Source: Synechococcus sp. AG-670-F04 (GTDB lineage Bacteria; Cyanobacteriota; Cyanobacteriia; PCC-6307; Cyanobiaceae). Taken from it: a stretch of DNA of 64,000 nt. The number at the start of each line of letters is the position of its first letter. The stretch's first letter is position 1. The translations under genes and the position numbers were made by a program. Under the pieces are notes generated by a model. That model made no database searches. It saw only the letters and a program-made list of their open reading frames with translations, and was not told where the DNA came from. Location: positions 1-64,000 of the forward strand of contig QCSN01000001.1 in the NCBI GenBank assembly GCA_003211515.1, given 5' to 3'. This document shows positions 1 through 64,000 of this stretch, in pieces.

Positions 1-653
1 AGGGAACGTTGACTGGCTGGATCAAATTCCCGCAGCTTGTCCAGCTCCTCCCCGAAAAATTCAAGACGCACCGGCAGTTCACTGCTCACCGGATAGATAT
101 CGACAATGTCTCCGCGACGACTCCAGGTTCCTTCCTGATCGATGGTGGACACGCGTTCATACCCCAGGTGCGCCAGTCGTTCCGCCAGCTTCTCGAGATC
201 GATGACGTCCCCTTTCTTCAGGGTCTTGCATTGTTCAGCGAGGACTTCCGAAGGTGGGAGATGGGGTTGCAGACAGCGTTCTGTCGCAACAATGGCGCGG
301 TCGGCGCAGCTTGGATCGGAGAGCAGATCACTGAGCACCTGAAGTTGACCCCAGATGATTTCACTAGTGGGGTCGAAAGGCTCGTAGGGGGACCCTTCGC
401 TGGTGGGGTAGAGGCTGGTGTTCTTCCACCCCATCAACTCCAGTAGTGCGGTCCATCGCCCCGCTTCCTCCAGGGTTGGCACCACAATCAGAATCGGACG
501 ACCGTCCCGCCGGGACAGGGCACTGGCGATCAAGGCTCTCGCTGCCCGACCGGCACCTCGCAAGATCAGACGATCTGAACGACCCGATCGCTCAAGAAGC
601 TCTCCAGTCAGAGGGGAATCCTGGAGTTTCTTGACGAGGGATCTAAACGGCAT
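1..653 (-). CDS. mfd: Transcription-repair coupling factor Mfd, N-terminal part (cut by window edge)
   Basis: Mfd is the ATP-driven translocase that removes RNA polymerase stalled at DNA lesions and recruits UvrA for nucleotide excision repair. The reverse strand is open from an ATG at 653 to the left edge, giving about 217 residues. They read as the UvrB-like N-terminal module: a segment near residue 75 with TSEGSPYEPFDPTSEI, and a later piece containing RRGDIVDIYP, both typical of Mfd/UvrB domain 1. The helicase motifs and RNA-polymerase-binding domain lie outside the window. The family is normally about 1150-1200 residues. The start is supported by the Mfd-like sequence beginning immediately after this ATG. 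Upstream is a long gene-free stretch that must hold its promoter. Confidence 0.93.
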   Translation of the reverse strand, partial: MPFRSLVKKLQDSPLTGELLERSGRSDRLILRGAGRAARALIASALSRRDGRPILIVVPTLEEAGRWTALLELMGWKNTSLYPTSEGSPYEPFDPTSEIIWGQLQVLSDLLSDPSCADRAIVATERCLQPHLPPSEVLAEQCKTLKKGDVIDLEKLAERLAHLGYERVSTIDQEGTWSRRGDIVDIYPVSSELPVRLEFFGEELDKLREFDPASQRS

Positions 654-1066
654 CCAGTCCGGTTCTGCAGTCCCTGATCCTTGCAGCGCCGACGAACGAC
701 TGTGAAGCGCTGCAAATGATCGAGCTCAAACAGCGGATAAACAAGCCACCAGACCCCAAGCTCATTGCACACCCAAGTGGATCTCGCCAATGATCAGCTG
801 CAGGTTGTTGGAATCGATGGTTGATTGTGGCTCGTTGAACGCAGTGCCGAAGAGTTCAAACAACTTTTAGAGTGACGAGCACAGCTCGAAGAGAACTTTT
901 AGATGCTCATCGAATCAATGCAAAGGATTGATTCGATGCTTAGGGCTAAAGAGTGATTGATGGACTGGAGGCCTATAGAGTTCTGTTGAAAAGAGTCCGG
1001 AATAAACTGTGACAATGCACCAACGTCAGTGGTGATCGGCATAATCAAAAAACCGCGTTTGAACAG
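654..1066. other. Gene-free region upstream of mfd
   Basis: About 410 bases without a convincing gene, between the start of mfd (reverse) and a small forward gene. It contains a perfect 12-bp inverted repeat (908-938), a smaller CGAGC-ACA-GCTCG hairpin (876-888), and a 10-bp direct repeat AACTTTTAGA at 862-871 and 894-903. It is richer in A+T than the flanking core genes. It probably carries the mfd promoter. Whether it also encodes a small RNA cannot be judged from sequence alone. Confidence 0.5.
908..938. repeat. Perfect 12-bp inverted repeat with 7-nt centre
   Basis: The left arm CATCGAATCAAT and right arm ATTGATTCGATG are exact reverse complements around a 7-nt centre. No T-run follows on either strand, so it does not look like an intrinsic terminator. 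It may be a protein-binding site or part of a structured transcript. An inverted repeat with the same 12-7-12 geometry but a different sequence occurs at 44865-44895. Confidence 0.7.
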
Positions 1067-1315
1067 ATGCCGCGATACCGCTGTCCGTCGTGTTGTTGTG
1101 GACCAGCGATCGTTTTACGACCACCCCCGGGCGCAGTGCCGATCTGTGCCCAGTGCCACACTCCGCTCGAAAAACAACCGACGGTTCGGTTGATCCCCTT
1201 GCTTGTTTTGCTGGGTGTGGGAACCGTTCTTGTCCTTTCATCATTTCCAAGTCTGATGGTGCCGAGTCCAGCTCCGGAGCCTGACCAGCAACCAACAACG
1301 GACTCCATCGTGTGA
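1067..1315 (+). CDS. Small zinc-ribbon-like membrane protein, function unknown
   Basis: An 82-residue protein. The N-terminal half carries two Cys clusters (CPSCCC near residue 6 and CAQC near residue 28) spaced like a small zinc ribbon. It is followed by one hydrophobic segment at about residues 42-62 (LIPLLVLLGVGTVLVLSSF) and a proline-rich tail. This suggests a single-pass membrane protein with a small metal-binding head on the N-terminal side. I do not recognise a named family. The ATG start gives the complete Cys cluster. It stands alone between mfd and the Crp-type regulator gene. Confidence 0.6.
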   Translation: MPRYRCPSCCCGPAIVLRPPPGAVPICAQCHTPLEKQPTVRLIPLLVLLGVGTVLVLSSFPSLMVPSPAPEPDQQPTTDSIV

Positions 1316-1457
1316 TGTGAGCAGCGTCACAGATGATTGTGTCTCGCAACAATGAGAAATACCTGAGAATGCGGAATGCTTTGGATGTCAACCTCAAAGC
1401 ATTCAGTGATTCTGATAACAATCAGGATCCATTGGGAGCTATTAACCCTTGCAGATC

Positions 1458-2153
1458 ATGCATTTTCTAACGCGTGAGGAATTGCAATCGATTCCGCTTT
1501 TTCAGTCGTTATCAGATCAAGAAGCAGACTGTTTAACAACCCGCGTGTACCGATCAGATCACGACAAGGATCAACTTCTTGCAATGGAACAAGATTGGGG
1601 GGATTGCATTTACCTTATTTTTAGTGGATTTGCGAAGGTCAGATCGTATTCCGAGCAGGGTGATGAGCGGGTTTTTTGTCTGCTTGGTGCGGGAGACATT
1701 TTTGGTGAAATGTCATTCCTCGATGGACATGCAAGATCGGCAGATGTCGTCGCTTTAACAGGAATCTCTCTCATCAAATTCCCAGGTCAGATGCTAATGA
1801 ATATGATGCATTCCAATCCAGACTTGGCACTGGAAATTGCAAAGCTTGAGGCTGGCAGGCTTCGCGATCTAAACAGAAGATTTTCACTGCGAACGGAGGA
1901 TGCGCTGACAAGAATTTTGGACGCTATTGCATATATCGCTAATAAGTCAGGAGATCAAGTGGAAGGAGAATGTACATCTCTTCCAGATATTGCCCAGCAA
2001 GAAATTGGGCTTCTGGCTGGGGTGTCACCTGAAACGACAAGCCGTGTCTTCAAGAAGCTGCGAGAGCGCGGTGTGATCGGCAAATATCAAGGCAACTTAA
2101 GTATTCTCAATTCAGGGCCCTTAACCAAACGTGGACTGTTGATTCGTTGTTAA
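1458..2153 (+). CDS. Crp/Fnr-family transcriptional regulator
   Basis: About 231 residues from the ATG at 1458. A TTG three codons upstream is the alternative start. Residues about 10-125 form a cyclic-nucleotide-binding-type beta roll (LIFSGFAKVRSYSEQGDER, then GDIFGEMSFLDG), and a long dimerisation helix follows. Residues about 165-225 form the C-terminal winged helix with EIGLLAGVSPETTSRVFKKL as the likely DNA-recognition region. The roll lacks an obvious Fnr-type Cys cluster, so a small molecule rather than an FeS cluster is the more likely signal. It is not clearly NtcA. The base composition is more AT-rich than that of nearby core genes. Its stop directly abuts the stop of the convergent DUF3303 gene. 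Target genes are unknown. Confidence 0.85.
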   Translation: MHFLTREELQSIPLFQSLSDQEADCLTTRVYRSDHDKDQLLAMEQDWGDCIYLIFSGFAKVRSYSEQGDERVFCLLGAGDIFGEMSFLDGHARSADVVALTGISLIKFPGQMLMNMMHSNPDLALEIAKLEAGRLRDLNRRFSLRTEDALTRILDAIAYIANKSGDQVEGECTSLPDIAQQEIGLLAGVSPETTSRVFKKLRERGVIGKYQGNLSILNSGPLTKRGLLIRC

Positions 2154-2474
2154 TTATTCATCCAACCTGCCAGCGGCCTCCACAGACGGCCACATGGCGG
2201 CAAATTCCTGATCAGAAACAACTGCCGTTACCTCAAACTGAATGCCAAATCCCTTGATCCAAGGCGCAAGATGAGCCCAAACCTTGCCAATATCGGTCGC
2301 ACAGGCGATCGCAACTCCACTGCCACTGATCGGTTCACAGACGCGATATTTCAGTTCAAATCCTTCAAAACGATCACCAGGACAGCCAGCATTGATGTAC
2401 TCCGTAAAACCAGAGGATGAATTCCAGGCACCTTCTACCGTTGGGAACGTCCAGACAATCAAGTAATGCTGCAT
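2154..2474 (-). CDS. DUF3303-type small protein
   Basis: A 106-residue soluble protein. The opening HYLIVWTFPTVEGAW and the later GSGVAIACATDIGKVWAHL resemble DUF3303 proteins, a cyanobacterial ferredoxin-fold family of unknown function. The end reads as a strand followed by an acidic helix. It lies tail to tail with the Crp-type regulator, with no gap between the stop codons. About 240 bases of AT-rich sequence separate it from the next upstream gene. That gap contains the 11-mer GCGATCAACAC twice (near 2634 and 2678) and no gene I could support. The family assignment comes from memory of its pattern, so confidence is moderate. Confidence 0.65.
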   Translation of the reverse strand: MQHYLIVWTFPTVEGAWNSSSGFTEYINAGCPGDRFEGFELKYRVCEPISGSGVAIACATDIGKVWAHLAPWIKGFGIQFEVTAVVSDQEFAAMWPSVEAAGRLDE

Positions 2475-2712
2475 GGTGGGAGCTGCGAAGAAGTGATATG
2501 AAATGAATAGATTGGTACGGAAAATACATGCCTTAGAACATTCAATCGCCGATGACGAGTTCTCAAGCTTGATTCAGCACATTTCTACAATTTAATTCTG
2601 TAATGAATCGGCTGAACAACAAGTGAATGTGAAGCGATCAACACAGAACGTGTCGGATAACCTGGCTAGTCAATGCGATCAACACTTATTTATCAAAATT
2701 GTTTGATCACGT

Positions 2713-3492
2713 CTAACTGGCGTTCAGCTGGTCTTCGAGCAGGATATTAAATTGCAGGAGCTGTTCATCGCTTAATTGTTGGCGGCTATTGGCCTGTTGG
2801 TGTTTCAACAGAAAATCCCGAGCCTGTTCCCTCGTCCATTGCAGCTGATGCAACATCTGATCACCCTGCTGGATGAGATCACTGCGTCGTATCGGCACCG
2901 ATGCAGTTTCAGGTTTTTCTCCTGGCTCGATCTGGCGCAACTGACGCAGAAATGCCACAAGATCGGCGTAACGGGTTAGCCGGTGTCGACTGCCATGCCC
3001 GAAGGCCCGTTCGAGATAAAGGCGTTCGAGCGAACGGTCCCATCCGATTCGGCGGAGTTCAAGATCAATGGCCGTCAGTTCCTCACTCCAGTCCTCCGGA
3101 TCCGTTGGGGCTTCCGAGGGCAGATCCGGCTCAGTGGCCTCTGAAGACGGCAGATCTGATGATGGTTGAGTACCTGCATTGGGTGCAGAACTTGTAGGGG
3201 CCACTTCAGCAGTAGGCCGCACAAAGGAGTCAGGGCTTGTCGCTTCCTGTTCCGTTGACGTCTGTGGAGCCTTCACCACAGGGGAAGGATGATCAGGACG
3301 ATGCCCTTGGTCGTTGTGCACGCTGCCGAGACGGGCCTTCAAGCGTCTGATCGCGCGATCCTCAGCCGCTTCAGAGGTTTGATCCTCACCCAGAGCGCTA
3401 CCAAGGCTCTTGTTCCCATCCCAGGCTTCCACGCGGACAACACATCGCAGCGTGTCGACATGACAAAGCACGGCCTGGATCTGCATAGCCAT
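2713..3492 (-). CDS. Conserved cyanobacterial protein of unknown function
   Basis: A 259-residue protein in three parts. The N-terminal region (about 1-60) resembles a small alpha/beta fold (VDTLRCVVRVEAWDG then SEAAEDRAIRRLKARL). The middle (about 60-130) is low-complexity and rich in S, P, E and T. The C-terminal half is helical and charged (AIDLELRRIGWDRSLERLYL, AFGHGSRHRLTRYADLVAFL). The C-terminal block looks conserved, with the middle as a linker. No catalytic motif or membrane segment is visible. The start is the first of two close ATG codons (3492 and 3486). It diverges from the TerC-type gene, with 28 bases between them. Confidence 0.75.
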   Translation of the reverse strand: MAMQIQAVLCHVDTLRCVVRVEAWDGNKSLGSALGEDQTSEAAEDRAIRRLKARLGSVHNDQGHRPDHPSPVVKAPQTSTEQEATSPDSFVRPTAEVAPTSSAPNAGTQPSSDLPSSEATEPDLPSEAPTDPEDWSEELTAIDLELRRIGWDRSLERLYLERAFGHGSRHRLTRYADLVAFLRQLRQIEPGEKPETASVPIRRSDLIQQGDQMLHQLQWTREQARDFLLKHQQANSRQQLSDEQLLQFNILLEDQLNAS

Positions 3493-3520
3493 GGCTCAGC
3501 TCTGCACTTTCTAGGCTGCC

Positions 3521-4261
3521 ATGATGGATGTCACGACATTGCCCTCGATCAGCGATCTGTTTGAGGGCGTTGACCAGTGGGGAGAAGTGTTGACACTTCT
3601 GCCTGTACTGGTGCTGTTGGAATTGGTGCTTTCTGCTGACAACGCCATTGCGTTGGCAGCCCTTGCCCGCAACTGCAAAGCCGCCAACAAGGAGCGCCAA
3701 GCTTTGTCGATCGGTATCAGCTTGGCGCTCGTGCTCCGAATCGGATTGATCGTTGTGGCTCAGTGGGTTCTCAAAAACCCTCTGATCCAATTGGTGGCTG
3801 GTTCCTATCTGCTCTGGTTGTTTATCGATCATGTGCGACCCAAACAACTCACTGAGCTCCAGCCGGGGCTTTCTGAGCAGGAAGACGCAGCACCAGCCGT
3901 GTCTCTGATTCGTACGGTTGTTCTGTTAGCCCTGACAGATCTCGCGTTCTCAATCGATAGTGTCGCCGCGGCGGTGGCCATCAGCGATCAAATCATTCTG
4001 GTCTCCACTGGTGCCGTCATCGGAATCATTGCCTTGCGATTCACCTCTGAATTGTTTATCCGTTGGCTTGAAATCTTTCCTCGGCTAGAACGGGCCGGAT
4101 TTTTAGCCGTTGCATTTGTAGGGTTACGACTGATGATCCATGTGGTCTTGCCTGGACTTCAGCAACCGGATTGGGTGATCTTGGTGGTCGTTGCCTTTCT
4201 GTTCAGTTGGGGATTTTCGATGCGATTGGCCCCATCTCTTGATACAGAACATGCTGGTTGA
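3521..4261 (+). CDS. TerC-family integral membrane protein
   Basis: A 246-residue polytopic membrane protein with about seven hydrophobic segments. The paired acidic motifs of TerC proteins are visible: ELVLSADNAIALA at about residue 35 and AFSIDSVAAAVAI at about residue 145. TerC/Alx-family proteins are linked to metal-ion (notably manganese) export and, in plants, thylakoid biogenesis. Metal transport is therefore the most likely role, inferred from the family. The C-terminal end overlaps the start of the DUF6464 gene by 11 bases, so the two are probably co-transcribed. Confidence 0.88.
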   Translation: MMDVTTLPSISDLFEGVDQWGEVLTLLPVLVLLELVLSADNAIALAALARNCKAANKERQALSIGISLALVLRIGLIVVAQWVLKNPLIQLVAGSYLLWLFIDHVRPKQLTELQPGLSEQEDAAPAVSLIRTVVLLALTDLAFSIDSVAAAVAISDQIILVSTGAVIGIIALRFTSELFIRWLEIFPRLERAGFLAVAFVGLRLMIHVVLPGLQQPDWVILVVVAFLFSWGFSMRLAPSLDTEHAG

Positions 4262-4589
4262 ACTTCGGCAGGCTGAAAGCCGTGTACTGCTGAACCGTGT
4301 TCAGATTGAAGATCCACCCCAGCCTGGACGTTGGATGACTGTTGAGGGTGAGAGCTACCTGGTGCTTCAAAGGCGGCATCGCTACCAGCTGCGTGGTGGT
4401 CGATATCAGATGGCCTCGATCACGCTGCTTGTAAAGCGGCAGAGGCGTCCCGAAGATGCTGTGGTGTGGGGACAGAGCTGGGTGATCGGGGATCCGAATT
4501 GTCGTTTCAACGCAAGGAGCCCATTGCTTCGCTGTGCGGTTCTGCCTGCAGGCCCCTGCGACCGATGCAGCCATCGTGAGCCTCGCTGA
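4251..4589 (+). CDS. DUF6464-type cyanobacterial protein
   Basis: About 112 residues from the ATG at 4251. An ATG 60 bases upstream would also be open but lies within the TerC gene. The sequence reads as a beta-rich domain (GRWMTVEGESYLVLQRRHRY, then LRGGRYQMASITLLVK). It ends in a Cys-containing tail with GDPNCRFNARSPLLRCAV and GPCDRCSHRE, a spacing that could bind a metal. The pattern matches a small family widespread in cyanobacteria whose function is unknown. It follows terC with an 11-base overlap and is followed 7 bases later by the DUF120-like gene, suggesting a three-gene unit. Confidence 0.75.
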   Translation: MLVELRQAESRVLLNRVQIEDPPQPGRWMTVEGESYLVLQRRHRYQLRGGRYQMASITLLVKRQRRPEDAVVWGQSWVIGDPNCRFNARSPLLRCAVLPAGPCDRCSHREPR

Positions 4590-4596
4590 GAGAACG

Positions 4597-5241
4597 ATGG
4601 TGATTCTGAAGGGTGTTGTTCAACGCGGCCATGGAGTGGCTTCTGGACGTTCGAATCAATCGCCATATCCAGTTGGAAGCATTGAGATGCAGAAGCCTTT
4701 TTTTGCTGCTGCTGGAATCAATCTGCACAATTGCTGGCATGGAACCATCAATCTGAGTTTTTCACCTTTTGAAGTCCGCCTCACTCATCCAGACCATTGC
4801 ATCAAACAACTGCACTGGACAGACCTTCATCCACCTGAAACATTTTCGTTTTGGAAAATTCAATTGCGCTTTCGCGATTCGCAAAACATCCCAGGGTGGA
4901 TCTACAGACCACACCCTGAAACCAAACAGCGGCACTGGCAACCAGACACCATGGTTGAATTGCTGGCTCCCTATCTGGAGGGAGTTCAGACAGGTGAGTT
5001 CATCGAAATCATGGATCCTCAGAATCGCCTTCAGCTGGTTGACAGTGTTCGACTAAGTCTTCGGCTACTAGAGTTTTTGAAATTCCGAGTGTTGGCATCG
5101 CAAGAGCAATTTTTTTTGGAAACATCAGGTCTAACAAAACGGAAGTGGCTGTTTAATATGGCTCCTCAATTTCTTGCTCTCTCTGATAATGACTTGAATT
5201 CGGTGTGGGATCAAGCACGGAATCTGTACACGGAGAGTTGA
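4597..5241 (+). CDS. Unknown protein resembling the archaeal riboflavin-kinase (DUF120) fold
   Basis: About 214 residues from the ATG at 4597. The frame is open further upstream, but the family-like sequence begins here. The first 140 residues have an order of short motifs similar to archaeal CTP-dependent riboflavin kinase: VILKGVVQRGHGVASG, then WHGTINLSFSPFEV, then HPETKQRHWQ, then MVELLAPYLEG and FIEIMD. The C-terminal 70 residues are helical and unlike RibK. This is a by-eye comparison, not a computed alignment. Function is therefore open. Bacteria normally use RibF for FMN synthesis, so a nucleotide- or ligand-binding role in the same fold is as likely as kinase activity. Confidence 0.6.
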   Translation: MVILKGVVQRGHGVASGRSNQSPYPVGSIEMQKPFFAAAGINLHNCWHGTINLSFSPFEVRLTHPDHCIKQLHWTDLHPPETFSFWKIQLRFRDSQNIPGWIYRPHPETKQRHWQPDTMVELLAPYLEGVQTGEFIEIMDPQNRLQLVDSVRLSLRLLEFLKFRVLASQEQFFLETSGLTKRKWLFNMAPQFLALSDNDLNSVWDQARNLYTES

Positions 5242-5350
5242 AGATCAGCACAGTTATCATCATTCCTAACAGCAAGACGGTTGACCAGCATCACTGCTTT
5301 AAGACGCAAATATTTTTTAATGTTAAAATAAATTGTCATTATTAATTGAC

Positions 5351-6250
5351 GTGCCACTGAAATTAACAGCAAATATCTTGCTAGGACTCGCCTTGTGCGC
5401 TCATCCACAAGTGATGGCGAGCGATCCTGCGTCACATGATCAGCGGGCACAGCAGAATAAAACCAATAAAATTCTCGAAAACATACGAATACCAATTGAA
5501 TTCAATGCGTTCCCAGATACACAATGGGCGCCTCGTAATATTGATCCATATGCACGACATAATAGAAACTATTTCTCGCTCAAAGTCAAACCTTTTATTC
5601 CAATAAAACTGAACAATAACTGGACGCTTCTTAATTATACAGTTTTAAATTTCATTTCTCGACCCTGGGGTGAACCTGTGGTTTCACTGGGCCCAGCAGG
5701 TGTTCCGGTCCTTAGTGGCTGGTACCCAGCCACTCGCACAGGGTTATCAAGCATCAGCCCTACATTCGTACTCTCGCCGAAGACCGGGCCAAACCTTGTT
5801 TTGGGTATCGGCCCATCCTTCTCTGCGCCCATAGGAAAGTACCCACTCAGTACAGAACAATGGAGCATTGGACCTGCCCTGTTCGCGGCTTTTCAACAGG
5901 AACGATGGTTCGTTGGTGCGCGTGTACACAACATGTGGTCTTTTGCGGGAAATCAAGAAGTGAATGCTGTCAATCTATTGATTGTAAGGCCCCATATTCA
6001 GTATGGACTCAACAAAAATTGGTTTCTCATCTCTTCCCCCTTAATCACAAACGATTGGACGAAACCAAGCGGGGAAGGATGGTTGCTTCCGCTTGGCGGT
6101 GGAGTCGGCAGAAGATTCAGAATGGGTTTGACGCGTGTCAATGCTTCCATACAGGCTTATTACAATGCAAAGAGACCGTCGACAATGGAGGAACAACTTC
6201 TTGGCGAGTGGAATATTCGCACAGAATTCAATATTCTAATTCCAAGATAA
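5351..6250 (+). CDS. Putative outer-membrane beta-barrel protein
   Basis: About 299 residues from the GTG at 5351; a TTG at 5333 is the alternative. The GTG start gives a clean signal peptide (a short basic start, then ILLGLALCA and a cut after VMA). The body alternates short strands rich in aromatic and polar residues (NYFSLKVKPFIPIKL, NNWTLLNYTVLNFISRPWG, FVLSPKTGPNLVLGIGPSF, GWLLPLGGGVGRRFRMG, then a final strand FNILIPR). This is typical of an outer-membrane barrel of the transporter-like family related to MetA-pathway/neuromedin-U-named proteins. The transported substrate is unknown. The gene and its flanks are clearly AT-rich compared with neighbours, suggesting recent acquisition. Confidence 0.7.
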   Translation: MPLKLTANILLGLALCAHPQVMASDPASHDQRAQQNKTNKILENIRIPIEFNAFPDTQWAPRNIDPYARHNRNYFSLKVKPFIPIKLNNNWTLLNYTVLNFISRPWGEPVVSLGPAGVPVLSGWYPATRTGLSSISPTFVLSPKTGPNLVLGIGPSFSAPIGKYPLSTEQWSIGPALFAAFQQERWFVGARVHNMWSFAGNQEVNAVNLLIVRPHIQYGLNKNWFLISSPLITNDWTKPSGEGWLLPLGGGVGRRFRMGLTRVNASIQAYYNAKRPSTMEEQLLGEWNIRTEFNILIPR

Positions 6251-6384
6251 ATACGTGCAATGATATAAAAAGCCGAATCGATAGAAGGGATTTTGTGAGT
6301 TGATCAGCGCAATCAAATTAAGTATCAATCTTGGTTTTTGAGATCACTTCTAAGGGTTTTACATGTCCTGGCTATCTTTTAGGC

Positions 6385-7398
6385 TCAAGCTCCTAATACC
6401 TCACCGATCTGAGGAGTCAATTGTTGGACGAGGGAGTAGCCTCGGCTTCGTTTCTTGCCTTCTAGCTGTCCTTCGCGGATCAAAATTGGGCATCCGGATG
6501 TACTGACGACAATTCCAAGATTATGTATAACTTCAAGAATTTGTCCTGGTTGATGTGTACCAGTACCCCAACGACCCACAAGAGAAATAACATCTTGACT
6601 CAACTGGTCTTTAAATCGTTCTATTAATGGCTCAGTATCCAGTACTTTGAAACGTTTTTTTTGGTAAAAGGTGGCAACACCAGGAAACAGTCCCATCACT
6701 TTGCGGTGAATTTTCAGCGCTGATGCTGACCAGTCAATGGTGAAGTCCTCTTTCTTAAGTAGTCGCGCATAGGAACACTCTCCTGCCTGAGGTTTCACAT
6801 TAAGACGCGAAAGCCGATCGGATTCAGGGCCTTGTCCAGCGGCCTCAATGATTGGCATGGCTTCCACCATCAATTGAGCCGTCAGCTTGCTTAATTGATC
6901 AGAGAGCTGTTCTGCATTATCCAGAAGACCGATTTTGATTCGACGCTCCATCAAAACAGGGCCGGTGTCGAGACCTTCTTCCATCGCCATCACACCAACA
7001 CCTGTTTCAGAATCTCCTTCCAAAAGACACCATTGAATTGGACCGGCCCCTCGCCATCGCGGTAGAAGTGAGCCATGTCCGTTCCAACAACCGAAGGGTG
7101 GTTGTTGGAGAATCTCTTTCGGGAGAATTTGACCAAATGCCACAACAACTGAAAGATCCGCCTCTAGAGAAGCTAGATGAGAGCAAACAGCAGCATCAGT
7201 GCGAATCTTTTCAGGCGTGAAGATTGGACATCCGAGTTGTTCAGCTGCGACCTTGACCGCTGATGGAACCAACTGCTTGCCTCGACCGCGTCTCCTGTCA
7301 GGCTGAGTAACAACCCCAATGATCTGATGATCAGCTCGATGTAGCTTCTCTAAAGTTGGCACTGCATAGTGTGGAGTTCCCCAAAAGAGAATCCTCAC
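6385..7398 (-). CDS. fmt: Methionyl-tRNA formyltransferase
   Basis: Transfers a formyl group from 10-formyltetrahydrofolate to initiator Met-tRNA. The 337 residues match the usual length. The catalytic residues are visible: Asn106 and His108 in WNGHGSLLPRWRGAGPI and Asp144 in EEGLDTGPV. The C-terminal part (about 210-337) is the OB-fold tRNA-binding domain. The start overlaps the stop of tldE by 4 bases (ATGA), so it is the last gene of the run acsF-tldD-tldE-fmt on this strand. The final approximately 130 bases downstream contain no other gene. Confidence 0.97.
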   Translation of the reverse strand: MRILFWGTPHYAVPTLEKLHRADHQIIGVVTQPDRRRGRGKQLVPSAVKVAAEQLGCPIFTPEKIRTDAAVCSHLASLEADLSVVVAFGQILPKEILQQPPFGCWNGHGSLLPRWRGAGPIQWCLLEGDSETGVGVMAMEEGLDTGPVLMERRIKIGLLDNAEQLSDQLSKLTAQLMVEAMPIIEAAGQGPESDRLSRLNVKPQAGECSYARLLKKEDFTIDWSASALKIHRKVMGLFPGVATFYQKKRFKVLDTEPLIERFKDQLSQDVISLVGRWGTGTHQPGQILEVIHNLGIVVSTSGCPILIREGQLEGKKRSRGYSLVQQLTPQIGEVLGA

Positions 7399-8768
7399 GC
7401 CTCGCCCGTAATCGACAAACCTTCAACCCAAACATGTGGACAAACACCACGGGTTGTAACTTCTGATTCGGATTCAAGCTGAAGAATAGTGTTGAGAAGA
7501 GTTCTGATGTCACCGGCAACAGTGGCCGCTTCAACTGACGATTTCACTCCATCTTTAACAAGCCAACCGTCAAAGGGTAAGGAAAACGAACCCTGACTAG
7601 CCTTGACTCCTGCATGCAGCGCACTGAGATCTTCGACCAGAACAAAAGAATCGCTTGCAGTGTGGTGATCGAGATTAGAGCCACTTGTTGTGCCTTCAGT
7701 AGTGCTAACCACAAACCAATCCGCACCCACAGACACTTTTGCACCGAGCCCGGCATGGCCGGTAGGTTTGACATTGAAAGCTCTTGCAGTTGCTTCTGAA
7801 TGAAGGAAACTGCTGAGAATTCCTCCCTCAATCAAACACAACTTCTGAGTCGGCGTTCCTTCACCATCGAATGCAGCGGCTCCGATATTTCCAGGATGAA
7901 GTCCATCATCATGGAGTGAGAAAAATGGAACTGCCACTTTTGATCCCACGGAGTCACGCTGGCTCAAACTGACACCATCAAGTACCGCTCGTGCATTCAA
8001 CATGCTGCTGAAGGCACCAATTAAGGAGAGGAATGCTTCAGGAGTGAAACAAACCCGATAAGTTCCCGTTTCAATCGGGCGATAATCAAGGTGGCTAATG
8101 GTGCGATCGGCGGCTTCCTGAATGCAGCCCTGTACATCGAGATCGGAACTGCCCAATGCGAGACGAACGGCCCCTGAACTTCTTGGTTTGCGCCCGGACT
8201 GTTCAGCCCGGGCGTACAGATACAGGCTCGCCTGGGTTCGTTCCATTTGCCGCAATGCCCCTTCACTATTGAGATAGAGGCTTTGGGACAGTGATTCGGC
8301 TAAACCGTTGTAGGGAACGGTCTGAATGGCGTCATGGCGTCCAAGCAGATCAGCTTCAGCTTCTCGCAGTGTTTCAAGAAGGGGCAGGATCCCTTGACGT
8401 TGTTTGAGAGGGCGATCCAACGCTGGCAGTGGTGCTGTCGCCAGAGGGGAGAAAGCTGGGATCTCATCTGGGTTACCGAAACGACTTGCCTCATGGGCAC
8501 CCACCAGAGCCTGTTCCAGTCCATCGTTCGAAAGATCTGTGGTGCTGGTGATGCCCACAAGTCCGTCGCTGTTCCAAACCCTCACGGTGATTGAACTTCG
8601 TTGGGCAGCCTTCATCTGCTTTGCTTCGCCCCGATCGACCTGAACAGAGCAGTCATCACTGCAGGCAGCACCAAGATCCCATTGCTTGATGCCTTGCTGG
8701 TTGGCCAGAAGCTGGAGACGGTCTCTTAGGGCTGCAGCATCAAGTGAATTGGTGTTGCTCATTTTCAA
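7395..8768 (-). CDS. tldE: TldE/PmbA-type metalloprotease subunit
   Basis: A 457-residue member of the TldD/TldE (PmbA) family. In characterised bacteria the TldD-TldE heterodimer is a zinc protease that trims modified peptides and unfolded chains; TldE is the non-catalytic partner. This copy has the family fold (GLVGITSTTDLSNDGLEQAL, AAAFDGEGTPTQKLCLIEGG, then PTGHAGLGAKVSVGAD) but no HExxxH motif. The start (8768, or an ATG at 8762) overlaps the 3' end of tldD by 4 bases, which fits co-translation of the two subunits. Confidence 0.93.
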   Translation of the reverse strand: MKMSNTNSLDAAALRDRLQLLANQQGIKQWDLGAACSDDCSVQVDRGEAKQMKAAQRSSITVRVWNSDGLVGITSTTDLSNDGLEQALVGAHEASRFGNPDEIPAFSPLATAPLPALDRPLKQRQGILPLLETLREAEADLLGRHDAIQTVPYNGLAESLSQSLYLNSEGALRQMERTQASLYLYARAEQSGRKPRSSGAVRLALGSSDLDVQGCIQEAADRTISHLDYRPIETGTYRVCFTPEAFLSLIGAFSSMLNARAVLDGVSLSQRDSVGSKVAVPFFSLHDDGLHPGNIGAAAFDGEGTPTQKLCLIEGGILSSFLHSEATARAFNVKPTGHAGLGAKVSVGADWFVVSTTEGTTSGSNLDHHTASDSFVLVEDLSALHAGVKASQGSFSLPFDGWLVKDGVKSSVEAATVAGDIRTLLNTILQLESESEVTTRGVCPHVWVEGLSITGEA

Positions 8769-10174
8769 CGGCCTCCGACCGTGATCGAATCCACCTTGAT
8801 GTGGGGTTGTCCAACGGTGACGAAAATGCTGCCGCTGACCGATCCACAGAATCCCGCAGCGAGTTCAAGATCATTTGCACACATGGAGATGCGTGGCATC
8901 ACTTCCTTGGCATCACCGATCAACGTTGCTCCCTTGACAGGTTTAGTGAGGTTGCCGTTTTCGATGAGGTAGCCCTCCTCCACGGCGAAATTGAATTGAC
9001 CTGTCGGTCCAACACTTCCACCACCCATCGTTTTGCAATACAAACCTCGGTCCACCGAAGCAATCAGCTCTTCCGGTTGATGGGGGCCAGCATCGATGTA
9101 GGTGTTGCGCATGCGGCTGGCAGCAGCAAACGCATGGCTTTGACGTCGTCCACTTCCCGTTCGCTGGTGACCGGTCCGTAGCTCCCCAGCACGGTCGCTG
9201 ATGAACCGCTCTAAGACACCATCTTTGATGAGGACAGTGCGTTCCGGGGCCATTCCTTCATCATCCATCGATAACGATCCGAAAGCACCGCCACTAAGGC
9301 CTTCATCGATCGCCGTCACAGCTGGATGCGCAATCAGGCTGCCGACGCTGTCGGCGAAGGGTGTCGTTCCTCGTTCGATCTGGGTGGTTTCCAGAAGATG
9401 ACCACAGGCTTCATGGAAAATCACGCCACCAAAGCGATTCGCCAGCACAGCGGGCATCTGTCCTGCATCGACATAGTCGGCACGGAGCATGGTTCCTGCG
9501 CTTTCACAAACCTCCGCAGCACTGGCCTGACAATTCCAGTTGGCCAGGTCATCGGGGCGGTCTGTGCTTCCGTACCGTCGGCCGACACTGGATCGATGAT
9601 CTCCATCGGCTGCCAGCACAGACAGTCCGGTGGACTGATGCAAGCGGATATCGCGGGCGAACGTTCCATCCGAGGCAGCCACCATCACCTCCTGCCAGTC
9701 CCTTGAGTAACTGCCCCGACGCACTTGCAGGTGCTGACCGAGCCGTTGCAGCTGATCTGTCCCTTCCAGCATGCGAAGACTTGCCGATGCAAGATCGGGA
9801 CATCGCTGCAGCCAATCCTGCTTGCTCAAGCCGTAATCGTTGAGAGCCTGCAAACCTGAGAAAGCTTCGGAATGCTGCAGTGCCTGGGACTCGAGCCCCA
9901 GCATGGCAAGGGCCTGATCAAGGGCACGGGTCAACCCATCCCTACTGAGATCATTGGTGCTAACAAAACCATCGCGACCGTTGAGGAACACCCTCAAACC
10001 TGCCCCACGCGTAAAGGCCGGATTCACACTTGTGATGCGGTCTTGCTCAGCGAGGAGACCGAGATGATCCGTGCGTTCGAGAAAGACCTCAACAAGGTCT
10101 GCTCCGGCACAGGATCCACGCTGGAGAAGATCCTCCAGGAGATCCTTCCAATTCGACGTAAACGAGACAGTCAA
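8765..10174 (-). CDS. tldD: TldD-type zinc metalloprotease, catalytic subunit
   Basis: A 469-residue catalytic partner of TldE. The zinc motif HEACGH is present at about residues 254-259 (GGVIFHEACGHLLE). The family's third ligand is a candidate Cys in LELAAGFCGSV near the C-terminus. The complex degrades flexible peptides and takes part in maturation of ribosomally made peptides in other bacteria. The substrate here is unknown. It lies directly upstream of tldE with a 4-base overlap and 24 bases downstream of acsF. The full length and intact motifs suggest an active enzyme. Confidence 0.95.
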   Translation of the reverse strand: MTVSFTSNWKDLLEDLLQRGSCAGADLVEVFLERTDHLGLLAEQDRITSVNPAFTRGAGLRVFLNGRDGFVSTNDLSRDGLTRALDQALAMLGLESQALQHSEAFSGLQALNDYGLSKQDWLQRCPDLASASLRMLEGTDQLQRLGQHLQVRRGSYSRDWQEVMVAASDGTFARDIRLHQSTGLSVLAADGDHRSSVGRRYGSTDRPDDLANWNCQASAAEVCESAGTMLRADYVDAGQMPAVLANRFGGVIFHEACGHLLETTQIERGTTPFADSVGSLIAHPAVTAIDEGLSGGAFGSLSMDDEGMAPERTVLIKDGVLERFISDRAGELRTGHQRTGSGRRQSHAFAAASRMRNTYIDAGPHQPEELIASVDRGLYCKTMGGGSVGPTGQFNFAVEEGYLIENGNLTKPVKGATLIGDAKEVMPRISMCANDLELAAGFCGSVSGSIFVTVGQPHIKVDSITVGGR

Positions 10175-10198
10175 GAGATCTCCTAGTGAAAGTCCGTC

Positions 10199-11305
10199 TC
10201 AGCGGACAGCGGGTTGAAACTTGTCGCTTGGTATTGGAGCCATGAAAAAGAGTTTGGCCATGATGGAAACATTCCCAAGCCAATGTGGAAGTTTGCGAAC
10301 CAGCTTTATCGGGGCTGGTGCCTTACTCGCATCGGTCTCACTCAGGGCAGCGTTGTTGCTGACAAGTCGTTCTAAACGGTCCCAGAACTTGTCGTTACGA
10401 ACATCAAGAACAACCGGAAAAACTCGGGCTGATGTTTCGTTTGTCTTGTCAATGACCATCCGGTCGTAGGTCCGAGCGTCGAGTCCCAATGACTCGTAGA
10501 ACTCCTTGCGTGCCACATCGCGCACATACATAGTGGCGAACACAGCGAGCAGGAAGAACCGACACCACAATTTGGCAATGGGCCCGCGAACTGTGCTGGG
10601 CTGAGCCTTCATCAGAGCATCAAAGAAATCACCATGACGATTTTCGTCTTGGCACCAATTTTCGAAGAAATTGAAAATCGGAAAAATCTTGCTGTCTGGA
10701 TTTTGCTCAAGATGACGATAGATGGCTATATAACGCCAGTAACCAATTTTTTCTGAAAGGTATGTGGCATAAAAGATGAATTTAGGCTTGAAGAAAGTAT
10801 ATTTTTTATTGGCTGTCAGAAAGCCCAGATCAAGCTGAACTCCAAAGTCGCTCATCGACTTGTTGAGAAATCCTGCATGGCGCGCTTCATCACGAGCCAT
10901 ATGTGCAAAACACTCTGCAAGAAGAGGATTTTTTTGTTTGATCCTTCGACTCAACTCCTTGTAAAGCAGAAATCCAGAAAATTCCGACGTGCAGCTTTGC
11001 TCAAGGAATTCGACGAAAACCCTGCGTGTCTCGGGATCTAACTTATCGGCAGCACCGTCAAACTCCTCGTTGCGGACGAAATGGTGACGGTTGTAATCCT
11101 TACGAAATTCTTCACAGATGGCTTCCAGTTCTGCCTCATTCGGACGAAGATCCATGGCAGCCATGGCGTCGAAATCGGTCGTGTAGAAGCGTGGTGTGAG
11201 GATCGTGTCCTTGACGGGATCCTTGATGGAAACAGCATTTCCTGCTGTCTGATTGGCCACGGCAGTGGGAGGGACCATCAGCTCCGGTTTCACGGTGCCA
11301 ACCAA
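10199..11305 (-). CDS. acsF: Mg-protoporphyrin IX monomethyl ester oxidative cyclase (aerobic)
   Basis: Forms the isocyclic E ring of chlorophyll, using O2 and a diiron centre. It acts on Mg-protoporphyrin IX monomethyl ester at the membrane. The 368 residues include the paired diiron motifs: [10 protein letters not shown] at about residue 165 and [12 protein letters not shown] at about residue 245, preceded by conserved Glu residues in [14 protein letters not shown]. This is the aerobic (AcsF/CycI) rather than the BchE radical-SAM form. Position 11305 gives a somewhat variable N-terminal extension before the conserved block [12 protein letters not shown]. It is the first gene of a close run with tldD, tldE and fmt. 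Confidence 0.97.
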
Positions 11306-11336
11306 TGTAGGGCTGACACCTCGAGTTTTGATGGCT

Positions 11337-11810
11337 TTAGTTGCCCCCCAGCCACTTCTGACCGTTTAATCGTTGCATTAGGCGCGAGACCAGCAAGGCA
11401 AGCGATATCCGCTTTTCATCGATCAGAAACGATTCCAACAGGGTGGGTTCACTGCCTGGATCGGCAAGGGTGATGGTTTTGCCGCTGGCGATGTCATCTT
11501 TGGCAAAACAAAGCCAAAAGCGTCGCCCGCCAGGCAGCTCTCCCACCACCATCGGGCATGGCCCTCCGACTACGGGCCGCTCACCTTGCAACAGCTCGAG
11601 ACGGTCTGCTGTTAATCCATGCCCCTTGAGTTCCTTGGCAATGCTCGGCAGAAACTCTTCAGCCATGAATTGATCAAAGGGTTTGTCCTCAGGCTTGGGG
11701 GGTTTGGGTTTCGCCTTGGGCTTCGGTTTTGGCTCCGCCTCTGCCTGAGGCTTGGGGTCTTTCGACACCTCTGCAGGGGGTTCGCTCACTGGCTTTGGCT
11801 TTCTGCCCAA
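11337..11810 (-). CDS. DUF2996 protein
   Basis: A 157-residue protein. The first about 50 residues are a Lys/Pro-rich, disordered tail with repeating [13 protein letters not shown] units. The remaining about 105 residues form the DUF2996 domain ([20 protein letters not shown], then [19 protein letters not shown], then [20 protein letters not shown]). The domain is found in cyanobacteria and plastids. A member of this family in Synechocystis and plants has been linked to photosystem II assembly, but I infer only a photosynthesis-associated role here. It is 31 bases upstream of acsF on the same strand. Confidence 0.85.
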
Positions 11811-11834
11811 ACTGTACGCAGATCCAGCACATAT

Positions 11835-12311
11835 TCACCAATCCTGATCGATGTCATTCCCCCAGTCATCGCTTTCAGTCCCGGGCTGCCGTACTTGTTC
11901 GGACGAGCTGGCCGATGATCTGGATGGATGCCGCGACGCAGTGGCACGGGGTTGGTGAATGATCCGAAAAGGGACTGCAACGGTGGGAGCCGGATCCCTG
12001 ATATCACGCTGCAAAAGATTTGGATCCGATTGTTGAGGGAGCGGGGTATCGGTTTCAGGCGTTGAATCGACGGGTTGGCGGAGTGTGCGTCGGAGCGACT
12101 TGCCGGATGGGGCTAAGAGAAGTGCTGTACCCGCACCGATCGAAGCTCCCGCGGAGACGGCAAGCGCAGTCCAGACGCCCAGGGGCAACAATGGTGATTT
12201 CCAGATCAAAATCTGAATCGAAATCGATCGTCCCGGGTTGATCCCAGAGAGGATCAACACGGCAAGAACTGGTGCCAGGCAAGGGATTAGTAAGAGTTGA
12301 CGCAGCGTCAT
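11835..12311 (-). CDS. Small membrane protein with disordered tail, unknown function
   Basis: About 158 residues from the ATG at 12311, whose ATGA overlaps the stop of ubiX. Two hydrophobic segments are visible: about residues 5-24 (LLLIPCLAPVLAVLILSG) and about 42-64 (LGVWTALAVSAGASIGAGTA). A hydrophilic tail follows, rich in Ser, Pro, Thr and Arg and ending in an acidic DDWGNDIDQDW. The topology suggests a two-helix membrane anchor with a cytoplasmic tail. No named family is recognised. The 4-base overlap with ubiX and its place in the zam-ubiX run support it as a real gene. Confidence 0.7.
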   Translation of the reverse strand: MTLRQLLLIPCLAPVLAVLILSGINPGRSISIQILIWKSPLLPLGVWTALAVSAGASIGAGTALLLAPSGKSLRRTLRQPVDSTPETDTPLPQQSDPNLLQRDIRDPAPTVAVPFRIIHQPRATASRHPSRSSASSSEQVRQPGTESDDWGNDIDQDW

Positions 12312-12916
12312 AAGAGCGGACCTGTCCAACGGTCCAACGGAGCCAGATCCTCTTCAAGGCCGTCAAAGATCCGAACCACCATGAAGGTCACCATCTCATC
12401 GAGGGATTTGGGTTGGGTGTACCAGGCTGGAATCGGTGCGGCGATCGACGCCCCCGCCTCGGCCAGCGCAGTGAGATTCCGTAGGTGAATCAGGCTGAAG
12501 GGCATCTCCCTGGGCACGATGAGTAGGGGCCTTCCCTCCTTGAGGTGAACATCGGCGCTGCGCTCGATTAGATCCGATGCAAGGCCAGCATTGATGCGAC
12601 CGACCGTTCCCATGCTGCAGGGCACGATCACCATTGCCTTGGAACGAAAACTGCCACTGGCAATACAGGCGCTCTGGTCATTCCAGCGATGGCAGATCAA
12701 CTCTCCGTGTGTTACTCCGAGATGCTCCCTCCAAAACATCTGCTGGGTTAGGGGATCGACAGGGATGCGAAGCCCCTGCTCAGCCCGGAACACTTCATGG
12801 GCGCCACGACTCAAAACAAGGTGAACCGTGCGACCACGATTGAGAAGCAATTGAAGAGCACGCTCCGCGAGTGGCTGAGCGGAAGCTCCAGTAACCCCCA
12901 GGACATAGGGGCGCAT
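12308..12916 (-). CDS. ubiX: Flavin prenyltransferase UbiX
   Basis: Attaches a dimethylallyl unit to FMN, making the prenylated FMN cofactor used by UbiD-type decarboxylases. The 202 residues include the flavin-binding start GVTGASAQPLAERAL, the central IVPCSMGTVGRINAG and the VPREMPFSLIHLRNL motif, all characteristic of UbiX. The ATG overlaps the stop of zam by one base (TAATG), and its own stop overlaps the next gene's start. It thus sits in the middle of a translationally coupled set. The partner decarboxylase is not in this window. Confidence 0.95.
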   Translation of the reverse strand: MRPYVLGVTGASAQPLAERALQLLLNRGRTVHLVLSRGAHEVFRAEQGLRIPVDPLTQQMFWREHLGVTHGELICHRWNDQSACIASGSFRSKAMVIVPCSMGTVGRINAGLASDLIERSADVHLKEGRPLLIVPREMPFSLIHLRNLTALAEAGASIAAPIPAWYTQPKSLDEMVTFMVVRIFDGLEEDLAPLDRWTGPLL

Positions 12917-15267
12917 TAGATCGAATCGCTGAGCATGACGGTGATTGGTGCATGGCCGTCGGCGCCGGCAGCATCAGTGGACGTCAGATCTGGCAGAACC
13001 TCGAGATCGATCTGATTGCGCAGCACGTCGACCTTGATCACCTTGACCCGAACCGCGTCACCCAATTGGTAAGTCCTGCGGTTCTTTCGACCGACCAGTC
13101 GATTCTGGCGCGATCGATATTCGTACCAGTCGTCGTTGAGAGAACTGACATGAACCAGACCTTCCACAGAGGTGTCACCAACCTCCACGAAAAAGCCATA
13201 GCTCTGCACACCGCTGATCTGACCCATGACTTCACTGTTGACGAGAGGTTCAGCCGAGCGAGCCTTCACCATCGCAATCAGATCGCGCTCCAGTTCCTGC
13301 CCCTGACGACGACGACTATTGAGACGTTGAACAAAACGATCGGTGCAGACGCTCCGAAGCTTGTCCTCCTGGCTGGCTGTGAACAATGGCCAAGTCAGAT
13401 TGTCAGCACAGCCATGCTGACCGAGAGCCAACCGGTTCTTATGGCGCACCGTGGGACGATCCTTGCCATCCTGCAGAAGTGAGACAAGCACCTGTTGATT
13501 GATCAGATCGACATAGCGAAGGGCAGCGCAAGTCCAAGGTGTAAGGGGAGTTTGTGATGCTGTTGTTGACACTGCTTCCGTTGCTTCCTGAGACTCAGGG
13601 GCGTTGTCTGAATCCTCGGAAACCGCAGCTTTCTCTGAAACGGAGACGAAAGAGTTGTCAGGGAAAGCATGACTGAGCTGTTGTTCGAGAACGCGTCGTT
13701 GATCAGCCTTGGCGATCACGTCCAGCAGTTCAATTGCGGATGGACTTCCGTCGTCATCCAGTTCAAGGGGAAGGTCGAGGGCAACGGCTGTTTTGGCCAC
13801 ATCCGTGAGAACCGAAGCATCCGGTTGCCCTCGCAAAAGTTGAATTGCGGGTAAATCCAGTGATGTTGCATGGAGGCCCCAGGCTCGATGGGCGGCTCGC
13901 AGGAGTGGTTGGAGAATTGACTGTGGATCTGCGACGTCAAGCTCATCCAGCCAGCGATGCCGGAGCCCGGAAGGGTCGGACCAGACCAAATCTCCCAATG
14001 CATCCAGGGCGGGTGGTTTCAGGTTGAGCTGAATGGCACCACGGCGCTTCTCACCCTCAGTCAGACAACGGGCACAAAACAGAACCGTCTCGATCTGACT
14101 GAGCTGATCCTTGATCGGTTTGAGAACAGCGGGAACGGTGCGGGCTTTCGGCTTGCGTTGAGCAACAGCCTTGAGGTGATCCGGTTGGATGGAAGCGGCC
14201 GGCTGAATCGTGCTCAGCATGAACTCCCAGTCCGTCAGGTCTCCCTCAGCGGAGATATCCATCCGGACGCTGACGGCATCCGAAGAATTGCCAACACCAA
14301 AACGGGATGCCTTGTTGACAGAGGCGCTCAGCAAAGGCTGCCAGGTTTCACCAAGACAAATCGCTTCACCACGATCACGGAGCCAGAGGTCAAGACTGTT
14401 ACCAGCGCCGATGCGTTCAGAGACCGCTGGAGCATGAACCCACAACCGACTCCCACCCGCATGCGCTTCAACGTGGATCGCTGGCAATTCGGGGGCATCC
14501 ATGACCGACCAGCTGCGCAGGATCAATGCGGGCTGCGATGTGAGATTGACCCGTCCCTTGGCTGAGGGTGCCTTACCTGATGATCTTGGGGCAGCTGGTC
14601 GGTCATGCAGACCTGCTTTGGTCAGCAGCAGATCCCGATCAGCCGCTGCACCACCATTGAGAGGCAGTGGACGCGCCACATGGCCCTCCGCGGCATACTG
14701 CGCCACCGGATAACGGTCGACCCGGACCTCCACCAGGGATGTGGGCGGGTCCTCAGGGAGATGTTCCGCATCTTGATCCGGTAACCGAATCGTGGTCAGC
14801 AACCGATCATCGAGTGGGATTGCCAAGAGTTGATTGTCCTGTCGTTCCACCTGTCCAATCAGGGTTGTAGTGGAGCGCTCAAGAATGCATTGAACGCCAC
14901 CTTCAGGTGAACGGCGCCGCCCACCATCCCGGGTGATCCGCACAAGAACACGATCTCCGTTCCAGGCGTGATTCAACTGATGGTCGCGGATGTAGATGTC
15001 ATCTCCGCCGTCATCCCGGATAGCGAAACAGAACCCTTTGCTGCTGCATCGCAAACGCGCTTCGATCAGGTCGGGATGACCACCAAGCCTGATTCCGTCG
15101 TCTTCCTGATGGTCGATGACCCCAAGCCGTTGCAATGCGTTGAGGGCTAGATCAAGGGTCTGTTTTTCATTGTTGTTGGAAAGTTTCAGCGTTTTGGCCA
15201 GCGTTGCTGTGCTCGTCGGTGCATCGATGGACAGCTGATCCAACAGGTCGGCAACCGTAAATTTCAT
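12916..15267 (-). CDS. zam: Zam-like RNB-family protein, catalytic motif apparently degenerate
   Basis: A 783-residue protein laid out like RNase II/R: an N-terminal winged-helix region (about 1-65), cold-shock-type domains, a central RNB domain, and a C-terminal S1 domain (about 695-765, SEVMGQISGVQSYGFFVEVG). It matches the cyanobacterial Zam protein, known for a link to acetazolamide resistance in Synechocystis. The RNB active-site segment should carry several Asp residues (pattern D-x5-D-x-DD). Here the corresponding stretch near residue 258 reads SVMDAPELPAIHVEAHAG and keeps only one Asp. The later TSPIRRY-type motif is TCAALRYVDL. I infer that it binds RNA but may not cut it. An intact RNB paralogue lies at 36388-38451. 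Confidence 0.85.
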   Translation of the reverse strand: MKFTVADLLDQLSIDAPTSTATLAKTLKLSNNNEKQTLDLALNALQRLGVIDHQEDDGIRLGGHPDLIEARLRCSSKGFCFAIRDDGGDDIYIRDHQLNHAWNGDRVLVRITRDGGRRRSPEGGVQCILERSTTTLIGQVERQDNQLLAIPLDDRLLTTIRLPDQDAEHLPEDPPTSLVEVRVDRYPVAQYAAEGHVARPLPLNGGAAADRDLLLTKAGLHDRPAAPRSSGKAPSAKGRVNLTSQPALILRSWSVMDAPELPAIHVEAHAGGSRLWVHAPAVSERIGAGNSLDLWLRDRGEAICLGETWQPLLSASVNKASRFGVGNSSDAVSVRMDISAEGDLTDWEFMLSTIQPAASIQPDHLKAVAQRKPKARTVPAVLKPIKDQLSQIETVLFCARCLTEGEKRRGAIQLNLKPPALDALGDLVWSDPSGLRHRWLDELDVADPQSILQPLLRAAHRAWGLHATSLDLPAIQLLRGQPDASVLTDVAKTAVALDLPLELDDDGSPSAIELLDVIAKADQRRVLEQQLSHAFPDNSFVSVSEKAAVSEDSDNAPESQEATEAVSTTASQTPLTPWTCAALRYVDLINQQVLVSLLQDGKDRPTVRHKNRLALGQHGCADNLTWPLFTASQEDKLRSVCTDRFVQRLNSRRRQGQELERDLIAMVKARSAEPLVNSEVMGQISGVQSYGFFVEVGDTSVEGLVHVSSLNDDWYEYRSRQNRLVGRKNRRTYQLGDAVRVKVIKVDVLRNQIDLEVLPDLTSTDAAGADGHAPITVMLSDSI

Positions 15268-15386
15268 TTGAGTAGAGAGCGGAATCGATCTTCAAGATCG
15301 GGGGAAACCGAGAACGAAGGCATCCGGAACCAATGCCGCGGACCTGTAGAGAACTCCGTTCCTTCTGAAACTTTAGGAGTGCGCAG
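15268..15386. other. Short gap between zam and the GDT1-type pair
   Basis: About 120 bases between the zam start and the end of the GDT1-type gene on the same strand. It presumably contains the promoter and leader of zam. I see no gene or strong hairpin in it. Confidence 0.4.
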
Positions 15387-15689
15387 TCACTCGGATTCTG
15401 ACGATTCCTCCCTGGTGCTCCAAAGAGGCCTCAGCAGTCGTGCACCAATGATCAGAAATCCGACGGAAGCAGCCAGTTGCAGGAAATCCGAGGGGATGAC
15501 CGTGGACATCGAACCACCCGCAAGAGCCCCGATCAAGCTGGCGAGCACCAGCGCTGAGGACGATCCCAGAAACACGGCGAAGGGTCGGTCGGATGTTCCA
15601 CTCAGGGCCACAGTGGCCAGTTGTGTTTTATCACCCAGTTCGGCGAGGAAAACGGTGACGAATGTGGAGAGAAGAAGAGCGAAATCCAT
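15387..15689 (-). CDS. Half-size GDT1/UPF0016 cation exchanger, second member
   Basis: A 100-residue membrane protein with three hydrophobic segments and the family signature ELGDKTQLAT at about residue 17. GDT1/TMEM165/Mnx proteins move Mn2+ or Ca2+ across membranes. Most are about 200-220 residues with two copies of this unit. This gene and its upstream neighbour each hold one copy and are 3 bases apart, so they presumably pair as a heterodimer. Comparable split hemi-exchangers have been described in other cyanobacteria. The C-terminal tail is short and acidic. Confidence 0.88.
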   Translation of the reverse strand: MDFALLLSTFVTVFLAELGDKTQLATVALSGTSDRPFAVFLGSSSALVLASLIGALAGGSMSTVIPSDFLQLAASVGFLIIGARLLRPLWSTREESSESE

Positions 15690-15692
15690 GCC

Positions 15693-16025
15693 TCAAGCTG
15701 CCGTGGATGAGATCAGCAGCGAACGACCAGCCTGGAGCCCTAGCCAGATTCCCAGCCCGATCATCAGCACGCCGGCCATGGTCTCTAGGCGTTCAGGTGG
15801 AAGCACCTTGGCCAGCCAGCGTCCAACAAGGACGCCCACAAGGCTTGATGCGATCAGTGCGGTTGCCGCGCCAAGGAAGACGAGCCATGGAGTACCTGAC
15901 TGAGCCGAAAGGAGAAGAGTGGCCAATTGGGTCTTGTCACCCAGTTCGGCAACGAAAACAGTGGTGAACGTGCTGAACAGAACGGCCGTGAAGGCCGGTC
16001 GTTCTTCGGCACCGGTGGACGTCAC
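15693..16025 (-). CDS. Half-size GDT1/UPF0016 cation exchanger, first member
   Basis: A 110-residue membrane protein carrying the motif ELGDKTQLAT at about residue 27, three membrane helices and a short N-terminal tail (MTSTGAEERPAF). It is the first half of a split GDT1-type manganese/calcium exchanger. The second half starts 3 bases downstream. Its start overlaps the stop of the upstream Cys-cluster gene by 4 bases (ATGA), giving a three-gene unit. Cation specificity cannot be read from sequence; Mn2+ export from cytoplasm to thylakoid or periplasm is the family-based guess. Confidence 0.88.
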   Translation of the reverse strand: MTSTGAEERPAFTAVLFSTFTTVFVAELGDKTQLATLLLSAQSGTPWLVFLGAATALIASSLVGVLVGRWLAKVLPPERLETMAGVLMIGLGIWLGLQAGRSLLISSTAA

Positions 16026-16387
16026 GACGGAGGGCGCTGGGCACGGTTGAACCTACGCATCACGAGGCTGCGACCGCCATAAAGGGAGCGGATTTGCTGG
16101 CGGCAACAGCTGATCGCAAAGGCATCAAGCTCGGAATCAGGCACCGCAAAGAGAGCACCGAGCTGTTTCACATCGCAGAACTCAGGCCGGTCCTCATAGA
16201 TCCGGCAACGACGTCCGCCGCTGTCGTAATGGATGCACCAACCATCCTCACCCACCATTGATAGATATCTTGCCCGCTGAATGTCAGTCAGGGCCTGCAG
16301 GGCTTCCTGCCGTTCTTCAGGACATAAACGACAGCAGGCACCGCAATGGCTGATGCAATGCCAGTGTTGCTGGACATGATTCATCAC
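16022..16387 (-). CDS. YkgJ-family Cys-cluster protein
   Basis: A 121-residue protein of the YkgJ/CxxCxxCC class, in which conserved Cys residues probably bind a zinc or iron-sulfur centre. The pattern is visible: CISHCGACCRLCPEE near residue 11, CIHYD near residue 51, CRIYEDRPEFCD near residue 60, and CC near residue 93. Function is unknown for the family. It is coupled to the split GDT1 pair by a 4-base overlap, which hints at a role in metal homeostasis; that is inference. Starts at 16387 and 16384 are equally plausible. Confidence 0.85.
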   Translation of the reverse strand: MMNHVQQHWHCISHCGACCRLCPEERQEALQALTDIQRARYLSMVGEDGWCIHYDSGGRRCRIYEDRPEFCDVKQLGALFAVPDSELDAFAISCCRQQIRSLYGGRSLVMRRFNRAQRPPS

Positions 16388-16492
16388 GGGTGCTGTAACA
16401 AGCGGTCACATTGGTTGAGGAGCATGGTTCATGAAGGGATAAGAGCCCCGTAGCCTGTAGGTCCATTCTCCTTCTGAGAGCGCCGTACTTCC

Positions 16493-16600
16493 ATGGGCTT
16501 CGACATCCATCTAATCGCCAATTTCGCCGCCCTTGCGCTGATCACCATCGCTGGTCCAGCTGTCATTTTCATTCTTTTCTATCGGCGCGGAGCTCTCTGA
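16493..16600 (+). CDS. psb30: Photosystem II protein Psb30 (Ycf12)
   Basis: A 35-residue single-helix subunit at the periphery of the photosystem II core, near cytochrome b559, that helps stabilise the complex. The reading frame begins [11 protein letters not shown], continues through one hydrophobic helix ([17 protein letters not shown]) and ends RRGAL, matching Ycf12/Psb30 in length and sequence pattern. It begins about 105 bases beyond the divergent Cys-cluster gene and ends 8 bases before the convergent recJ stop. It is too short for many gene finders to report. Confidence 0.93.
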
Positions 16601-16608
16601 ACCCATCG

Positions 16609-18513
16609 TCAGGGACGCAGGCCCAGCCCCAGACAGGCTTCTTCCAGCAGCTGTCTGACCTGGGGATGGTTCGCCTTCGTGTCGCTGCAGATCAATTGCC
16701 CGTTGTTCATCAGCTGCGCTTCGAGTTCGTCTCCGTCGCCATTTCGTAGCTTCAGCCCTGATGGGCCAAGTCGTTGGGCCACATAACTTTGCTGTCCCCT
16801 CTGCAGCGCCACACTGCTGCTGTGCTGACGCAGCGCCTTCACATCCAGCTGAAGACGATTCTCTCCCTGCCAGCGGTTCATCCCGATCTGAAAGGCGACA
16901 TCACAGCGTTCTGGCACCGGTTGATGCATCGGCCATCGCCATGCGATGGCACGCCGTTGTTCCGCTTCCTGGAGAAGGGTGATGGAAAGGTGCCGACCCT
17001 TCAGGAGCCTGGATTCAACGATTTGACAATCCCGACACCAGAACAACGGTTGTGCGTGGCCAGCACCGAAGGGCTCAAGACGAATGAGATCATGCCAGAA
17101 GTCCCAGTTGACATCGCTTAATCGGATCAAGACTTCAGGCTGCACAGGAATGCCGTCACCCTGTTGCGACAGCCATGAGAGAGCGAGGGTGTTCAACCGT
17201 TCATGCAACCGATGCACCTGTGGTGCATCGACGGTGAACCCGCCCGCTGCAGGGTGGCCCCCATAACGATCGAGCAGATCCCCGCACTGCTTAAGGGCAG
17301 TATCAACTGCAAAGCCGTTGGGAGCGCGAACCGAGGCACGCATCCGTCCATTGCCCTCGCCGGCGAGCAGTGCTGTGGGTCGGTGATACTTCTCCACAAG
17401 CCTTGCGGCAACAATCCCGATCACACCGTGATGCCAGTGCCCCTGGGCCAGCAGTAAAAAGGGTGGCAATGCCTGTTCATCCGCTTCAACAAGCGCGATT
17501 GCTTCGGCCTCGATGGCATCGCAGAGATCACGCCTCTGGCGATTGAAATCATCACAACGCCGCGCCAGAAGCATCGCTTCCTCCGAATCCTGAACCGTGA
17601 GCAGATCGACAATCAGTTGAGGCTCTCCCAACCGGCCGACGGCATTGATGCGCGGGGCGAGTTGAAAACCGATGTCCTCCGCACGCAAGGGGTGTTGACC
17701 AAGACCCGACAGCCGTTGCAGTGCGCGCAGACCTTCGCACTCACTTCGATGCAGTTGCTGGAGCCCCTCCAGTAACCAGAGCCTATTGGCACCGCTCAGG
17801 GGAGCCATGTCGGCAACGGTTCCAATGCAAAACAAATCTCTCGCTGCAGCAATCGCATCCGGCTGCACCAGCTGCTCAGCGACGGCTCGTGCCAGCACAT
17901 AGGCCAACCCCACACCTGCCAACCCACGAAATGGAGATTCCACCGGCGTTTCCGCCGGATGCAACAGGGCCGTCATCGGAGGTCGTGGATCCGGGATGGA
18001 GTGGTGATCCGTGACGATCACTTCCAAGCCAAGCTGCTTGGCCAGCTCCAGGGCATCCCAGGCAGCGACGCCGTTGTCAACTGTGATCAGTAGGCGGATG
18101 CCCTGATCAAAGAGGTCCTGAACCATCCCCGGATTGAGGCCATAGCCGTCCTCCATTCGGGATGGAATCGCGGCGATGGGGTTTGCTCCAAGGGGGGTGA
18201 GCGCACGCAACAGCAAAGCGGTGCTGGTCATGCCGTCGGCGTCGTAATCCCCGCAGATGGCGACCGACTCACGCTCGTGACAGGCCTGACAAACGCGTTT
18301 GACAGCGGTGGTCAGGTCAGGAAATTGTGTACTTGGCTCCGGAAGGTCATCAGGCTCGAGCAGCGTTAGCGCAGCCTCAGTCGTTGCGATCCCGCGTCGC
18401 GAAAGCAGGCATCGCAAAGGGAGAGCAAGATCGAGCCCAGGCAAAGGATCGTGGTGCAACACCCTCGGCAGGGACCAGGACCAGCGGGTGGTGAGATCAA
18501 GCAAGGAGCCCAC
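16609..18513 (-). CDS. recJ: Single-stranded-DNA-specific 5'-3' exonuclease RecJ
   Basis: Degrades single-stranded DNA from 5' ends during recombination and mismatch/base-excision repair. The 634 residues show the DHH phosphoesterase motifs: CGDYDADGMTSTALL at about residue 83, TVDNG at about residue 144 and VTDHHS at about residue 168. The DHHA1 region follows at about residue 370, with HWHHGVIGIVAARLVE then GGHPAAGGFTV. The C-terminal OB-type domain is present, so the enzyme looks complete. It diverges from the HAD phosphatase gene, with 66 bases between starts. Confidence 0.96.
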   Translation of the reverse strand: MGSLLDLTTRWSWSLPRVLHHDPLPGLDLALPLRCLLSRRGIATTEAALTLLEPDDLPEPSTQFPDLTTAVKRVCQACHERESVAICGDYDADGMTSTALLLRALTPLGANPIAAIPSRMEDGYGLNPGMVQDLFDQGIRLLITVDNGVAAWDALELAKQLGLEVIVTDHHSIPDPRPPMTALLHPAETPVESPFRGLAGVGLAYVLARAVAEQLVQPDAIAAARDLFCIGTVADMAPLSGANRLWLLEGLQQLHRSECEGLRALQRLSGLGQHPLRAEDIGFQLAPRINAVGRLGEPQLIVDLLTVQDSEEAMLLARRCDDFNRQRRDLCDAIEAEAIALVEADEQALPPFLLLAQGHWHHGVIGIVAARLVEKYHRPTALLAGEGNGRMRASVRAPNGFAVDTALKQCGDLLDRYGGHPAAGGFTVDAPQVHRLHERLNTLALSWLSQQGDGIPVQPEVLIRLSDVNWDFWHDLIRLEPFGAGHAQPLFWCRDCQIVESRLLKGRHLSITLLQEAEQRRAIAWRWPMHQPVPERCDVAFQIGMNRWQGENRLQLDVKALRQHSSSVALQRGQQSYVAQRLGPSGLKLRNGDGDELEAQLMNNGQLICSDTKANHPQVRQLLEEACLGLGLRP

Positions 18514-18579
18514 GCATCGGAAGCTTCAATTGCACAGTGCAATCAAGCATTGTGGCTCGATTCGGTTGTCTGATCAGCG

Positions 18580-19335
18580 ATGGCGGAGCTTCGGGCCGTG
18601 TTTTGGGATGTGGATGGAACACTTGCGGACACCGAAATGGACGGTCATCGGCCGTCATTCAACGCAGCCTTCGCAGAACTCGGCCTACCGATCGTCTGGG
18701 ATCCGAAGCTGTATTCAGAGCTCCTTTCGATTCCCGGCGGACTGCGTCGCGTCCGTACCCATGCCGCACAACTAGGGCTGACCATCTCTGAATCCAAGTT
18801 GTTGGAGCTCAGAGATCGCAAACGGTTTCATTACCTGCGGCGGGTCCGTGACGGCCACGTCGGCTGGAGACCAGGCGTTCTGCGCCTGCTCCGCGAACTG
18901 CGCGACAACGGCATTCAACAGTGGATTGTCACCTCCAGCGGGAAGGCATCGGTCTCAGCGCTTCTGGACGCCGGTCGCGCCGAACGTCCAAGCTTCAATG
19001 GAATCGTGAGCTCCGATGATGTCCGCCAGGGAAAACCCGCCCCTGACGGATATTTCAGAGCGTTAGAACTGAGCTGCTGCGATCCCGAAAACGTCCTGGC
19101 GATTGAGGATTCGGCGGCGGGCCTTCTGGCAGCTTGCGCTGCCTCGATCCGTTGTCTGTTGACACCTTCCCCGTGGGACGGTGATCTGAAGCCGCTGCTT
19201 TCCAAGGCTGCAGCGGCCTTTGACCATCTCGGCGAACCGTCTCAACCCGCGGCGTTGTTGTCAGGGCCCCCTTGCCCGGGGAGAAAAGTGACGCTGGAGT
19301 ATCTGAAGTTGTTGCTTCCAGAGTTGACCAGGTGA
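18580..19335 (+). CDS. HAD-superfamily phosphatase, CbbY/phosphoglycolate-phosphatase-like
   Basis: A 251-residue soluble enzyme. The HAD motifs are intact: FWDVDGTLADTE (nucleophile and general acid Asp, residues about 8-19), TSSGK (about residue 127), the Lys in RQGKPAPDGY (about residue 150), and IEDSAAGLLAA (about residue 172). The helical cap between motifs 1 and 2 is of the CbbY type. The substrate is probably a small phosphorylated sugar or glycolate. It is the first gene of a forward unit with DUF565 and glycerate kinase. A link to photorespiration is therefore attractive, but it is inference from context. Confidence 0.88.
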   Translation: MAELRAVFWDVDGTLADTEMDGHRPSFNAAFAELGLPIVWDPKLYSELLSIPGGLRRVRTHAAQLGLTISESKLLELRDRKRFHYLRRVRDGHVGWRPGVLRLLRELRDNGIQQWIVTSSGKASVSALLDAGRAERPSFNGIVSSDDVRQGKPAPDGYFRALELSCCDPENVLAIEDSAAGLLAACAASIRCLLTPSPWDGDLKPLLSKAAAAFDHLGEPSQPAALLSGPPCPGRKVTLEYLKLLLPELTR

Positions 19336-19670
19336 GATCCGTTCAGGACACACGATTGGCACGTGTTCAAACACGGGTCGGGCAACGCCTCCGTCTAGGC
19401 ATTTCTGGTCCCTGGGCCCATCGAAGTGCTGTTTTGATTGCCTTGTTGGCCGGATTCTTTCTTGGTGAAACCACGACGGTTCACCTGCTGAGTCAAGCCA
19501 GTGTGAGAACGATTGTGGCGCTTTACCTGGTGACCTTCTTTGAAATGTTCGTTCGACTTCGCTCGCGTGTTGATCGTGTTCCCCTTCCCCTTCACTGGCA
19601 GGTGATGGACAACATCCGGGTTGGGTTCGTCTACTCCGTGGTGCTGGAGGCTTTCAAGGTTGGATCCTGA
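19332..19670 (+). CDS. DUF565/Ycf20-like membrane protein
   Basis: About 112 residues from a GTG at 19332 whose GTGA overlaps the stop of the HAD gene. The family-like sequence TRLARVQTRVGQRLRLGISG begins soon after this start. Three hydrophobic stretches follow (VLIALLAGFFLGE, TIVALYLVTFFEMFV and GFVYSVVLEAF). The GFFLGE motif is characteristic of Ycf20/DUF565 proteins found in cyanobacteria and plastids. A plant homologue affects non-photochemical quenching, but the molecular function is unknown. The end overlaps the start of glycerate kinase. Confidence 0.82.
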   Translation: MRSVQDTRLARVQTRVGQRLRLGISGPWAHRSAVLIALLAGFFLGETTTVHLLSQASVRTIVALYLVTFFEMFVRLRSRVDRVPLPLHWQVMDNIRVGFVYSVVLEAFKVGS

Positions 19671-20610
19671 TCGTTGCCTTGATCTTTCAAAAGCGGAGCT
19701 GGATGCTCTTCTCAACTATTTGGAACTCGATGAGTTTGATCGTTGGAAAACTGGCTGGAGCGATCTAGGGGCAGCCGAGATCGGTCGTGATCTGTGGGCA
19801 GAAGGCACAGCGGCGGACTGGCTGTGGTGTCTCGCTTTGCCCCTGCTCTCGTCCGCGCAAGCCCAACCATTGGGACAACGTCAGTTGATCGGACTAAGTG
19901 CCCTGCCTGGCTGTGGCAAAACAACGCTTGGCAACTGGTTGGAGGCTGCTGCTGTCCGCTTTGGCATCTCCCTGTCGGTGGTCTCAATCGACGACTTTTA
20001 TCTAGAAGCAGCAGCGATGGAGCCTGCCATGGCGGGAAATCCATGGTCTGTACCCAGAGCACTGCCAGGAAGTCACGATCTCCAATTGATGCAGGATCGA
20101 ATCGCGGCTTGGAAATCTGGACAGTGTGTTGAGCTACCGATGTTCGACAAAGCTCTCCGAGATGGTCACGGAGATCGGTGTGGCTGGCGGCGCTGTGATT
20201 CCGAGTGTCTTGTGCTGGAAGGCTGGTTCCTTGGTTGCAACCCACTAAGCGAAGGTTCAGCATTGGACATGGGTTCTGAGCATCTCAATCCTGAACTGAA
20301 TACTGATGAGCGCGATTACCGAAAAATTGTTCAGGCGCGACTGCACGATTACAAACCGATCTGGAATGCAATCGATACGCTCTGGCAGCTGGCAGCACCT
20401 GATCTGAATGCTCCCGTTCTGTGGAAGAGACAACAGAACGAAACCCAGAAAACCGATCGGGGCGTCGGCCTTCCGGATCAGGAACTGAAAGGATTCATAC
20501 GGATGATCACAGCATCGATTCCGGCGAACTGCTTCCGGATCGATCAGGCCGATGTTGTGATCTCGGTTGACCTGGAGCGTCGATTACGGCAACTCCAGGT
20601 CAGGAGCTGA
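19660..20610 (+). CDS. glyK: D-glycerate 3-kinase (cyanobacterial GlyK type)
   Basis: Phosphorylates glycerate to 3-phosphoglycerate, the last step of photorespiratory carbon recovery. About 316 residues from a TTG at 19660; another TTG at 19621 is possible and no in-frame ATG or GTG lies nearby. The P-loop GLSALPGCGKTTLGNW falls at about residue 80, followed by SVVSIDDFYLE, a strand-helix pattern typical of the P-loop kinase GLYK family. A conserved late block reads LEGWFLGCNP. The gene overlaps the end of the DUF565 gene and stops one base before the end of rpmF on the other strand. Confidence 0.9.
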   Translation: MDPDRCLDLSKAELDALLNYLELDEFDRWKTGWSDLGAAEIGRDLWAEGTAADWLWCLALPLLSSAQAQPLGQRQLIGLSALPGCGKTTLGNWLEAAAVRFGISLSVVSIDDFYLEAAAMEPAMAGNPWSVPRALPGSHDLQLMQDRIAAWKSGQCVELPMFDKALRDGHGDRCGWRRCDSECLVLEGWFLGCNPLSEGSALDMGSEHLNPELNTDERDYRKIVQARLHDYKPIWNAIDTLWQLAAPDLNAPVLWKRQQNETQKTDRGVGLPDQELKGFIRMITASIPANCFRIDQADVVISVDLERRLRQLQVRS

Positions 20611-20611
20611 T

Positions 20612-20788
20612 TCAGGATTCAGCGTCCTCACTCTCTGCAACCGGATAGACAAAGCCCTGGGCACGGCCACTCAGCACGGATTTGCCGATCGACATCGCTC
20701 GGTTTGCTGCATCCGCAGCTTTCGCCTTCCAAACCGCGTGCCGCTGATTGCGCTTGGCCTTGGAGGTTTTCTTCTTCGGGACGGCCAT
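20612..20788 (-). CDS. rpmF: 50S ribosomal protein L32
   Basis: A 58-residue ribosomal protein, missed easily because of its size. The reading begins [20 protein letters not shown], the L32 signature of a basic N-terminus, and ends with an acidic tail (ESEDAES). It lacks the Cys pairs found in zinc-type L32 proteins, as is usual in cyanobacteria. The stop lies one base from the stop of the convergent glycerate kinase gene. The start lies close to the divergent FtsH gene, so their promoters must overlap. Confidence 0.96.
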
Positions 20789-20875
20789 TGCGGCTACGAC
20801 ATTTGCAAACGCTGATTGTCTCGTCCGAATGGGCCTTGCGTCAAATCGCTAGGCTCACTGAAGAGCAGCGTTGTT

Positions 20876-22678
20876 GTGAGTTCAGGCACCGACGGTTCGA
20901 ACACTTCCGCCCAACCCGAGGCAACTCCTTCGTTTCTGCTGCCAATGCAGAAACGAAAGGAACCACCGAGCTATTCAACGCTTCTTCGACAGATCGAAGA
21001 CGAGAAAATACGTTCACTTGAGCTGATCCCTCAACGCAGGGAGGTCAAGGCCGTGTATCAGGACGGAAGTTCCGTAACGGTGCCGTACTACATCACACCC
21101 CAGCAGATTCTGAGGGCAGCGGAGGAATCGAATATTCCCCTGACCTCCAAGGACATCCGCCAGGAACAGGCGATGGCCGGAATGATTGGCAACCTCGCGT
21201 TGATCCTCCTGATCATTGTTGGGTTGACATTTCTGGTTCGGCGATCGGCACAGGTCGCCAATCGAGCCCTCGGGTTTGGACGCAGCCAGCCAAGGGTCAA
21301 ACCACAGGATGACCTTCATTTCCGTTTTGAGGATGTTGCCGGGATCAACCAGGCCAAAACAGAACTTCAGGAGATCGTTACCTTCCTGAAGCAACCGGAG
21401 TCATTCATCCGCCTCGGAGCCAAGATTCCTCGCGGTGTTCTGCTGATTGGTCCTCCTGGTACCGGTAAAACCCTGCTTGCTCGAGCCATTGCCGGCGAAG
21501 CAGGGGTTCCATTCTTTTCCATGGCCGCATCTGAATTCGTCGAATTATTTGTGGGAGTCGGTGCCAGTCGCGTCAGAGATCTATTCAAGAAGGCAAAGGA
21601 AAAAGCACCTTGCATTGTGTTCATTGACGAAATCGATGCTGTAGGGCGCCAACGCGGTGCGGGAATTGGAGGCGGAAACGATGAACGTGAGCAAACGTTG
21701 AATCAGTTGCTGACGGAGATGGATGGATTTGAAGACAATTCAGGCGTCATCCTTCTGGCGGCAACCAACAGAGTTGACGTGCTGGATGCCGCTCTAACAA
21801 GGCCGGGACGGTTCGACCGTCGCATCGAAGTCGGCCTGCCAGACCGCCGCGGTCGTTGCGAAATTCTGTCGGTGCATGCACGCACAAGACCTCTCGATGA
21901 CAGCGTGAACCTTGAGGATTGGGCCCAACGCACCCCTGGTTTTTCAGGTGCCGATCTATCCAATCTGATCAATGAGGCCGCGATCCTCACAGCCCGTCAA
22001 TCAAAAGTTGCTATCGAAAATTCTCATATCGAGGCTGCTCTTGAACGCATCACCATGGGGCTGACTGCGGCCCCGCTTCAAGACAGTGCCAAAAAAAGAC
22101 TGATCGCTTACCACGAGGTGGGTCACGCCCTTGTGGCAGCCCTACTTCCTGACGCTGATCGCGTGGACAAGGTGACTCTTCTTCCTCGCAGTGGCGGTGT
22201 TGGTGGGTTTACGCGCCTCTGGCCCGATGAAGAAGTGCTCGATTCAGGCCTGATGACCAAAGCGATGCTGATGGCCAGACTCGTCGTCACCCTCGGTGGT
22301 CGCGCTGCCGAACTTGTGGTGTTCGGCAAGGAGGAGGTCACGCAAGGTGCAAGTGGTGACCTCCAAATGGTGGCCCAACTAGCCAGAGAAATGGTGACCC
22401 GATTCGGTTTTTCGACCCTGGGGCCCGTCGCACTGGAATCAGGCGGTGGTGGTGAGGTGTTTCTTGGACGCGACTGGTTCAACCAGAAGCCGGCCTACGC
22501 CGAAACAACTGGGCAGGAGATCGATCAACAGGTTCGGCAGCTTGCCTCACAATCACTGCAACAGGCCGTGGATCTTCTTCAATCGAGGCGGGATGAAATG
22601 GACCGTCTCGTCGATGCATTGATCGAGGAGGAAACCTTGCAGGGCGACCGGTTCATGGCTCTTGCCGGGCTCACATGA
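20876..22678 (+). CDS. ftsH: FtsH-family membrane AAA metalloprotease with a single N-terminal helix
   Basis: ATP-driven zinc protease for membrane and soluble proteins; cyanobacterial FtsH complexes turn over photosystem proteins. The core is intact: Walker A GPPGTGKT, the pore/SRH region with TRPGRFDR, and the zinc site HEVGH. Only one clear membrane helix is visible ([16 protein letters not shown]), after a short periplasmic-type domain ([20 protein letters not shown]). The usual first helix before that domain is missing. The start is uncertain: TTG 20816, GTG 20876 or ATG 20945. None of these adds a hydrophobic segment. The stop overlaps UPF0182 by 4 bases. Confidence 0.9.
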
Positions 22679-25464
22679 ACCGGGCACTCCTCTTCCTGCT
22701 GCCGCTCATTTACCTGACGGCACGCATGACGGTGGAGTGGATGTGGTTCAGCCAATTCGAATGGGAAGCAGTTGTTCTGGACAGGTGGCTGCTGCAATTG
22801 CTGTTCGGGTTTATCGCTCTCCTACCTGTTTGGATTGCTCAACGTTGCCGAGAGCAACTTTGTCGGAACGATGCAGAGAATCCCCAGAGCCATCCTTGGC
22901 TTTCCGGTAAACGCTTCAGCGTGGTGCTGCTGGTGTGCTTTACGGCGATGGTCGGCAGCTGTGTGCTGATGGCATGCCTGATGTTCCTGGCAATCAGTGA
23001 TCCTTTTGCCTTGGAACACTGGCATCAGGCCATCGCCGTTCCCGAATCAGGAATGCATCTGGTCATCCCTATTTGTGGGCTGCTCTGCACCATGGCGGTT
23101 CTGCAACGGAGATCAATTCGCTGGCTTGGCACCAGCGTCGGTCTAGCGATGATCGTCATCGTGGCGAGGGCTTGGGGGCTTTGGGCCTTGGCCATGAACA
23201 TCCCTGCGTCTGGTTTCAGGGATGAAGTGCTGCACTCCGACTCCAGCTTTGCGCTCGCACAATTCGCAGCCTTGCGCCTTGCCGTCGAACTGATTTTGTT
23301 GCTGGTTGTCTTCAATCTTTCAGCAGCAGTTTGGGAGCACCTGACGGGTCGCAATGCACTCACTGATTGGCGTGTTAACGGCTTCGGACCTGAAAATGTC
23401 AATCAGCTGCGCCGTTGGTCAGCCACAATCCTGATTCTGGGCGCAGGATGGATCTGGTTATCGCGCCATCAACTGCTCTGGACCGCTAATGATGTTCTCG
23501 CTGGTGCGGGTTGGCTTCAAACGCATTTGACATTGCCCTTTCGAACATTCTGGAGTTACTTGTGTTTAGCGATCGCAGGTTATCTTTTGGCAAGTAGTTA
23601 TGGATTGCGAGTAAGAGGCTTAAAAAAAGCAATTCCAATCAGTATTGCTGTTCTGATCACATTGGAGTACACCATGACTCCATTGATCAACTGGCTTTGG
23701 CTTCGGCCTCAAGAATTAACGCTGCAGACCCCTTACATAGAAGAAGCAATTCGCTCGACAAGGCACGCCTTTCAGTTGGATAAGATTGTCAAAAATACTC
23801 AAAATCCATCCCAAGAAATCACTAGAAATGATCTAATTAAAGGAGCAAGCACACTGCTCAATGTACGACTTTGGGACACGCAACCCCTTCTGGAAAGCAA
23901 TAGTCAATTGCAACAGTTGCGGGTCTTCTATAAATTTTCCAATGCAGCCGTCGATCGATATCCCCTTCTTCCAGACGAACGCACGTCACAACAAGTGATC
24001 CTGGCTGCACGTGAGATGGATCAATCAGAACTACCATGGCGTTCACGATCATGGTTAAATCGGCATTTTGTCTTTTCCCATGGTTACGGATTCACAGTCA
24101 GCCCCGTTAATGCTTTCAGCTCTGATGGATTACCGGCTTACTTCATCAGCGATCTAGGCTCTGCAACCACAATTGAAGGGAATAAAACCTTAGGGATCAC
24201 CACAGAGGATGTTAAAGCAGCTATTCCTGTCGATCGATCCGCTCTGTACTTCGGAACATTGCGATCGCCCTATGTTGTTGCCCCAACAGAAGTCGCTGAG
24301 TTTGACTACCCCGAGGGTGATGACAATGTTTATAGTCGCTATGACGGATCAGGGGGAATTCCAGTGGGTTCGATCTGGCAGAGGCTAGCTGCCGCGACCT
24401 ATCTGTTTGAGCCGAGGTTGTTAACCACACCAGCGATCAAAGCAGAAACCAAATTGTTAATGCGTCGTGAGGTGAGGCAGAGAGTACATGCTTTGGCACC
24501 TTTTCTTGATCTTAGAGGTGATCCGTATCTTGTTTCAGTGCCAATGAACGATGATGTTCGTGGATATGAACCATCTCAAAGCCAATTTTGGATTGTTGAA
24601 GGCTACACAAATTCAACATCTTACCCCTATAGCTCGGTTGTTGAGGAGGGTGAGTCAGAGCGTTATCTGCGGAATGCAGTCAAAATCGTAGTGGATGCAT
24701 ACAACGGAAGCGTACACTTCTATATCAGTGAACCCGATGATCCACTAATTCAAGGCTGGGCCAAAGTCTTTCCTCAAATGTTTGAGCCAATTGATGCAAT
24801 GCCGTTTGCTTTGCGAGAACACTTAAGAGTGCCAGTGGATCTTTTCAACGTTCAAGTCAACCAATTGCAAAGGTATCACGTTACTGAGCCTAGAAAATTT
24901 TACAGTGGTGATGATGTGTGGCAGGTTCCAATAGAAACGTATGGACGTGAACGTGTTCCTGTTAAGCCGTATCACATCACAGCACAAGTTGAAGGTCGTG
25001 AGGATTCTGAGTTTTTACTGCTTCAACCTTTAACACCACTGGCACGACCCAATCTGAATGCTTGGCTTGCAGCTCGTAATGATGGCGATCATTACGGAGA
25101 ACTTCTGCTGATTGAATTTCCACGGGATACAGCCATTCTCGGACCAGAACAGGTTCAGGCCCTGATTAATCAAGAACCTGAGATCAGTCGATTGTTTGGT
25201 TTATGGGATCGTGCAGGATCAGAAGTTCTTCAAGGGAACCTTTTGGTTGTTCCTGTTGGTCGCAGTCTTCTCTATGTCGAACCTGTCTATCTGACGGCAG
25301 AAAAAGGCGGTTTGCCTTCACTGGCTCGCATCGTTGTCAGTGACGGACGAGATATCACGATGGGGACAACATTACGTGAGGCTATCGCCAATTTATTAAA
25401 AAAGCCCTCGTCGACGGAAGCGTCGGACGAGGGCTTAAATGGATTAATTCCTAAAGAGATCTAG
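22675..25464 (+). CDS. UPF0182 large membrane protein
   Basis: A 929-residue protein of the UPF0182 family. The first about 340 residues contain roughly seven membrane helices ([48 protein letters not shown] and others). The rest is a large, mostly hydrophilic domain, probably outside the cytoplasm, with the family's typical blocks [18 protein letters not shown] and [13 protein letters not shown]. Function is unknown. It is coupled to the FtsH gene by a 4-base overlap. Its last 4 bases overlap the end of the convergent peroxiredoxin gene, and its final codons contain that gene's terminator. Confidence 0.92.
25396..25437 (-). terminator. Intrinsic terminator of the peroxiredoxin gene, inside the UPF0182 coding end
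   Basis: On the reverse strand, just past the peroxiredoxin stop, a GC-rich stem is formed by AGCCCTCGTC and its near-perfect complement GACGAGGGCT (positions 25403-25435). A run of six T residues follows (the A-run 25398-25403 on the plus strand). Stem plus U-tract is the standard rho-independent pattern. All of it lies within the last codons of the UPF0182 reading frame on the other strand. Confidence 0.85.
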
Positions 25465-26060
25465 CCAATAGCTGAGAAATATTCCTTGCTACCAACGGGG
25501 TCTTCCTTCATGGTCTTATCACCAGGGGTCCAGTTAGCTGGGCAAACTTCGTCAGGGTTCGACTCAACATATTGATAAGCCTGAAGAATGCGCAGGGTCT
25601 CATCAACGTTGCGTCCCACAGGAGCCTTGTTGACCGTCATATGCATCACCATGCCCTGGGGATTGATGATGAACAATCCACGATCTGCTTCACCATCCTC
25701 ATTCAGGACGTTGTAAGCAGCACAGATCTCCTTCTTCAGGTCAGAGACGAGGGGATAATCGATGTCACCGATGCCGCCCTGATTGCGAGGCGTCTGGATC
25801 CAGGCGAGGTGGCTGTACTTGCTGTCAACGGACACCGCCAGAACTTCGGTGTTCTTGCTGGAAAAATCTGACATCCGATCACTGAATGCAGTGATCTCAG
25901 TTGGGCATACGAAAGTAAAATCCAGCGGATAGAAGAACAGGACGACGTACTTGCCCCGATATTGGGACAGACTGATCTCCTTGAACTCCTGATCGACCAC
26001 GGCAGTGGCTGTGAAATCGGGAGCCATCTGGCCCACACGCAGGCAACCGTTTTCAGGCAT
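25461..26060 (-). CDS. Typical 2-Cys peroxiredoxin
   Basis: Reduces hydrogen peroxide and alkyl hydroperoxides, using thioredoxin as electron donor; in cyanobacteria it protects the photosynthetic apparatus. The 199 residues hold the peroxidatic Cys at about position 52 ([10 protein letters not shown]) and the resolving Cys at about position 173 (DEVCPANW). The C-terminal [10 protein letters not shown] contains the YF motif associated with sensitivity to overoxidation. The gene stands alone, with its own intrinsic terminator at 25396-25437. The upstream gap of about 135 bases should carry its promoter. Confidence 0.96.
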
Positions 26061-26195
26061 GTTCAGGAAGCGGTAGTGATCAACCGAAATCAGAGCGCGA
26101 CTTATACGTAGTCGGACCGACTTCCAGTTGAGTAATTCAATTTATCACATACTCAACCAGCCGACCCCATAAACTGGCCACAGCCAAAGACAACA

Positions 26196-26483
26196 ATGAA
26201 CTGGGAACCCACATTGCTGCGAAAGTTCAGTACAACAGGTCACTTCAGGCTCCTGAATCAGCTGAAAGGTGATCTCCGCAAAAAGCCTCTAGATCGTGAT
26301 TCTCAGACTGGAAAACTTCGAGTATCGGGCTCCGGCAGGCCTGCACGGATTAGCAGTCCACGACAGATCAACCCTCCAGTCACTGCAATGCGGATTGAGC
26401 AGACAACCAGAACTCAGACCGAATCCGTCAAGGAGAGTCCAAGAACATTTAGAGAGCGCCTTGATGCCATTGAAATGCGCTAA
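26196..26483 (+). CDS. Small basic protein, unknown function
   Basis: A 95-residue, basic, hydrophilic protein without membrane segment. The first part, MNWEPTLLRKFSTTGHFRLL, looks ordered and resembles the start of a short protein conserved among marine Synechococcus. The middle (GKLRVSGSGRPARISSPRQI) and the end are rich in R, S, T and P and probably disordered. It begins 135 bases from the divergent peroxiredoxin start and ends about 50 bases before the tRNA gene on the opposite strand. The start ATG is the first available. No function is assigned. Confidence 0.6.
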   Translation: MNWEPTLLRKFSTTGHFRLLNQLKGDLRKKPLDRDSQTGKLRVSGSGRPARISSPRQINPPVTAMRIEQTTRTQTESVKESPRTFRERLDAIEMR

Positions 26484-26531
26484 ATAAAGTCATCGGTGTG
26501 TTGAAGACACCTGTACATCCAGATTAAAAAA

Positions 26532-26605
26532 TGGCTCGGGGGAGACTTGAACTCCCGACCTTGGGGTTATGAATCCCACGCTCTAACCAGCTGAGCTACC
26601 GAGCC
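26532..26605 (-). tRNA. tRNA with CAU anticodon, probably elongator tRNA-Met
   Basis: The reverse strand reads as a full cloverleaf: acceptor GGCTCGG pairing with CCGAGCC, D-arm GCTC...GAGC, an anticodon loop with CAT, T-arm GGGAG-TTCAAGT-CTCCC and discriminator A. The first acceptor pair is a normal G-C, unlike initiator tRNA-Met, so elongator Met is the best reading. A lysidine-modified tRNA-Ile2 with the same anticodon cannot be excluded. CCA is not encoded. It follows the M23 peptidase gene by 40 bases on the same strand. Confidence 0.93.
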
Positions 26606-26644
26606 TTAAGACCACGAAATTTTAGACGATCGCTCGACCAGGGT

Positions 26645-27664
26645 TCAGACTTTTCGGGCAGGCAATTTGCTGAGAGGATTGACGGCTGCACCACCGGAAC
26701 GACGAATCTCAAAATGAAGGTGTGGTCCAGTACTGCGTCCAGTACTGCCCATTAGAGAAATACGAGTGCCTTGCGCAATCGGCTGGCCTTTCTTGACAAG
26801 CAGTCGACTGTTGTGGGCGTAACGAGTTGATTCACCATCGAGGTGGGCGATTTCAACCAAATAACCATAACCACTGCTCCAGCCGGCATAACTCACGATT
26901 CCATCCCTCGCAGCATGGATCGGAGTACCTGTGTTGTTGGCGATGTCGATTCCCTTATGCATGCGACCCCATCGCCAGCCATAGCCAGACGTGAACACAC
27001 CTTTGGTTGGCCACACATAGGTGTCAGTGAGACGATCCAATTGAGGAGCACCCGGGAACTGAAGCGTGTCGGGCCAGCTGGCACCGCCACTGAAGGAAGG
27101 GCGGATCGCAAGAAGTTTCTGAGTGGAGGACGCCTTTGTGATGCGGACTTCCCGTCCAGCCGTCATGGTCGCGAGATCAAGACCTGGATTGAAAGCACGA
27201 AGCTCAGTACCGGTGATGCCGTGTCGCTTCAAAAAGGAATGAAGGGTGTCCTGTGCTTGAAATTCGGCGTTGTCTTCGAGCGGGGGCAAGGGTGCGACAG
27301 GCGCTGTATCCCGGAGTGATGAGGCATCCAAACCAGCGATATTCAGATCGATCTGCTGGTCGGAAACAAGCAACTGGATCCACTCACCACGCTTGAAGAC
27401 TCGTCCCTCACTTGTTTTATTCGTCGCAGCAAGATCAGATACAGGCAACTCAAGCCGCCGTGCGATTGAAGCGAGGGCGACACGATCGCTGGCTTTGATC
27501 CAGACAGGTTCAGGATTAGTGGCAGGGAGTGAGGAAAGCTCTGGAAGCGGAGGAAGTTGGGCGATCTGAAGCCGACGATGATCAGCCTGGCCTGGCAGAG
27601 CACTCCAGAGGGAAAGCACCAAAAGAGGAGTGGCTGCAGTAACCAGGGTCAGCGAAGGCTGCAT
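26645..27664 (-). CDS. Secreted LysM-type M23 metallopeptidase
   Basis: About 339 residues from the ATG at 27664; the frame is open 81 bases further but the signal peptide begins here. A hydrophobic segment (TLVTAATPLLVLSLWSAL) is followed by a LysM-like region (about 60-120, VALASIARRLELPVSDLAATN) and a second one. The C-terminal M23 domain has zinc ligands HKGID and HLHFE at the usual spacing. The likely role is peptidoglycan hydrolysis or activation of amidases in the periplasm. The tRNA gene lies 40 bases downstream. The gap to the trmL gene (27665-27768) shows no other feature. Confidence 0.9.
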   Translation of the reverse strand: MQPSLTLVTAATPLLVLSLWSALPGQADHRRLQIAQLPPLPELSSLPATNPEPVWIKASDRVALASIARRLELPVSDLAATNKTSEGRVFKRGEWIQLLVSDQQIDLNIAGLDASSLRDTAPVAPLPPLEDNAEFQAQDTLHSFLKRHGITGTELRAFNPGLDLATMTAGREVRITKASSTQKLLAIRPSFSGGASWPDTLQFPGAPQLDRLTDTYVWPTKGVFTSGYGWRWGRMHKGIDIANNTGTPIHAARDGIVSYAGWSSGYGYLVEIAHLDGESTRYAHNSRLLVKKGQPIAQGTRISLMGSTGRSTGPHLHFEIRRSGGAAVNPLSKLPARKV

Positions 27665-27768
27665 ACAAAGACCACGACGTGCGAACTGAATGAGTCCAAC
27701 AAATTCAGTCGGGCAAAAAGTAACGACAAGAACACTCAGGTGCAAGCCGAGCTGGGGCAGTCAAGGGA

Positions 27769-28269
27769 TCACCACATCCCAAGGCGAGACCCAGCCGAGA
27801 AGACCGCAATGGCGCAGGCAACAGAGAGATTGAGGCTTCTGACCCCTCCCTGTCCGTCAGCATTTGCAGCCCCCGGCATCGGAATCGTGAGCAGTTCCGA
27901 GCAACGTTCACGGACTGGATCTGGTAATCCGGTGTCTTCACGCCCGAACAGGAGGACATCCCCTGCTTGGAAATCAAAGCTGGGAAGCGCTATGCCTCCA
28001 TACCGGCTGCAGCCAATGATCCTGCTTCTGGCGGGCAGCTGCCCACACAGATCACTGAAATCGCTATGGGTCGAGAGCTGAACATGAGGCCAGTAATCAA
28101 GACCAGCGCGACGCAAGTGACGATCATCGATGCTGAAACCGAGGGGTTCAACAAGTGCGAGTGGAACCTGAAAAGCAGCGCAGGTTCTTGCAATGTTGCC
28201 CGTATTGGGAGGAATCCTCGGCTCATAGAGCGCCACCCTCAGAGGGGATTCAGGACAAGGCAAGCTCAT
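27769..28269 (-). CDS. trmL: tRNA (cytidine/uridine-34 2'-O)-methyltransferase TrmL
   Basis: A SPOUT-fold enzyme that methylates the ribose at the wobble position of certain leucine tRNAs, using SAM. The 166 residues have the three SpoU motifs: EPRIPPNTGNIARTCAAF at about residue 16, LLFGREDTGLP at about residue 104, and a C-terminal block with IPMPG and SLNLSVACAIAVF. The knot-forming region is complete. The start overlaps the stop of cobU by 4 bases (ATGA), so the unit reads pcxA-cobU-trmL from left to right on the reverse strand. Confidence 0.93.
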   Translation of the reverse strand: MSLPCPESPLRVALYEPRIPPNTGNIARTCAAFQVPLALVEPLGFSIDDRHLRRAGLDYWPHVQLSTHSDFSDLCGQLPARSRIIGCSRYGGIALPSFDFQAGDVLLFGREDTGLPDPVRERCSELLTIPMPGAANADGQGGVRSLNLSVACAIAVFSAGSRLGMW

Positions 28270-28826
28270 GGCACGGCGTGACCGAGATCCCGAAGATTGA
28301 TTGCACGACCTTGCACAACCAGCCAGCTGTCATCGGCGATGGACTGAATGCGTTGCGTGAGTTCACCAAGACGATCACGGAACAGGCCTCCCAGAGCCGT
28401 GGCAGGCACGACCCCCCAACCCGTCTCCTCAGCCACCAGCACACGGGTTTGAGGCATTGCCTGGAGTTGGTGAATGAACGTGTCAGCGGTGTCGAGCCAT
28501 TGACCCGTTGGTTGATCCAGGCAGGAGGCCACAAACCCCCCAACAGCATCCAGGAGAACGGAGTGTTTCCGCTCAATGCTGGTCAGTGCGGAGGTCAGGT
28601 TTTGATCAGCCTCCAGGAGACACCAATGCTCTGGACGGCGGCGGCGGTGTTGGTCAATCCGTTCCTGCCAAGACACATCATCAGGCCTGTTGGGCAATGT
28701 GGCGACATAGGTCACGTAGGGATCCCCATGAACAAGATGTTCAGCCCATCGGCTTTTCCCACTGCGGCTCGGCCCACTCACGAGTACGAGTGAACCGCAG
28801 AGAGGTTTGTGATCAACCTCCGCCAT
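28266..28826 (-). CDS. cobU: Adenosylcobinamide kinase / adenosylcobinamide-phosphate guanylyltransferase
   Basis: Phosphorylates adenosylcobinamide and then activates it with GTP, a step in assembling the lower ligand of cobalamin. The 186 residues carry the P-loop LVSGPSRSGKSRWAE at about residue 14, followed by YVATLP and the block DAVGGFVASCL. All are typical of CobU/CobP. The gene overlaps pcxA by 14 bases and trmL by 4. In this window cobN also belongs to cobalamin synthesis, and metH uses the product. Confidence 0.94.
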   Translation of the reverse strand: MAEVDHKPLCGSLVLVSGPSRSGKSRWAEHLVHGDPYVTYVATLPNRPDDVSWQERIDQHRRRRPEHWCLLEADQNLTSALTSIERKHSVLLDAVGGFVASCLDQPTGQWLDTADTFIHQLQAMPQTRVLVAEETGWGVVPATALGGLFRDRLGELTQRIQSIADDSWLVVQGRAINLRDLGHAVP

Positions 28827-29961
28827 TCATCCCCTTGAGAGTGGCCACCGAAGAAGGCGACACACGATTGAGGTAGCGGAAAATCCAGTATTTGAATATT
28901 GTTGCCAGAATCACAGGAAATGTGGCGATAAACAGCATGATGAAACCCTGCTGTGCTGGTATACCAATGTGATGCGCAATTCCCTCCAATAAAACAGTCC
29001 AACCTTCCGGACTATGGTATCCAACAAAGATATCGGTAAATAAAATAATTGCGAATGCCTTAGCCGAATCACTCAATCCATAAACAGCTTCGTCAATAAA
29101 GCCACGCAGGACCCTTAAATCATCTCGACTGAATAGGCAAACAAAGACAAAGGCAAAAAATGCTGCAAGGTCCGAAAGCACATTCTTAACGGCATGCAAG
29201 CTCTCATCTTCTGATGTCTTCTTTAACTCTTCCGCCTTGACGCTTAATTTGGAACGCAACTCCTCCTGCGTCGGAGGTGCGCTTCCCTGCAAGAGGGCCT
29301 CAAATTCAATTTCTTGCTTGTATAAACTAAGTTTTTGAACAGCTTTGTCCTGAAGGTTTGGTTGCGGATAACTCAGAAATGTGAGCTCAGGGGAAAGTCG
29401 ATTCACAAGTGGTGAAAAGACATATGTATGGGAAATCTGTTGAACAAGAAGAGGGATCAGAATAAGTAGAAGCAGGATTCGCAGAGACACCAAAGTGGAA
29501 TCCCTACGTCTTCTGAACCCAGCCACCAAAGTCTCTTCCGAGGTTGGGTCCAGTTGACTGCGAACGGAATCGAACAACCCCAACAAGGAACGGGGTAATG
29601 GGTTAGGAGGCCGACTGAGCTTTGGGCTATTGGCTATGCGCTCAGGGGAATAACGCTGGACCACAGCTTCAATCAACTGAAGCTGACGCAACTCTTGCGG
29701 GTCGAGTTGGCCGCGATTGGGCTCCACAATCACACTGACTGATCTGCAGATCTTCAGTGCCGTTCGAAACCTCCTGAGGATTGTGGCTTGAACCGAGCGG
29801 GGCACAGTGAGTTCAAGATCCGGACGAATCGGTCGATCGTCGTAAAACTCAAGTTCGAGGCTCTGAATCAACAACGCCGCTTCATATCCCCGTTCCAGTT
29901 CATTGGTGAGGTCGAACGCCTGGCTGTCCGCGAAAAATCCAATCCAGTTGCGACGACTCAT
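28813..29961 (-). CDS. pcxA: Proton extrusion protein PcxA (CemA/Ycf10 homologue)
   Basis: A 382-residue inner-membrane protein related to plastid CemA; in cyanobacteria it is needed for light-induced proton extrusion linked to CO2 and ion uptake. The N-terminal half is soluble and basic. Membrane segments begin near residue 170 (LRILLLLILIPLLVQQI) and continue at the C-terminus (LAAFFAFVFVCLFS, AFAIILFTDIFVGYHSPEGW, FIMLFIATFPVILATIFKYW). The pattern FVGYHSPEGW is characteristic. The upstream psb32 gene ends 13 bases before its start. The last 14 bases overlap cobU. Confidence 0.93.
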   Translation of the reverse strand: MSRRNWIGFFADSQAFDLTNELERGYEAALLIQSLELEFYDDRPIRPDLELTVPRSVQATILRRFRTALKICRSVSVIVEPNRGQLDPQELRQLQLIEAVVQRYSPERIANSPKLSRPPNPLPRSLLGLFDSVRSQLDPTSEETLVAGFRRRRDSTLVSLRILLLLILIPLLVQQISHTYVFSPLVNRLSPELTFLSYPQPNLQDKAVQKLSLYKQEIEFEALLQGSAPPTQEELRSKLSVKAEELKKTSEDESLHAVKNVLSDLAAFFAFVFVCLFSRDDLRVLRGFIDEAVYGLSDSAKAFAIILFTDIFVGYHSPEGWTVLLEGIAHHIGIPAQQGFIMLFIATFPVILATIFKYWIFRYLNRVSPSSVATLKGMNGGG

Positions 29962-29974
29962 GGCGTGGGCTCAA

Positions 29975-30655
29975 TCAGCGGGAGAACACCCACCAGGTGG
30001 CCATCGGAATGATGGTTCCCAACACGAGCAAAACGATGATCCATGTGGTGGCATTACTGCTCTGGGTTTCCTCCTGTGTCGGAATATTGGTGGGGATCGT
30101 TGGCCGCACCATGTCTTCTGGAGGGCCTGGATCTTCACCACCGTTCAGCACGGTTGAGAGGCGATTGAGACCATCGAGGGAGGACTGACGAAACCGTTCA
30201 CCCTCACGCAACGGGATGGCCATCGTTGTGCGACCTGTGCTGGACAGAAGCGAATCGGGCAGCTGTGTCTTCAACGTCGGATCGGCCACAACAACGGCAC
30301 GTTTGTTCTGAGTTTCAATCAGCAAAAGCAGCAGAGGGTTGCTTGGATCACCATCAACAGTCCACTGATCGATCAGATCACGACCGAATCCATCCAACGT
30401 GAACCCGTAATCAAGCCGTCTCAACGTCACCAATCGTGCATCGAGGCGGTAAGCACCGAAGTCCTCAAGGCGCCGTTCAAGTTCCGCACGACTGGAGCGA
30501 CTCAGAACGTCAGCCTCGTCAACGATGCGATTTTCAGGGCGTTGGGCAGAGAAGTCGGCCGGTGCGATCGCCATGGCAGCCTGAACACCCAAACCCAGTG
30601 CAAGCCCAAGAGCTACCAGAGACAGCAGGATCGGTTTGAAGCGGTTCAGGAACAT
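29975..30655 (-). CDS. psb32: Photosystem II repair protein Psb32 (TPM domain)
   Basis: A 226-residue TPM-domain protein; the Synechocystis homologue protects photosystem II from photodamage and speeds its repair. A signal peptide is visible (LLSLVALGLALGLGVQAAMA, cut near residue 30). The TPM domain (about 35-165) shows NRIVDEADVLSRSSRAELER and the block LLLLIETQNKRAVVVADPTL. A final membrane helix follows (WIIVLLVLGTIIPMATWWVF). It is thus exported and anchored at the C-terminus. Its place next to pcxA fits a thylakoid-related unit. Confidence 0.9.
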   Translation of the reverse strand: MFLNRFKPILLSLVALGLALGLGVQAAMAIAPADFSAQRPENRIVDEADVLSRSSRAELERRLEDFGAYRLDARLVTLRRLDYGFTLDGFGRDLIDQWTVDGDPSNPLLLLLIETQNKRAVVVADPTLKTQLPDSLLSSTGRTTMAIPLREGERFRQSSLDGLNRLSTVLNGGEDPGPPEDMVRPTIPTNIPTQEETQSSNATTWIIVLLVLGTIIPMATWWVFSR

Positions 30656-30693
30656 CGAGAGCTAATCCACAGAACATGAGCCCCAGTTTGCCT

Positions 30694-31101
30694 TCACTCG
30701 TCCAGGCTGTCGCGATTCAAAGCCTCGATTGCTCGAAGAATGGCCTGGGCCTGACCATCGGCAAGATCAAGTTGGTTGGCCAGCTTCTGGAGAAACTCCG
30801 CTTCAGCAGCCATCACTTTTCGATCGGCGTGGACCAGTTGGGCTGCAACTGCCAATGCGGATTCCTTCTGAATCCCTGTCAATACAGGCAGAGCTTCACT
30901 CACCAACCCATCCACACCGTGTTCACGTAGACGGCGCAGAAGCAAATCGAAGAGATCTCCCATGTCCGCCTCGCTTGACGCGCTGTACAGCGAACGAAAC
31001 TCCAGCTGACGGCGAAGCGCATGGGCTTCATCGCGCCCCAACGTGCCATCACAAGCCACAGCAGCCAATGCAACGGCCGCAAAAGCTTCCTTCCGATCCA
31101 T
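30694..31101 (-). CDS. TerB-like small helical protein
   Basis: About 135 residues from the ATG at 31101; the frame is open further upstream but without a family-like sequence. It is all alpha-helical and resembles the tellurite-resistance TerB domain: KEAFAAVALAAVACDGTLGR then VAAQLVHADRKVMAAEAEFL, each ending with an acidic D-x-D/E pattern that can bind metal. The function of cyanobacterial members is unknown; a link to tellurite is doubtful. It is divergent from the CCB-factor gene, with 62 bases between starts. Confidence 0.78.
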   Translation of the reverse strand: MDRKEAFAAVALAAVACDGTLGRDEAHALRRQLEFRSLYSASSEADMGDLFDLLLRRLREHGVDGLVSEALPVLTGIQKESALAVAAQLVHADRKVMAAEAEFLQKLANQLDLADGQAQAILRAIEALNRDSLDE

Positions 31102-31163
31102 GATCAACCCCCTCTTTTTCACATTTGAGCAGGATGTGTCCGATCTGACAGCCATCAAATCTG

Positions 31164-31817
31164 ATGCCAGGACCTGCCCGCGTTGTACTCGGCGTTGCCC
31201 TGTTGATCCTGGTGCTCACGATCCTGAACGCCGCCTTGGCCTCGGCGATCAGTCCTGAACTGCAACGGGCTGAAGTGCTCAGCGGACTAGCCGCAGTTGG
31301 ACTGATGTTGGTGTCTGTCCTTTGGACACGTGCCAACCCTCGTAGTGCTGAACGGCGGGAGTTGAAAGGGGAGCAAGGTCTGCAGCTGGCTGAGAATCTG
31401 GACGCACTCCAGCGTCAGGAACTGGCCTGGGGCAGCCACATGCTTCTCACGGCGACACCGGCAGCGACGGTTCTTGTCCAATGGAAAGGCCAGATTGTGC
31501 TCCGCCGAGGTCTGCTCGGCACAGGCGAGTTCAAACCAGGACCGATCAGTCGCCGAGTTCTGGATCAGCAGAAGCTCATTTCATTAGTCAATACAGGACT
31601 TTTCCCTGGTCGAGTGGAATTTGATCCAGTCCTACCGGATCTCCCTTCAGTCATCGTCTGTCCGGCAGGATCGATGGGACTCGTGATCATCGGCGGCTGG
31701 TCCGAACGATGCTTCAGTCGATCCGATGAGCTTTGGCTTCAGGGATGGAGCGAACGTCTCAGAACGACACTCGAGGCTGATCCCGCTTCTCCCCGGTTGA
31801 ATTCTCCTCCAGCTTGA
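31164..31817 (+). CDS. CCB2/CCB4-type cytochrome b6f cofactor assembly protein
   Basis: A 217-residue membrane protein. Two N-terminal helices (VVLGVALLILVLTILNAALA and VLSGLAAVGLMLVSVLW) are followed by a soluble domain ending in LWLQGWSERLRTTLEA. The organisation matches the family named cofactor assembly of complex C subunit B. Its plant members attach heme c(i) to cytochrome b6. That role is inferred here from the family. The last 59 bases overlap the end of lptC on the opposite strand. Confidence 0.8.
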   Translation: MPGPARVVLGVALLILVLTILNAALASAISPELQRAEVLSGLAAVGLMLVSVLWTRANPRSAERRELKGEQGLQLAENLDALQRQELAWGSHMLLTATPAATVLVQWKGQIVLRRGLLGTGEFKPGPISRRVLDQQKLISLVNTGLFPGRVEFDPVLPDLPSVIVCPAGSMGLVIIGGWSERCFSRSDELWLQGWSERLRTTLEADPASPRLNSPPA

Positions 31818-32916
31818 TTCTTGACTGCACTCGTTGGCCGGGTGTTCCAAAACTGAGTGCTCCGTTCTCTCCGATCCGACCCTCCAACCGACCAGCTTGG
31901 GTTGTTTGATTCAAAGCATCGCGGCGAAGAGTTACATCACCATCGGCAATAACCTGCTCGTTGCTCCAGTTCCAGCTGCATCGTCGGGCCTTCAGCTGTT
32001 CGCCGGGCTGCTCAATGAAACAGTCCTCAGGAACAATCACGTTGCTGTTCAACTGATTCACGACGAAGCCGGTTCCAGTCGCCCGACCCTTCTTCAACGC
32101 AGCTTCAAAGGGCGAATCGGATTTGAGTTGCTGCTTCACGTAATTCCATCGTGTTGTTCCGGCTGAAATTTGACCCTTCCCCTCGCTCAGGGTCATCCGC
32201 ACAGGAGCAAACAGATCGATGTAGCCATTACGAGTATTGCCGGCAATCCTGGAGGCCGTCACGACCTGACCATCATCCTGGTCAGCCTGGACCGGCCCAG
32301 AGGCCACAAGCGTTCCATCCTCGAGATTCCAGGAGCCGTCGCCACTGCGAACGACAGTTTGCGGAGGGAGATCTGGCTTTCGTTCTTTCAACCACCGTTT
32401 CAGTTGGGTTGGGCCACGAAAAACGAGTTTGTCCTTGTCCTGATGGAAGGTGAGGTGGTTCACCATCAGGCTTGAATCGCGATCAACGGCTCCCGGGCGC
32501 TGATCAATCACCATCTTTGAATTTGATGGGGTCCAGACAAGACGGTCGCCAGTGATCAAAACCTTGCGCTGGTTTAGTTGTTGCAGGCGCACCCCACCCT
32601 CGAGAACAACGAGGGCTCCGTCATCGAGAACAACCGCCAGATCAGCACGAATCCGATAAGCAGGTTTGTTGTCGCGATACAACACGCCACTCGGTTGCCG
32701 GGCGCGGACCGTGCGGCTGTTCAAGTCGTAACGGGCCTCTGGACTTTTCAGATCCCAGTCCTTCGTTCCATCTGGATGACGCTGATTGAGATCAAGGGCG
32801 CGCAGCACAAACGGTCGGGGGGCCTCAACGGGCTGAGGTGGACCATCGCGGCAGGCTGTCAGTGCAAGTGCAAGTGCAATGCAGAACAGAGCCAGACGTG
32901 GGGAGGGAGACAGCAT
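31759..32916 (-). CDS. lptC: LptC-type lipopolysaccharide transport lipoprotein
   Basis: A 385-residue predicted lipoprotein with lipobox LTACRD at about residue 22 after a hydrophobic signal (LFCIALALALTAC). The rest is beta-rich, with repeated short strands (GTLVASGPVQADQDDGQVVT, EGKGQISAGTTRW) as in the OstA/LptC fold. LptC helps move lipopolysaccharide across the periplasm as part of the Lpt system. It is longer than the Escherichia coli protein (about 190), as in other cyanobacteria. It starts 5 bases beyond the stop of metG and its last 59 bases overlap the CCB-factor gene. Confidence 0.85.
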   Translation of the reverse strand: MLSPSPRLALFCIALALALTACRDGPPQPVEAPRPFVLRALDLNQRHPDGTKDWDLKSPEARYDLNSRTVRARQPSGVLYRDNKPAYRIRADLAVVLDDGALVVLEGGVRLQQLNQRKVLITGDRLVWTPSNSKMVIDQRPGAVDRDSSLMVNHLTFHQDKDKLVFRGPTQLKRWLKERKPDLPPQTVVRSGDGSWNLEDGTLVASGPVQADQDDGQVVTASRIAGNTRNGYIDLFAPVRMTLSEGKGQISAGTTRWNYVKQQLKSDSPFEAALKKGRATGTGFVVNQLNSNVIVPEDCFIEQPGEQLKARRCSWNWSNEQVIADGDVTLRRDALNQTTQAGRLEGRIGENGALSFGTPGQRVQSRIKLEENSTGEKRDQPRVSF

Positions 32917-32921
32917 GAATC

Positions 32922-34466
32922 TCAGAGTGGTTCCTCCAGCTCGAGACGCTGCATTACGGGGCTGGGTTTTGGCAGAGCGGAACCGGATTGGAGCACTCCC
33001 CAGACAAGCTGATCGCTCCAGGGGCCTGAGCTGGATTGAAAGCCGAGCTGCGAAAGAATTCGGCCACTCAGATCGGGAAGAAGTGGAGCCAGGAGAACAC
33101 CCACGACGCGAGCCGACTCCAGGACGACATAAAGATCATCGGCAACCTCCAATTCCTGGCCGGGTTGTTTCATGCGACTCCAAGGTGCCGTTTCATTCAG
33201 ATGGCCATTGGCCGCGATCGCCAGTTGCAGAATCGCCTCAGCCGCGGGTTTGAAGGCAAGCTGATTGAGGCGATCGCGAACAAGCTGGATGGTGTCATCA
33301 GCCCTCACAGCGAGAGGATGTCCATTGAGAGCAGCATCGCTGCAGGGGGGCACAGCATCGTCGAACCACTTTCTCGCCATCGACGACGTGCGATTGAGAA
33401 GGTTTCCGATCGTGTTGGCAAGATCATTGTTCACAAGATCTACAAAACGCTGCTGCTGAAAATCACCGTCATCGCCGAACTGGATGTCACGAAGCAGGTA
33501 CCAACGAACGGCATCGGGACCACAACGTTGCAACAGCGTTTGTGGATCCAGCACGTTTCCAAGAGATTTGCCCATCTTCTGCCCCTCACGGGTCAGGAAG
33601 CCATGACCGAAAACCCTCTCCGGCAATGGCAATCCTGCTGAGAGCAACATCGCTGGCCAGTACACCGCATGAAATCGCAGGATGTCTTTTCCGATCACGT
33701 GGACCGAAGCCGGCCAGCCCGCCTGCACGAGTCGATCCAAATCCACGGTTCCCCCATCGTCGAGGAGAGCACTGAGGTAACCAAGCAACGCATCAAACCA
33801 GACGTAGAACGTATGACCGGGCTGATCAGGCACTGGAAGCCCCCAGGTCACATTCGCTCTTGAAATGGAGAAATCACGCAGCCCCTGGGCAACGAAATTG
33901 CGCACTTCCTGGCGACGGCTTGGCGGAGCGATGAAATCGTCTCGGGCAACGAGCTCCTCAATCTGCTTTTGATAACGAGACAGCCGGAAAAACAGGTTCT
34001 CCTCATCTCGCCACTCCAGTGGGCGTTGATGGATCGGACAGTTCGGCTCGACAGCATCTGCCGCATCGTCTTTGTACTCCTCACAACCAACGCAGTACCA
34101 ACCGGTCTGCCGTCCCTTGATCACATCTCCGGAGGCCTGAACGCGGCCGTAAAACTGTTGGACCAGTTCCAGATGACGTGGGTTCGTTGTGCGCACAAAC
34201 CGGTCCTGACTGATTTGCCAGCGGCTCCAGAGGTCCTGGTAAGTGGCACTGATCCGATCACAGTGTTCCTGGGGACCGACCCCCTGGTCTTCCGCTGTGC
34301 GCTGAATCTTTTGGCCATGCTCATCAACACCTGTGATGAAGACCACCTGCTGGCTTTCCAGCCGCTGAAATCGCGCTAACGCATCACAGGCGATTGTTGT
34401 GTACGTACTTCCCAGATGTGGACTGGCATTGACGTAATACAGCGGAGTTGTGAGTGTGTAGGTCAT
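32922..34466 (-). CDS. metG: Methionyl-tRNA synthetase
   Basis: Charges tRNA-Met with methionine. About 514 residues from the ATG at 34466; an upstream start is open, but MTYTLTTPLYYVNASPHLG is the canonical opening. The HIGH-type motif is PHLG. The zinc-knuckle Cys residues appear in YCVGCEEY and a later NCPIH. The KMSKS motif is present as GQKMGKSLGN. The anticodon-binding helices complete the C-terminal part. No C-terminal EMAP dimerisation domain is present. It is divergent from the FAD enzyme gene (157 bases between starts). Confidence 0.96.
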   Translation of the reverse strand: MTYTLTTPLYYVNASPHLGSTYTTIACDALARFQRLESQQVVFITGVDEHGQKIQRTAEDQGVGPQEHCDRISATYQDLWSRWQISQDRFVRTTNPRHLELVQQFYGRVQASGDVIKGRQTGWYCVGCEEYKDDAADAVEPNCPIHQRPLEWRDEENLFFRLSRYQKQIEELVARDDFIAPPSRRQEVRNFVAQGLRDFSISRANVTWGLPVPDQPGHTFYVWFDALLGYLSALLDDGGTVDLDRLVQAGWPASVHVIGKDILRFHAVYWPAMLLSAGLPLPERVFGHGFLTREGQKMGKSLGNVLDPQTLLQRCGPDAVRWYLLRDIQFGDDGDFQQQRFVDLVNNDLANTIGNLLNRTSSMARKWFDDAVPPCSDAALNGHPLAVRADDTIQLVRDRLNQLAFKPAAEAILQLAIAANGHLNETAPWSRMKQPGQELEVADDLYVVLESARVVGVLLAPLLPDLSGRILSQLGFQSSSGPWSDQLVWGVLQSGSALPKPSPVMQRLELEEPL

Positions 34467-34622
34467 CCTGAATGTGGTCTCTCCACAGCTCCGCGCGACG
34501 CCGGATCCTAACGACCAACTTTCTTCCCAACCGTTGGCTGTCTCTTTACACGTCAAGAATCAGGCCGGCAGAACAGAGAAACCTTCAGGATTTCCACTCG
34601 GTCGTCAGGAAAGGATCGGCTC

Positions 34623-36395
34623 ATGCCATGGGATGTCATCGTCTGGGGAGGTGGATCCGGAGGCATCGCCGCAGCGCTCCAGTCCGCCAGATCGGGGGCA
34701 GCGACCCTGCTGCTCACGCCAGGGATCTGGCTAGGGGGAATGCTCAGTGCCGCAGGTGTCAGCGCTCCTGATGGACATGAACTCAGCTGCTGGCAAAGCG
34801 GTCTTTGGGGGGCCTTGCTCAGGGAGCTGGATCGACGTGTTCCCGAAGGCCTTGACCAGAACTGGGTGAGCTGTTTTGGTTTCAGACCCGATCAGGCGGA
34901 AGCGGTCCTCCAGGACTGGGTGGATCGTGAGACGAAGCTCTGTTGGTGGAACAGCACCCAGCTGCTGGACGTGGTGCGAAGCCAAGATCGCATCGAGGCA
35001 GTGGTCGTTTGCCGCGACGGGGTCACAACCCAACTGAGGGCTGATGTGCTGATCGATGGCAGCGACCTCGGCGACCTGATGGCTCTGGCGGAGGTTCCCT
35101 TTCGTTTTGGCTGGGAAGCTCAGGAGGTCTGGGACGAACCCAGCGCTCCATCGCAGCACCGGCTGGAGCGGGACCCTTTCTTCAAGGCCCAACCGATTCA
35201 ATCTCCAACCTGGGTTGTGATGGGCCAATGCAGTCAAGGACACGCACCGGAGCACCCTCTGCACCCGCCTCAAGGTCCCTTCGAACACTGCTTCGATGGA
35301 TTCGGTCTGGAACGCATGCTCACCTACGGCCGCCTTCCCGGTGGTCTGGTGATGCTGAACTGGCCGATCGATGGCAATGACTGGCACCAAGGTTTGGAGC
35401 GTTGCATCGCAGCCGAACCCGACCGCAGGGCTGAGCTTGACGCCGAAATGCAAGCCCACAGCAACTCTTTTCTGAACACCTTGCAGAGTTGCAGTGGCGG
35501 TTGGCTGCAGCCAGGCCAGGGCTTCCCAGGCAAGAATCCTGAACTCGCCTTGATGCCCTACTGGCGTGAGGGCCGGCGACTGAAAGGGCTGGAGGTGGTG
35601 TCGGAACGCGACATCCTGCCGCTGCACCCTCAGGCAAAACGTGGCCCCCTGCCCCTGGATGCAGGTGGACTGTGCACAAGCATCGCTGTGGGCACCTACG
35701 TCAATGACCATCACTACCCAGGCGATGACTGGCCCCTTGCACCGAAAAGCTGCCGCTGGGGAGGGCGTTGGACCGGCACCCCCTTTTGCATTCCCTACAA
35801 GGCGCTGATCAGCCCATCCACCGCCAACCTTCTGATCGCCGACAAAGCCTTCAGCGTCAGCCACATGGCCAATGGCGCAACGCGGCTGCAACCATTGATC
35901 ATGAACATCGGCCAAGCTGCTGGATTGGCTGCTGCCATGGCAGTGGATCAGCGCATGGCGGTTTCAGATCTGCCGATCCGACCACTTCAGGAGGCGTTGA
36001 TTCAGGAGCCGCAGGCGCCCGCCGCCGTGATGCCGATTTGGAGCTGGCCCACCTGGCATGCCGATTGGCGAGACGCTCAACTGCGGGCCTGCAGAGATCC
36101 AGGAGGGCTGACGGATGAAGGGGAAATTAGTCATGAACTGGCGGCCGGACTGAGGCTCCCAGCACCAGATCAGGGGCCATCTGCGCCGCGCGCAGAGACA
36201 GTGAAGGGAAGGCTACGCACAACTGCCGAGGGCAGTTGGACACTCGATACAACGAAAGCTTCACTCCCCTTGATCACGCTCGAACCGGGAGTCCAGGCTT
36301 TACTCCAGGACACCCGAGACGGCCAAGCCCTCACTCTCCTGGCTGCTCACAATCCCTGGGGACCGTGGCTGCGGGTGCTTCGGATTCTCAGCTGA
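34623..36395 (+). CDS. FAD-dependent oxidoreductase
   Basis: A 590-residue enzyme of the FAD-oxidoreductase class (PF12831-like). The N-terminal dinucleotide-binding motif is VIVWGGGSGGIAAALQSA at residues about 5-22. A central block reads DVLIDGSDLGDLMALAEVPF. A C-terminal FAD-contact region follows, with NLLIADKAFSVSHMANGATR and IMNIGQAAGLAAAMA. No signal peptide, so probably cytoplasmic. The substrate is unknown; homologues are often annotated only as FAD-dependent. The last 8 bases overlap the RNB gene on the opposite strand. Confidence 0.85.
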   Translation: MPWDVIVWGGGSGGIAAALQSARSGAATLLLTPGIWLGGMLSAAGVSAPDGHELSCWQSGLWGALLRELDRRVPEGLDQNWVSCFGFRPDQAEAVLQDWVDRETKLCWWNSTQLLDVVRSQDRIEAVVVCRDGVTTQLRADVLIDGSDLGDLMALAEVPFRFGWEAQEVWDEPSAPSQHRLERDPFFKAQPIQSPTWVVMGQCSQGHAPEHPLHPPQGPFEHCFDGFGLERMLTYGRLPGGLVMLNWPIDGNDWHQGLERCIAAEPDRRAELDAEMQAHSNSFLNTLQSCSGGWLQPGQGFPGKNPELALMPYWREGRRLKGLEVVSERDILPLHPQAKRGPLPLDAGGLCTSIAVGTYVNDHHYPGDDWPLAPKSCRWGGRWTGTPFCIPYKALISPSTANLLIADKAFSVSHMANGATRLQPLIMNIGQAAGLAAAMAVDQRMAVSDLPIRPLQEALIQEPQAPAAVMPIWSWPTWHADWRDAQLRACRDPGGLTDEGEISHELAAGLRLPAPDQGPSAPRAETVKGRLRTTAEGSWTLDTTKASLPLITLEPGVQALLQDTRDGQALTLLAAHNPWGPWLRVLRILS

Positions 36396-38451
36396 CAATC
36401 AAGCGCAATTGCTCTGACTCATCCCCATCGGCGATGACACGCAGGGTCAAGGCGTCGCCGGCAATCGGATCAGCCCCTTCGAGAATCCCGACAAGGGCCA
36501 TCGCCATGGCATCCACGTGAACGAGGGCAAGACGATCCTGAGGGCGTAACCAACGCAGAAACTGCGTCGACCAGAGCTGGTCCATGCGCTCAGAAAACCA
36601 GATTCGTTGCCAATGGCGTTGATCTTCGCGACTGATCTGAATCGATTGCCGCAAAGGATTCTCGAGATCGCTGATGCATTCACTCAGTTGACTTTCCGTC
36701 ATGGCTGGCGTCTCGTCCAAACAGGCAATCAGTTGTCTGTGCACAAGCAGATCGGCATAGCGGCGAATTGGTGAGGTGGCCTGCACATAAGCAGAGAGAC
36801 CAAGACTGAAGTGGGCCATGGGGGTGGTGCCCTGCACACCGCGACTCAGACAGCGTTTAACCGCGGTGTCCCGAGCTGGTCCTTCAGGAATCCGCTGCAG
36901 TTCCTCCGCTGAAGGAAGTTCTGCCGGCGCCTGGCTCCGAAAGGGGAGCGGCAGATCGGAATCACGGCCGAATTCAGCAACAGCAGCCCCCATCAACAAC
37001 ATCGCCTCACTCACCATCAGGCGGGACGGACACGGGTCGATGATCTGAATGTCCAGCTGGTCGTCCTTGCGCCGAAGGCGTCCTTCAGAACGATCAAAAA
37101 GCAACGCCCCCTGGGATTCCCGCCAGCGTTGTCGATGTTGAAGCAAGGACGCCAGACGAGAGAGCGCGTCATCCCCCGGCGGGGCAAGCTCGATCAAGTC
37201 GTCGGCATCCTCGTAGGTCAGTCCGTAGCGAGGCTTGATCCAGGTGCGTTCCAGGCGCTGGTCCGCGATGGCGCCGTGATCATCGAGGCGAACAGCAACA
37301 CTCAGGGCAGCGCATCGGTGACCTGCCCGAAGGCTGAGCACACCCGCAGCGAGCGCCATCGGCAGCATCGGTTGGGTTCCATCAGCCAGGTAAAGGCTTG
37401 TGGCACGTCGTCTGGCTTCGACATCCAGCGGGCTGCCTGGGGCGATCAACCGCGCAGGGTCAGCGATGTGAATCCAGATCCAGAGGCCATCGTTGGCGAC
37501 TTCCAGCGACAGGCCATCGTCGATTTCCCTGGTATCGGCGTCATCGACGGTATAGACGCTGTGACCAGTCAGATCCAAGCGCAGCCCATCGCCGTCGCAG
37601 AGCTGCAATGAGTGTTCAATCAACCGGTCTGCTTCAGCACAGAGGTCGTCTGAAAAGCCTGCGGACCAGACGCTGCCTCGCAACCCGGCGGGTTGATGGG
37701 GGTCCAACAAAGCTCGCTTGATCAGCCACTGACGCAGAGCACCACGCTCCGGACGAATCCCCAGTGCCTTGAGATCGTCCTGAATCTCCGTATCGGCTCG
37801 AATGCTGGCATCGTCAAGACACGCCAGATCAAGACACTGCTCCAGGGTCTGCCGCCACCGGGGCGTCAGCTGTGCCAAGCGATCGACACTGATCGGGCCT
37901 TCGTTAGCAAGAAGGTCAAGCTGGTGCTGAGCTGCCTGCTTGGCCAGTTGAGCGTGCCGCTGCTTCTGTCGATCACGGCGAATGTCGTTGCGATTGCGAG
38001 GCTGAACTGTTTTGTCACGACGCAAGCGGAACCATTGCTGCTCCCCATGCAGCCAACGCCATAGCGCCGCAAGCTCGACCAAACCAACCTGATCGAGCAG
38101 GAGCTCAGCAAGATCCTCCACAGAGAGGACAGGACTTTCATCTGGGGTTGCAGAGGCCTTCAGGTCTGAGGCGAAAAGCCACCAGGCAGCTGCCAGATCA
38201 CGTTCGGGTAATGCGTAGGCCTGAAGCACATCCACCGCAGGCAAGACATCGCCTTTGGTGTCATCACTCAGCGCTGCAAAATGGTAAAGCTCCCTTGCAG
38301 GAACATCCTGGTCCTGACGGGAGCCGGCAAAACCGACGACAACCCGGTTGCCCTTGACGGATTTGACTTTGCCAAGGACTGGCTGTCCCTTCAGAACAAC
38401 ACCTACGACATCCTGGGGGTTGAAACCAGGTTTCTGAGAAGTTCCGATCAG
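36388..38451 (-). CDS. RNB-domain exoribonuclease (RNase II/R type), apparent CTG start
   Basis: A 3'-5' exoribonuclease for mRNA and rRNA turnover. The active site is intact: [18 protein letters not shown] at about residue 306 and the RNA-channel motif [16 protein letters not shown] near residue 557. The conserved N-terminal domain ([18 protein letters not shown]) is in frame, but no ATG, GTG or TTG lies upstream of TTG 38244, which would remove it. The first codon that would keep it is CTG at 38451, whose CTGA overlaps the rpsR stop codon. About 687 residues from there. The other RNB protein in the window, Zam, lacks these catalytic residues. Confidence 0.85.
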
Positions 38452-38669
38452 CCTTCGGGGTTCACAAAGGGAAGCAGTGCAACGATGCGAGCACGTTTCA
38501 CGGCGTTGGTGAGATCCCGCTGTTGTTTGGCGGTGAGACCAGTCAGGCGACGGGGAAGAATCTTGCCGCGTTCGGTAATGAACTTCTTGAGAAGATCGAC
38601 ATCCTTGTAATCGATGGGATCCCCGGGCTTGATTGGAGAAAGGCGCTTCTTGAAAAAGGAGCTGGACAT
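38448..38669 (-). CDS. rpsR: 30S ribosomal protein S18
   Basis: A 73-residue component of the small ribosomal subunit that binds 16S rRNA with S6. The reading holds the S18 core ([20 protein letters not shown] then [19 protein letters not shown]) and ends [12 protein letters not shown]. Length is normal. It is 40 bases downstream of rpmG and its stop overlaps the probable start of the RNase gene, so the three form one transcription unit. Confidence 0.97.
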
Positions 38670-38709
38670 AATGCTTAGAAAGGGTTGGTCGGCTGAATTC
38701 AGTGACAGC

Positions 38710-38910
38710 TCACTTGATTTCTTTGTGAAGAGTCATCTTGTTGAGCTGTGGGCAGAACTTCATCAGTTCCAACCTTTCAGTGGTGTTCCGACGGTTCTTC
38801 TCAGTGGTGTAACGAGACACACCGGGAGAGCGTTTTTCGGAAGCGGGAACGGACCGGCATTCGGTGCACTCAAGTGTGACAACGATCCGGACGCCCTTGT
38901 TCTTAGCCAT
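38710..38910 (-). CDS. rpmG: 50S ribosomal protein L33
   Basis: A 66-residue protein beginning [18 protein letters not shown]. An upstream in-frame ATG at 38955 gives an unlikely 15-residue extension. Two CxxC-like features (CTEC early and a single FCPQ late) show the zinc-type pattern incompletely. The core [17 protein letters not shown] is typical of L33. The gene leads the rpmG-rpsR-RNase unit and is divergent from pheT, with 133 bases between starts. Confidence 0.96.
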
Positions 38911-39043
38911 GAAGGACGTAGCGCCGCAGTTGCGAAGCGAATTGACAAACAACAATCTTACCTTCTGGAGCAGAATGCTCCCGCAAACGCACTTGGGTGC
39001 GATGGATGTTCGTAAGATCTCCTGTTTTTAACGCGACCAACCC

Positions 39044-41488
39044 ATGCGGGTGTCCCTCTCCTGGCTGAAGCGACTGGTGCAGCTGGATAGCGATGTGGAC
39101 ACGCTTGCCGACCAGCTGTCCATGGCGGGCTTCGAGGTTGAGGAGGTCGACGATCTGAACAGCCGGGCCCAGGGGGTGGTTGTGGGATATGTCCAGGAGA
39201 GAAACAAACATCCGGATGCGGACAAGCTGAGCGTCTGCAAGGTGGATGTTGGAGATGGAACACCGCTCCAGATCGTCTGCGGTGCCCCCAACGTCAGAAG
39301 CGGCCTGCATGTCCCAGTGGCAACGGTGGGCGCTGTTCTTTCGGCTGTCGGACTCACCATCAAGGCCGGCGCTCTCCGGGGCGTGGCCAGCGAAGGAATG
39401 ATCTGTTCCTTGTCCGAACTCGGCCTCGCCAACGATTCCGAAGGCATCGCCGAACTCAACACGATGACCGAGACCATGCCGGAGCTTGGGACGCCTGTCG
39501 CAGCCATGCTGGGACTGGACGATGCGGTGTTGGAACTGGCCATCACCGCCAACCGGCCCGACGGCCTGTCGATGGTCGGAATCGCTCGGGAGGTCGCCGC
39601 CTTAACGGGGGGAACGCTCACCCTGCCTGAGCTAAACATGAGGCCCTCGCACGACGGACTCAACTGTGATCAGGAGAGTGCGAGAACCATTCGAAAGGGC
39701 GGCCTCTACAGCCTGACCTTGATTGAAGGCGTTGACGGATCCAGGCCTTCACCGCCAGCAACCAGACAAACCCTGGAGCGAGCAGGAGTTAACAGTGTCA
39801 ATGCTGTTGTGGACATCACCAATCTGGTGATGCTCGAGCAAGGGCAGCCCCTACACGCCTTCGATGCCGATGCCCTCGAATCATTGACGGGGGAATCAGT
39901 GTCTGCCGATGATTTCGGAGTCCGGCTGGCCCGTGATGGGGAAGCCTTCACCGGGCTTGACGGCCGTGAACTCAAGCTGACCAACCGCTGCCAGCTCGTC
40001 ACCTGCCATGACCTCCCGATCGCCTTGGCAGGGGTGATGGGAAGTCTGGCCAGCTCCGTTACTGCATCCACTCGACGAATCTGGCTTGAGGCGGCGATGT
40101 TCAGCCCCGCTTCCGTTCGCAACACCGCCCGGGCCGTGGGTCTTCGCACAGATGCAAGTGCCCGTTTCGAGAAAGGACTTCCGGTGGATCTCACCCTTCC
40201 CTGCTCAGCGCGGGCTTCCGGCTTGCTCTGCGATGAATTTGAGGGGTCGGAACAGGGACGTTGGGTCTGTGGAGACGTGCCGACGGATCTCGCACCTGTC
40301 AGGCTTCGCCGGAACGCGCTTCAGCGACTGCTCGGGCCGCTCGCCACCGAGCAGGGACCAGAGACACTCAACGACCAGGCCATCGAACAATCCCTGACAG
40401 CGTTGGGCTGCCAGCTCACTCCATGTGATGAAGGTTGGCAGGTGGTGCCACCACCCTCCAGGCGCCAGGATCTTCATCGGGAGGTTGACCTGATTGAGGA
40501 GGTAGCGCGACTGACTGGCTTTGATCAGTTCGGCGCTCATCTGCCCGCTCCACTTGAGCCAGGCGCCCTGACCGCCAAACAGCAGGCTGAACGGCAACTC
40601 AGACGCCTTCTCTGCGCCAGCGGCCTGCAGGAAGTCACAACGCTCTCCCTTGTCGGCGCTTCAGATCAGGATCCGGATCGCATAGCGATCAGCAATCCAC
40701 TTCTCGCGGAAACCAGCCACCTCCGAACCAATCTCTGGGAGGAACACCTCCAGATATGTGCCCGCAATATTCAGGCTTCACGCCCCGGCTGCTGGATTTT
40801 TGAAATTGGCCAGACCTACGCGGGGACATCTTCAGCCGTAACGCAGCATGCCGTTCTGTCGGGAATGATCTGCGCCGAACGTCGACTGGAGCGTTGGACG
40901 AGCAGTGGAAAACCAGCGCTGCCAACCTATTACGACGCCCGTGGCTGCCTGACCCAAGTGATGCAAGGACTGCATCTGGAGATCAGCGATCGTGTCCTCA
41001 ATGATGATGAGCGGCTGCACCCAGGCAGGGCTGCAACCCTTGTGCTCGAAGGCCGTCCTCTCGGCTGTTTCGGTCAGTTGCACCCCTCCATTGCCGAACA
41101 GCGAGATCTCCCCGAAGCCACCTATCTGTTTGAGCTCGATTTTCAACGGTTGCTGGAGGCGGCAACACGGAGCAACCGCTGGATCCCAGCGTTCAAACCT
41201 TTTGCGACAGTTCCTGCCAGTGAACGGGATCTGGCTGTCGTCGTCGACCGCAACTGTCCTTCAGCTTTGTTGATGCAGGCAATCCGCAAAGCCGGTAAAC
41301 CACTGCTCGAGCATGTCGATCTGCTGGATCGCTTTGAAGGGGCACAACTGGGGGAGAACAAAGTCAGTCAGGCCTTTCGTCTCCGCTACCGCGGCGAAAG
41401 CACCCTTAAGGATGAGGACGTCCAACCTGTTCATGACAAGGTTAGGACGGCGCTTGTGAAGCAGTTCAAGGCTGAACTCCGCAGCTAA
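39044..41488 (+). CDS. pheT: Phenylalanyl-tRNA synthetase beta subunit
   Basis: The beta chain of the heterotetramer that charges tRNA-Phe; it binds and edits the tRNA. The 814 residues contain an N-terminal EMAP-type tRNA-binding domain (about 39-150, VVGYVQERNKHPDADKLSVC), the B3/B4 editing domain (about 215-380), B5 (about 410-490), the catalytic-like core, and the C-terminal FDX-ACB anticodon domain (about 715-814, FKPFATVPASERDLAVVVD). All are intact. Its last 23 bases overlap the convergent rlmD gene. The alpha chain is outside the window. Confidence 0.97.
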   Translation: MRVSLSWLKRLVQLDSDVDTLADQLSMAGFEVEEVDDLNSRAQGVVVGYVQERNKHPDADKLSVCKVDVGDGTPLQIVCGAPNVRSGLHVPVATVGAVLSAVGLTIKAGALRGVASEGMICSLSELGLANDSEGIAELNTMTETMPELGTPVAAMLGLDDAVLELAITANRPDGLSMVGIAREVAALTGGTLTLPELNMRPSHDGLNCDQESARTIRKGGLYSLTLIEGVDGSRPSPPATRQTLERAGVNSVNAVVDITNLVMLEQGQPLHAFDADALESLTGESVSADDFGVRLARDGEAFTGLDGRELKLTNRCQLVTCHDLPIALAGVMGSLASSVTASTRRIWLEAAMFSPASVRNTARAVGLRTDASARFEKGLPVDLTLPCSARASGLLCDEFEGSEQGRWVCGDVPTDLAPVRLRRNALQRLLGPLATEQGPETLNDQAIEQSLTALGCQLTPCDEGWQVVPPPSRRQDLHREVDLIEEVARLTGFDQFGAHLPAPLEPGALTAKQQAERQLRRLLCASGLQEVTTLSLVGASDQDPDRIAISNPLLAETSHLRTNLWEEHLQICARNIQASRPGCWIFEIGQTYAGTSSAVTQHAVLSGMICAERRLERWTSSGKPALPTYYDARGCLTQVMQGLHLEISDRVLNDDERLHPGRAATLVLEGRPLGCFGQLHPSIAEQRDLPEATYLFELDFQRLLEAATRSNRWIPAFKPFATVPASERDLAVVVDRNCPSALLMQAIRKAGKPLLEHVDLLDRFEGAQLGENKVSQAFRLRYRGESTLKDEDVQPVHDKVRTALVKQFKAELRS

Positions 41489-42875
41489 TTCGCTCCAGCA
41501 GAGCCAGTGACTCCAGATGGGTGGTCTGAGGAAAAAAATCCACCGGCTGAAGGCGATGCAACCGGTAAGCACCCTCTGGGCCCATCAGGGCCTTGAGGTC
41601 CCTTGCCTGGGTTGCGGGATCGCAACTGAGATACGCCAGCAAGGGAGGAGGGCTGCCCAGAATGGTCTCCACGACGCGTTGGTCCAGTCCACGCCGAGGC
41701 GGATCCAGGACAAGAGCGTCTGTGCCTGGCAACGCCTGCGCCAGTTGATCGGCGACGTCTCCCGCGATGAAACGACAGCGTGGGGCCAAACCGTTCAACG
41801 CAGCATTGGACACAGCCTGATCGACGGAAGAGGCATGCAGTTCGATGCCCAACACATCAAACCCAACCGCAGCCAAGGGAAGACTGATGGTGCCGACGCC
41901 GCAGTAAGCATCGACCAGCCTTCCGCTGCCAATGGTCTGCAGAAACCACTGGCGCAAGACGGTCACGATCGCCTCAGCCTGAAGTGTGTTGACCTGGAAG
42001 AAGGTTGTTGTGGCCAGCTGGAGCCGTTGACCGCAAATGCGTTCCTCAACCGTCTCGCATCCTGCGACCAGCCGCGTTTCCGTCCCGAGAATCAGGTTGC
42101 TCCGTTTGGGCTGCAGGTTGAGTGTCACGCCGCGGAGCTCCGACCATCGGGCCATCCATCGGTCAGCGAGAGACTTCAGACCCGGTAGAGCCTCATGGCT
42201 GCTAACCAGTGTGATCAACAGCTCACCGGAATGATGGGCCAACCGCAGACCCAAGTGCCGCAGTCCAGTGCCCGTCTGCAAGTCATGGTCAGCGGGCCAT
42301 CCGGTGGCCTGCAAATCGTTTTTGAGTGGCTGAATCAGCGCATCGAGGCGCGGATCGAGGACAGGACAACGATTCAGGTTGACGATGCGATGGCTTCCGC
42401 GTTTGAAATAACCAAGACGCAGGCGACCATCAGCTGCGCGATTGAGCGGGATTAGGGCCCGATTCCTGTACCCGAACGACCGATGCAGATCGCTGAGAAC
42501 GGGCTCCGGATCGGTGCAGATCTGGCCGAGACGGCGCAGTGTCTCAGCAAGGGAAGCATGTTTCCATCGCGCCTGAGACGGGTCGTCCAGATGCTGAAGT
42601 GTGCAGCCTCCGCAGTCAGCCGCGAGGATGCAAGGCGGCCGGCGACGGGCATCCGAGGGGTTGATCAGACGAACGCGACGGCTCAACCAGCGCGAACGTT
42701 GACGCTGCTGAAGCTGAACCTGAGCCTTTTCGCCAGGGAGCAGATCCGGAACAACGATCACCCAACCCATCCATCGGGCTAAGCCGCGACCATCTCGATC
42801 GAGATCCACGGCTTCCACCTCGATCAGCCGGCCTGGTCTTGGTGCCGCGTCGGTCGCTGACGTGGTCGGGGTCAT
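41466..42875 (-). CDS. rlmD: 23S rRNA (uracil-5)-methyltransferase, RlmD/TrmA family
   Basis: Methylates a uracil of rRNA (or tRNA) using SAM. About 469 residues from the ATG at 42875, where the N-terminal part becomes TRAM-like (GRLIEVEAVDLDRDGRGLAR). An iron-sulfur cluster is indicated by Cys residues in CILAADCGGCTLQ. The SAM motif is LVDAYCGVGTISLPLA at about residue 325. The catalytic Cys lies in AYLSCDPATQARDL near residue 425, with DPPRRGLD before it. RlmD versus TrmA/RlmCD cannot be settled by eye. It is divergent from apcD, with about 100 bases between starts. Confidence 0.88.
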   Translation of the reverse strand: MTPTTSATDAAPRPGRLIEVEAVDLDRDGRGLARWMGWVIVVPDLLPGEKAQVQLQQRQRSRWLSRRVRLINPSDARRRPPCILAADCGGCTLQHLDDPSQARWKHASLAETLRRLGQICTDPEPVLSDLHRSFGYRNRALIPLNRAADGRLRLGYFKRGSHRIVNLNRCPVLDPRLDALIQPLKNDLQATGWPADHDLQTGTGLRHLGLRLAHHSGELLITLVSSHEALPGLKSLADRWMARWSELRGVTLNLQPKRSNLILGTETRLVAGCETVEERICGQRLQLATTTFFQVNTLQAEAIVTVLRQWFLQTIGSGRLVDAYCGVGTISLPLAAVGFDVLGIELHASSVDQAVSNAALNGLAPRCRFIAGDVADQLAQALPGTDALVLDPPRRGLDQRVVETILGSPPPLLAYLSCDPATQARDLKALMGPEGAYRLHRLQPVDFFPQTTHLESLALLERISCGVQP

Positions 42876-42975
42876 GGATTCGCCGTCTCGGCATTGCAAT
42901 GGCGTAACAGCAGGTGCAACTCAAAGCGGCTCCACCCCATATGAGCACTACAGTCGTCAAAGCCTGCCCAGTTCC

Positions 42976-43470
42976 ATGAGTGTCGTCCGGGATCTCATCC
43001 TTCAGGCCGATGATGATCTGCGGTATCCCACCAGTGGTGAACTTCGCACCATGGTCGATTTCCTCGATCAGGGTGCCATGCGTGTCTCCGTTGTGAAGGT
43101 GCTGACGGAGAACGAAAAGAAGATCATCGATGAATCCGCAAAACAGTTGTTCAGTCGCAAGCCTGAATACGTCGCTCCGGGTGGCAACGCCTACGGACAA
43201 CGACAGAGGGCTCAATGCCTCCGCGATTACAGCTGGTACCTCCGATTGGTGACCTACGGAGTTCTGGCAGGCAGCACCGAGATGATCCAGGACATCGGTC
43301 TGATCGGTGCTCGCGAGATGTACAACAGCCTCGGCGTCCCGATGCCTGGGATGGTCGAAGCGATGAAGGCGATGAAAACAGCTGCTCTTGCCCTTCTCTC
43401 CGACCAACAGGTGAAAGTGGCATCGCAGTACTTTGATTTCCTAATCCGAGGAATGCAGACTCCCACCTGA
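42976..43470 (+). CDS. apcD: Allophycocyanin alpha-B subunit (ApcD)
   Basis: A 164-residue phycobiliprotein that acts as a terminal emitter in the phycobilisome core, sending energy to the photosystems. The ATG at 42976 gives the canonical opening MSVVRDLILQADDDLRYPTS; the frame is open upstream but does not belong. The chromophore-binding Cys sits in AQCLRDYSWYLRLVTYG at about residue 81. The final helix ends DFLIRGMQTPT. The gene is apart from other phycobilisome genes, as usual for apcD. Just past the stop lies the palindrome at 43476-43491. Confidence 0.95.
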   Translation: MSVVRDLILQADDDLRYPTSGELRTMVDFLDQGAMRVSVVKVLTENEKKIIDESAKQLFSRKPEYVAPGGNAYGQRQRAQCLRDYSWYLRLVTYGVLAGSTEMIQDIGLIGAREMYNSLGVPMPGMVEAMKAMKTAALALLSDQQVKVASQYFDFLIRGMQTPT

Positions 43471-43752
43471 CCAAACGTCTCAATTGAGACGCTTAAAGAG
43501 TCCAATCCAGCGTCTCAAGCTAGATCCTTGATCGGATTGCTTCTAGGGCCTTGCTTCCCGTCGTTAAACAGATCGGCAAAAGCAAGTCAATTTGAATCCA
43601 TTGACCCAGGCAGGCTCACTCTTTGTCTTACTTCGAGTCTTGCCAGAGACTATGACCGCACTTCTGCACTCCTCTGGTTGCTCGTTGCACCATGGATGGC
43701 CTAACGCTGATCTACAACTCTGAGAGGGCGGTCTGCGACAGGGGACATCGTT
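43471..43752. other. Palindrome-containing spacer between apcD and the HExxH gene
   Basis: About 280 bases holding one perfect palindrome (43476-43491) and one extra half-site GTCTCA at 43512-43517. It must contain the promoter of the HExxH gene. I see no additional coding sequence with a convincing start. Confidence 0.5.
43476..43491. promoter_or_regulatory. 16-bp palindrome of GTCTC-N4-GAGAC type
   Basis: CGTCTCAATTGAGACG is a perfect 16-bp palindrome, 5 bases after the apcD stop codon. It shares the outer arms with two other sites at 45235-45248 and 46076-46089. Such a symmetric short site is typical of an operator for a dimeric DNA-binding protein, but a terminator-like hairpin without U-tract is also conceivable. 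Confidence 0.6.
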
Positions 43753-44718
43753 TTGTCGAATCAAAACTTCGATTCTTATTGCAAAGGTTTTAAGGGGGCA
43801 GACACAACCTGGCCATCCCTTCCACTCCCTCTCGATCGACGCGAAACCTGGTGGGTCAAATGGATGGAGCAAACACCGGTGCAACAGCGCTGGTCGAAGC
43901 TTCAAAAACATTTGCCTCAACTCAGGATCCAACCTGGTCGCAACACGCGACGAACTGAGCGGTACAAGAGGCTTGTCTTGCAAGGCAAACAACCAAATAC
44001 CGCCGATCGGGAATGTGCCCCCCTGCTGGCAGACCCCAGAGGATTCAACATGTTTCTGGCAAGTCAACCCTGGGGGACGGTGCCCGTCCTCAGCTTCAAC
44101 AAGCAGGACGATTTCAAGTTGGCCCTGCGATGCCTGGCCTTCCGTTGTGAGGACGTCAATCTGCCAGCAACGGTTCACTCCCAGGCCATTAGCGGCTTGC
44201 CCCACTGGGGCTTGATAAGAGAAATCGACTCCAAGTGTCGCTGCCAGATTCTGCTCCTACATCGAGCCCCTTACAGCTCCATCCCTGCAGACCAGGTTCC
44301 TGGTGAACCAGATGCGGCGACATGGATTGAGCAATCGCAACAATGGCGACTAGCCCATGAACTCACCCACATTGCATGCCAGCGACTGGTGGGAGAAATG
44401 CGCATCAATCTCTTCGACGAACTGCTGGCCGATGCGGTGGGCATGCTTGCCGGGCTTGGCATGTATAGCGCCAAACTTTTTCGACAAGGATTAGGCCTCA
44501 AAAAAGACGCCACATTGATGCACAACGCTCGGGCTGAAGTTTATGTATCCAACCTGAAGCCAGAGGATCACAGGCGAGCGTTCCTCGCTGTTCTGGAACG
44601 AGCAGAGGAGCTAGAAAAACTTCTGAACGATGGCTGCTTGCCGCGCGAACCGATGCCTTTGCTGCAAATTCTTGTACGACAACGCCTCAATCAGCCGATC
44701 ACCGTTTGTGGAGCTTGA
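43753..44718 (+). CDS. Uncharacterised HExxH protein, putative zinc metallopeptidase
   Basis: A 321-residue soluble protein from a TTG at 43753 preceded by AGGGG. A later ATG at 43861 is possible. The N-terminal half is basic and of unknown fold. In the second half, WRLAHELTHIACQRLV carries an HExxH zinc motif (HELTH, residues about 201-205). A conserved-looking Glu in DELLADAVGM follows 18 residues later, the geometry of gluzincin peptidases. The C-terminal 90 residues are helical. No signal peptide is visible, so it probably acts in the cytoplasm. I cannot place it in a named family. Palindromic sites lie on both sides. Confidence 0.7.
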   Translation: MSNQNFDSYCKGFKGADTTWPSLPLPLDRRETWWVKWMEQTPVQQRWSKLQKHLPQLRIQPGRNTRRTERYKRLVLQGKQPNTADRECAPLLADPRGFNMFLASQPWGTVPVLSFNKQDDFKLALRCLAFRCEDVNLPATVHSQAISGLPHWGLIREIDSKCRCQILLLHRAPYSSIPADQVPGEPDAATWIEQSQQWRLAHELTHIACQRLVGEMRINLFDELLADAVGMLAGLGMYSAKLFRQGLGLKKDATLMHNARAEVYVSNLKPEDHRRAFLAVLERAEELEKLLNDGCLPREPMPLLQILVRQRLNQPITVCGA

Positions 44719-44864
44719 AATCATGAACTGCATCGGCTCACCGCTTTCAATCAACACCAAGCCGCGAAATCCTTCCCAGATGCCTCACGCATGAACCAAA
44801 ATGAGACACATCAATAGATTCAGATAAGACTAGCAAGACAAAGCGATCGAAGGCTTCAATAAAG

Positions 44865-44895
44865 TTGCGTACCTGTGTTTAAGACAGGTACGCAA
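44865..44895. repeat. Perfect 12-bp inverted repeat with 7-nt centre
   Basis: TTGCGTACCTGT and ACAGGTACGCAA are exact reverse complements around a 7-nt centre (GTTTAAG). No U-tract follows on either strand, so this is not a typical terminator. It may be an operator or the stem of a small RNA. Same geometry as the element at 908-938, with unrelated sequence. Confidence 0.7.
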
Positions 44896-45104
44896 AGGGC
44901 AGAATCATTTCCAGGACTGTCGTCCAACTGCAATGCCATGCTTCTGGACTGGACCTGGACAGCGCAATCCTGCTTTTTAACTGATTTGATGCTGACAAAA
45001 CGGAAGCCGAACCCCCACCCCCCACACGCGCTTCCCACAATTAAAAACATCAAAAATTGCCAATTTAATATTCTAAAAAATCGCAAATAAGACCGAAAAC
45101 AATT

Positions 45105-45120
45105 CTAGTCATAAGACTAG
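45105..45120. promoter_or_regulatory. 16-bp palindrome CTAGTC-N4-GACTAG
   Basis: CTAGTC and GACTAG are exact complements around ATAA. It has the same size as the GTCTC palindromes but differs in the arm sequence (AGTC rather than GTCTC). It lies in the gene-free region between the HExxH and YqhA genes. Possibly a relative of the same binding site; that is inference. Confidence 0.4.
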
Positions 45121-45234
45121 GCCAAGCTCTCTAAGAATCTTCCATCGATCCGCCTCTGCCTGGGAGCCAATCAAGGCAGTCAATCAAGAGGCATCAGCAA
45201 ATCGCCCCCAACAACAAAAGAGAATGGCGCAAGT

Positions 45235-45248
45235 GTCTCGTATGAGAC
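45235..45248. promoter_or_regulatory. GTCTC-N4-GAGAC palindrome upstream of yqhA
   Basis: GTCTCGTATGAGAC lies about 95 bases upstream of the yqhA start codon. It has the same arms as the sites at 43477-43490 and 46076-46089, with a different central four bases. Its position fits an operator for the YqhA gene. Confidence 0.6.
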
Positions 45249-45340
45249 TAATTCTAGGTCTTAAGCCTGGAGCCAGCCGAGACTTGCAAGACAGAATCTC
45301 CCATGCCTCGGTTTACGGTCGAAACATCTGATTCCACTCC

Positions 45341-45931
45341 ATGCCAAGCAACAGCGTCCTTGAGCGACGCTTCGAACGGCTGATCTGGCGTTTTCGCCTG
45401 GTCAGCATTGTTCCAGTTCTGCTCAGTCTGATGGGGAGTGTTGGATGTTTCCTCGTCGGGGCGCGGGAAATCCTGCAGGCCCTCGATGAATTGCTCTTCC
45501 ACAAATCGGCCCAGGCACATGAGACCGCCCTCGAGAAAAGCGTCGCCCAAATCGTTGGTGGAGTGGATTATTTCGTCATCGGCATCGTCTTATTGATTTT
45601 TGGCTATGGCATTTACGAACTCGTGATCTCTGACATTGATCCACGCCATGAAGGGGAGCTGGAGCAACACCGCAATCTTCTTTCCGTCGGAAGCCTTGAA
45701 AGCCTCAAACAAAACCTCACCAACGTGATTGTGGTGGCCTTGATCGTCTCAGCGTTCAAGAAAATGATTGGCTTCCCGGTGGAAAATACCACCGAGATGC
45801 TGACCCTCTGTACCTGTGTCGCCCTCTTGGCGCTGAGTGCATGGTTAATTGTGCGAAGCCACAGCACCACACAGCAATTCGAACAAAACAATCACACGCC
45901 CAGAATGAGACGCAAAAAAAGACTTAATTAA
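45341..45931 (+). CDS. YqhA/UPF0114-family membrane protein
   Basis: A 196-residue membrane protein with about four hydrophobic segments: VSIVPVLLSLMGSVGCFLVG, YFVIGIVLLIFGYGIYELVI, NVIVVALIVSAFKKM and MLTLCTCVALLALSAWLIV. The combination with the internal motif GYGIYELVISDIDP is characteristic of YqhA (UPF0114). No function is established for the family; some members affect ion balance. The ATG at 45341 is the first in frame. Downstream, a TGAGAC and a GTCTCA form an inverted pair around the stop codon. Confidence 0.85.
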   Translation: MPSNSVLERRFERLIWRFRLVSIVPVLLSLMGSVGCFLVGAREILQALDELLFHKSAQAHETALEKSVAQIVGGVDYFVIGIVLLIFGYGIYELVISDIDPRHEGELEQHRNLLSVGSLESLKQNLTNVIVVALIVSAFKKMIGFPVENTTEMLTLCTCVALLALSAWLIVRSHSTTQQFEQNNHTPRMRRKKRLN

Positions 45932-45938
45932 GGTCTCA
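45906..45938. repeat. Inverted TGAGAC / GTCTCA pair around the yqhA stop
   Basis: TGAGAC at 45906-45911 and its complement GTCTCA at 45933-45938 flank a 21-base, A/T-rich spacer containing the yqhA stop codon. A hairpin with a 6-bp stem is possible but weak. More notable is the recurrence of the same arms as in the palindromes nearby. Confidence 0.4.
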
Positions 45939-46075
45939 TCCGGTTTCAATGCGACTTGAAGCAGCAACAGACTCTTGTGAGTTTCGAGAGCCTTGCCGAT
46001 GAAGTCGGAAGATCAGGACAGAACAACATGCAAGTCAACTGAACAATGCAAGACGCAAGATGAGACCTGACCTGC

Positions 46076-46089
46076 GTCTCGCCTGAGAC
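46076..46089. promoter_or_regulatory. GTCTC-N4-GAGAC palindrome at the end of the RHH/J-domain gene
   Basis: GTCTCGCCTGAGAC lies 8 bases from the stop of the RHH/J-domain gene, in the gap between that gene and yqhA. A further TGAGACC at 46061-46067 makes this a dense cluster of the same arms (TGAGACC repeated at 46061 and 46084). It shares arms with the sites near apcD and yqhA. Confidence 0.55.
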
Positions 46090-46096
46090 CAATGAA

Positions 46097-47095
46097 TTAA
46101 CCCTGGCGGTACACCCCGCTCAGCAATTGGTAAGCCTCAGAGACGCGACGCATTGATTCCTGAGAACCACCAGTATCAGGATGAGCATTTTTTGCAGCTG
46201 TTTTAAATGCATCCTTGATGGATTTCAGGGTCACCTCAGCACCTGGCTGGGTGGAAATCCCTAACAATTTCAGAGCGCCCAACACGGTCATGGTGGATTC
46301 AAGCGTCTCAAACGAGGTGACTTTCTTGCTGCGACGGAACCGATTCACGAACCGTCGAACCATCGTTGGCATCCGTTCGGCCAGGGTGCTCGTGGCAAAC
46401 GGATCCTCAAGCGTTCCTGCAACCACCATCACGCGACCGAGACTGGGCTGATCCATTCCCCACTCCGAGCAGAGTCGCTGAACAGCCGAATTCGCTCCGG
46501 TCCACGTGAAGGGTTCCCCTTCACTGGCCTCCACGCTGGGCCACAGATCCCGCGAAAGCCAGGTGATCGCTGCCTCCACAACCGTGTTGCCGGGTTGTTG
46601 ACCGTAGAGCGAAGTCCAGTGAGCGTCGGCTGCACGTTCAGCTTCTACAAGGTCCTGATGACACACCACCGAAACCACCGGATCAGATTCCGACGCTTTA
46701 ACAGATGATCCTGCTTGAAGAGTCTGTTTGAGCGTTTTGCTGCGACGACGCACGAAGCCGGGCAGATCGATCCCCCCTCCTGAGTCTGCGCTAGGGCCCG
46801 CAGGCAGTGATGCGGAAGGATCGGAGGCCTCAGCGGATCGACTGTCTTTCGTCTTGATCAGAACCAGGCTGCTGGCTTCATGGACACTTGCCTGGGGATT
46901 GACGGAGACCGGATCCGATTCAGGCTGTTCGTCACTGTCATCCTCCTCAGGTTCAAGCAGATATCTCAACAGATGCTCAATGACCGCTCCACGGGAACGG
47001 ACACCGTATTCAGGCTTTAGGCCATCCAACGCGCTGATCAGGTCATCCGACAGAGTCAGCGATGTCTGACGTTTTTTAGAGCCCTCGCCAGACAA
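46097..47095 (-). CDS. Ribbon-helix-helix / J-domain fusion protein
   Basis: A 332-residue protein from a TTG start. The N-terminus resembles a CopG-type ribbon-helix-helix DNA-binding domain (TSLTLSDDLISALDGLKPEY then GVRSRGAVIEHLLRYLL, residues about 10-50). A long acidic, Ser/Pro-rich linker follows (50-130). The middle (about 145-255) is an unknown helical domain. The C-terminal 65 residues look like a J domain with the HPD motif in AAKNAHPDTGGS (KLLGISTQPGAEVTLKSIKD before it). The J domain suggests DnaK recruitment. Together they could deliver a chaperone to DNA-bound targets; this is inference. It is 24 bases downstream of the DUF3370 gene. Confidence 0.75.
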   Translation of the reverse strand: MSGEGSKKRQTSLTLSDDLISALDGLKPEYGVRSRGAVIEHLLRYLLEPEEDDSDEQPESDPVSVNPQASVHEASSLVLIKTKDSRSAEASDPSASLPAGPSADSGGGIDLPGFVRRRSKTLKQTLQAGSSVKASESDPVVSVVCHQDLVEAERAADAHWTSLYGQQPGNTVVEAAITWLSRDLWPSVEASEGEPFTWTGANSAVQRLCSEWGMDQPSLGRVMVVAGTLEDPFATSTLAERMPTMVRRFVNRFRRSKKVTSFETLESTMTVLGALKLLGISTQPGAEVTLKSIKDAFKTAAKNAHPDTGGSQESMRRVSEAYQLLSGVYRQG

Positions 47096-47119
47096 TCGGA
47101 CTGCGTCGCTGCCAGCAGA

Positions 47120-48670
47120 TTATCGACCTTGCAACTGACGTAACCACTCTTGTTGCCGACGAATGGCATTGTCATAACCCTGGTTCTGCTGGGGAATGAC
47201 CGGCAGCAGCGGTGGCGGTGGTGTTGTCCGCATCGTGGACGTGCCCGCAGCGGGCGGAGCGATAGTTAATGCAGGAACGGACTTGATCGGCGGCGGCGGC
47301 GTCTTGGGTTGCACCGTGCGATCCTTCTGTTGATCCAGGCGCTCGCGCGCTTCTCGTTGCTGCTCCTTGCTGCGGTGCAGCATTGCCAACTGCTGAACGG
47401 GAACCACGCTGAGGAGATGTCCAGGGGTGGCATCAGCTGGGTAGACCAGACTCACTTTGACGGCATTGGTCTGCCCAGGGACCAGATTCAAATCGGTTAA
47501 GGCCAGGCTTTCACCGGAGCGGAGTCCAACATGTACCTCGCGGTAGCCCTCCTTAGTTTCAATCCTGATCGAACCTCGAAAAGCGGTGAAAGTCTTCTTT
47601 CCTGACACCACAGGATGACTCATAACCAGTTGGTGCGCACCAGAGCCGACAAGGTTGAGAGTGACGTCGTAACGAACGCCATAGGTCCCGATGTTGTTCA
47701 ACGCTGAATCCACCATGCGTGTAGCCAGCTGATTCACCTGAACATCACGTGTGCCGAAATTGTGTCGTGCAGTGCTGGTCAACGGCACATGCAGTGCACC
47801 TTGCTGCAGATCGTGACTGATCGAGGCGCGATACGCATCGCCAAGAGCCACCCCAGCCACTCTTGAAAACACACGCCCCATCTGGATTTCACGGATTCGG
47901 TTTAGATAGATCCGTCCTGGAGCCAGTCGTCCAGCATTAAGAACCGAAAAAAGTTCGGCTTCATTCTTGGTTTCCTCCGCTGCAACCACCGCTAGGGAGA
48001 AGGGCCCATCACTTCGGCCACGCAACAATCCATTGGCGATGCCGCGCGCAGGGAGCACGGTGCTCACCACAACTTTCCGTCCACCGGGCGGGATGACAAC
48101 ACTGGATGGGAGCTGACGATCCAACTCATTACGAAGCATCTGAACAGCCGTAGCGTCACCGGGACCGGTGTTCCAGGGACGCTTCCCAAGGGGCTTCACC
48201 CCCATGAGGTTGTTGGGGTGATAGGGAGCCTGAAAGCTGTTCTTGACTGAACCCCGGTCAAATTTCAAGGTGACGGGGCTTCCACCAGGGTTGCTGGCAA
48301 TCAGAGCCAGGGTGAGCAGGCCCCGCGCCCGACGTCCACCCAGTTTGCTGCGGTCGTCTGGGTAGTACTTGTGGTGCATATGCACCCCAAACTCACCATT
48401 GAAGGTGTAACCAGGATTTCTAAGGGGGCGCTTGGTTTCTGCAGCAATTGCTGATCCTGCAGCGGTATTCACGAGGATTCCTGGTCCAGTGACGATTTCC
48501 GGCTGATTGGAATGAAGGACAGGAACGTTATTGAAGTTGCCGTTGAGAGCTCTCGCACGTTGACCAGCCATCAGCGCGACGTAGGCCGACGCTGTGGGGG
48601 CGATCACCATCTCGGCGGCAACAACCGAGACTCCAGCCAGGACCAGAATTGGGACTCTGCTGCGCGTCAT
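47120..48670 (-). CDS. DUF3370 secreted protein
   Basis: A 516-residue protein with an N-terminal signal peptide (VPILVLAGVSVVAAEMVIAP, cut near residue 29). The main body (about 30-430) is the DUF3370 domain known from cyanobacteria: PVLHSNQPEIVTGPGILV, YTFNGEFGVHMHHKYYPDD, and SNPGGSPVTLKFDRGS. The C-terminal part is Pro/Thr/Gln-rich and probably disordered. The fold is predicted beta-rich. It probably acts in the periplasm or at the cell surface; the function is unknown. The RHH/J gene lies directly downstream on the same strand. Confidence 0.85.
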   Translation of the reverse strand: MTRSRVPILVLAGVSVVAAEMVIAPTASAYVALMAGQRARALNGNFNNVPVLHSNQPEIVTGPGILVNTAAGSAIAAETKRPLRNPGYTFNGEFGVHMHHKYYPDDRSKLGGRRARGLLTLALIASNPGGSPVTLKFDRGSVKNSFQAPYHPNNLMGVKPLGKRPWNTGPGDATAVQMLRNELDRQLPSSVVIPPGGRKVVVSTVLPARGIANGLLRGRSDGPFSLAVVAAEETKNEAELFSVLNAGRLAPGRIYLNRIREIQMGRVFSRVAGVALGDAYRASISHDLQQGALHVPLTSTARHNFGTRDVQVNQLATRMVDSALNNIGTYGVRYDVTLNLVGSGAHQLVMSHPVVSGKKTFTAFRGSIRIETKEGYREVHVGLRSGESLALTDLNLVPGQTNAVKVSLVYPADATPGHLLSVVPVQQLAMLHRSKEQQREARERLDQQKDRTVQPKTPPPPIKSVPALTIAPPAAGTSTMRTTPPPPLLPVIPQQNQGYDNAIRRQQEWLRQLQGR

Positions 48671-48882
48671 GAGCGGCTGTGGGTCTGTCGCTGCGGACGA
48701 CTGGATTTGAAATCCCTTTCAAGTTCCAAACCTAATCGCCGCCTTTCAATGCGCCAAGCAAAACCACCCTGACGCAGCGGTACGAAGAATTCGCCAGGAT
48801 TAGATTCTTGGATCCCATCTTCATGCTTCCTCCCTTCTGCTGCTCCGAAACTGGCGATCTCAATAGCCGTAAACACCATCAT
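48667..48882 (-). CDS. Possible small protein upstream of DUF3370 gene
   Basis: A 71-residue reading frame whose TGA overlaps the ATG of the DUF3370 gene (ATGA). This is the same coupling style as other gene pairs in the window. The end (GGFAWRIERRRLGLELERDF) looks like a plausible amphipathic, basic protein segment. There is no recognised family and the first 30 residues are unconvincing. It could be a chance open frame. Confidence 0.3.
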   Translation of the reverse strand: MMVFTAIEIASFGAAEGRKHEDGIQESNPGEFFVPLRQGGFAWRIERRRLGLELERDFKSSRPQRQTHSRS

Positions 48883-48894
48883 CAGAAGCGCAAA

Positions 48895-49008
48895 ATGGCC
48901 ATGCTCACGTTCTGGCGCGATGGTCTGGAACGCCAGCTGTCAGCCATCAATGCAGCAATCAGCACGCTCGAACAACAAATCGAACGTGATTCTCATGCAG
49001 CTGGTTGA
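48895..49008 (+). CDS. Possible 37-residue protein
   Basis: A short frame beginning MAMLTFWRDGLERQLSAINA and ending in a helical stretch with LEQQIERDSHAAG. It is amphipathic and resembles small proteins found beside sigma factors in marine Synechococcus. An in-frame ATG further upstream (48808) would extend it to 66 residues. Its 3' end overlaps the sigma-factor gene end by 16 bases. No strong ribosome-binding site is seen. Confidence 0.45.
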   Translation: MAMLTFWRDGLERQLSAINAAISTLEQQIERDSHAAG

Positions 49009-49634
49009 TACGACGCCAACGCAGGAGCAAGCCGTTGTAAGCCCTGCTTCAGGCGTCGTTGCACCGTCATGGCAGAGGTATTGAGTCTGTTTGCTGCCTG
49101 TCTCAAACTTCTCCCCTCGAGGATGACGTGCTGAACCGCCTCCTTTTCCCGATCTGGCAATCCAGAGAGGGCATGCCGAACAGCTGAAGCTCGTTCATGC
49201 TGTTGCACAAACTCAAGGTTGTTGGGTTCCTCTCCATGCAGTTCGTCTGTCAGAGGAACCCAGCGATTTTTGTTTCTGTAACCCAGAAGCAACGATTCCT
49301 GATCAGAACTAACGGCTGAATTCAGCGTTTCCGTACGACGGATCAAGCCTTGAGCCTCCTCCTGGACACGACGCGGAAGTCGAACAAGTCCGACGTGATC
49401 ACGCAGGTAGTGCAGGATTGCGCCTCGGATGTGAGGCTTTGCAAACATTGAGAAATGGACCCCCTCCGTGTTCCGAAATCGCTGTGCTGCTTTGATCAAT
49501 CCCAGCATTCCGACCTGGAGCAGATCGTCAGCGTCATGGCCAGTGCGTTGGGCAAACCGCAACGCGATCGGTCGCACGAGCTCCAGGTGCTGACGGATGC
49601 GAGCATTTCGCTGCGAGAGGTTGTTTGTGGTCAT
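48993..49634 (-). CDS. Sigma-70-family RNA polymerase sigma factor (alternative)
   Basis: A 213-residue sigma factor. Region 2 is visible at about residues 15-80 (ADDLLQVGMLGLIKAAQRFR then AKPHIRGAILHYLRDHVGLV). Region 4 lies at about 145-205 (GLPDREKEAVQHVILEGRSL, then NRLNTSAMTVQRRLKQGLQR) with a helix-turn-helix. It is much shorter than the housekeeping factor and belongs to the alternative (SigF/group-3-like) type. Which stress or process it serves cannot be read from the sequence. It is encoded 74 bases from the Ap4A gene end. Confidence 0.9.
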   Translation of the reverse strand: MTTNNLSQRNARIRQHLELVRPIALRFAQRTGHDADDLLQVGMLGLIKAAQRFRNTEGVHFSMFAKPHIRGAILHYLRDHVGLVRLPRRVQEEAQGLIRRTETLNSAVSSDQESLLLGYRNKNRWVPLTDELHGEEPNNLEFVQQHERASAVRHALSGLPDREKEAVQHVILEGRSLRQAANRLNTSAMTVQRRLKQGLQRLAPALASYQPAA

Positions 49635-49708
49635 GGCTTGATCGGGGCGAAAGAGTTGTGCCCTCTAACAAGCGATGACTGACTGAACTGCGTCCTGCAT
49701 CCGGAAAA

Positions 49709-50560
49709 TCACGGAATCAGGGGTACAACCTCTCTGAGCAGAGCCTCTGGCCCCGCCTGTTCAAGCCACGGCAGATCCGACACGCTGGTACTCAGCAGGT
49801 ACCCCGCAAAGCCAAGAGCGTTGACACTGAAGCCGTGGACCCCCTCCTTTGAGCGAAGGATCAACGCCATCCACTGTCGGTTGAACAGGATGTTGTAAGG
49901 GCGTGCGGGTTGGTCGAGCAGCTCCGGCGTGCCAAGTCCTGCCCTCGAGCAGAGACTCCTGTAAGCATCACCAAGACACTCGGCCGTCAGCATGGATCCC
50001 GGCAAGGCCTGCACGACACAACTTGCTCTCAGAGGGTCGCGATCACGATCTGCGGACGGACCGGAATGCTCCAGGAACCATTTCGCCCTTGGACAGATCG
50101 GTTCATCTGCGCGACGGGGCAGAAGCTGAAGATGGCGATGGGGTTGACTGGCGCCAGCGGTGGGACCGCTGTTGAAAAACCACAGACCGCTGGTGTCCTG
50201 ATCGACGTGTGCCACCGCTTGCCAATCGACTCGACCCAACCAGCCGATCTGAGGCGCCCAATCCCTGCTGATCAACAGCATGTGACCGATCTGAACGGGA
50301 TATTTGTTCAGGATCAAGACATGATGTTTGTCGATCTGGTCCACCTGAAGCCTGAGATCCCAGGGCCGAAAAGGATTCAGCCTCGGCCCTGCAGCGCGCA
50401 GATGACGGGGGGGAACTCCCGTGAGATGACGGATCTCAAAGATCACTCCCGCCTCTCCATTCAACGATTCAAGCCGTGTAGCGAGCGGAACGAGAGCTGA
50501 TGCAGCCAGGGCTGCTTCGCTCTGAGCCAACGCTTGTTGCCAGAAACGCTCAGTCCCCAT
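49709..50560 (-). CDS. ATP adenylyltransferase (Ap4A phosphorylase)
   Basis: Splits diadenosine tetraphosphate into ATP and ADP. About 283 residues from the ATG at 50560, where the sequence becomes family-like (MGTERFWQQALAQSEAAL). A start at 50614 is also open. The HIT-type active-site motif is present (QPHRHLQLLP at about residue 140, pattern H-x-H-x-Q), preceded by HVLILNKYPVQIGHMLLI. The C-terminal domain includes YNILFNRQWMALI. The first 11 bases overlap the end of the SpoIID-type gene. Confidence 0.88.
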   Translation of the reverse strand: MGTERFWQQALAQSEAALAASALVPLATRLESLNGEAGVIFEIRHLTGVPPRHLRAAGPRLNPFRPWDLRLQVDQIDKHHVLILNKYPVQIGHMLLISRDWAPQIGWLGRVDWQAVAHVDQDTSGLWFFNSGPTAGASQPHRHLQLLPRRADEPICPRAKWFLEHSGPSADRDRDPLRASCVVQALPGSMLTAECLGDAYRSLCSRAGLGTPELLDQPARPYNILFNRQWMALILRSKEGVHGFSVNALGFAGYLLSTSVSDLPWLEQAGPEALLREVVPLIP

Positions 50561-51533
50561 CAGGCCGCAGTCGTGCCAAGGAAGCACCCCTGTAGTAGCG
50601 CCCCAGAATTTCATTGAAACGCAGGCCCTTGGCAGCCAGATCCTGCGCGCCCTGCTGACTCATGCTGGCACCGAGATGGCCGTGGGCTTCAGCGCTGATC
50701 TGGCTGTTGGCTGCGTAAAGGCTTTCCACGATTCCGCCCCTGTAACTCAGGATGATGCCACGGGTCGAGGTTGCGGCCTCCAGGGTGCGCTGACTTCGAC
50801 TTGCTTCGCCACCAAAAACCTGCCAGCGGGTTGTGTCACCCAGGTGGTAGTCCCTGGATGCAGGCCTGGCGAGATGGGCCATCGCGTAGGAGCGGGTCGC
50901 AACCGCCTGGGCCTTCAGAGCTTCAAGGTCCCAGCTGCTGGGCATTTCCGCTCCAACCACGGAGGCCACATAGTGTTCGAGATCGAGTTGGTTCACCGCC
51001 AGCCAGCCCTGATCGGCGGGAATTAGATCAACATCCTGTCTATAGGTGGAACCATTGATCTGAACCCATCCGCCCCGACAACGGATGGGTCTGCGAGGCT
51101 GAGAACGCAACACGAGAGGGAGTCGCATTTTTGGAATCTCTGGACCGTTCAGCTGGCGACAGGTGGTCCCTGGAGCAACGCGAACCGTCTGGACCGGCGC
51201 CTTGCTGAAGAGAGCCACGCGAACAGAAAGAGGCACGGACTCAGCTTCCGGAGGAATGATCGGAACCAGCGCCTTCGGTGCAACCGCTCCGACGCTGGAC
51301 GGCTGCGGTTGCGCTAATCGGGACTCTGCGTCCGGTGAAGAAGAATCAGCTGAAACCGAATCCGAGTGCGTGTCCTGAAGAAGTTCCTGGAGCGTGAGTG
51401 ATTCAGCAGTGGTCGCCAGCTGGAGCTCAGGACTTGGTCGACGAGACGCCAGAAGGACAGCGGTTGTCGCCAGACTCGCCAGAAGCAAAACAACAGCTCG
51501 ACGATGGGGTGGAACCACCGACATCAGGTCCAA
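50550..51533 (-). CDS. SpoIID/LytB-domain protein (amidase-enhancer type)
   Basis: A 327-residue exported protein with a hydrophobic start (AVVLLLASLATTAVLLAS). A low-complexity region follows. The SpoIID domain begins near residue 165 (INGSTYRQDVDLIPADQGWL), with the hallmark block VVGAEMPSSWDLEALKAQAV and then ATRSYAMAHL. SpoIID proteins act on peptidoglycan as lytic transglycosylases or activate amidases. The catalytic Glu is probably that in GAEMPSSW. It is divergent from the SDR gene, with about 60 bases between starts. Confidence 0.87.
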   Translation of the reverse strand: MDLMSVVPPHRRAVVLLLASLATTAVLLASRRPSPELQLATTAESLTLQELLQDTHSDSVSADSSSPDAESRLAQPQPSSVGAVAPKALVPIIPPEAESVPLSVRVALFSKAPVQTVRVAPGTTCRQLNGPEIPKMRLPLVLRSQPRRPIRCRGGWVQINGSTYRQDVDLIPADQGWLAVNQLDLEHYVASVVGAEMPSSWDLEALKAQAVATRSYAMAHLARPASRDYHLGDTTRWQVFGGEASRSQRTLEAATSTRGIILSYRGGIVESLYAANSQISAEAHGHLGASMSQQGAQDLAAKGLRFNEILGRYYRGASLARLRPDGD

Positions 51534-51592
51534 ACTCGCCGAATCATGACGGAGTCAGAGGCGAAAGCTCCGATCAAAGTGGCAGATCAACG

Positions 51593-52336
51593 ATGACGGC
51601 ACCGACAAGACCGTCAACCATCAAGGCGTCATGGGAGGGGTTGGCTCTAATCGTTGGAGCTGGTGGCATCGGCTCAGCCATTGCTACACAACTGGCCCAA
51701 CGCTGCCCGGCTCTCCAGGTTCTGACCTGTGGGCGCGGGGGAGCTCCAGATCAGGATTTGACCCTGAACGTCGAAAACGACGAATCGCTTGCGCGCTTCT
51801 GCGAAGCCGTTAGGCAACAGGCTCGCCCTTTGCGCCTTGTGTTCAACTGCAGCGGTCGCCTTCATGGACCAGGCCTGCAACCGGAAAAGCGGTTGCAGCA
51901 GGTGAACCGTCGTCAGCTTGAAGAGCAGTTCTCAATCAATGCAATCGCACCACTGCTGCTGGCCAAGGCGATTGAACCGATGTTGAACCGCCACGAGGCT
52001 TTTCACTTCGCCAGCCTGAGCGCCAGGGTGGGCAGCATCTCGGACAATCGCAGTGGCGGCTGGTACGGGTATCGCGCTGCAAAGGCCGCACAGAATCAGC
52101 TGATTCGCTGCCTCAGCATCGAATGGGCACGCCGTTGGCCGTCGGCCACGGTCACCTTGTTTCACCCGGGAACAACGGATACAGCCCTGTCAAAGCCGTT
52201 TCAATCCTTTGTGGCTCCGGAACAACTCTTCAGCCCGGAGCGAGCCGCAACCCAGCTGGTTGATCTGCTCCTGGAGCAGACGCCTGCGCAAACAGGTCGG
52301 TTTCTGGCCTGGGATGGTCAGGAGATTCCCTGGTAA
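51593..52336 (+). CDS. Short-chain dehydrogenase/reductase
   Basis: About 247 residues from the ATG at 51593; the frame is open upstream for about 65 codons of low-complexity sequence overlapping the SpoIID-type gene. The NAD(P)-binding motif is LIVGAGGIGSAIATQLAQ at about residue 19, followed by FNCSG (NAG-type motif) near residue 85. The catalytic pair is YGYRAAKAA (YxxxK) at about residue 159 with an upstream Ser. The substrate is unknown. The last 19 bases overlap the convergent DUF2237 gene. Confidence 0.9.
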   Translation: MTAPTRPSTIKASWEGLALIVGAGGIGSAIATQLAQRCPALQVLTCGRGGAPDQDLTLNVENDESLARFCEAVRQQARPLRLVFNCSGRLHGPGLQPEKRLQQVNRRQLEEQFSINAIAPLLLAKAIEPMLNRHEAFHFASLSARVGSISDNRSGGWYGYRAAKAAQNQLIRCLSIEWARRWPSATVTLFHPGTTDTALSKPFQSFVAPEQLFSPERAATQLVDLLLEQTPAQTGRFLAWDGQEIPW

Positions 52337-52713
52337 GCGTGTTCCCTGAGCTGTTCCAGGGTCACGACCAGCAAGGCCGTGTCTTCTGTTGCCTCCAGCC
52401 GAACCTTCGGCGCCATGCCGTCCTCATAGGCCTGCTTCCAGCGAGGTGCGCAAACACACCAATGGTCTCCTGGTTTCAGCCCTGGAAATTGGAAAGCGGG
52501 CATGGGGGTGGAGAGATCGTTTCCCTGCGCCTTGCTGTAGCGGAGAAAGGCTTCAGTCATCACGCAGCAGATGCTGTGCTGGCCGCGATCAGCGGCGTCC
52601 GTTTCGCAAAAACCATCGCGATGCCAACCGGTCATTGGTTTACATCCACACACCAAAAGAGGCTCACCGAAAACGTTGCGAGCGGTGGCGCTGACCTGAT
52701 TACTGCTGGTCAT
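52318..52713 (-). CDS. DUF2237 protein
   Basis: A 131-residue Cys-containing protein of the DUF2237 family. Characteristic blocks: LVCGCKPMTGWHRDGFCETD, GQHSICCVMTEAFLRYSKAQ and GDHWCVCAPRW. Six or more Cys residues and conserved acidic residues suggest metal binding. No function is established. The start ATG at 52713 lies about 110 bases from the next forward gene start. Its 3' end overlaps the SDR gene by 19 bases. Confidence 0.9.
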   Translation of the reverse strand: MTSSNQVSATARNVFGEPLLVCGCKPMTGWHRDGFCETDAADRGQHSICCVMTEAFLRYSKAQGNDLSTPMPAFQFPGLKPGDHWCVCAPRWKQAYEDGMAPKVRLEATEDTALLVVTLEQLREHAYQGIS

Positions 52714-52825
52714 CCTGAAGGCCTAAATCCAGGGGAGTCTGCCGAAGGAGTGGCACATTTTGACGACAGATGGTTGACGGACCCCTAGGGGAAGGCGTTA
52801 AAGGTCAGTGAGTTATGTCCCCCCG

Positions 52826-53056
52826 ATGGATTGGGAGTTCACGGAAGACGCCGCTTTTCTGGCGCTCTGCGACGCGTTTCGCGAGAGCGGCGAAACGTCA
52901 GCGATCGAGTTCCTAGCCAACGGTGAAGGGGCCTTTCATTTCCAGGATCTGGCGCAGAACGCGGCTGGAGAAGGCCTCGATCTCAGCGAATCCAGCGCAC
53001 TGGAATCGTTTCAGCAGGAAGTGATTGAAACCATGGAGAAGCTCTGCCAGGACTGA
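52826..53056 (+). CDS. Small acidic protein, unknown function
   Basis: About 76 residues from the ATG at 52826; a GTG at 52808 would add six residues. The protein is acidic and helical (MDWEFTEDAAFLALCDAFRE, then ALESFQQEVIETMEKLCQ). No known family is recognised. The last codons form the left arm of a strong hairpin at 53033-53074, which probably ends the transcript. Confidence 0.6.
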   Translation: MDWEFTEDAAFLALCDAFRESGETSAIEFLANGEGAFHFQDLAQNAAGEGLDLSESSALESFQQEVIETMEKLCQD

Positions 53057-53074
53057 CAGGCAGAACTTCTCCAT
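53033..53074. terminator. Long hairpin between convergent genes
   Basis: Arms of 15 bases (TGGAGAAGCTCTGCC at 53034-53048 and GGCAGAACTTCTCCA at 53059-53073) pair with one mismatch around a 10-base loop. It lies across the stop of the small acidic gene and close to the end of the convergent gene at 53080. It lacks an obvious U-tract but could act on both strands. Confidence 0.55.
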
Positions 53075-53079
53075 CGGGG

Positions 53080-53352
53080 TTAGCTGAAATAAAAGGCGAT
53101 CTCTTTGTCCTTGAGGCCGTCCCAGCCGGCTTCAATCAAACGTTGGTTCAGCGTGGCCTGGTCGAAGTGCTTAGCGCCGGTCTTAACGACTCTGTTGCGC
53201 ATTGATTTCAGAACGCCGCTTCGAGCCCGCTGACTCTCCAGTTCCATCACCTCCCTGTAGAGGGCCAGCTTGTCTGCAGGAATCGGAGAGCCATCAAGGT
53301 CGACCCCCGATTGAATGGCGGAATCAACACCGTCGGGTCCAGCAATCGCCAT
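53080..53352 (-). CDS. Small conserved protein, unknown function
   Basis: A 90-residue soluble, helical protein. The visible pattern KLALYREVMELESQRARSG then KSMRNRVVKTGAKHFDQATL and a final IEAGWDGLKDKEIAFYF resembles short proteins annotated as hypothetical in marine Synechococcus. No motif or membrane helix. It lies between metH and the acidic small gene, 57 bases from the metH stop. The start ATG at 53352 fits the beginning of the conserved sequence. Confidence 0.65.
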   Translation of the reverse strand: MAIAGPDGVDSAIQSGVDLDGSPIPADKLALYREVMELESQRARSGVLKSMRNRVVKTGAKHFDQATLNQRLIEAGWDGLKDKEIAFYFS

Positions 53353-53408
53353 GTACAGCCTTTGAAACCGACCAGGCTATGGCGCCTAGATGCCGCACTG
53401 AGAATCGA

Positions 53409-56400
53409 TCAAGCGCTGAAGTAACGGGCCTTGCTGTGGATGGCGACCAATGCGGTTGTGCTCTGCTCTGGGGAGAGTTGATCACTGGCATCCATTGTCA
53501 GACCGATGCGTCCTGCATCCAGCCAATCCAGTTGCTGACGAGAATCCGCCACGTTCGGACAGGCTGGATACCCGAAGGAATAGCGGCTGCCGCGATAGCG
53601 CTGGGCCAGAACGTCGCGAAGCGACATCTCAGCAGGATCGGCGAAGCCAAGCTCCCGGCGGATCCGTGCATGCACCCACTCCGCCAGCGCTTCTGCCATC
53701 TGGACCGCTAGGCCATGGAAATAAAGGTAATCGCTGTACTGATCGGATTTGAACAGCTCCTGAGCTACCTCACTGGCCTTATCTCCCATCGTCACAGCCT
53801 GCATGGGCAGCACATCGGTCGGACGATCGTCAGCCGGTAAGTCCTGGAAGAAATCAGCGATGCAATAGCGATTCCCCGCGCGTTGGCGCGGGAGATCAAA
53901 GCGACCGAGTTCCGTGGAGCCTTGAAGATCGAACACGCGCAGGGAATTTCCATCACGGCCGACTGGGAAGTAGCCATAGGCAACCCTTGGGGTGAGTAAC
54001 CGCTCCGAGAGACACCTGTCAATCCATTGCTGCAGGACGGGCTCAGCCTTTTCCTCCAGTAGGGCCTGGTAGTCGTCCCGGGATTGCTTCTGCGTCTTGC
54101 GGATCTGCCACTGACCGGCGAACAGAGCATTGCGATCGAGATAGGGGAACACCTGATCGAGGGCAATCTCTTTCTCGTCCAACAGAGCTGCTCCAAGGAA
54201 GGGTGGGACGACAGCCGGCTCAGCCGGCACAGCTTCAGAGCGTTCTGTGCTCACAACAGCGGGCACCGTTGGGGGTGCTGCGGCGGCGACGTCTCCCTTG
54301 GCGTCGTTATCTGGAGAGCTGGGCTCATGATCGTCATCGAGCCCGACACCAGCGGGTGCGCCGTTAAGAAAACCAGCCTGATTGCTCCAGCTGTCCTGGT
54401 TCTTGGCCTCCATCAGGGCATCCATGAAGCGAAGATCCGCGAAGGCATCCCGGCCATAGACCACCTTGCCGTTGTAGGCGGCTCGACAATCCTTCTGTAC
54501 AAAGCGGGGGGTCAGGGCGGCACCACCAAGAATCACCGGCACATCAATCCCGGCATCGTTGAAGGCTCCTAGGTTGTCCTTCATGAAAGCCGTGGATTTC
54601 ACGAGCAGACCACTCATGGCGATGCAATCCGCCTGATGCTCATGCTGCGCATCAATGATCGCGTCACAACTCTGCTTGATACCGAGATTGACGACCTCGT
54701 ATCCATTGTTGGTGAGGATAATGTCGACCAAGTTCTTGCCGATGTCATGGACATCGCCTTTCACGGTGGCGATTAAGAACTTGCCCTTGCTGCTGCTCTC
54801 CCCCTCCATCTTCTCCATGTGCGGTTCCAGATAAGCCACCGCTGATTTCATGGTCTCTGCGCTCTGCAGCACGAAGGGAAGCTGCATCTGGCCACTGCCA
54901 AACAGCTCACCCACCACCTTCATGCCATCGAGCAGGAAGGTGTTAACGATCTCCAACGGTTGATGGGTTTGGAGACCTTCATCGAGAGCAGGTTCAAGCC
55001 CGATGCGTTCACCGTCGATAATGTGTTGCTTGAGGCGCTCCTCAATCGGCAGATCAGCCAGGGAAGGACCTGATGCACGTGCCTCTTTGGTGCTGACCCC
55101 CTCGAACAGTTTGGTCAGTTCAGTGAGCGGGTCATAGGTGCAGATCCCATCGTCAAAACCACGGTTGTCATTGATCAGGTCACGACATACTTTCTGATGG
55201 TCGTCACTGATTTTGATCAGCGGCAAGATCTTGGCCGGACTGACAATCGCTGCATCCATGCCGGCCTCGCAACAGTCATGCAGGAAGACCGAGTTCAGAG
55301 TGATCCGCGCTGCAGGTGAAAGACCGAAGCTCACATTGCTCACCCCCAGGACCACATGCACACCGGGGAGGTTGTCGCGAATCATCCGGATGGCATCAAC
55401 GGTCGCCTTGCCGTTAAGGCGATCCTCCTCAATGCCGGTGGAGATGGGCAAAGCGAGTGGGTCGTAAAAGATTTCACGGGCCGGGATGCCGAACTCCAGT
55501 GCATCGCGATAGGCCCGCTGAGCGATCGCGAACTTTTTCTCCGCTGTGCGGGCCATCCCATCCTCATCAATGGTGCCCACCACAACGCCCGCGCCATAAC
55601 GGCGCGCCAATTCCAGAACCTTGAAAAAACGCTCGTCGCCGTCCTCGTAATTGGTTGAATTGAGGATGCACTTGCCACCGGCCACCTTGAGGCCCGCTTC
55701 CATCTTCTGCCACTCGGTGGAATCAAGCATGAGCGGCAGATTGACGTTCGTGACCAAACGACTCACAAGGTTGTGCATGTCCTGCTCACCGTCACGACCC
55801 ACGTAGTCGACATTCACATCGAGCACGTGGGCGTTCTCTTTCACCTGACCACGGGCCACAGACACCAGGCCATCCCAGTCCTCCTCGGCAAGCAATTCGC
55901 GCACCTTTCGGCTTCCACTGGCATTGAGCCGTTCACCGATGATCAGGAACGAATTGTCCTGCTGGTATGGGGTGACGCCGTAAATGGAGGCGGCGGCGGG
56001 TTCATAGTTCAGTGAAGGCCGCACTGTTTCGGCCTCGGCTAGGCGCCTGGCGGAGCGTTCCGCCGGGGTGAGTTCAGAGGCCAGCTCCGCCAGGGCTCCG
56101 ATGTGTGCCGGCGTTGTGCCGCAGCAACCACCGATCACCTGCACACCGAGATCTTCAACAAAGTGCATCAGCTGCATCTTCAGCTCGATTGGTGTGAGCC
56201 GGTAATGAGCCACACCCCCGACGTTCTCAGGCAGGCCGGCGTTAGGGATGCAACTCACCGTGAATGGTGAATGCTCGGAGAGATAGCGAATGTGTTCCTT
56301 CATCTGCTCCGGGCCGGTCGCGCAGTTCAGGCCGAGGATGTCGATCGGAAACGGTTCGAGGATCGACACCACAGCTGCAATGTCGGTGCCGACGAGCATG

Positions 56401-57035
56401 GTGCCGGTGGTTTCCATCGTCACCGACACCATCAAGGGCCGGCGTTCTCCTGCAACCGCAAAAGCCTCTTCAATCCCCTGCAGCGCTGCCTTGATCTGCA
56501 AAACGTCCTGACAGGTTTCAACGATGAAGAGATCGACGTCTCCTGCCAGCAATCCCTCCGCCTGTTCGCGGAAGGAGGCGCGCATCGTGTCGAAATCGAT
56601 GTGTCCCAGGGTGGGCAACTTGGTGGTGGGACCCATCGAACCCGCCACAAAACGCGGTTTATCGGGTGTGCTGTACTCATCTGCCATTTCACGAGCCAGT
56701 TCCGCCGCCCGTCTGTTCAGTTCGAAGGCATCGGCCTCGAGCCCGTATTCCGCCAAAACAATCGATGCGGCACCGAAGGTGTCGGTTTCGATCACATCAC
56801 AACCCACTTCCAGAAACTGCCTGTGCACCGCCTTTACGGCATCGGGCTTAGTAACAGCAAGGTTCTCGTTGCAGCCCTCGAGATCAGCACCCCCAAAATC
56901 GTCGGCGCTCAACTCCAGGCCTTGAAGGCTGGTCCCCGTCGCACCGTCAAACACGAGCACGGGTCGCTTCGGACTATGGAGATAGTCGAGAAAGCGAGAG
57001 GCGGTGACCTGTGCCTTCGACTGCGTCACCGTCAT
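53409..57035 (-). CDS. metH: Cobalamin-dependent methionine synthase
   Basis: Moves a methyl group from methyltetrahydrofolate to homocysteine through methylcobalamin. The 1208 residues contain the modules in order: homocysteine-binding (about 20-320, zinc Cys pair in [11 protein letters not shown]), pterin-binding (about 350-620, [15 protein letters not shown]), cobalamin-binding with [10 protein letters not shown] at about residue 762, and the reactivation domain (about 960-1200). A Pro/Ala/Ser-rich linker (about 900-945, [16 protein letters not shown]) separates the last two. All motifs are intact. Use of this enzyme fits the cobalamin genes cobU and cobN in the window. Confidence 0.97.
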
Positions 57036-57089
57036 GAATACCCTGAGCTCGAGCTGTCCTCCAATCCTAAGAAAAGCTCAAACTGAACT

Positions 57090-58004
57090 TCAGTTCAGTG
57101 GAACGCGCGTCACCCAGTGTTCATAAGCCGAATCACGGCCTTCTGTAATCGCCACCAGCCGCTCCTTCAGGGCTTTCATCATGGGGCGAGTGCTGTTCAA
57201 CACCGTTGATTCGATCTGACGAATTGGGGTGATCTTGGCGGCCGTGCCCGTGAGAAACACCTCATCGGCGATGAAGAGCTCAGTTTTGTCCACGGGCCGT
57301 TCCACCACTGAAATATCCATCGCCTTGGCCAGCTCGATCACGCTGGCACGGGTGATTCCTTCAAGGATGTCCTGATCAACACCCGGGGTGATCAACTCTC
57401 CATCCCGGACGATGAACAGATTCATACCGCTGGCTTCGCTGATCTTTCCGCGACTGTTCAGCAACAGCGCTTCATCGAAACCGCTCTGGACAGCTTCTGT
57501 TTTGGCAAGCGAACTAGTGATGTACGCCCCGGAGATCTTGCCGCGCAATGGCAAGGAACGATCTTCCTGTCTGGTCCAGCTGCTGATTCGGCAACTGACA
57601 CCCTCGGGGGAGAGATAGTCACCCAGGGGTAGGCCGTAGATGAGGAAATCCGTCTCAATCTGATGAAGTCGAGGCGCAATCCCGAGATCACTGGTGTAAA
57701 CGAATGGTCTGAGATAAATCGGCTGATCCGGCTTGTTCGCCCTCAGCATTGAGGTGAGCGCTTCAAGGATTGTGACTTCGCTCAGATCGGTCAGCAACAA
57801 CCGAGCGCTCTGACTGAGACGTCGAGCATGACGATCAGCTCTGAACAGCAGCATGGTGTCGTCGTGCTGCGGGTCGGGGATGGCTCGCATGCCCCCAAAG
57901 GCTCCGGTGCCGTAGTGGAGAGCATGGGTGGCAATCGAGATCCTGGCGTCCTCAAACGGAACGCACTGGCCCTGGAACCAGGCGTAGGGCAGGAACTGAT
58001 GCAT
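57090..58004 (-). CDS. ilvE: Branched-chain amino acid aminotransferase
   Basis: Transfers amino groups in the last step of valine, leucine and isoleucine synthesis. The 304 residues show the class IV aminotransferase pattern: HALHYGTGAFGGMRAI at about residue 26, the PLP-binding Lys in GKISGAYITSSLAKTEA (about residue 160), and the block SEASGMNLFIVRDG. A later FLTGTAAKITPI completes the fold. The length is typical. It is 54 bases upstream of metH and on the same strand, so a shared transcript is likely. Confidence 0.94.
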   Translation of the reverse strand: MHQFLPYAWFQGQCVPFEDARISIATHALHYGTGAFGGMRAIPDPQHDDTMLLFRADRHARRLSQSARLLLTDLSEVTILEALTSMLRANKPDQPIYLRPFVYTSDLGIAPRLHQIETDFLIYGLPLGDYLSPEGVSCRISSWTRQEDRSLPLRGKISGAYITSSLAKTEAVQSGFDEALLLNSRGKISEASGMNLFIVRDGELITPGVDQDILEGITRASVIELAKAMDISVVERPVDKTELFIADEVFLTGTAAKITPIRQIESTVLNSTRPMMKALKERLVAITEGRDSAYEHWVTRVPLN

Positions 58005-58146
58005 CGCAGACGGGCCCAGTGGCTCTGTGCTTCAGAGGATAAGAGACCAGGGGGTAAACATCAGTTGTAGCAAGGGATCTAAGAGATCATGAACCGTGGG
58101 CAACAGCGGATCAAACCAAAAAACAGGATCCGAAGCGATGGACCGA

Positions 58147-60975
58147 TTATTCAGATCCCAGCTTTGGGAATGCATCAAGCAATTGCTCTGGTGTGATGTC
58201 GGTGTTGAGGAGAGTGGTGTTGATGCCGTTGCTGGGATCCAGGAGGAGCAATTGATCGGGCTGGGGCTGGCTGATGCTGAGCTTGATCGTGCGTTTTGCT
58301 GAGCTGGTGGGTGGCAGCGTGATGCGATCAGCGTCGAGCAGATTGAAATCCAGGATCTGATCGTTGCCGGATGAAAGCCTGAACAGATCGGCACCGCTGC
58401 CGCCACTGAGGCTGTCGTCGCCCTTGCCGCCATCGAGGCTGTCGCGCTGCGGACCGCCAAGGAGCTGGTCATTGCCGGAGCGTCCTTTGAGGCGATCATC
58501 GCCGCTGCCGCCACTGAGGCTGTCGTGATCCAGGCCACCCTTGAGGCGATCAGCGCCTGAGCCACCGCGGAGGCGATCATCGCCGGCCAATCCCCGCAGG
58601 GTGTCATCACCATCGACACCTTTGAGGATGTCGTCTGCTGGGCTGCCGATGATTTGATCGGAACAGGAGCTACCAAGCAGCAGCGTGAAGCGATCGCGCT
58701 GGGATTCGCTGATGGCGTTGCCTGCCTCGGGGTCACAGGCGGAGCCGGGTCGCGCCGCTGGGGCTGGTAGTGGTGTTGGTGTTGTTGGTTTAGGTGTGGG
58801 TCGGGGAGATTCCTTGGTTGGTTGGCTCAGGGCTGCAACGGCACCCGGTGAGAGCGGAGCGGGAATGGATGTTGTTGTTGTTGTTGGTGTTGGTGTTGGG
58901 AGTGGAGCGGGCAGCAGCGTGGCTGGATCGATCACGGTGGAGTTGTTCTCGACGATCAGCCCTTGAATGGCGATGGCATCGTTGCCATGGATGTCTTGAA
59001 TGGCAAAGCGGTCATCGGCAACGGTGGGATCGCGGTAATTGAGCAGAAGCGCTTGGCCATGAAACAAGGGAGCAGAGAGGCCCAGGCGTGCGGTGCTGCC
59101 GGCAAGGGAGAGGGAGGAGAAAGCGGAGCGCACCCCATCCACCGCGAGTGAAAAGAAAGAAGCGTGAGGAGCAAGAGGAGAGAGGGTGTGGTCGTAGCTG
59201 AGGGAGACAACCCGCCCATCAGCAGATGTCACCGCAGCGTTGATCGATGGTGGCGTGCCGGGAAGCGTGGAGCGGTTCTGAACGGGGAAGCGTGCAAAGG
59301 AGGCGAGATCATTGCCGGAGGCATCCCCAATGCTCAACTCATCGCGATCGTTGTTGCTGGAGCGATCGGTGTAGGCGAGAGCAACGGTTTGATCGTTGCT
59401 GATGCTGCGCGCCAGGCTGAGGGTGAGTTCGCCGCCACGGGTTGTGGCATCGATAACAGGAATGGATTGACCATCCACATCAACAACAAAGGCGGGTGAG
59501 ACGTGCCTTGTTGTGGAGGCCAAGGGTTCATTGAATTTGAGCGATAAGGAGAGACCATCGCTGGAGACAACAGCGGATCGGAGCTCGGGAGGGGTGGAAT
59601 CAGCATCGTCATCACCAGATGGTGTTGGCGTGGGTGAGGGCGCGGGAGTTGGAACGGGTTGCGATAACTGAATAATCTGAATTGCTTGATCACCATTGGA
59701 CGCGATCAGCGCATATGACTTCGAATCGACGGTGAACGGAATGGCATCAACAGCTGTGGCAAGTCTTGAAAAAGTTGCGCCTTCTAAATCCTGGCTGCCA
59801 TCAACAATGTTGCTGTCATAATAAAATTTCCCTAACCGCCCTGTACCGGGATTCAATTCTGTTGGCTTGAATTCGATAAATTCAACGCGATTCGATCCAC
59901 TTTTGCTGTTTGGTAGAATCACATAATATTTGCCATCAACCTCAGTAAGCGCAATCTGACTAACCCCTTCAAGAAACGAATTGCTGTCATCCGGCAACAA
60001 AGCATCTAGATATTGAGAAGGATTAGAAGGGTCCGTGTAGTCATAAATTGCAATGACAGGTTGGGATTGCGTGTGACCGGGGTCATCATCTTTTGATACA
60101 ACAGCCACATACCGCTTCGCACCTAAGATTCCAACAGCAACACCTGAAGTGACTCGACCGGGCCAACATTTTGGGTTTTGTACTTTTTGAAGTGAATTTT
60201 CTGAAGGATTAAATTCAAAGGGCTGATGAAATGTTGAAGTTCCACTGCAAGCACTTTCAGCTTTTTGAGATGAAATAAGAGCATAGGCCTTACCACCCTC
60301 AGAAAATGTTTTGATGTCCCAAGCATCGCTCAATCTGTTGGTAGTACTATCAACAATCTCGGAGACCAGTGCAGATGTATCGTTTCCATTGTTGCCATCA
60401 ATGAGATTGTCGAAGTCATAAACCTGCAGAAATCCTTTGTCGTCAGTATTGCGATTACCAGTTGTAAATAAATACGTTTTTTCACCTAACTGCTGTAAAG
60501 CAAGGCCTCTCGCGTTTTTAAATTGTGTTTTGTTAGAACCGTGAAAAGAATCATCTCCATCCTGAATCTGCCGAACGACGCTGGGTGATGTGGCCGTGAT
60601 ATTTCCATCATTGTTTGTAAGCCTGACAATCGTGATCCCGCCCTTGCTGTTGACAGTACCAAGATTCTGAGAAATAACGGCGTAGGGAATAGAATCGACA
60701 ACTGCCGTTGCGACATCAAAAGAACCGTTTAATAATTCCCAGTTACTGGAAGGATTGTCATTATCACCAGTTTCAAGATCAGTTTTTTCGACAATTTTAG
60801 TTGGGCTGCTCGGATTAGAGATGTCAACAACTACAAATCCTCCTGAGGCCTGATCTGTTTGATTTTTTGTAACGACGGCATAGGTTTTTGATTGATATTC
60901 AAAAATCGAAGCTCTATAGGCCTTGGCAATTGAATTTGAAGATGTAGATCCTGCTGCCTGGCGAACAAGGGCCAT
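58147..60975 (-). CDS. RTX-type calcium-binding protein with Swm-type repeats
   Basis: A 942-residue probably secreted or surface protein. The N-terminal half (about 1-450) is beta-propeller-like, with repeated units such as YAVVTKNQTD and KRYVAVVSKDDDPG. Residues about 460-680 hold two Swm-type repeats (STPPELRSAVVSSDGLSLSL and PPSINAAVTSADGRVVSLSY), named after marine Synechococcus SwmB. A Pro/Thr-rich linker follows. Six to eight RTX nonapeptides lie at about 780-860 (GDDTLRGLAGDDRLRGGSG). There is no signal peptide, and the tail resembles type I secretion signals. The secreting ABC system is not in the window. The AT-rich first third differs from the GC-rich tail. Confidence 0.88.
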   Translation of the reverse strand: MALVRQAAGSTSSNSIAKAYRASIFEYQSKTYAVVTKNQTDQASGGFVVVDISNPSSPTKIVEKTDLETGDNDNPSSNWELLNGSFDVATAVVDSIPYAVISQNLGTVNSKGGITIVRLTNNDGNITATSPSVVRQIQDGDDSFHGSNKTQFKNARGLALQQLGEKTYLFTTGNRNTDDKGFLQVYDFDNLIDGNNGNDTSALVSEIVDSTTNRLSDAWDIKTFSEGGKAYALISSQKAESACSGTSTFHQPFEFNPSENSLQKVQNPKCWPGRVTSGVAVGILGAKRYVAVVSKDDDPGHTQSQPVIAIYDYTDPSNPSQYLDALLPDDSNSFLEGVSQIALTEVDGKYYVILPNSKSGSNRVEFIEFKPTELNPGTGRLGKFYYDSNIVDGSQDLEGATFSRLATAVDAIPFTVDSKSYALIASNGDQAIQIIQLSQPVPTPAPSPTPTPSGDDDADSTPPELRSAVVSSDGLSLSLKFNEPLASTTRHVSPAFVVDVDGQSIPVIDATTRGGELTLSLARSISNDQTVALAYTDRSSNNDRDELSIGDASGNDLASFARFPVQNRSTLPGTPPSINAAVTSADGRVVSLSYDHTLSPLAPHASFFSLAVDGVRSAFSSLSLAGSTARLGLSAPLFHGQALLLNYRDPTVADDRFAIQDIHGNDAIAIQGLIVENNSTVIDPATLLPAPLPTPTPTTTTTSIPAPLSPGAVAALSQPTKESPRPTPKPTTPTPLPAPAARPGSACDPEAGNAISESQRDRFTLLLGSSCSDQIIGSPADDILKGVDGDDTLRGLAGDDRLRGGSGADRLKGGLDHDSLSGGSGDDRLKGRSGNDQLLGGPQRDSLDGGKGDDSLSGGSGADLFRLSSGNDQILDFNLLDADRITLPPTSSAKRTIKLSISQPQPDQLLLLDPSNGINTTLLNTDITPEQLLDAFPKLGSE

Positions 60976-61590
60976 CGACGTTCGTCTAATGTCTTAATAA
61001 TACTACAAATCAGTTCATTTGAACCTAAAAGCTTGAAATCAAAGCTAAGAGCCAATAGATCATCGGTATCGAATCACGAATTGATCAACTGGCAGCCGGC
61101 TCAAAAAACAGGTATCTCATAAAACACTAATACTAACAAGCATCCCCTAAAAGTGAATACAAAGTCTTCAAGCAAGCATTCCTTGAATTGGAACGACGAA
61201 AACCCATCCGCCTACCCATCATTTCAATGATCCGGGTGTGACCGGACAAGTCATCAATCACCAAACCATCAACAAACAGGATTTTGATATTGATGATGAC
61301 GAAGTGCTTCCAGATGACAAGAGACTTCCAATTGAAGCTGACATGTCTGATCACTGATGCAAACCCGTCAAGCATCAGCGAACAAAGCATTGAACCTGGT
61401 CATCGTCAGCACTGATCCTGCTGAACAACGCCTGAAGCACTACTTGAGAACAGCAAAACAAGGCCATTTTTCACTACAGCAACAACCAAGCTCGAAACAG
61501 TGCAGAGAGCCCTCAGCAAGCTGGGTTCGGCAAGCTGTTATTGGCAAGGTGTGTCCCGCCAGCCAGACCCGTGATGGGGAGAATGGCGGC
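60976..61590. other. 615-base region upstream of cobN
   Basis: Between the RTX gene (reverse) and the preferred cobN start. It contains a possible disrupted small gene at 61153-61357 and an in-frame extension of cobN back to an ATG at 61357. It is AT-rich in its first 200 bases. I looked for a cobalamin riboswitch by its conserved GCCACTG element and did not find one. No tRNA or clear terminator is seen. Confidence 0.5.
61153..61357 (+). pseudogene. Possible frameshifted small acidic gene before cobN
   Basis: A GTG at 61153 begins a frame (NTKSSSKHSLNWNDENPSAY) that ends after 25 codons. The neighbouring frame then continues NDPGVTGQVINHQTINKQDF to an acidic end (DIDDDEVLPDDKRLPIEADM). Its stop codon overlaps an ATG at 61357 in the cobN frame (TGATG). 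A single extra T in the TTT near 61213 would explain the break. Function is unknown and it may be chance. Confidence 0.3.
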
Positions 61591-64000
61591 ATGCACCGCC
61601 TCGCCAGTTGCCCAGGGCTTGACCCTCCAGAGGATGTGGTGCTCATCGAGCAACCGCCTGCTGACGTGTTGCTGCTCTCTAGCGCCGGCACCGACCTCAG
61701 CACCCTGGAAAGTTGTCTGCAAGAACCGCGGCATCACGCCTGGGTCGATCGCATCCGGGCATTGGAGTTGCCACAGCTCAGCCACCCCGCCCAGGTGGAT
61801 CACTATCTGCGCAGCACCGCGCAGCAGTCCCGGCTGATCGTTGTGCGCCTGCTCGGCAGTCGAGGCCACTGGAGTTATGGATTCGAACGTCTTCAGGCGT
61901 GGCAGAGGGCTCAACCGAAACGCCACCTGCTGGTTCTGGCCGGGACCAGTGATCAGAACGCTGTTCTGCATGGCCTCGGGTCCATCAGCATTCCCCTGGC
62001 GGATCGTCTGGCGACCCTGCTTCGGGAAGGCGGTGAACAAAACATGGGCGAACTGCTGATCGCACTCGAGCAGCTCCTGAGCGGGGTGGAGCCCCAGCCC
62101 GAAGCAGTGGGCCTGCATCGCCTGGCTGACCCCCTTCCCTGGGACTGGCAACGCGATCCGGGCCCTCGGATTGGCGTCGTGCTCTATCGCGCCCTGCTCC
62201 AATCGGGCGATCAACAGCTGGCCCATGCCCTGGTTCAGGCGTTGCGTGCCCACGGCCTCTGTCCGCGCCTGCTCTGGGTCAGCAGCCTGCGCGACCCTGC
62301 CGTGCAGTCAGGTGTTGCGGACCTGCTGCAGGCTGAACAGGTCAGCGTGGTGATCGCGGGGACGTCCTTTGCCTCCGTACGCCAACAGGAGGCTGGGCTC
62401 GGCAGCCCGCTCTGGGAGAAGCTTGATCGGCCCGTGCTGCAAATGCTCACCAGCTCCCAACCGCGCGAGCGTTGGCACGCCAGCAGCCGCGGACTGGATC
62501 CCCTTGATCTCTCGCTTCAGGTGGTGATGCCAGAACTGGATGGACGCATCACCACACGGCCCTGCGGCTTTCGCCAACGGCGCTCGGACCAGATGCAGCT
62601 GTCGACAGCCGTGCCGCAGCTGGAGCCCGACCCCATCGGCATCGAATGGCTGGTGGAGCACTGCGAACGGTGGGTCGATCTGGAGCAGACGCCAACCGGC
62701 CAACGATCCATGGCCCTGGTGCTGGCCAACTATCCCGTCCGTGATGGACGCCTGGCCAACGGCGTGGGGCTCGACACACCTGCCAGCTGCATCTCGATCC
62801 TGCACTGGCTTCAAGCGTCCGGTCACGATCTCGGCGAGGAGCTCTTACCGGCAAACGGAGCTGAGCTGATGCAACAGCTGCTCAGCGGACGCACCAACGA
62901 TCCCGAAAGCTTCTATCGCAAACCCCTGGCTCATCTTCCGGTCGACACCTACAACCACTGGTGGACAAGCATTCCGCTGCAGGCCCGCACGCGGATCGAA
63001 GCCCGCTGGGGACCGCCCGATCAGGCCTGTGATCGTGATCCACAGGGCTTTCCGATCCACGGCTTGCGGTTCGGACGCGTGGTGGTTCTGATTCAGCCCG
63101 ACCGGGGCTACGACCCCGATCAGATCGCCGACCTACATTCGCCCGATCTGCCACCACCGCATCGCTACCTCGCCCAGTACCGCTGGCTGCGAGAGATCCA
63201 TGGCACGCAGCTGCTGGTGCACGTGGGAAAACATGGCAGCGCGGAGTGGTTGCCCGGCAAAGGGGTGGGACTCAGTGCGGGGTGCGGCCCACAGCTGGCG
63301 TTGGGAGCGATCCCTCACCTGTATCCGTTCATCGTTAACGACCCAGGCGAAGGATCCCAGGCGAAACGGCGTGGTCAGGCCGTGATCCTCGATCACCTCA
63401 CGCCTCCGCTGGGTCGAGCCGGACTGCACGGCCCGCTGCAACAGCTTGAAGCACTCCTGGATGAACTGGTGGAGGCGCGCGAGTTGGGTGGCCAGCGATC
63501 CGCGTTGTTGGAACGGCAGATCCTCGAAACACTGCAGTCGATGAACTGGCCAGGGCTACCCGCCCTGGAAGGCTTGGATGCACGCCCAGACCAGCGTCAG
63601 GCCTGCCTTGATGCGGCGGAGACCTACCTCTGTGAACTCAAGGAAGCCCAGATACGAACCGGGCTGCACCGTTTGGGCCAACGGCCAGAACCCAAGGCGG
63701 AACAAGAATTACTGATCGCTCTGGCCCGGCCACCGGTGGGCGAAACTTCCGGGCTAACCCAGGCGATGGCCGCAGCACTCGGGCTTGGCTTCGATCCCTG
63801 GCAGCAGGAAGACGGCGAACCGCTTGACCAGGCAGATCAGCAACGGCTGCAACAACTGGGCTGCCCAAAGACCCGCCGCATCGGCGATGGCACCGCCTGG
63901 CTGGAGGAGCAGGCTCTACTTCTGGTTGAAGCCCTGCTGGGCTCAACGTCGGATCCAGCCGAACTACATCAAGAGCTGCAGGATTGGATCCAGCAAGCAC
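61591..64000 (+). CDS. cobN: Cobaltochelatase large subunit CobN (N-terminal part, cut by window edge)
   Basis: Inserts cobalt into the corrin ring, with partner subunits, using ATP. About 800 residues are seen and the frame is still open at the right edge; the family is about 1200-1300 residues. The chosen ATG at 61591 (MHRLASCPGLDPPEDVVLIE) fits the family beginning and has GGGGAGA nearby. The frame is open to an ATG at 61357. Characteristic stretches include HVGKHGSAEWLPGKGVG near residue 545 and VRLLGSRGHWSYG near residue 90. CobU and MetH elsewhere in the window also belong to B12 metabolism. Confidence 0.92.
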   Translation, partial: MHRLASCPGLDPPEDVVLIEQPPADVLLLSSAGTDLSTLESCLQEPRHHAWVDRIRALELPQLSHPAQVDHYLRSTAQQSRLIVVRLLGSRGHWSYGFERLQAWQRAQPKRHLLVLAGTSDQNAVLHGLGSISIPLADRLATLLREGGEQNMGELLIALEQLLSGVEPQPEAVGLHRLADPLPWDWQRDPGPRIGVVLYRALLQSGDQQLAHALVQALRAHGLCPRLLWVSSLRDPAVQSGVADLLQAEQVSVVIAGTSFASVRQQEAGLGSPLWEKLDRPVLQMLTSSQPRERWHASSRGLDPLDLSLQVVMPELDGRITTRPCGFRQRRSDQMQLSTAVPQLEPDPIGIEWLVEHCERWVDLEQTPTGQRSMALVLANYPVRDGRLANGVGLDTPASCISILHWLQASGHDLGEELLPANGAELMQQLLSGRTNDPESFYRKPLAHLPVDTYNHWWTSIPLQARTRIEARWGPPDQACDRDPQGFPIHGLRFGRVVVLIQPDRGYDPDQIADLHSPDLPPPHRYLAQYRWLREIHGTQLLVHVGKHGSAEWLPGKGVGLSAGCGPQLALGAIPHLYPFIVNDPGEGSQAKRRGQAVILDHLTPPLGRAGLHGPLQQLEALLDELVEARELGGQRSALLERQILETLQSMNWPGLPALEGLDARPDQRQACLDAAETYLCELKEAQIRTGLHRLGQRPEPKAEQELLIALARPPVGETSGLTQAMAAALGLGFDPWQQEDGEPLDQADQQRLQQLGCPKTRRIGDGTAWLEEQALLLVEALLGSTSDPAELHQELQDWIQQA

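Follow-up and report, generated by a model that had tools for sequence, protein, structure and literature searches.

A 31-bp palindrome at 44865-44895 of the 64-kb window (the whole stretch of DNA analysed) is surrounded by an array of RAGAC half-sites beside a gene for a protein that pairs a ribbon-helix-helix (RHH) domain with a J domain. From sequence comparison, this locus is probably the terminus of chromosome replication, where the palindrome would serve as a dif-like recombination site and the half-sites as an array bound by an RHH protein.

A half-site array in the window and in related genomes

An earlier note on this DNA had described three GTCTC-N4-GAGAC sites, which were confirmed at 43477-43490, 45235-45248 and 46076-46089, no other being present in the window. 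Its view that chance recurrence is unlikely was borne out, three sites being seen versus 0.09 expected and 0 of 100 shuffles reaching three, and the extra half-sites at 43512 and 44803 and the looser pairs (half-sites at 45907/45933 and 46062) were also found. A scan of the organism's own genome (2.25-Mb assembly, 68% complete) returned five copies in total, three of them at the locus, and the motif is thus not common genome-wide. In 33 relatives, GTCTC-N4-GAGAC stays at background, with counts similar to those of a reversed-pattern control; the idea of a motif in general use across the genome was consequently dropped. A mobile repeat was likewise dropped on finding zero additional copies across 1.2 Mb of genome G004. 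An Rfam search of 40-50 kb gave no RNA family.

The three palindromes are the conspicuous members of a more extensive array of RAGAC half-sites, and 25 of the window's 27 in-register RAGAC pairs fall in 43477-46090. The core module is RAGAC-N7-RAGAC-N9-GTCTY. Perfect copies (15/15) occur on the plus strand at 45907-45937 (GAGAC-N7-AAGAC-N9-GTCTC, overlapping the end of yqhA) and at 46050-46089 (AAGAC-N7-GAGAC-N9-GTCTC, with a half-site at +35 and including the third palindrome). Three unstranded clusters were delimited: one at 43477-43516 (- + spacing 9, + - spacing 26) includes the first palindrome and a module scoring 14/15 at 43486, another lies at 43625-43650 (- - spacing 12; - + spacings 9 and 21), and the one at 45235-45292 (spacings 9, 14, 21, 23, 35 and 44) includes the second palindrome. 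Plus-strand half-sites form a further cluster left of the 31-bp palindrome at 44803-44839 (direct spacings 23 and 32) and a pair at 45089-45117 (direct spacing 24). The array had been understated in the earlier note, and its strongest feature, the 31-bp palindrome, was missed there.

Half-site spacings are sharply quantised in 49 homologous loci (29 from the genus and 20 from other genera), at 14 and 9 for inverted pairs, 12 and 35 for direct pairs and 26 for inverted ones. In the 29 genus loci GAGAC was counted 185 times versus 51 expected and AAGAC 150 times versus 49, and the same k-mers recur in the 20 loci of other genera. The spacing statistics, which within the genus partly reflect shared ancestry and were checked against the other-genus loci, where the same preferences reappear, gave 44 versus 1.9 expected for + - 14, 33 versus 2.2 for - + 9, 40 versus 3.6 for + + 35, 26 versus 1.9 for + - 26 and 35 versus 3.6 for + + 12. 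Module matches of at least 13/15 numbered 122, versus 0-1 in shuffles; the Prochlorococcus loci show nearly only the 0/12/26 module. Up to 1 kb from the palindrome, in-register pairs reach 2.6/kb, versus 0.07/kb farther out. Across the 1.2 Mb of G004 covered (57% of that genome), the locus holds 11 such pairs per 1.2 kb versus a mean of 0.08, the maximum away from it being 3, at a place 3 kb off, and beyond ~4 kb the pairs are at background. The array stands on both sides of the palindrome in most Synechococcus-type loci, and in one locus (L161) the palindrome is present with zero in-register pairs.

A dif-like palindrome opposite dnaN

The palindrome (TTGCGTACCTGTGTTTAAGACAGGTACGCAA, with a 27-bp core at 44867-44893) has the structure TTGCGTACCTG-N9-CAGGTACGCAA, spans 27-31 bp and is flanked by the RAGAC array. 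Its conserved arms of 9 bp each and its 9-bp centre fit the layout of dif sites (~9-11 bp arms, 6-11 bp centre), and comparison by eye only found no clear resemblance of the arms to the dif sequences of E. coli and B. subtilis (given in PMC3025954). The exact arm word was matched in 27 of the 29 genus loci and a looser pattern in 49/49 loci. Across the order there is about one copy per genome (matches in 159 of 399 genomes, mostly one each, with a control near 0), diverged forms occupy the same place in genera missed by the pattern, and the palindrome is single copy in the 1.2 Mb of G004.

Measured from dnaN, the locus is at 0.468-0.517 of the circle in 13 complete relatives. The GC skew of G004, the one genome profiled, switches sign, with a cumulative maximum at 961,654, 28 kb from the palindrome at 989,730. 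GC skew inside the 64-kb window is too noisy and no clean switch was seen there. The terminus position in the organism's own genome was taken from the relatives, because its assembly is fragmented and 68% complete.

Neighbouring genes and candidate proteins

Throughout the family, Prochlorococcus included, the palindrome and array lie between rlmD/apcD and the RHH-J-domain gene. The apcD gene (42979-43470, plus strand) is a conserved left neighbour where present and stands outside the mechanism proposed below. The gene for a DUF7005 protein with HELTH (43753-44718, plus strand) is inserted into the array in this genome only, of 34, and yqhA/UPF0114 (45341-45931, plus strand) is variable cargo within the array, and stop codons frequently interrupt it in relatives. 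DUF3370 (47120-48670, minus strand), directly upstream of the RHH-J gene and codirectional with it, is its probable operon partner. Wherever a genus offers enough contig, the RHH-J gene and the array are found in synteny; at locus L169, where rlmD and apcD are gone, the gene still stands beside the array, and in a few genomes gene and palindrome are jointly missing. In a Prochlorococcus-group genome (G047) the RHH gene is at 829,624-830,628, which may coincide with the published ter window of Prochlorococcus MED4 (see below).

The protein (46097-47095, minus strand) has 332 aa, with RHH residues at ~11-48 and a J domain with HPD at ~278-326. Pfam DnaJ was found in 20/20 aligned members, in which HPD is invariant, and RHH_1 in 11/20 (best 1.3e-5), the RHH_1 match of the window's protein being weak (E 0.0047, below cut-off). 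The CopG-type RHH fold has an N-terminal beta-strand plus two helices; the predicted structure has helices at 17-30 and 35-47, no strand being assigned in this monomer model. A search with the full model returned essentially J-domain matches (J-type structures on residues 269-332, Z up to 10.8, rmsd 1.8, 63 aligned) and barely probed the RHH region or the conserved domain in the middle. Full-length homologues were present in nearly every member of the family Cyanobiaceae sampled, and none were found outside the family.

The synteny of the gene with the array and its co-absence with the palindrome support the RHH protein as the candidate binder, a role that had been raised as speculation, and suggest that it binds the array. 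A ~384-aa tyrosine recombinase with conserved R238, K265, R330, H353 and Y362 is near-universal in these genomes (the organism's own copy lies within L269:1493-2848, minus strand), and its co-occurrence points to it as the enzyme that may act on the palindrome, which would itself recombine. Two observations speak against this: with the XerS model it scores 20.9 bits (cut-off 267), far below the curated XerS/XerD cut-offs, and its gene is distant from the palindrome (in G022, for example, 764,808 versus 1,292,000 for the locus).

On this reading the palindrome would be the picocyanobacterial dif, the core site for a tyrosine recombinase resolving chromosome dimers, and the flanking RAGAC modules a nucleation array for the RHH-J protein encoded next door. 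By coating the array in a fixed helical register, this protein could mark, fold or align the terminus, and such a coat would let recombination proceed only late in the cell cycle, between sister termini that are paired. A speculative part for the J domain is the recruitment of DnaK to load or remove the complex.

Weighing of other explanations

The earlier note had read the motifs as sites of a local dimeric regulator. A sequence-specific, cis-acting protein, probably dimeric or oligomeric, is supported, and control of local genes is not. That the half-sites are operators of a transcriptional regulator, perhaps the RHH protein, is improbable. Repression is a common function of RHH proteins, and both this genome and G002 have some sites ~100 bp upstream of yqhA; in G004 and G014 sites also mark the 5' end of DUF3370, so that autoregulation is possible. 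The array, however, has convergent genes on its two sides and stands at the RHH gene's 3' end, is kept in genomes that lack DUF7005, yqhA or apcD and is centred on the terminus palindrome, and a search for a sigma-70-like promoter in the region found none. Since the motifs belong to a spaced array round a terminus palindrome beside the RHH-J gene, they point to a terminus site and not to a switch for neighbouring genes. More weight, though still on the unlikely side, is given to a different binder for the array (a nucleoid protein, the tyrosine recombinase or a translocase of the FtsK/SpoIIIE type), RHH-J being a mere neighbour: the link between RHH and RAGAC in the data is indirect only, and G131 and G207 retain the recombinase without the RHH-J gene and, which also counts against the main reading, without a palindrome match. 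Yet RHH-J is the sole gene to accompany the array throughout the genera with enough contig, L169 included, the half-sites face both ways, unlike the polar motifs that guide FtsK, and the lack of enrichment elsewhere in the 1.2 Mb of G004 is contrary to a global protein.

A replication-fork trap of the Tus/Ter or RTP kind in place of a dif site would agree with the skew switch in G004 and with protein-site arrays on both flanks; fork traps use oriented sites, whereas the half-sites here show no polarity relative to the palindrome, and the central palindrome would be left without explanation, making this reading highly improbable. We attach least probability, a very slight one, to the palindrome being a bidirectional intrinsic transcription terminator without a role in recombination. 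It is indeed a perfect hairpin between convergent genes and the minus strand scored terminator-like in this window, but a T-rich tail accompanies it in 0/49 loci forward and 5/49 reverse, the arm sequence itself is conserved (asymmetric changes across the 49 loci number 14, symmetric ones 10), and it occurs about once per genome at a fixed terminus position.

Relation to known systems and significance

The proposed terminus site resembles dif/XerCD, difSL/XerS and difH/XerH in being a single-copy inverted repeat of ~28-31 bp at the terminus in a host with a tyrosine recombinase, and its symmetric arms would fit a single-recombinase system. The difSL site has 31 bp, equal to the palindrome here, and in xerS/difSL and xerH/difH the recombinase gene adjoins its site (PMC5357621), whereas here it is not adjacent and its product is below the XerS/XerD cut-offs. 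Known dif sites also differ in arm sequence, in the 9-bp centre and in the dense flanking protein-site array found here. A recombination core with accessory protein sites recalls the ArgR/PepA-dependent plasmid sites cer and psi, where a ~30-bp core is joined to ~180 bp of accessory sites imposing topology (PMC5357621); the present site is chromosomal and, in most Synechococcus-type loci, has its array to the left and the right of the core.

Terminus-specific DNA sites paired with an RHH-domain protein are reminiscent of MatP/matS. MatP carries an RHH domain; its matS sites are scattered over a large Ter region, whereas this array keeps within ~1-4 kb of the palindrome, has a different half-site and would be served by an N-terminal RHH domain fused to a J domain. 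Short half-sites, direct and inverted at fixed spacing, are shared with MetJ metboxes, whose half-site is AGAC, and with the ParG, omega and ParR centromeres; the array here differs in its place at the terminus beside a dif-like core, its three-site 0/12/26 module and the J-domain fusion. Only tentatively, we suggest a terminus complex specific to the Prochlorococcus/Synechococcus-type family, in which RHH-J on a three-half-site lattice round a new dif type gates a divergent single tyrosine recombinase, Hsp70 (DnaK) being recruited to the chromosome terminus.

For cyanobacteria, published surveys could predict no dif site at all (PMC3025954, restated in PMC6416890). With a defined 31-bp candidate core, a binding module, a candidate binder and a candidate recombinase, the way in which these globally abundant phototrophs resolve and segregate their chromosomes becomes directly testable. 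The locus could bear on the terminus-rich DNA of Prochlorococcus vesicles, which in MED4 is reported to peak at 826-832 kb, a ter/dif position close to the middle of the genome (PMC10913375). If the proposal is true, the RHH-J-domain fusion would join the few known terminus-marking proteins.

The half-site array

The three GTCTC-N4-GAGAC sites reported in the earlier note at 43477-43490, 45235-45248 and 46076-46089 were all recovered, against 0.09 expected in the window. Scanning for this pattern gave five occurrences overall in the organism's own genome (68% complete assembly) and 0 to 8 per relative's genome, approximately equal to the reversed control. Consequently, the cluster is local, and a general habit of the genome is ruled out by these low own-genome and control-level counts.

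In the apcD-to-RHH intergenic regions pooled from 29 loci, GAGAC was found 185 times (51 expected) and AAGAC 150 times (49 expected), and both were also top words in 20 loci of other genera. Distances between these RAGAC half-sites were quantised, with excesses of inverted 14 (44 observed, 1.9 expected), everted 9, which corresponds to GTCTC-N4-GAGAC (33, 2.2), direct 35 (40, 3.6), inverted 26 (26, 1.9) and direct 12 pairs (35, 3.6), the remaining distances being mostly close to or under chance. The spacing classes recur in other genera, and in Prochlorococcus loci close pairs came almost all from a single module with half-sites at 0(+), 12(+) and 26(-). This module, RAGAC-N7-RAGAC-N9-GTCTY, was matched at 13 or more of 15 positions 122 times in 49 loci, compared with 0-1 in shuffles, and two perfect copies are present in the window (45907 and 46050). 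Of the 27 in-register pairs (pairs at the recurrent spacings) in the window, 25 were located within 43477-46090.

A palindrome inside the array

The array contains a palindrome, TTGCGTACCTG-N9-CAGGTACGCAA, at 44865-44895, which occurs within the window's genus. Across the order it was matched, mostly as a single copy, in 159 of 399 genomes, with a control near zero. Diverged forms were observed at the equivalent place in genera missed by the pattern, including high-light Prochlorococcus. Twenty loci, nearly all of other genera, were fetched using the palindrome alone; rlmD/apcD lay on one flank with the sole exception of L169, and the RHH-J gene (ribbon-helix-helix/J-domain protein) on the opposite flank wherever the contig was long enough. 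In-register pairs reached 2.6 per kb up to 1 kb from the palindrome versus 0.07 per kb farther out. Its arms were more conserved than its centre, some arm bases having been pre-fixed by the search pattern. An intrinsic terminator is unlikely, since a T-rich tail adjoins the palindrome in few loci.

Chromosome position and neighbouring genes

The locus is the replication terminus. Gene positions in 13 complete genomes placed it 0.468-0.517 of the way round the circle, counting from dnaN. In the relative G004, GC skew was positive from dnaN to ~0.95 Mb and negative thereafter; its cumulative maximum falls at 961,654, compared with 989,730 for the palindrome. In-register pairs per 1.2 kb numbered 11 at the locus, with a mean of 0.08 and at most 3 elsewhere (1.2 Mb read). 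No terminus signal was visible in the skew of the window itself, 64 kb being too short and noisy.

The order rlmD(-) apcD(+) [yqhA(+)] RHH-J(-) DUF3370(-) was kept in 28 relatives of the genus. The DUF7005-family gene (43753-44718; HELTH, an HExxH motif), inserted within the terminus array, was found in this genome only, no homologue being detected among 33 relatives of the genus. yqhA (UPF0114; 45341-45931) is missing at the locus in about half of the genus and often broken, with stops or fragmentation in G004, G013, G015, G027 and G028 (loci L053, L055, L056, L058), suggesting decay of genes inserted at the site; apcD is missing at the locus in several genera. The proposal that the GTCTC-N4-GAGAC sites serve a regulator of the local genes fails on two counts: convergent genes flank the array, and it persists without DUF7005, yqhA or apcD, outliving the genes supposedly regulated.

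Array-like half-sites also cover the opening codons of DUF3370, which precedes RHH-J in the same orientation (window 48627-48657; G004:C1 986295-986337; L123), matching 13 of 15 module positions in the window and spaced direct 12/23/35 in G004 and G014. An autoregulatory operator or a coding constraint are both possible.

RHH-J and a putative dif system

RHH-J (46097..47095, minus strand) carries a predicted RHH domain at its N-terminus, matched by Pfam in 11 of 20 members. At the C-terminus is a J domain in which HPD is invariant and whose fold is supported by a structure model, and the region between the two domains is conserved. The middle domain (residues ~140-258 of the window's protein, alignment A1) is highly conserved (HW..LYG..P..VVEAAM.WL..DIW, LEDPF) and has no Pfam family. 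Among the genomes sampled from the phylum, full-length homologues occurred in this family only. No openly licensed paper was found combining ribbon-helix-helix, DnaJ domain and Synechococcus; an earlier description elsewhere is possible.

A ~384-aa tyrosine recombinase with catalytic residues, not recognised as XerC/D/S, is family-wide, and is absent or weakly matched in G029, G206 and G216. Genomes without RHH-J (G029, G131, G207, G206, G216) had no palindrome match either; two of these retain the recombinase (59% identity), and their terminus system may be different.

Prediction of dif, the core site of chromosome dimer resolution, was unsuccessful for all Cyanobacteria (PMC3025954), and a later genome paper notes that cyanobacteria have no predicted one (PMC6416890). 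Single-recombinase systems are known, with sites of ~31 bp (PMC5357621), and in Prochlorococcus MED4 the vesicle DNA has a peak at a ter/dif position near 829 kb (PMC10913375). The palindrome is most likely the dif of these cyanobacteria, at which recombination would take place, within an array that RHH-J would bind and coat.

Follow-up and report, generated by a model that had tools for sequence, protein, structure and literature searches.

A ribbon-helix-helix domain joined to a C-terminal J domain in a cyanobacterial protein family

J proteins supply DnaK with targets. The 64,000-nucleotide stretch of Synechococcus sp. AG-670-F04 analyzed here (the window) contains a gene whose product appears to carry a DNA-binding fold at one end and a J domain at the other. 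Is this combination genuine, and what might a protein built in this way do? We addressed these questions by comparing the protein with its relatives, modeling its structure, and examining the place of its gene in the genome.

Domain architecture of the RHH-J protein

The gene and the domains assigned to its product are as follows.

46097..47095, minus strand: whole gene, encoding a ribbon-helix-helix (RHH) domain, an acidic linker, a helical middle domain and a J domain (332 amino acids, TTG start, stop codon included)
46952..47071, minus strand: RHH domain, residues 9-48 (strand 9-16, helix A 17-30, helix B 35-47), assigned from the RHH_1 match of the isolated N-terminus, the structural match to NikR and CopG, and invariant residues
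46778..46951, minus strand: linker, residues 49-106, acidic and modeled at low confidence, including a conserved LVLI patch around residues 78-82; delimited by pLDDT, sequence identity and the invariant V78
46751..46777, minus strand: conserved motif GIDLPGFV, residues 107-115 (mean pairwise identity 0.85, four invariant residues)
46325..46669, minus strand: helical middle domain, residues 143-257, from a model of residues 136-262; no match among solved structures was found
46103..46312, minus strand: J domain, residues 262-331, ending after helix III (helix IV absent), assigned from Pfam DnaJ, the model and VIA-align
46175..46183, minus strand: HPD motif, residues 305-307, present in 39 of 39 orthologs

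A Pfam search of the 332-residue protein at E ≤ 1 returned only DnaJ and RHH_1; zinc-binding and DnaJ C-terminal domains were absent. The DnaJ match (residues 278-326, 24.8 bits, E 2.4e-5) lies under the cut-off of 27.8. We aligned the window protein with orthologs from 38 of 58 loci, leaving out duplicates and near-duplicates by choice, and these 39 sequences show 40-68% identity to the window protein. Every one of them matched DnaJ and retained HPD. The residues aligned with R22, Y25 and K26 of DnaJ, which are functionally important contact residues of helix II, were basic, aromatic and basic in all 39. In the AlphaFold2 model, two J helices (residues 290-304 and 312-331) are connected by a loop that holds HPD at 305-307. 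Structural comparison of this part with VIA-align gave Tim16 as the best match (2guz_B, Z 10.6, rmsd 1.8 over 63 residues), with the DnaK-bound J domain of DnaJ (5nro_B) at Z 7.0 and many other J domains at Z 5-7.7. Among PDB sequences, the J domain of the SV40/polyomavirus large T antigen came closest by profile (1gh6, E 3.9e-5). The protein did not score as a canonical DnaJ (TIGR02349 equivalog, 19 bits vs a required 377.2). Its hairpin of helix II, HPD and helix III, with an intact HPD and without zinc-binding or DnaJ C-terminal domains, has the features of class C J proteins, which bear assorted additional domains according to the available part of PMC7609799.

The N-terminus gave weaker scores. 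RHH_1 matched residues 11-48 of the whole protein with 17.3 bits (E 0.0047, curated cut-off 20.5), and the isolated N-terminal 52 residues scored 21.5 bits, above that cut-off. Among the whole proteins of the family, 16 of 39 matched RHH_1 at E ≤ 0.01. We also searched 32 isolated N-termini, made up of 29 of the 39 aligned orthologs and three stand-alone RHH proteins, and 27 of these matched at E ≤ 0.1; none of ten shuffled controls (five N-terminal, five C-terminal) had a Pfam match at this threshold. A six-frame scan of the own genome with the RHH_1 model did not pick out the RHH-J protein at E ≤ 0.001, and a profile built from the N-termini matched nothing among PDB sequences under E 0.1. 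No single match was strong, and the RHH assignment draws on three lines together: the score of the isolated domain, the pattern across the family, and the fold. The alternating hydrophobic strand pattern of RHH proteins is present in all 39 orthologs within a strand-helix-helix unit of about 45 residues, as in the RHH (CopG/MetJ/Arc) superfamily. Residues D24, R33, R35, G36 and L43 are invariant, and the start of helix B, the usual phosphate-anchoring spot in RHH proteins, reads R-x-R-G in 39 of 39. At position 9, 31 of the 39 orthologs have a basic residue. Position 14, which faces outward on the strand at a spot where RHH proteins often contact bases, is acidic in 25 of 39. VIA-align matched the N-terminal part to NikR (1q5v_B, Z 5.5, rmsd 2.9, 45 residues) and CopG (1ea4_E, Z 5.0, rmsd 2.2, 44 residues); Z values near 5.0-5.5 over 44-46 residues are weak alone, as common arrangements also score there, and they gain weight here from their agreement with the profile and the sequence pattern.

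In the same lineage, some relatives encode stand-alone RHH proteins of 53-75 amino acids (L100:1371-1532, L101:1309-1470, L102:1047-1274). They align with the N-terminus of the fusion across the whole domain and are possibly the source, or a competitor, of its DNA-binding domain.

Between the two ends, residues 48-106 contain 14 D/E vs 3 K/R, and pLDDT is below 50 for residues 49-110. V78 is invariant in the 39-row alignment. The linker is otherwise variable and of low confidence around GIDLPGFV, in which I109, L111, P112 and F114 are invariant in all 39 and which looks like a short partner-binding motif. Mean pairwise identity was highest, among the domains, for J (0.73), followed by the middle domain (0.56) and RHH (0.53), against 0.18 for the linker and 0.85 for GIDLPGFV. 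The full AlphaFold2 model, built from 39 rows, had a mean pLDDT of 75.7, with confident RHH, middle and J domains and a low-confidence linker. Its pTM was only 0.44, so the model does not fix the relative arrangement of the domains. Modeled alone (residues 136-262, 38 rows, one fewer than the full alignment), the middle domain gave five helices with pLDDT 92 and pTM 0.86. Nothing convincing resembled it in the PDB by Foldseek, which may miss folds (best E 0.57), or by VIA-align among 998 chains (best Z 3.9). Two of 38 middle domains matched Pfam YunG (best E 0.001), which we treated as chance. Foldseek on the full model listed J domains and an Arc repressor with E values not significant alone, and a viral structure library yielded no match at E ≤ 0.001, with J-type structures among the top rows.

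As judged from sequence and model, then, the RHH-J architecture is real: each end is weak in the window protein alone, and both are confirmed by the family. The initial annotation had proposed this CopG-type N-terminus, acidic linker, helical middle and C-terminal J domain with an intact HPD, and all four parts held. It had named two outcomes that would speak against it, a lack of any RHH match at the N-terminus in profile searches and a J fold without the helix-loop that carries HPD. Neither occurred, as RHH_1 did match and the predicted structure retains the hairpin of helix II, HPD and helix III.

Distribution and descent of the family

We searched for the protein at increasing phylogenetic distance. 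The relatives' genomes presumably belong to Cyanobiaceae, that is, picocyanobacteria such as Prochlorococcus and marine Synechococcus. Among 59 relatives searched, long matches were found in 30 of 34 genomes of the own genus and were absent from G008, G018, G019 and G025. A sample of the cyanobacterial family gave matches at E ≤ 0.001 in 262 of 300 genomes and 43 of 59 genera; about 245 of the 300 genomes had strong matches, and the other 17 were weak (best E above 1e-10). A class-wide profile search of 242 genomes returned 29 full-length matches, all in the same family. Outside the family, only the J region was found among the matches listed in the class profile search and the search of 59 relatives. 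When 292 genomes of the phylum were searched with the middle domain as query, 36 were hit, all from the same family; each had a single hit, which lay in an open frame of 333-377 amino acids. On this sampling, neither the architecture nor the middle domain occurs beyond one cyanobacterial family. Family genomes that are at least 90% complete measure about 1.6-4 Mb, and the gene is likely to matter because it is retained in such small genomes.

This near-core gene of the family occupies the same chromosomal place in all 21 loci compared (20 genomes and the window), counted as at least one shared flank. One flank carries an Ap4A-phosphorylase-like gene, joined in larger genomes by a sigma factor gene and a DUF3370 gene; the other carries RlmD and PheT. 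The Ap4A side was rearranged or not seen in two loci, L055 and L057. The gene is missing from genera g31 (3 of 3 genomes) and g72 (one genome). In a PheT tree, g72 and two g31 genomes group with the outgroups, and a branch with support 100/99 separates the gene-bearing genomes. G008, which lies inside the genus, and G080, which is weakly placed in the tree (70/89), have kept the flanking genes and lack the RHH-J gene. Since these genomes are nearly complete, the protein is dispensable in both. Absence from G061, G069 and G076 is uninformative, as PheT was also not found there. The tree is compatible with a single gain and two or more losses.

We also considered whether the gene is cargo of a phage or mobile element. 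None of 157 phage records covered 80% of the query, and the top phage match consisted of two small DnaJ-domain genes. Plasmids held no full-length copy and one record with the J region; viral contigs likewise held no full-length copy and one J-only locus. We rejected this origin because all of these matches were partial or J-only. The protein is old and vertically inherited.

We found no RHH-J fusion in the literature searched, coverage of which leaves out most subscription journals, in keeping with the initial remark that the architecture is not well known. No protein of matching length appears in the clade-specific protein table in the available part of PMC2823733; the BLAST criterion of that study would in any case probably exclude a J-domain protein. 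The accessible portions of PMC4365693 and PMC10754441 contain nothing on the RHH-J protein.

Neighboring genes and the upstream region

Two neighboring genes define the upstream side of the locus.

47120..48670, minus strand: DUF3370 gene upstream of the RHH-J gene (Pfam E 6.6e-99), 24 bp before the RHH-J start
48808..49008, plus strand: conserved small protein of about 60 amino acids, divergent from the DUF3370/RHH-J unit, with homologs in relatives

The gap between DUF3370 and RHH-J measured 2-36 bp in all nine loci with DUF3370 directly upstream, and the two genes probably share a transcription unit. In ten loci an Ap4A-phosphorylase-like gene lies directly upstream instead, at a distance of 320-531 bp. 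The more likely conserved start of the small protein is the ATG at 48823. A homolog was found in 21 of 26 loci scanned, a set that does not include the own genome, and was divergent where checked; it is also encoded in two loci without the RHH-J gene. Its sequence follows a pattern like MLxFWRDGLERQLxAINAAISTLEQQIERD and matches no Pfam family above cut-off.

We searched the intergenic region that separates the divergent small gene from the DUF3370/RHH-J unit in 22 genomes for an operator, by eye and by program alignment, and found no clear conserved palindrome. The same region contains short conserved blocks (GCCAAG and CGCCAGGAT-like), and in genus g40 the upstream region holds a divergent small gene instead of a site. 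Rfam returned nothing over 43000-53500.

Two further genes were noted nearby. A short sigma-70 family factor of 213 amino acids (48993-49634, minus strand) best matches the SigF type, well below cut-offs, and in larger genomes of the family it adjoins the DUF3370 and fusion genes. An allophycocyanin-alpha-like gene at 42862-43470 on the plus strand scores below the NCBIfam ApcA cut-off; it neighbors RlmD in several genomes, including relatives without RHH-J.

Possible functions of the RHH-J protein

From its domains and model, we tentatively propose that the protein may well be a class C J protein that is anchored on DNA and brings DnaK to a client associated with the chromosome. This predicted function, in which a chaperone is delivered to a DNA-bound protein as the initial annotation had suggested, is the simplest reading. 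Two chains would dimerize by way of the RHH domains at their N-termini and in this form occupy DNA. The flexible acidic linker would tether the helical middle domain, whose role would be to keep a particular client or partner in place at the DNA site. Because HPD and the helix II contacts are intact in it, the J domain would recruit DnaK-ATP and trigger its ATPase, and DnaK would lock onto and remodel the client, which could be a regulator, a nucleoprotein complex or the RHH-J protein itself. The conservation of HPD and the contact residues (39 of 39), the RHH pattern, R-x-R-G, the confident middle domain and synteny argue for this proposal; the acidic position 14 (25 of 39), the lack of an operator, the marginal RHH_1 scores and the loss in some lineages argue against it. 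That most of a cyanobacterial family has retained, at one chromosomal place, a J protein that would carry its own DNA anchor suggests a lasting need for remodeling on DNA. As a speculative extension, which we rate as improbable, picocyanobacteria may have evolved once a site-directed chromosomal chaperone, in which an RHH dimer parks DnaK at defined loci and a new helical domain holds the complex that DnaK dismantles. If true, gene control or replication in phototrophs that rank among the most abundant would include ATP-driven unfolding as a step.

The RHH domain might instead serve only for dimerization, leaving a soluble class C J protein whose middle domain and GIDLPGFV motif choose a client unrelated to DNA. 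An acidic residue at the usual base-contact position in 25 of 39 orthologs, the better conservation of the J domain, middle domain and linker motif than of RHH, and the negative operator search in 22 genomes are consistent with this, but the R-x-R-G that opens helix B in every one of the 39 orthologs, and the basic position 9 (31 of 39), speak for contact with DNA. We consider dimerization alone somewhat unlikely.

A conventional RHH repressor could also act as a stress sensor, with DnaK altering its DNA binding through the J domain. HspR-DnaK and HrcA-GroE are comparable chaperone-set repressors, and a J domain in cis would couple such a repressor tightly to DnaK availability. The transcription unit begins beside a divergent small gene, as is often seen with autoregulators; however, the divergent region of 22 genomes has no conserved operator, and a folded middle domain of 115 residues would be superfluous for a simple repressor. 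This explanation is doubtful.

It is very improbable that this J domain is, like Tim16, a structural relic and has ceased to work with DnaK. Tim16 is the best VIA-align match (Z 10.6) and helix IV is absent, but Tim16 lacks HPD, and RHH-J proteins keep HPD in 39 of 39 along with the contact residues of helix II. A chance resemblance or a spurious open reading frame, suggested by single-sequence Pfam scores just under the cut-offs, is refuted by the conserved family (full-length orthologs at 40-68% identity, in one open frame), synteny (one place) and shuffled controls (0 of 10).

Comparison with known systems

We compared the RHH-J protein, read as a DNA-anchored J protein, with systems that share one or more of its parts. 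In CbpA, an N-terminal J domain is followed by DnaJ-type C-terminal domains, whereas the RHH-J protein has an N-terminal RHH as its DNA fold, a C-terminal J domain and no DnaJ C-terminal domain. The two would be alike in uniting a J-protein chaperone and a DNA binder in one protein; CbpA is nucleoid-associated in Escherichia coli and is described as binding DNA as a dimer only (PMC2955964, in part). The SV40/polyomavirus large T antigen also joins a J domain to a DNA-binding module, and HPD-x-GG occurs in both proteins. Its J domain is N-terminal and precedes an origin-binding domain and a helicase; it has no RHH, and no relatedness to RHH-J was found outside the J domain. The eukaryotic proteins DNAJC2/Zuotin and DNAJC1 combine a J domain with SANT domains, placing J and a chromatin-type domain in one chain as RHH-J pairs J with RHH, but their DNA/histone module and their order are different.

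Other systems share one end. The N-terminal 45 residues resemble the regulators CopG, NikR and MazE9 by profile and fold, none of which is known to have a J domain. Tim14/Tim16 share a C-terminal J-type fold and gave the highest structural score; they belong to the mitochondrial import motor and have no DNA-binding part. By analogy, the RHH-J protein plausibly works like DNA-associated J proteins (CbpA, T antigen, DNAJC2), but it belongs under none of them, since order and DNA module differ. The nearest biological precedent we met for RHH plus DnaK is in Myxococcus xanthus, where the RHH nucleoid protein CdbA, CdbS and PilZ-DnaK chaperones form one chromosome-organizing pathway, as described in the available part of PMC10313047. 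Those are separate proteins linked via CdbS, whereas RHH-J is a fusion. We find it plausible to describe the RHH-J protein as a DNA-associated J protein with an RHH module, a C-terminal J domain and a middle fold for which we found no match among solved structures.

Other J proteins in the same genomes

Each of four genomes contained 4-7 DnaJ matches, and RHH-J is therefore one specialized J protein among several. The own genome encodes a second C-terminal J protein (L098:1822-2697, contig C47) with HPD followed by MGG and a coiled-looking N-terminus. We rejected its kinship with RHH-J, as the family profile matches its J region only and its N-terminus looks coiled. This protein, of about 260-290 amino acids, has relatives in many members of the genus.
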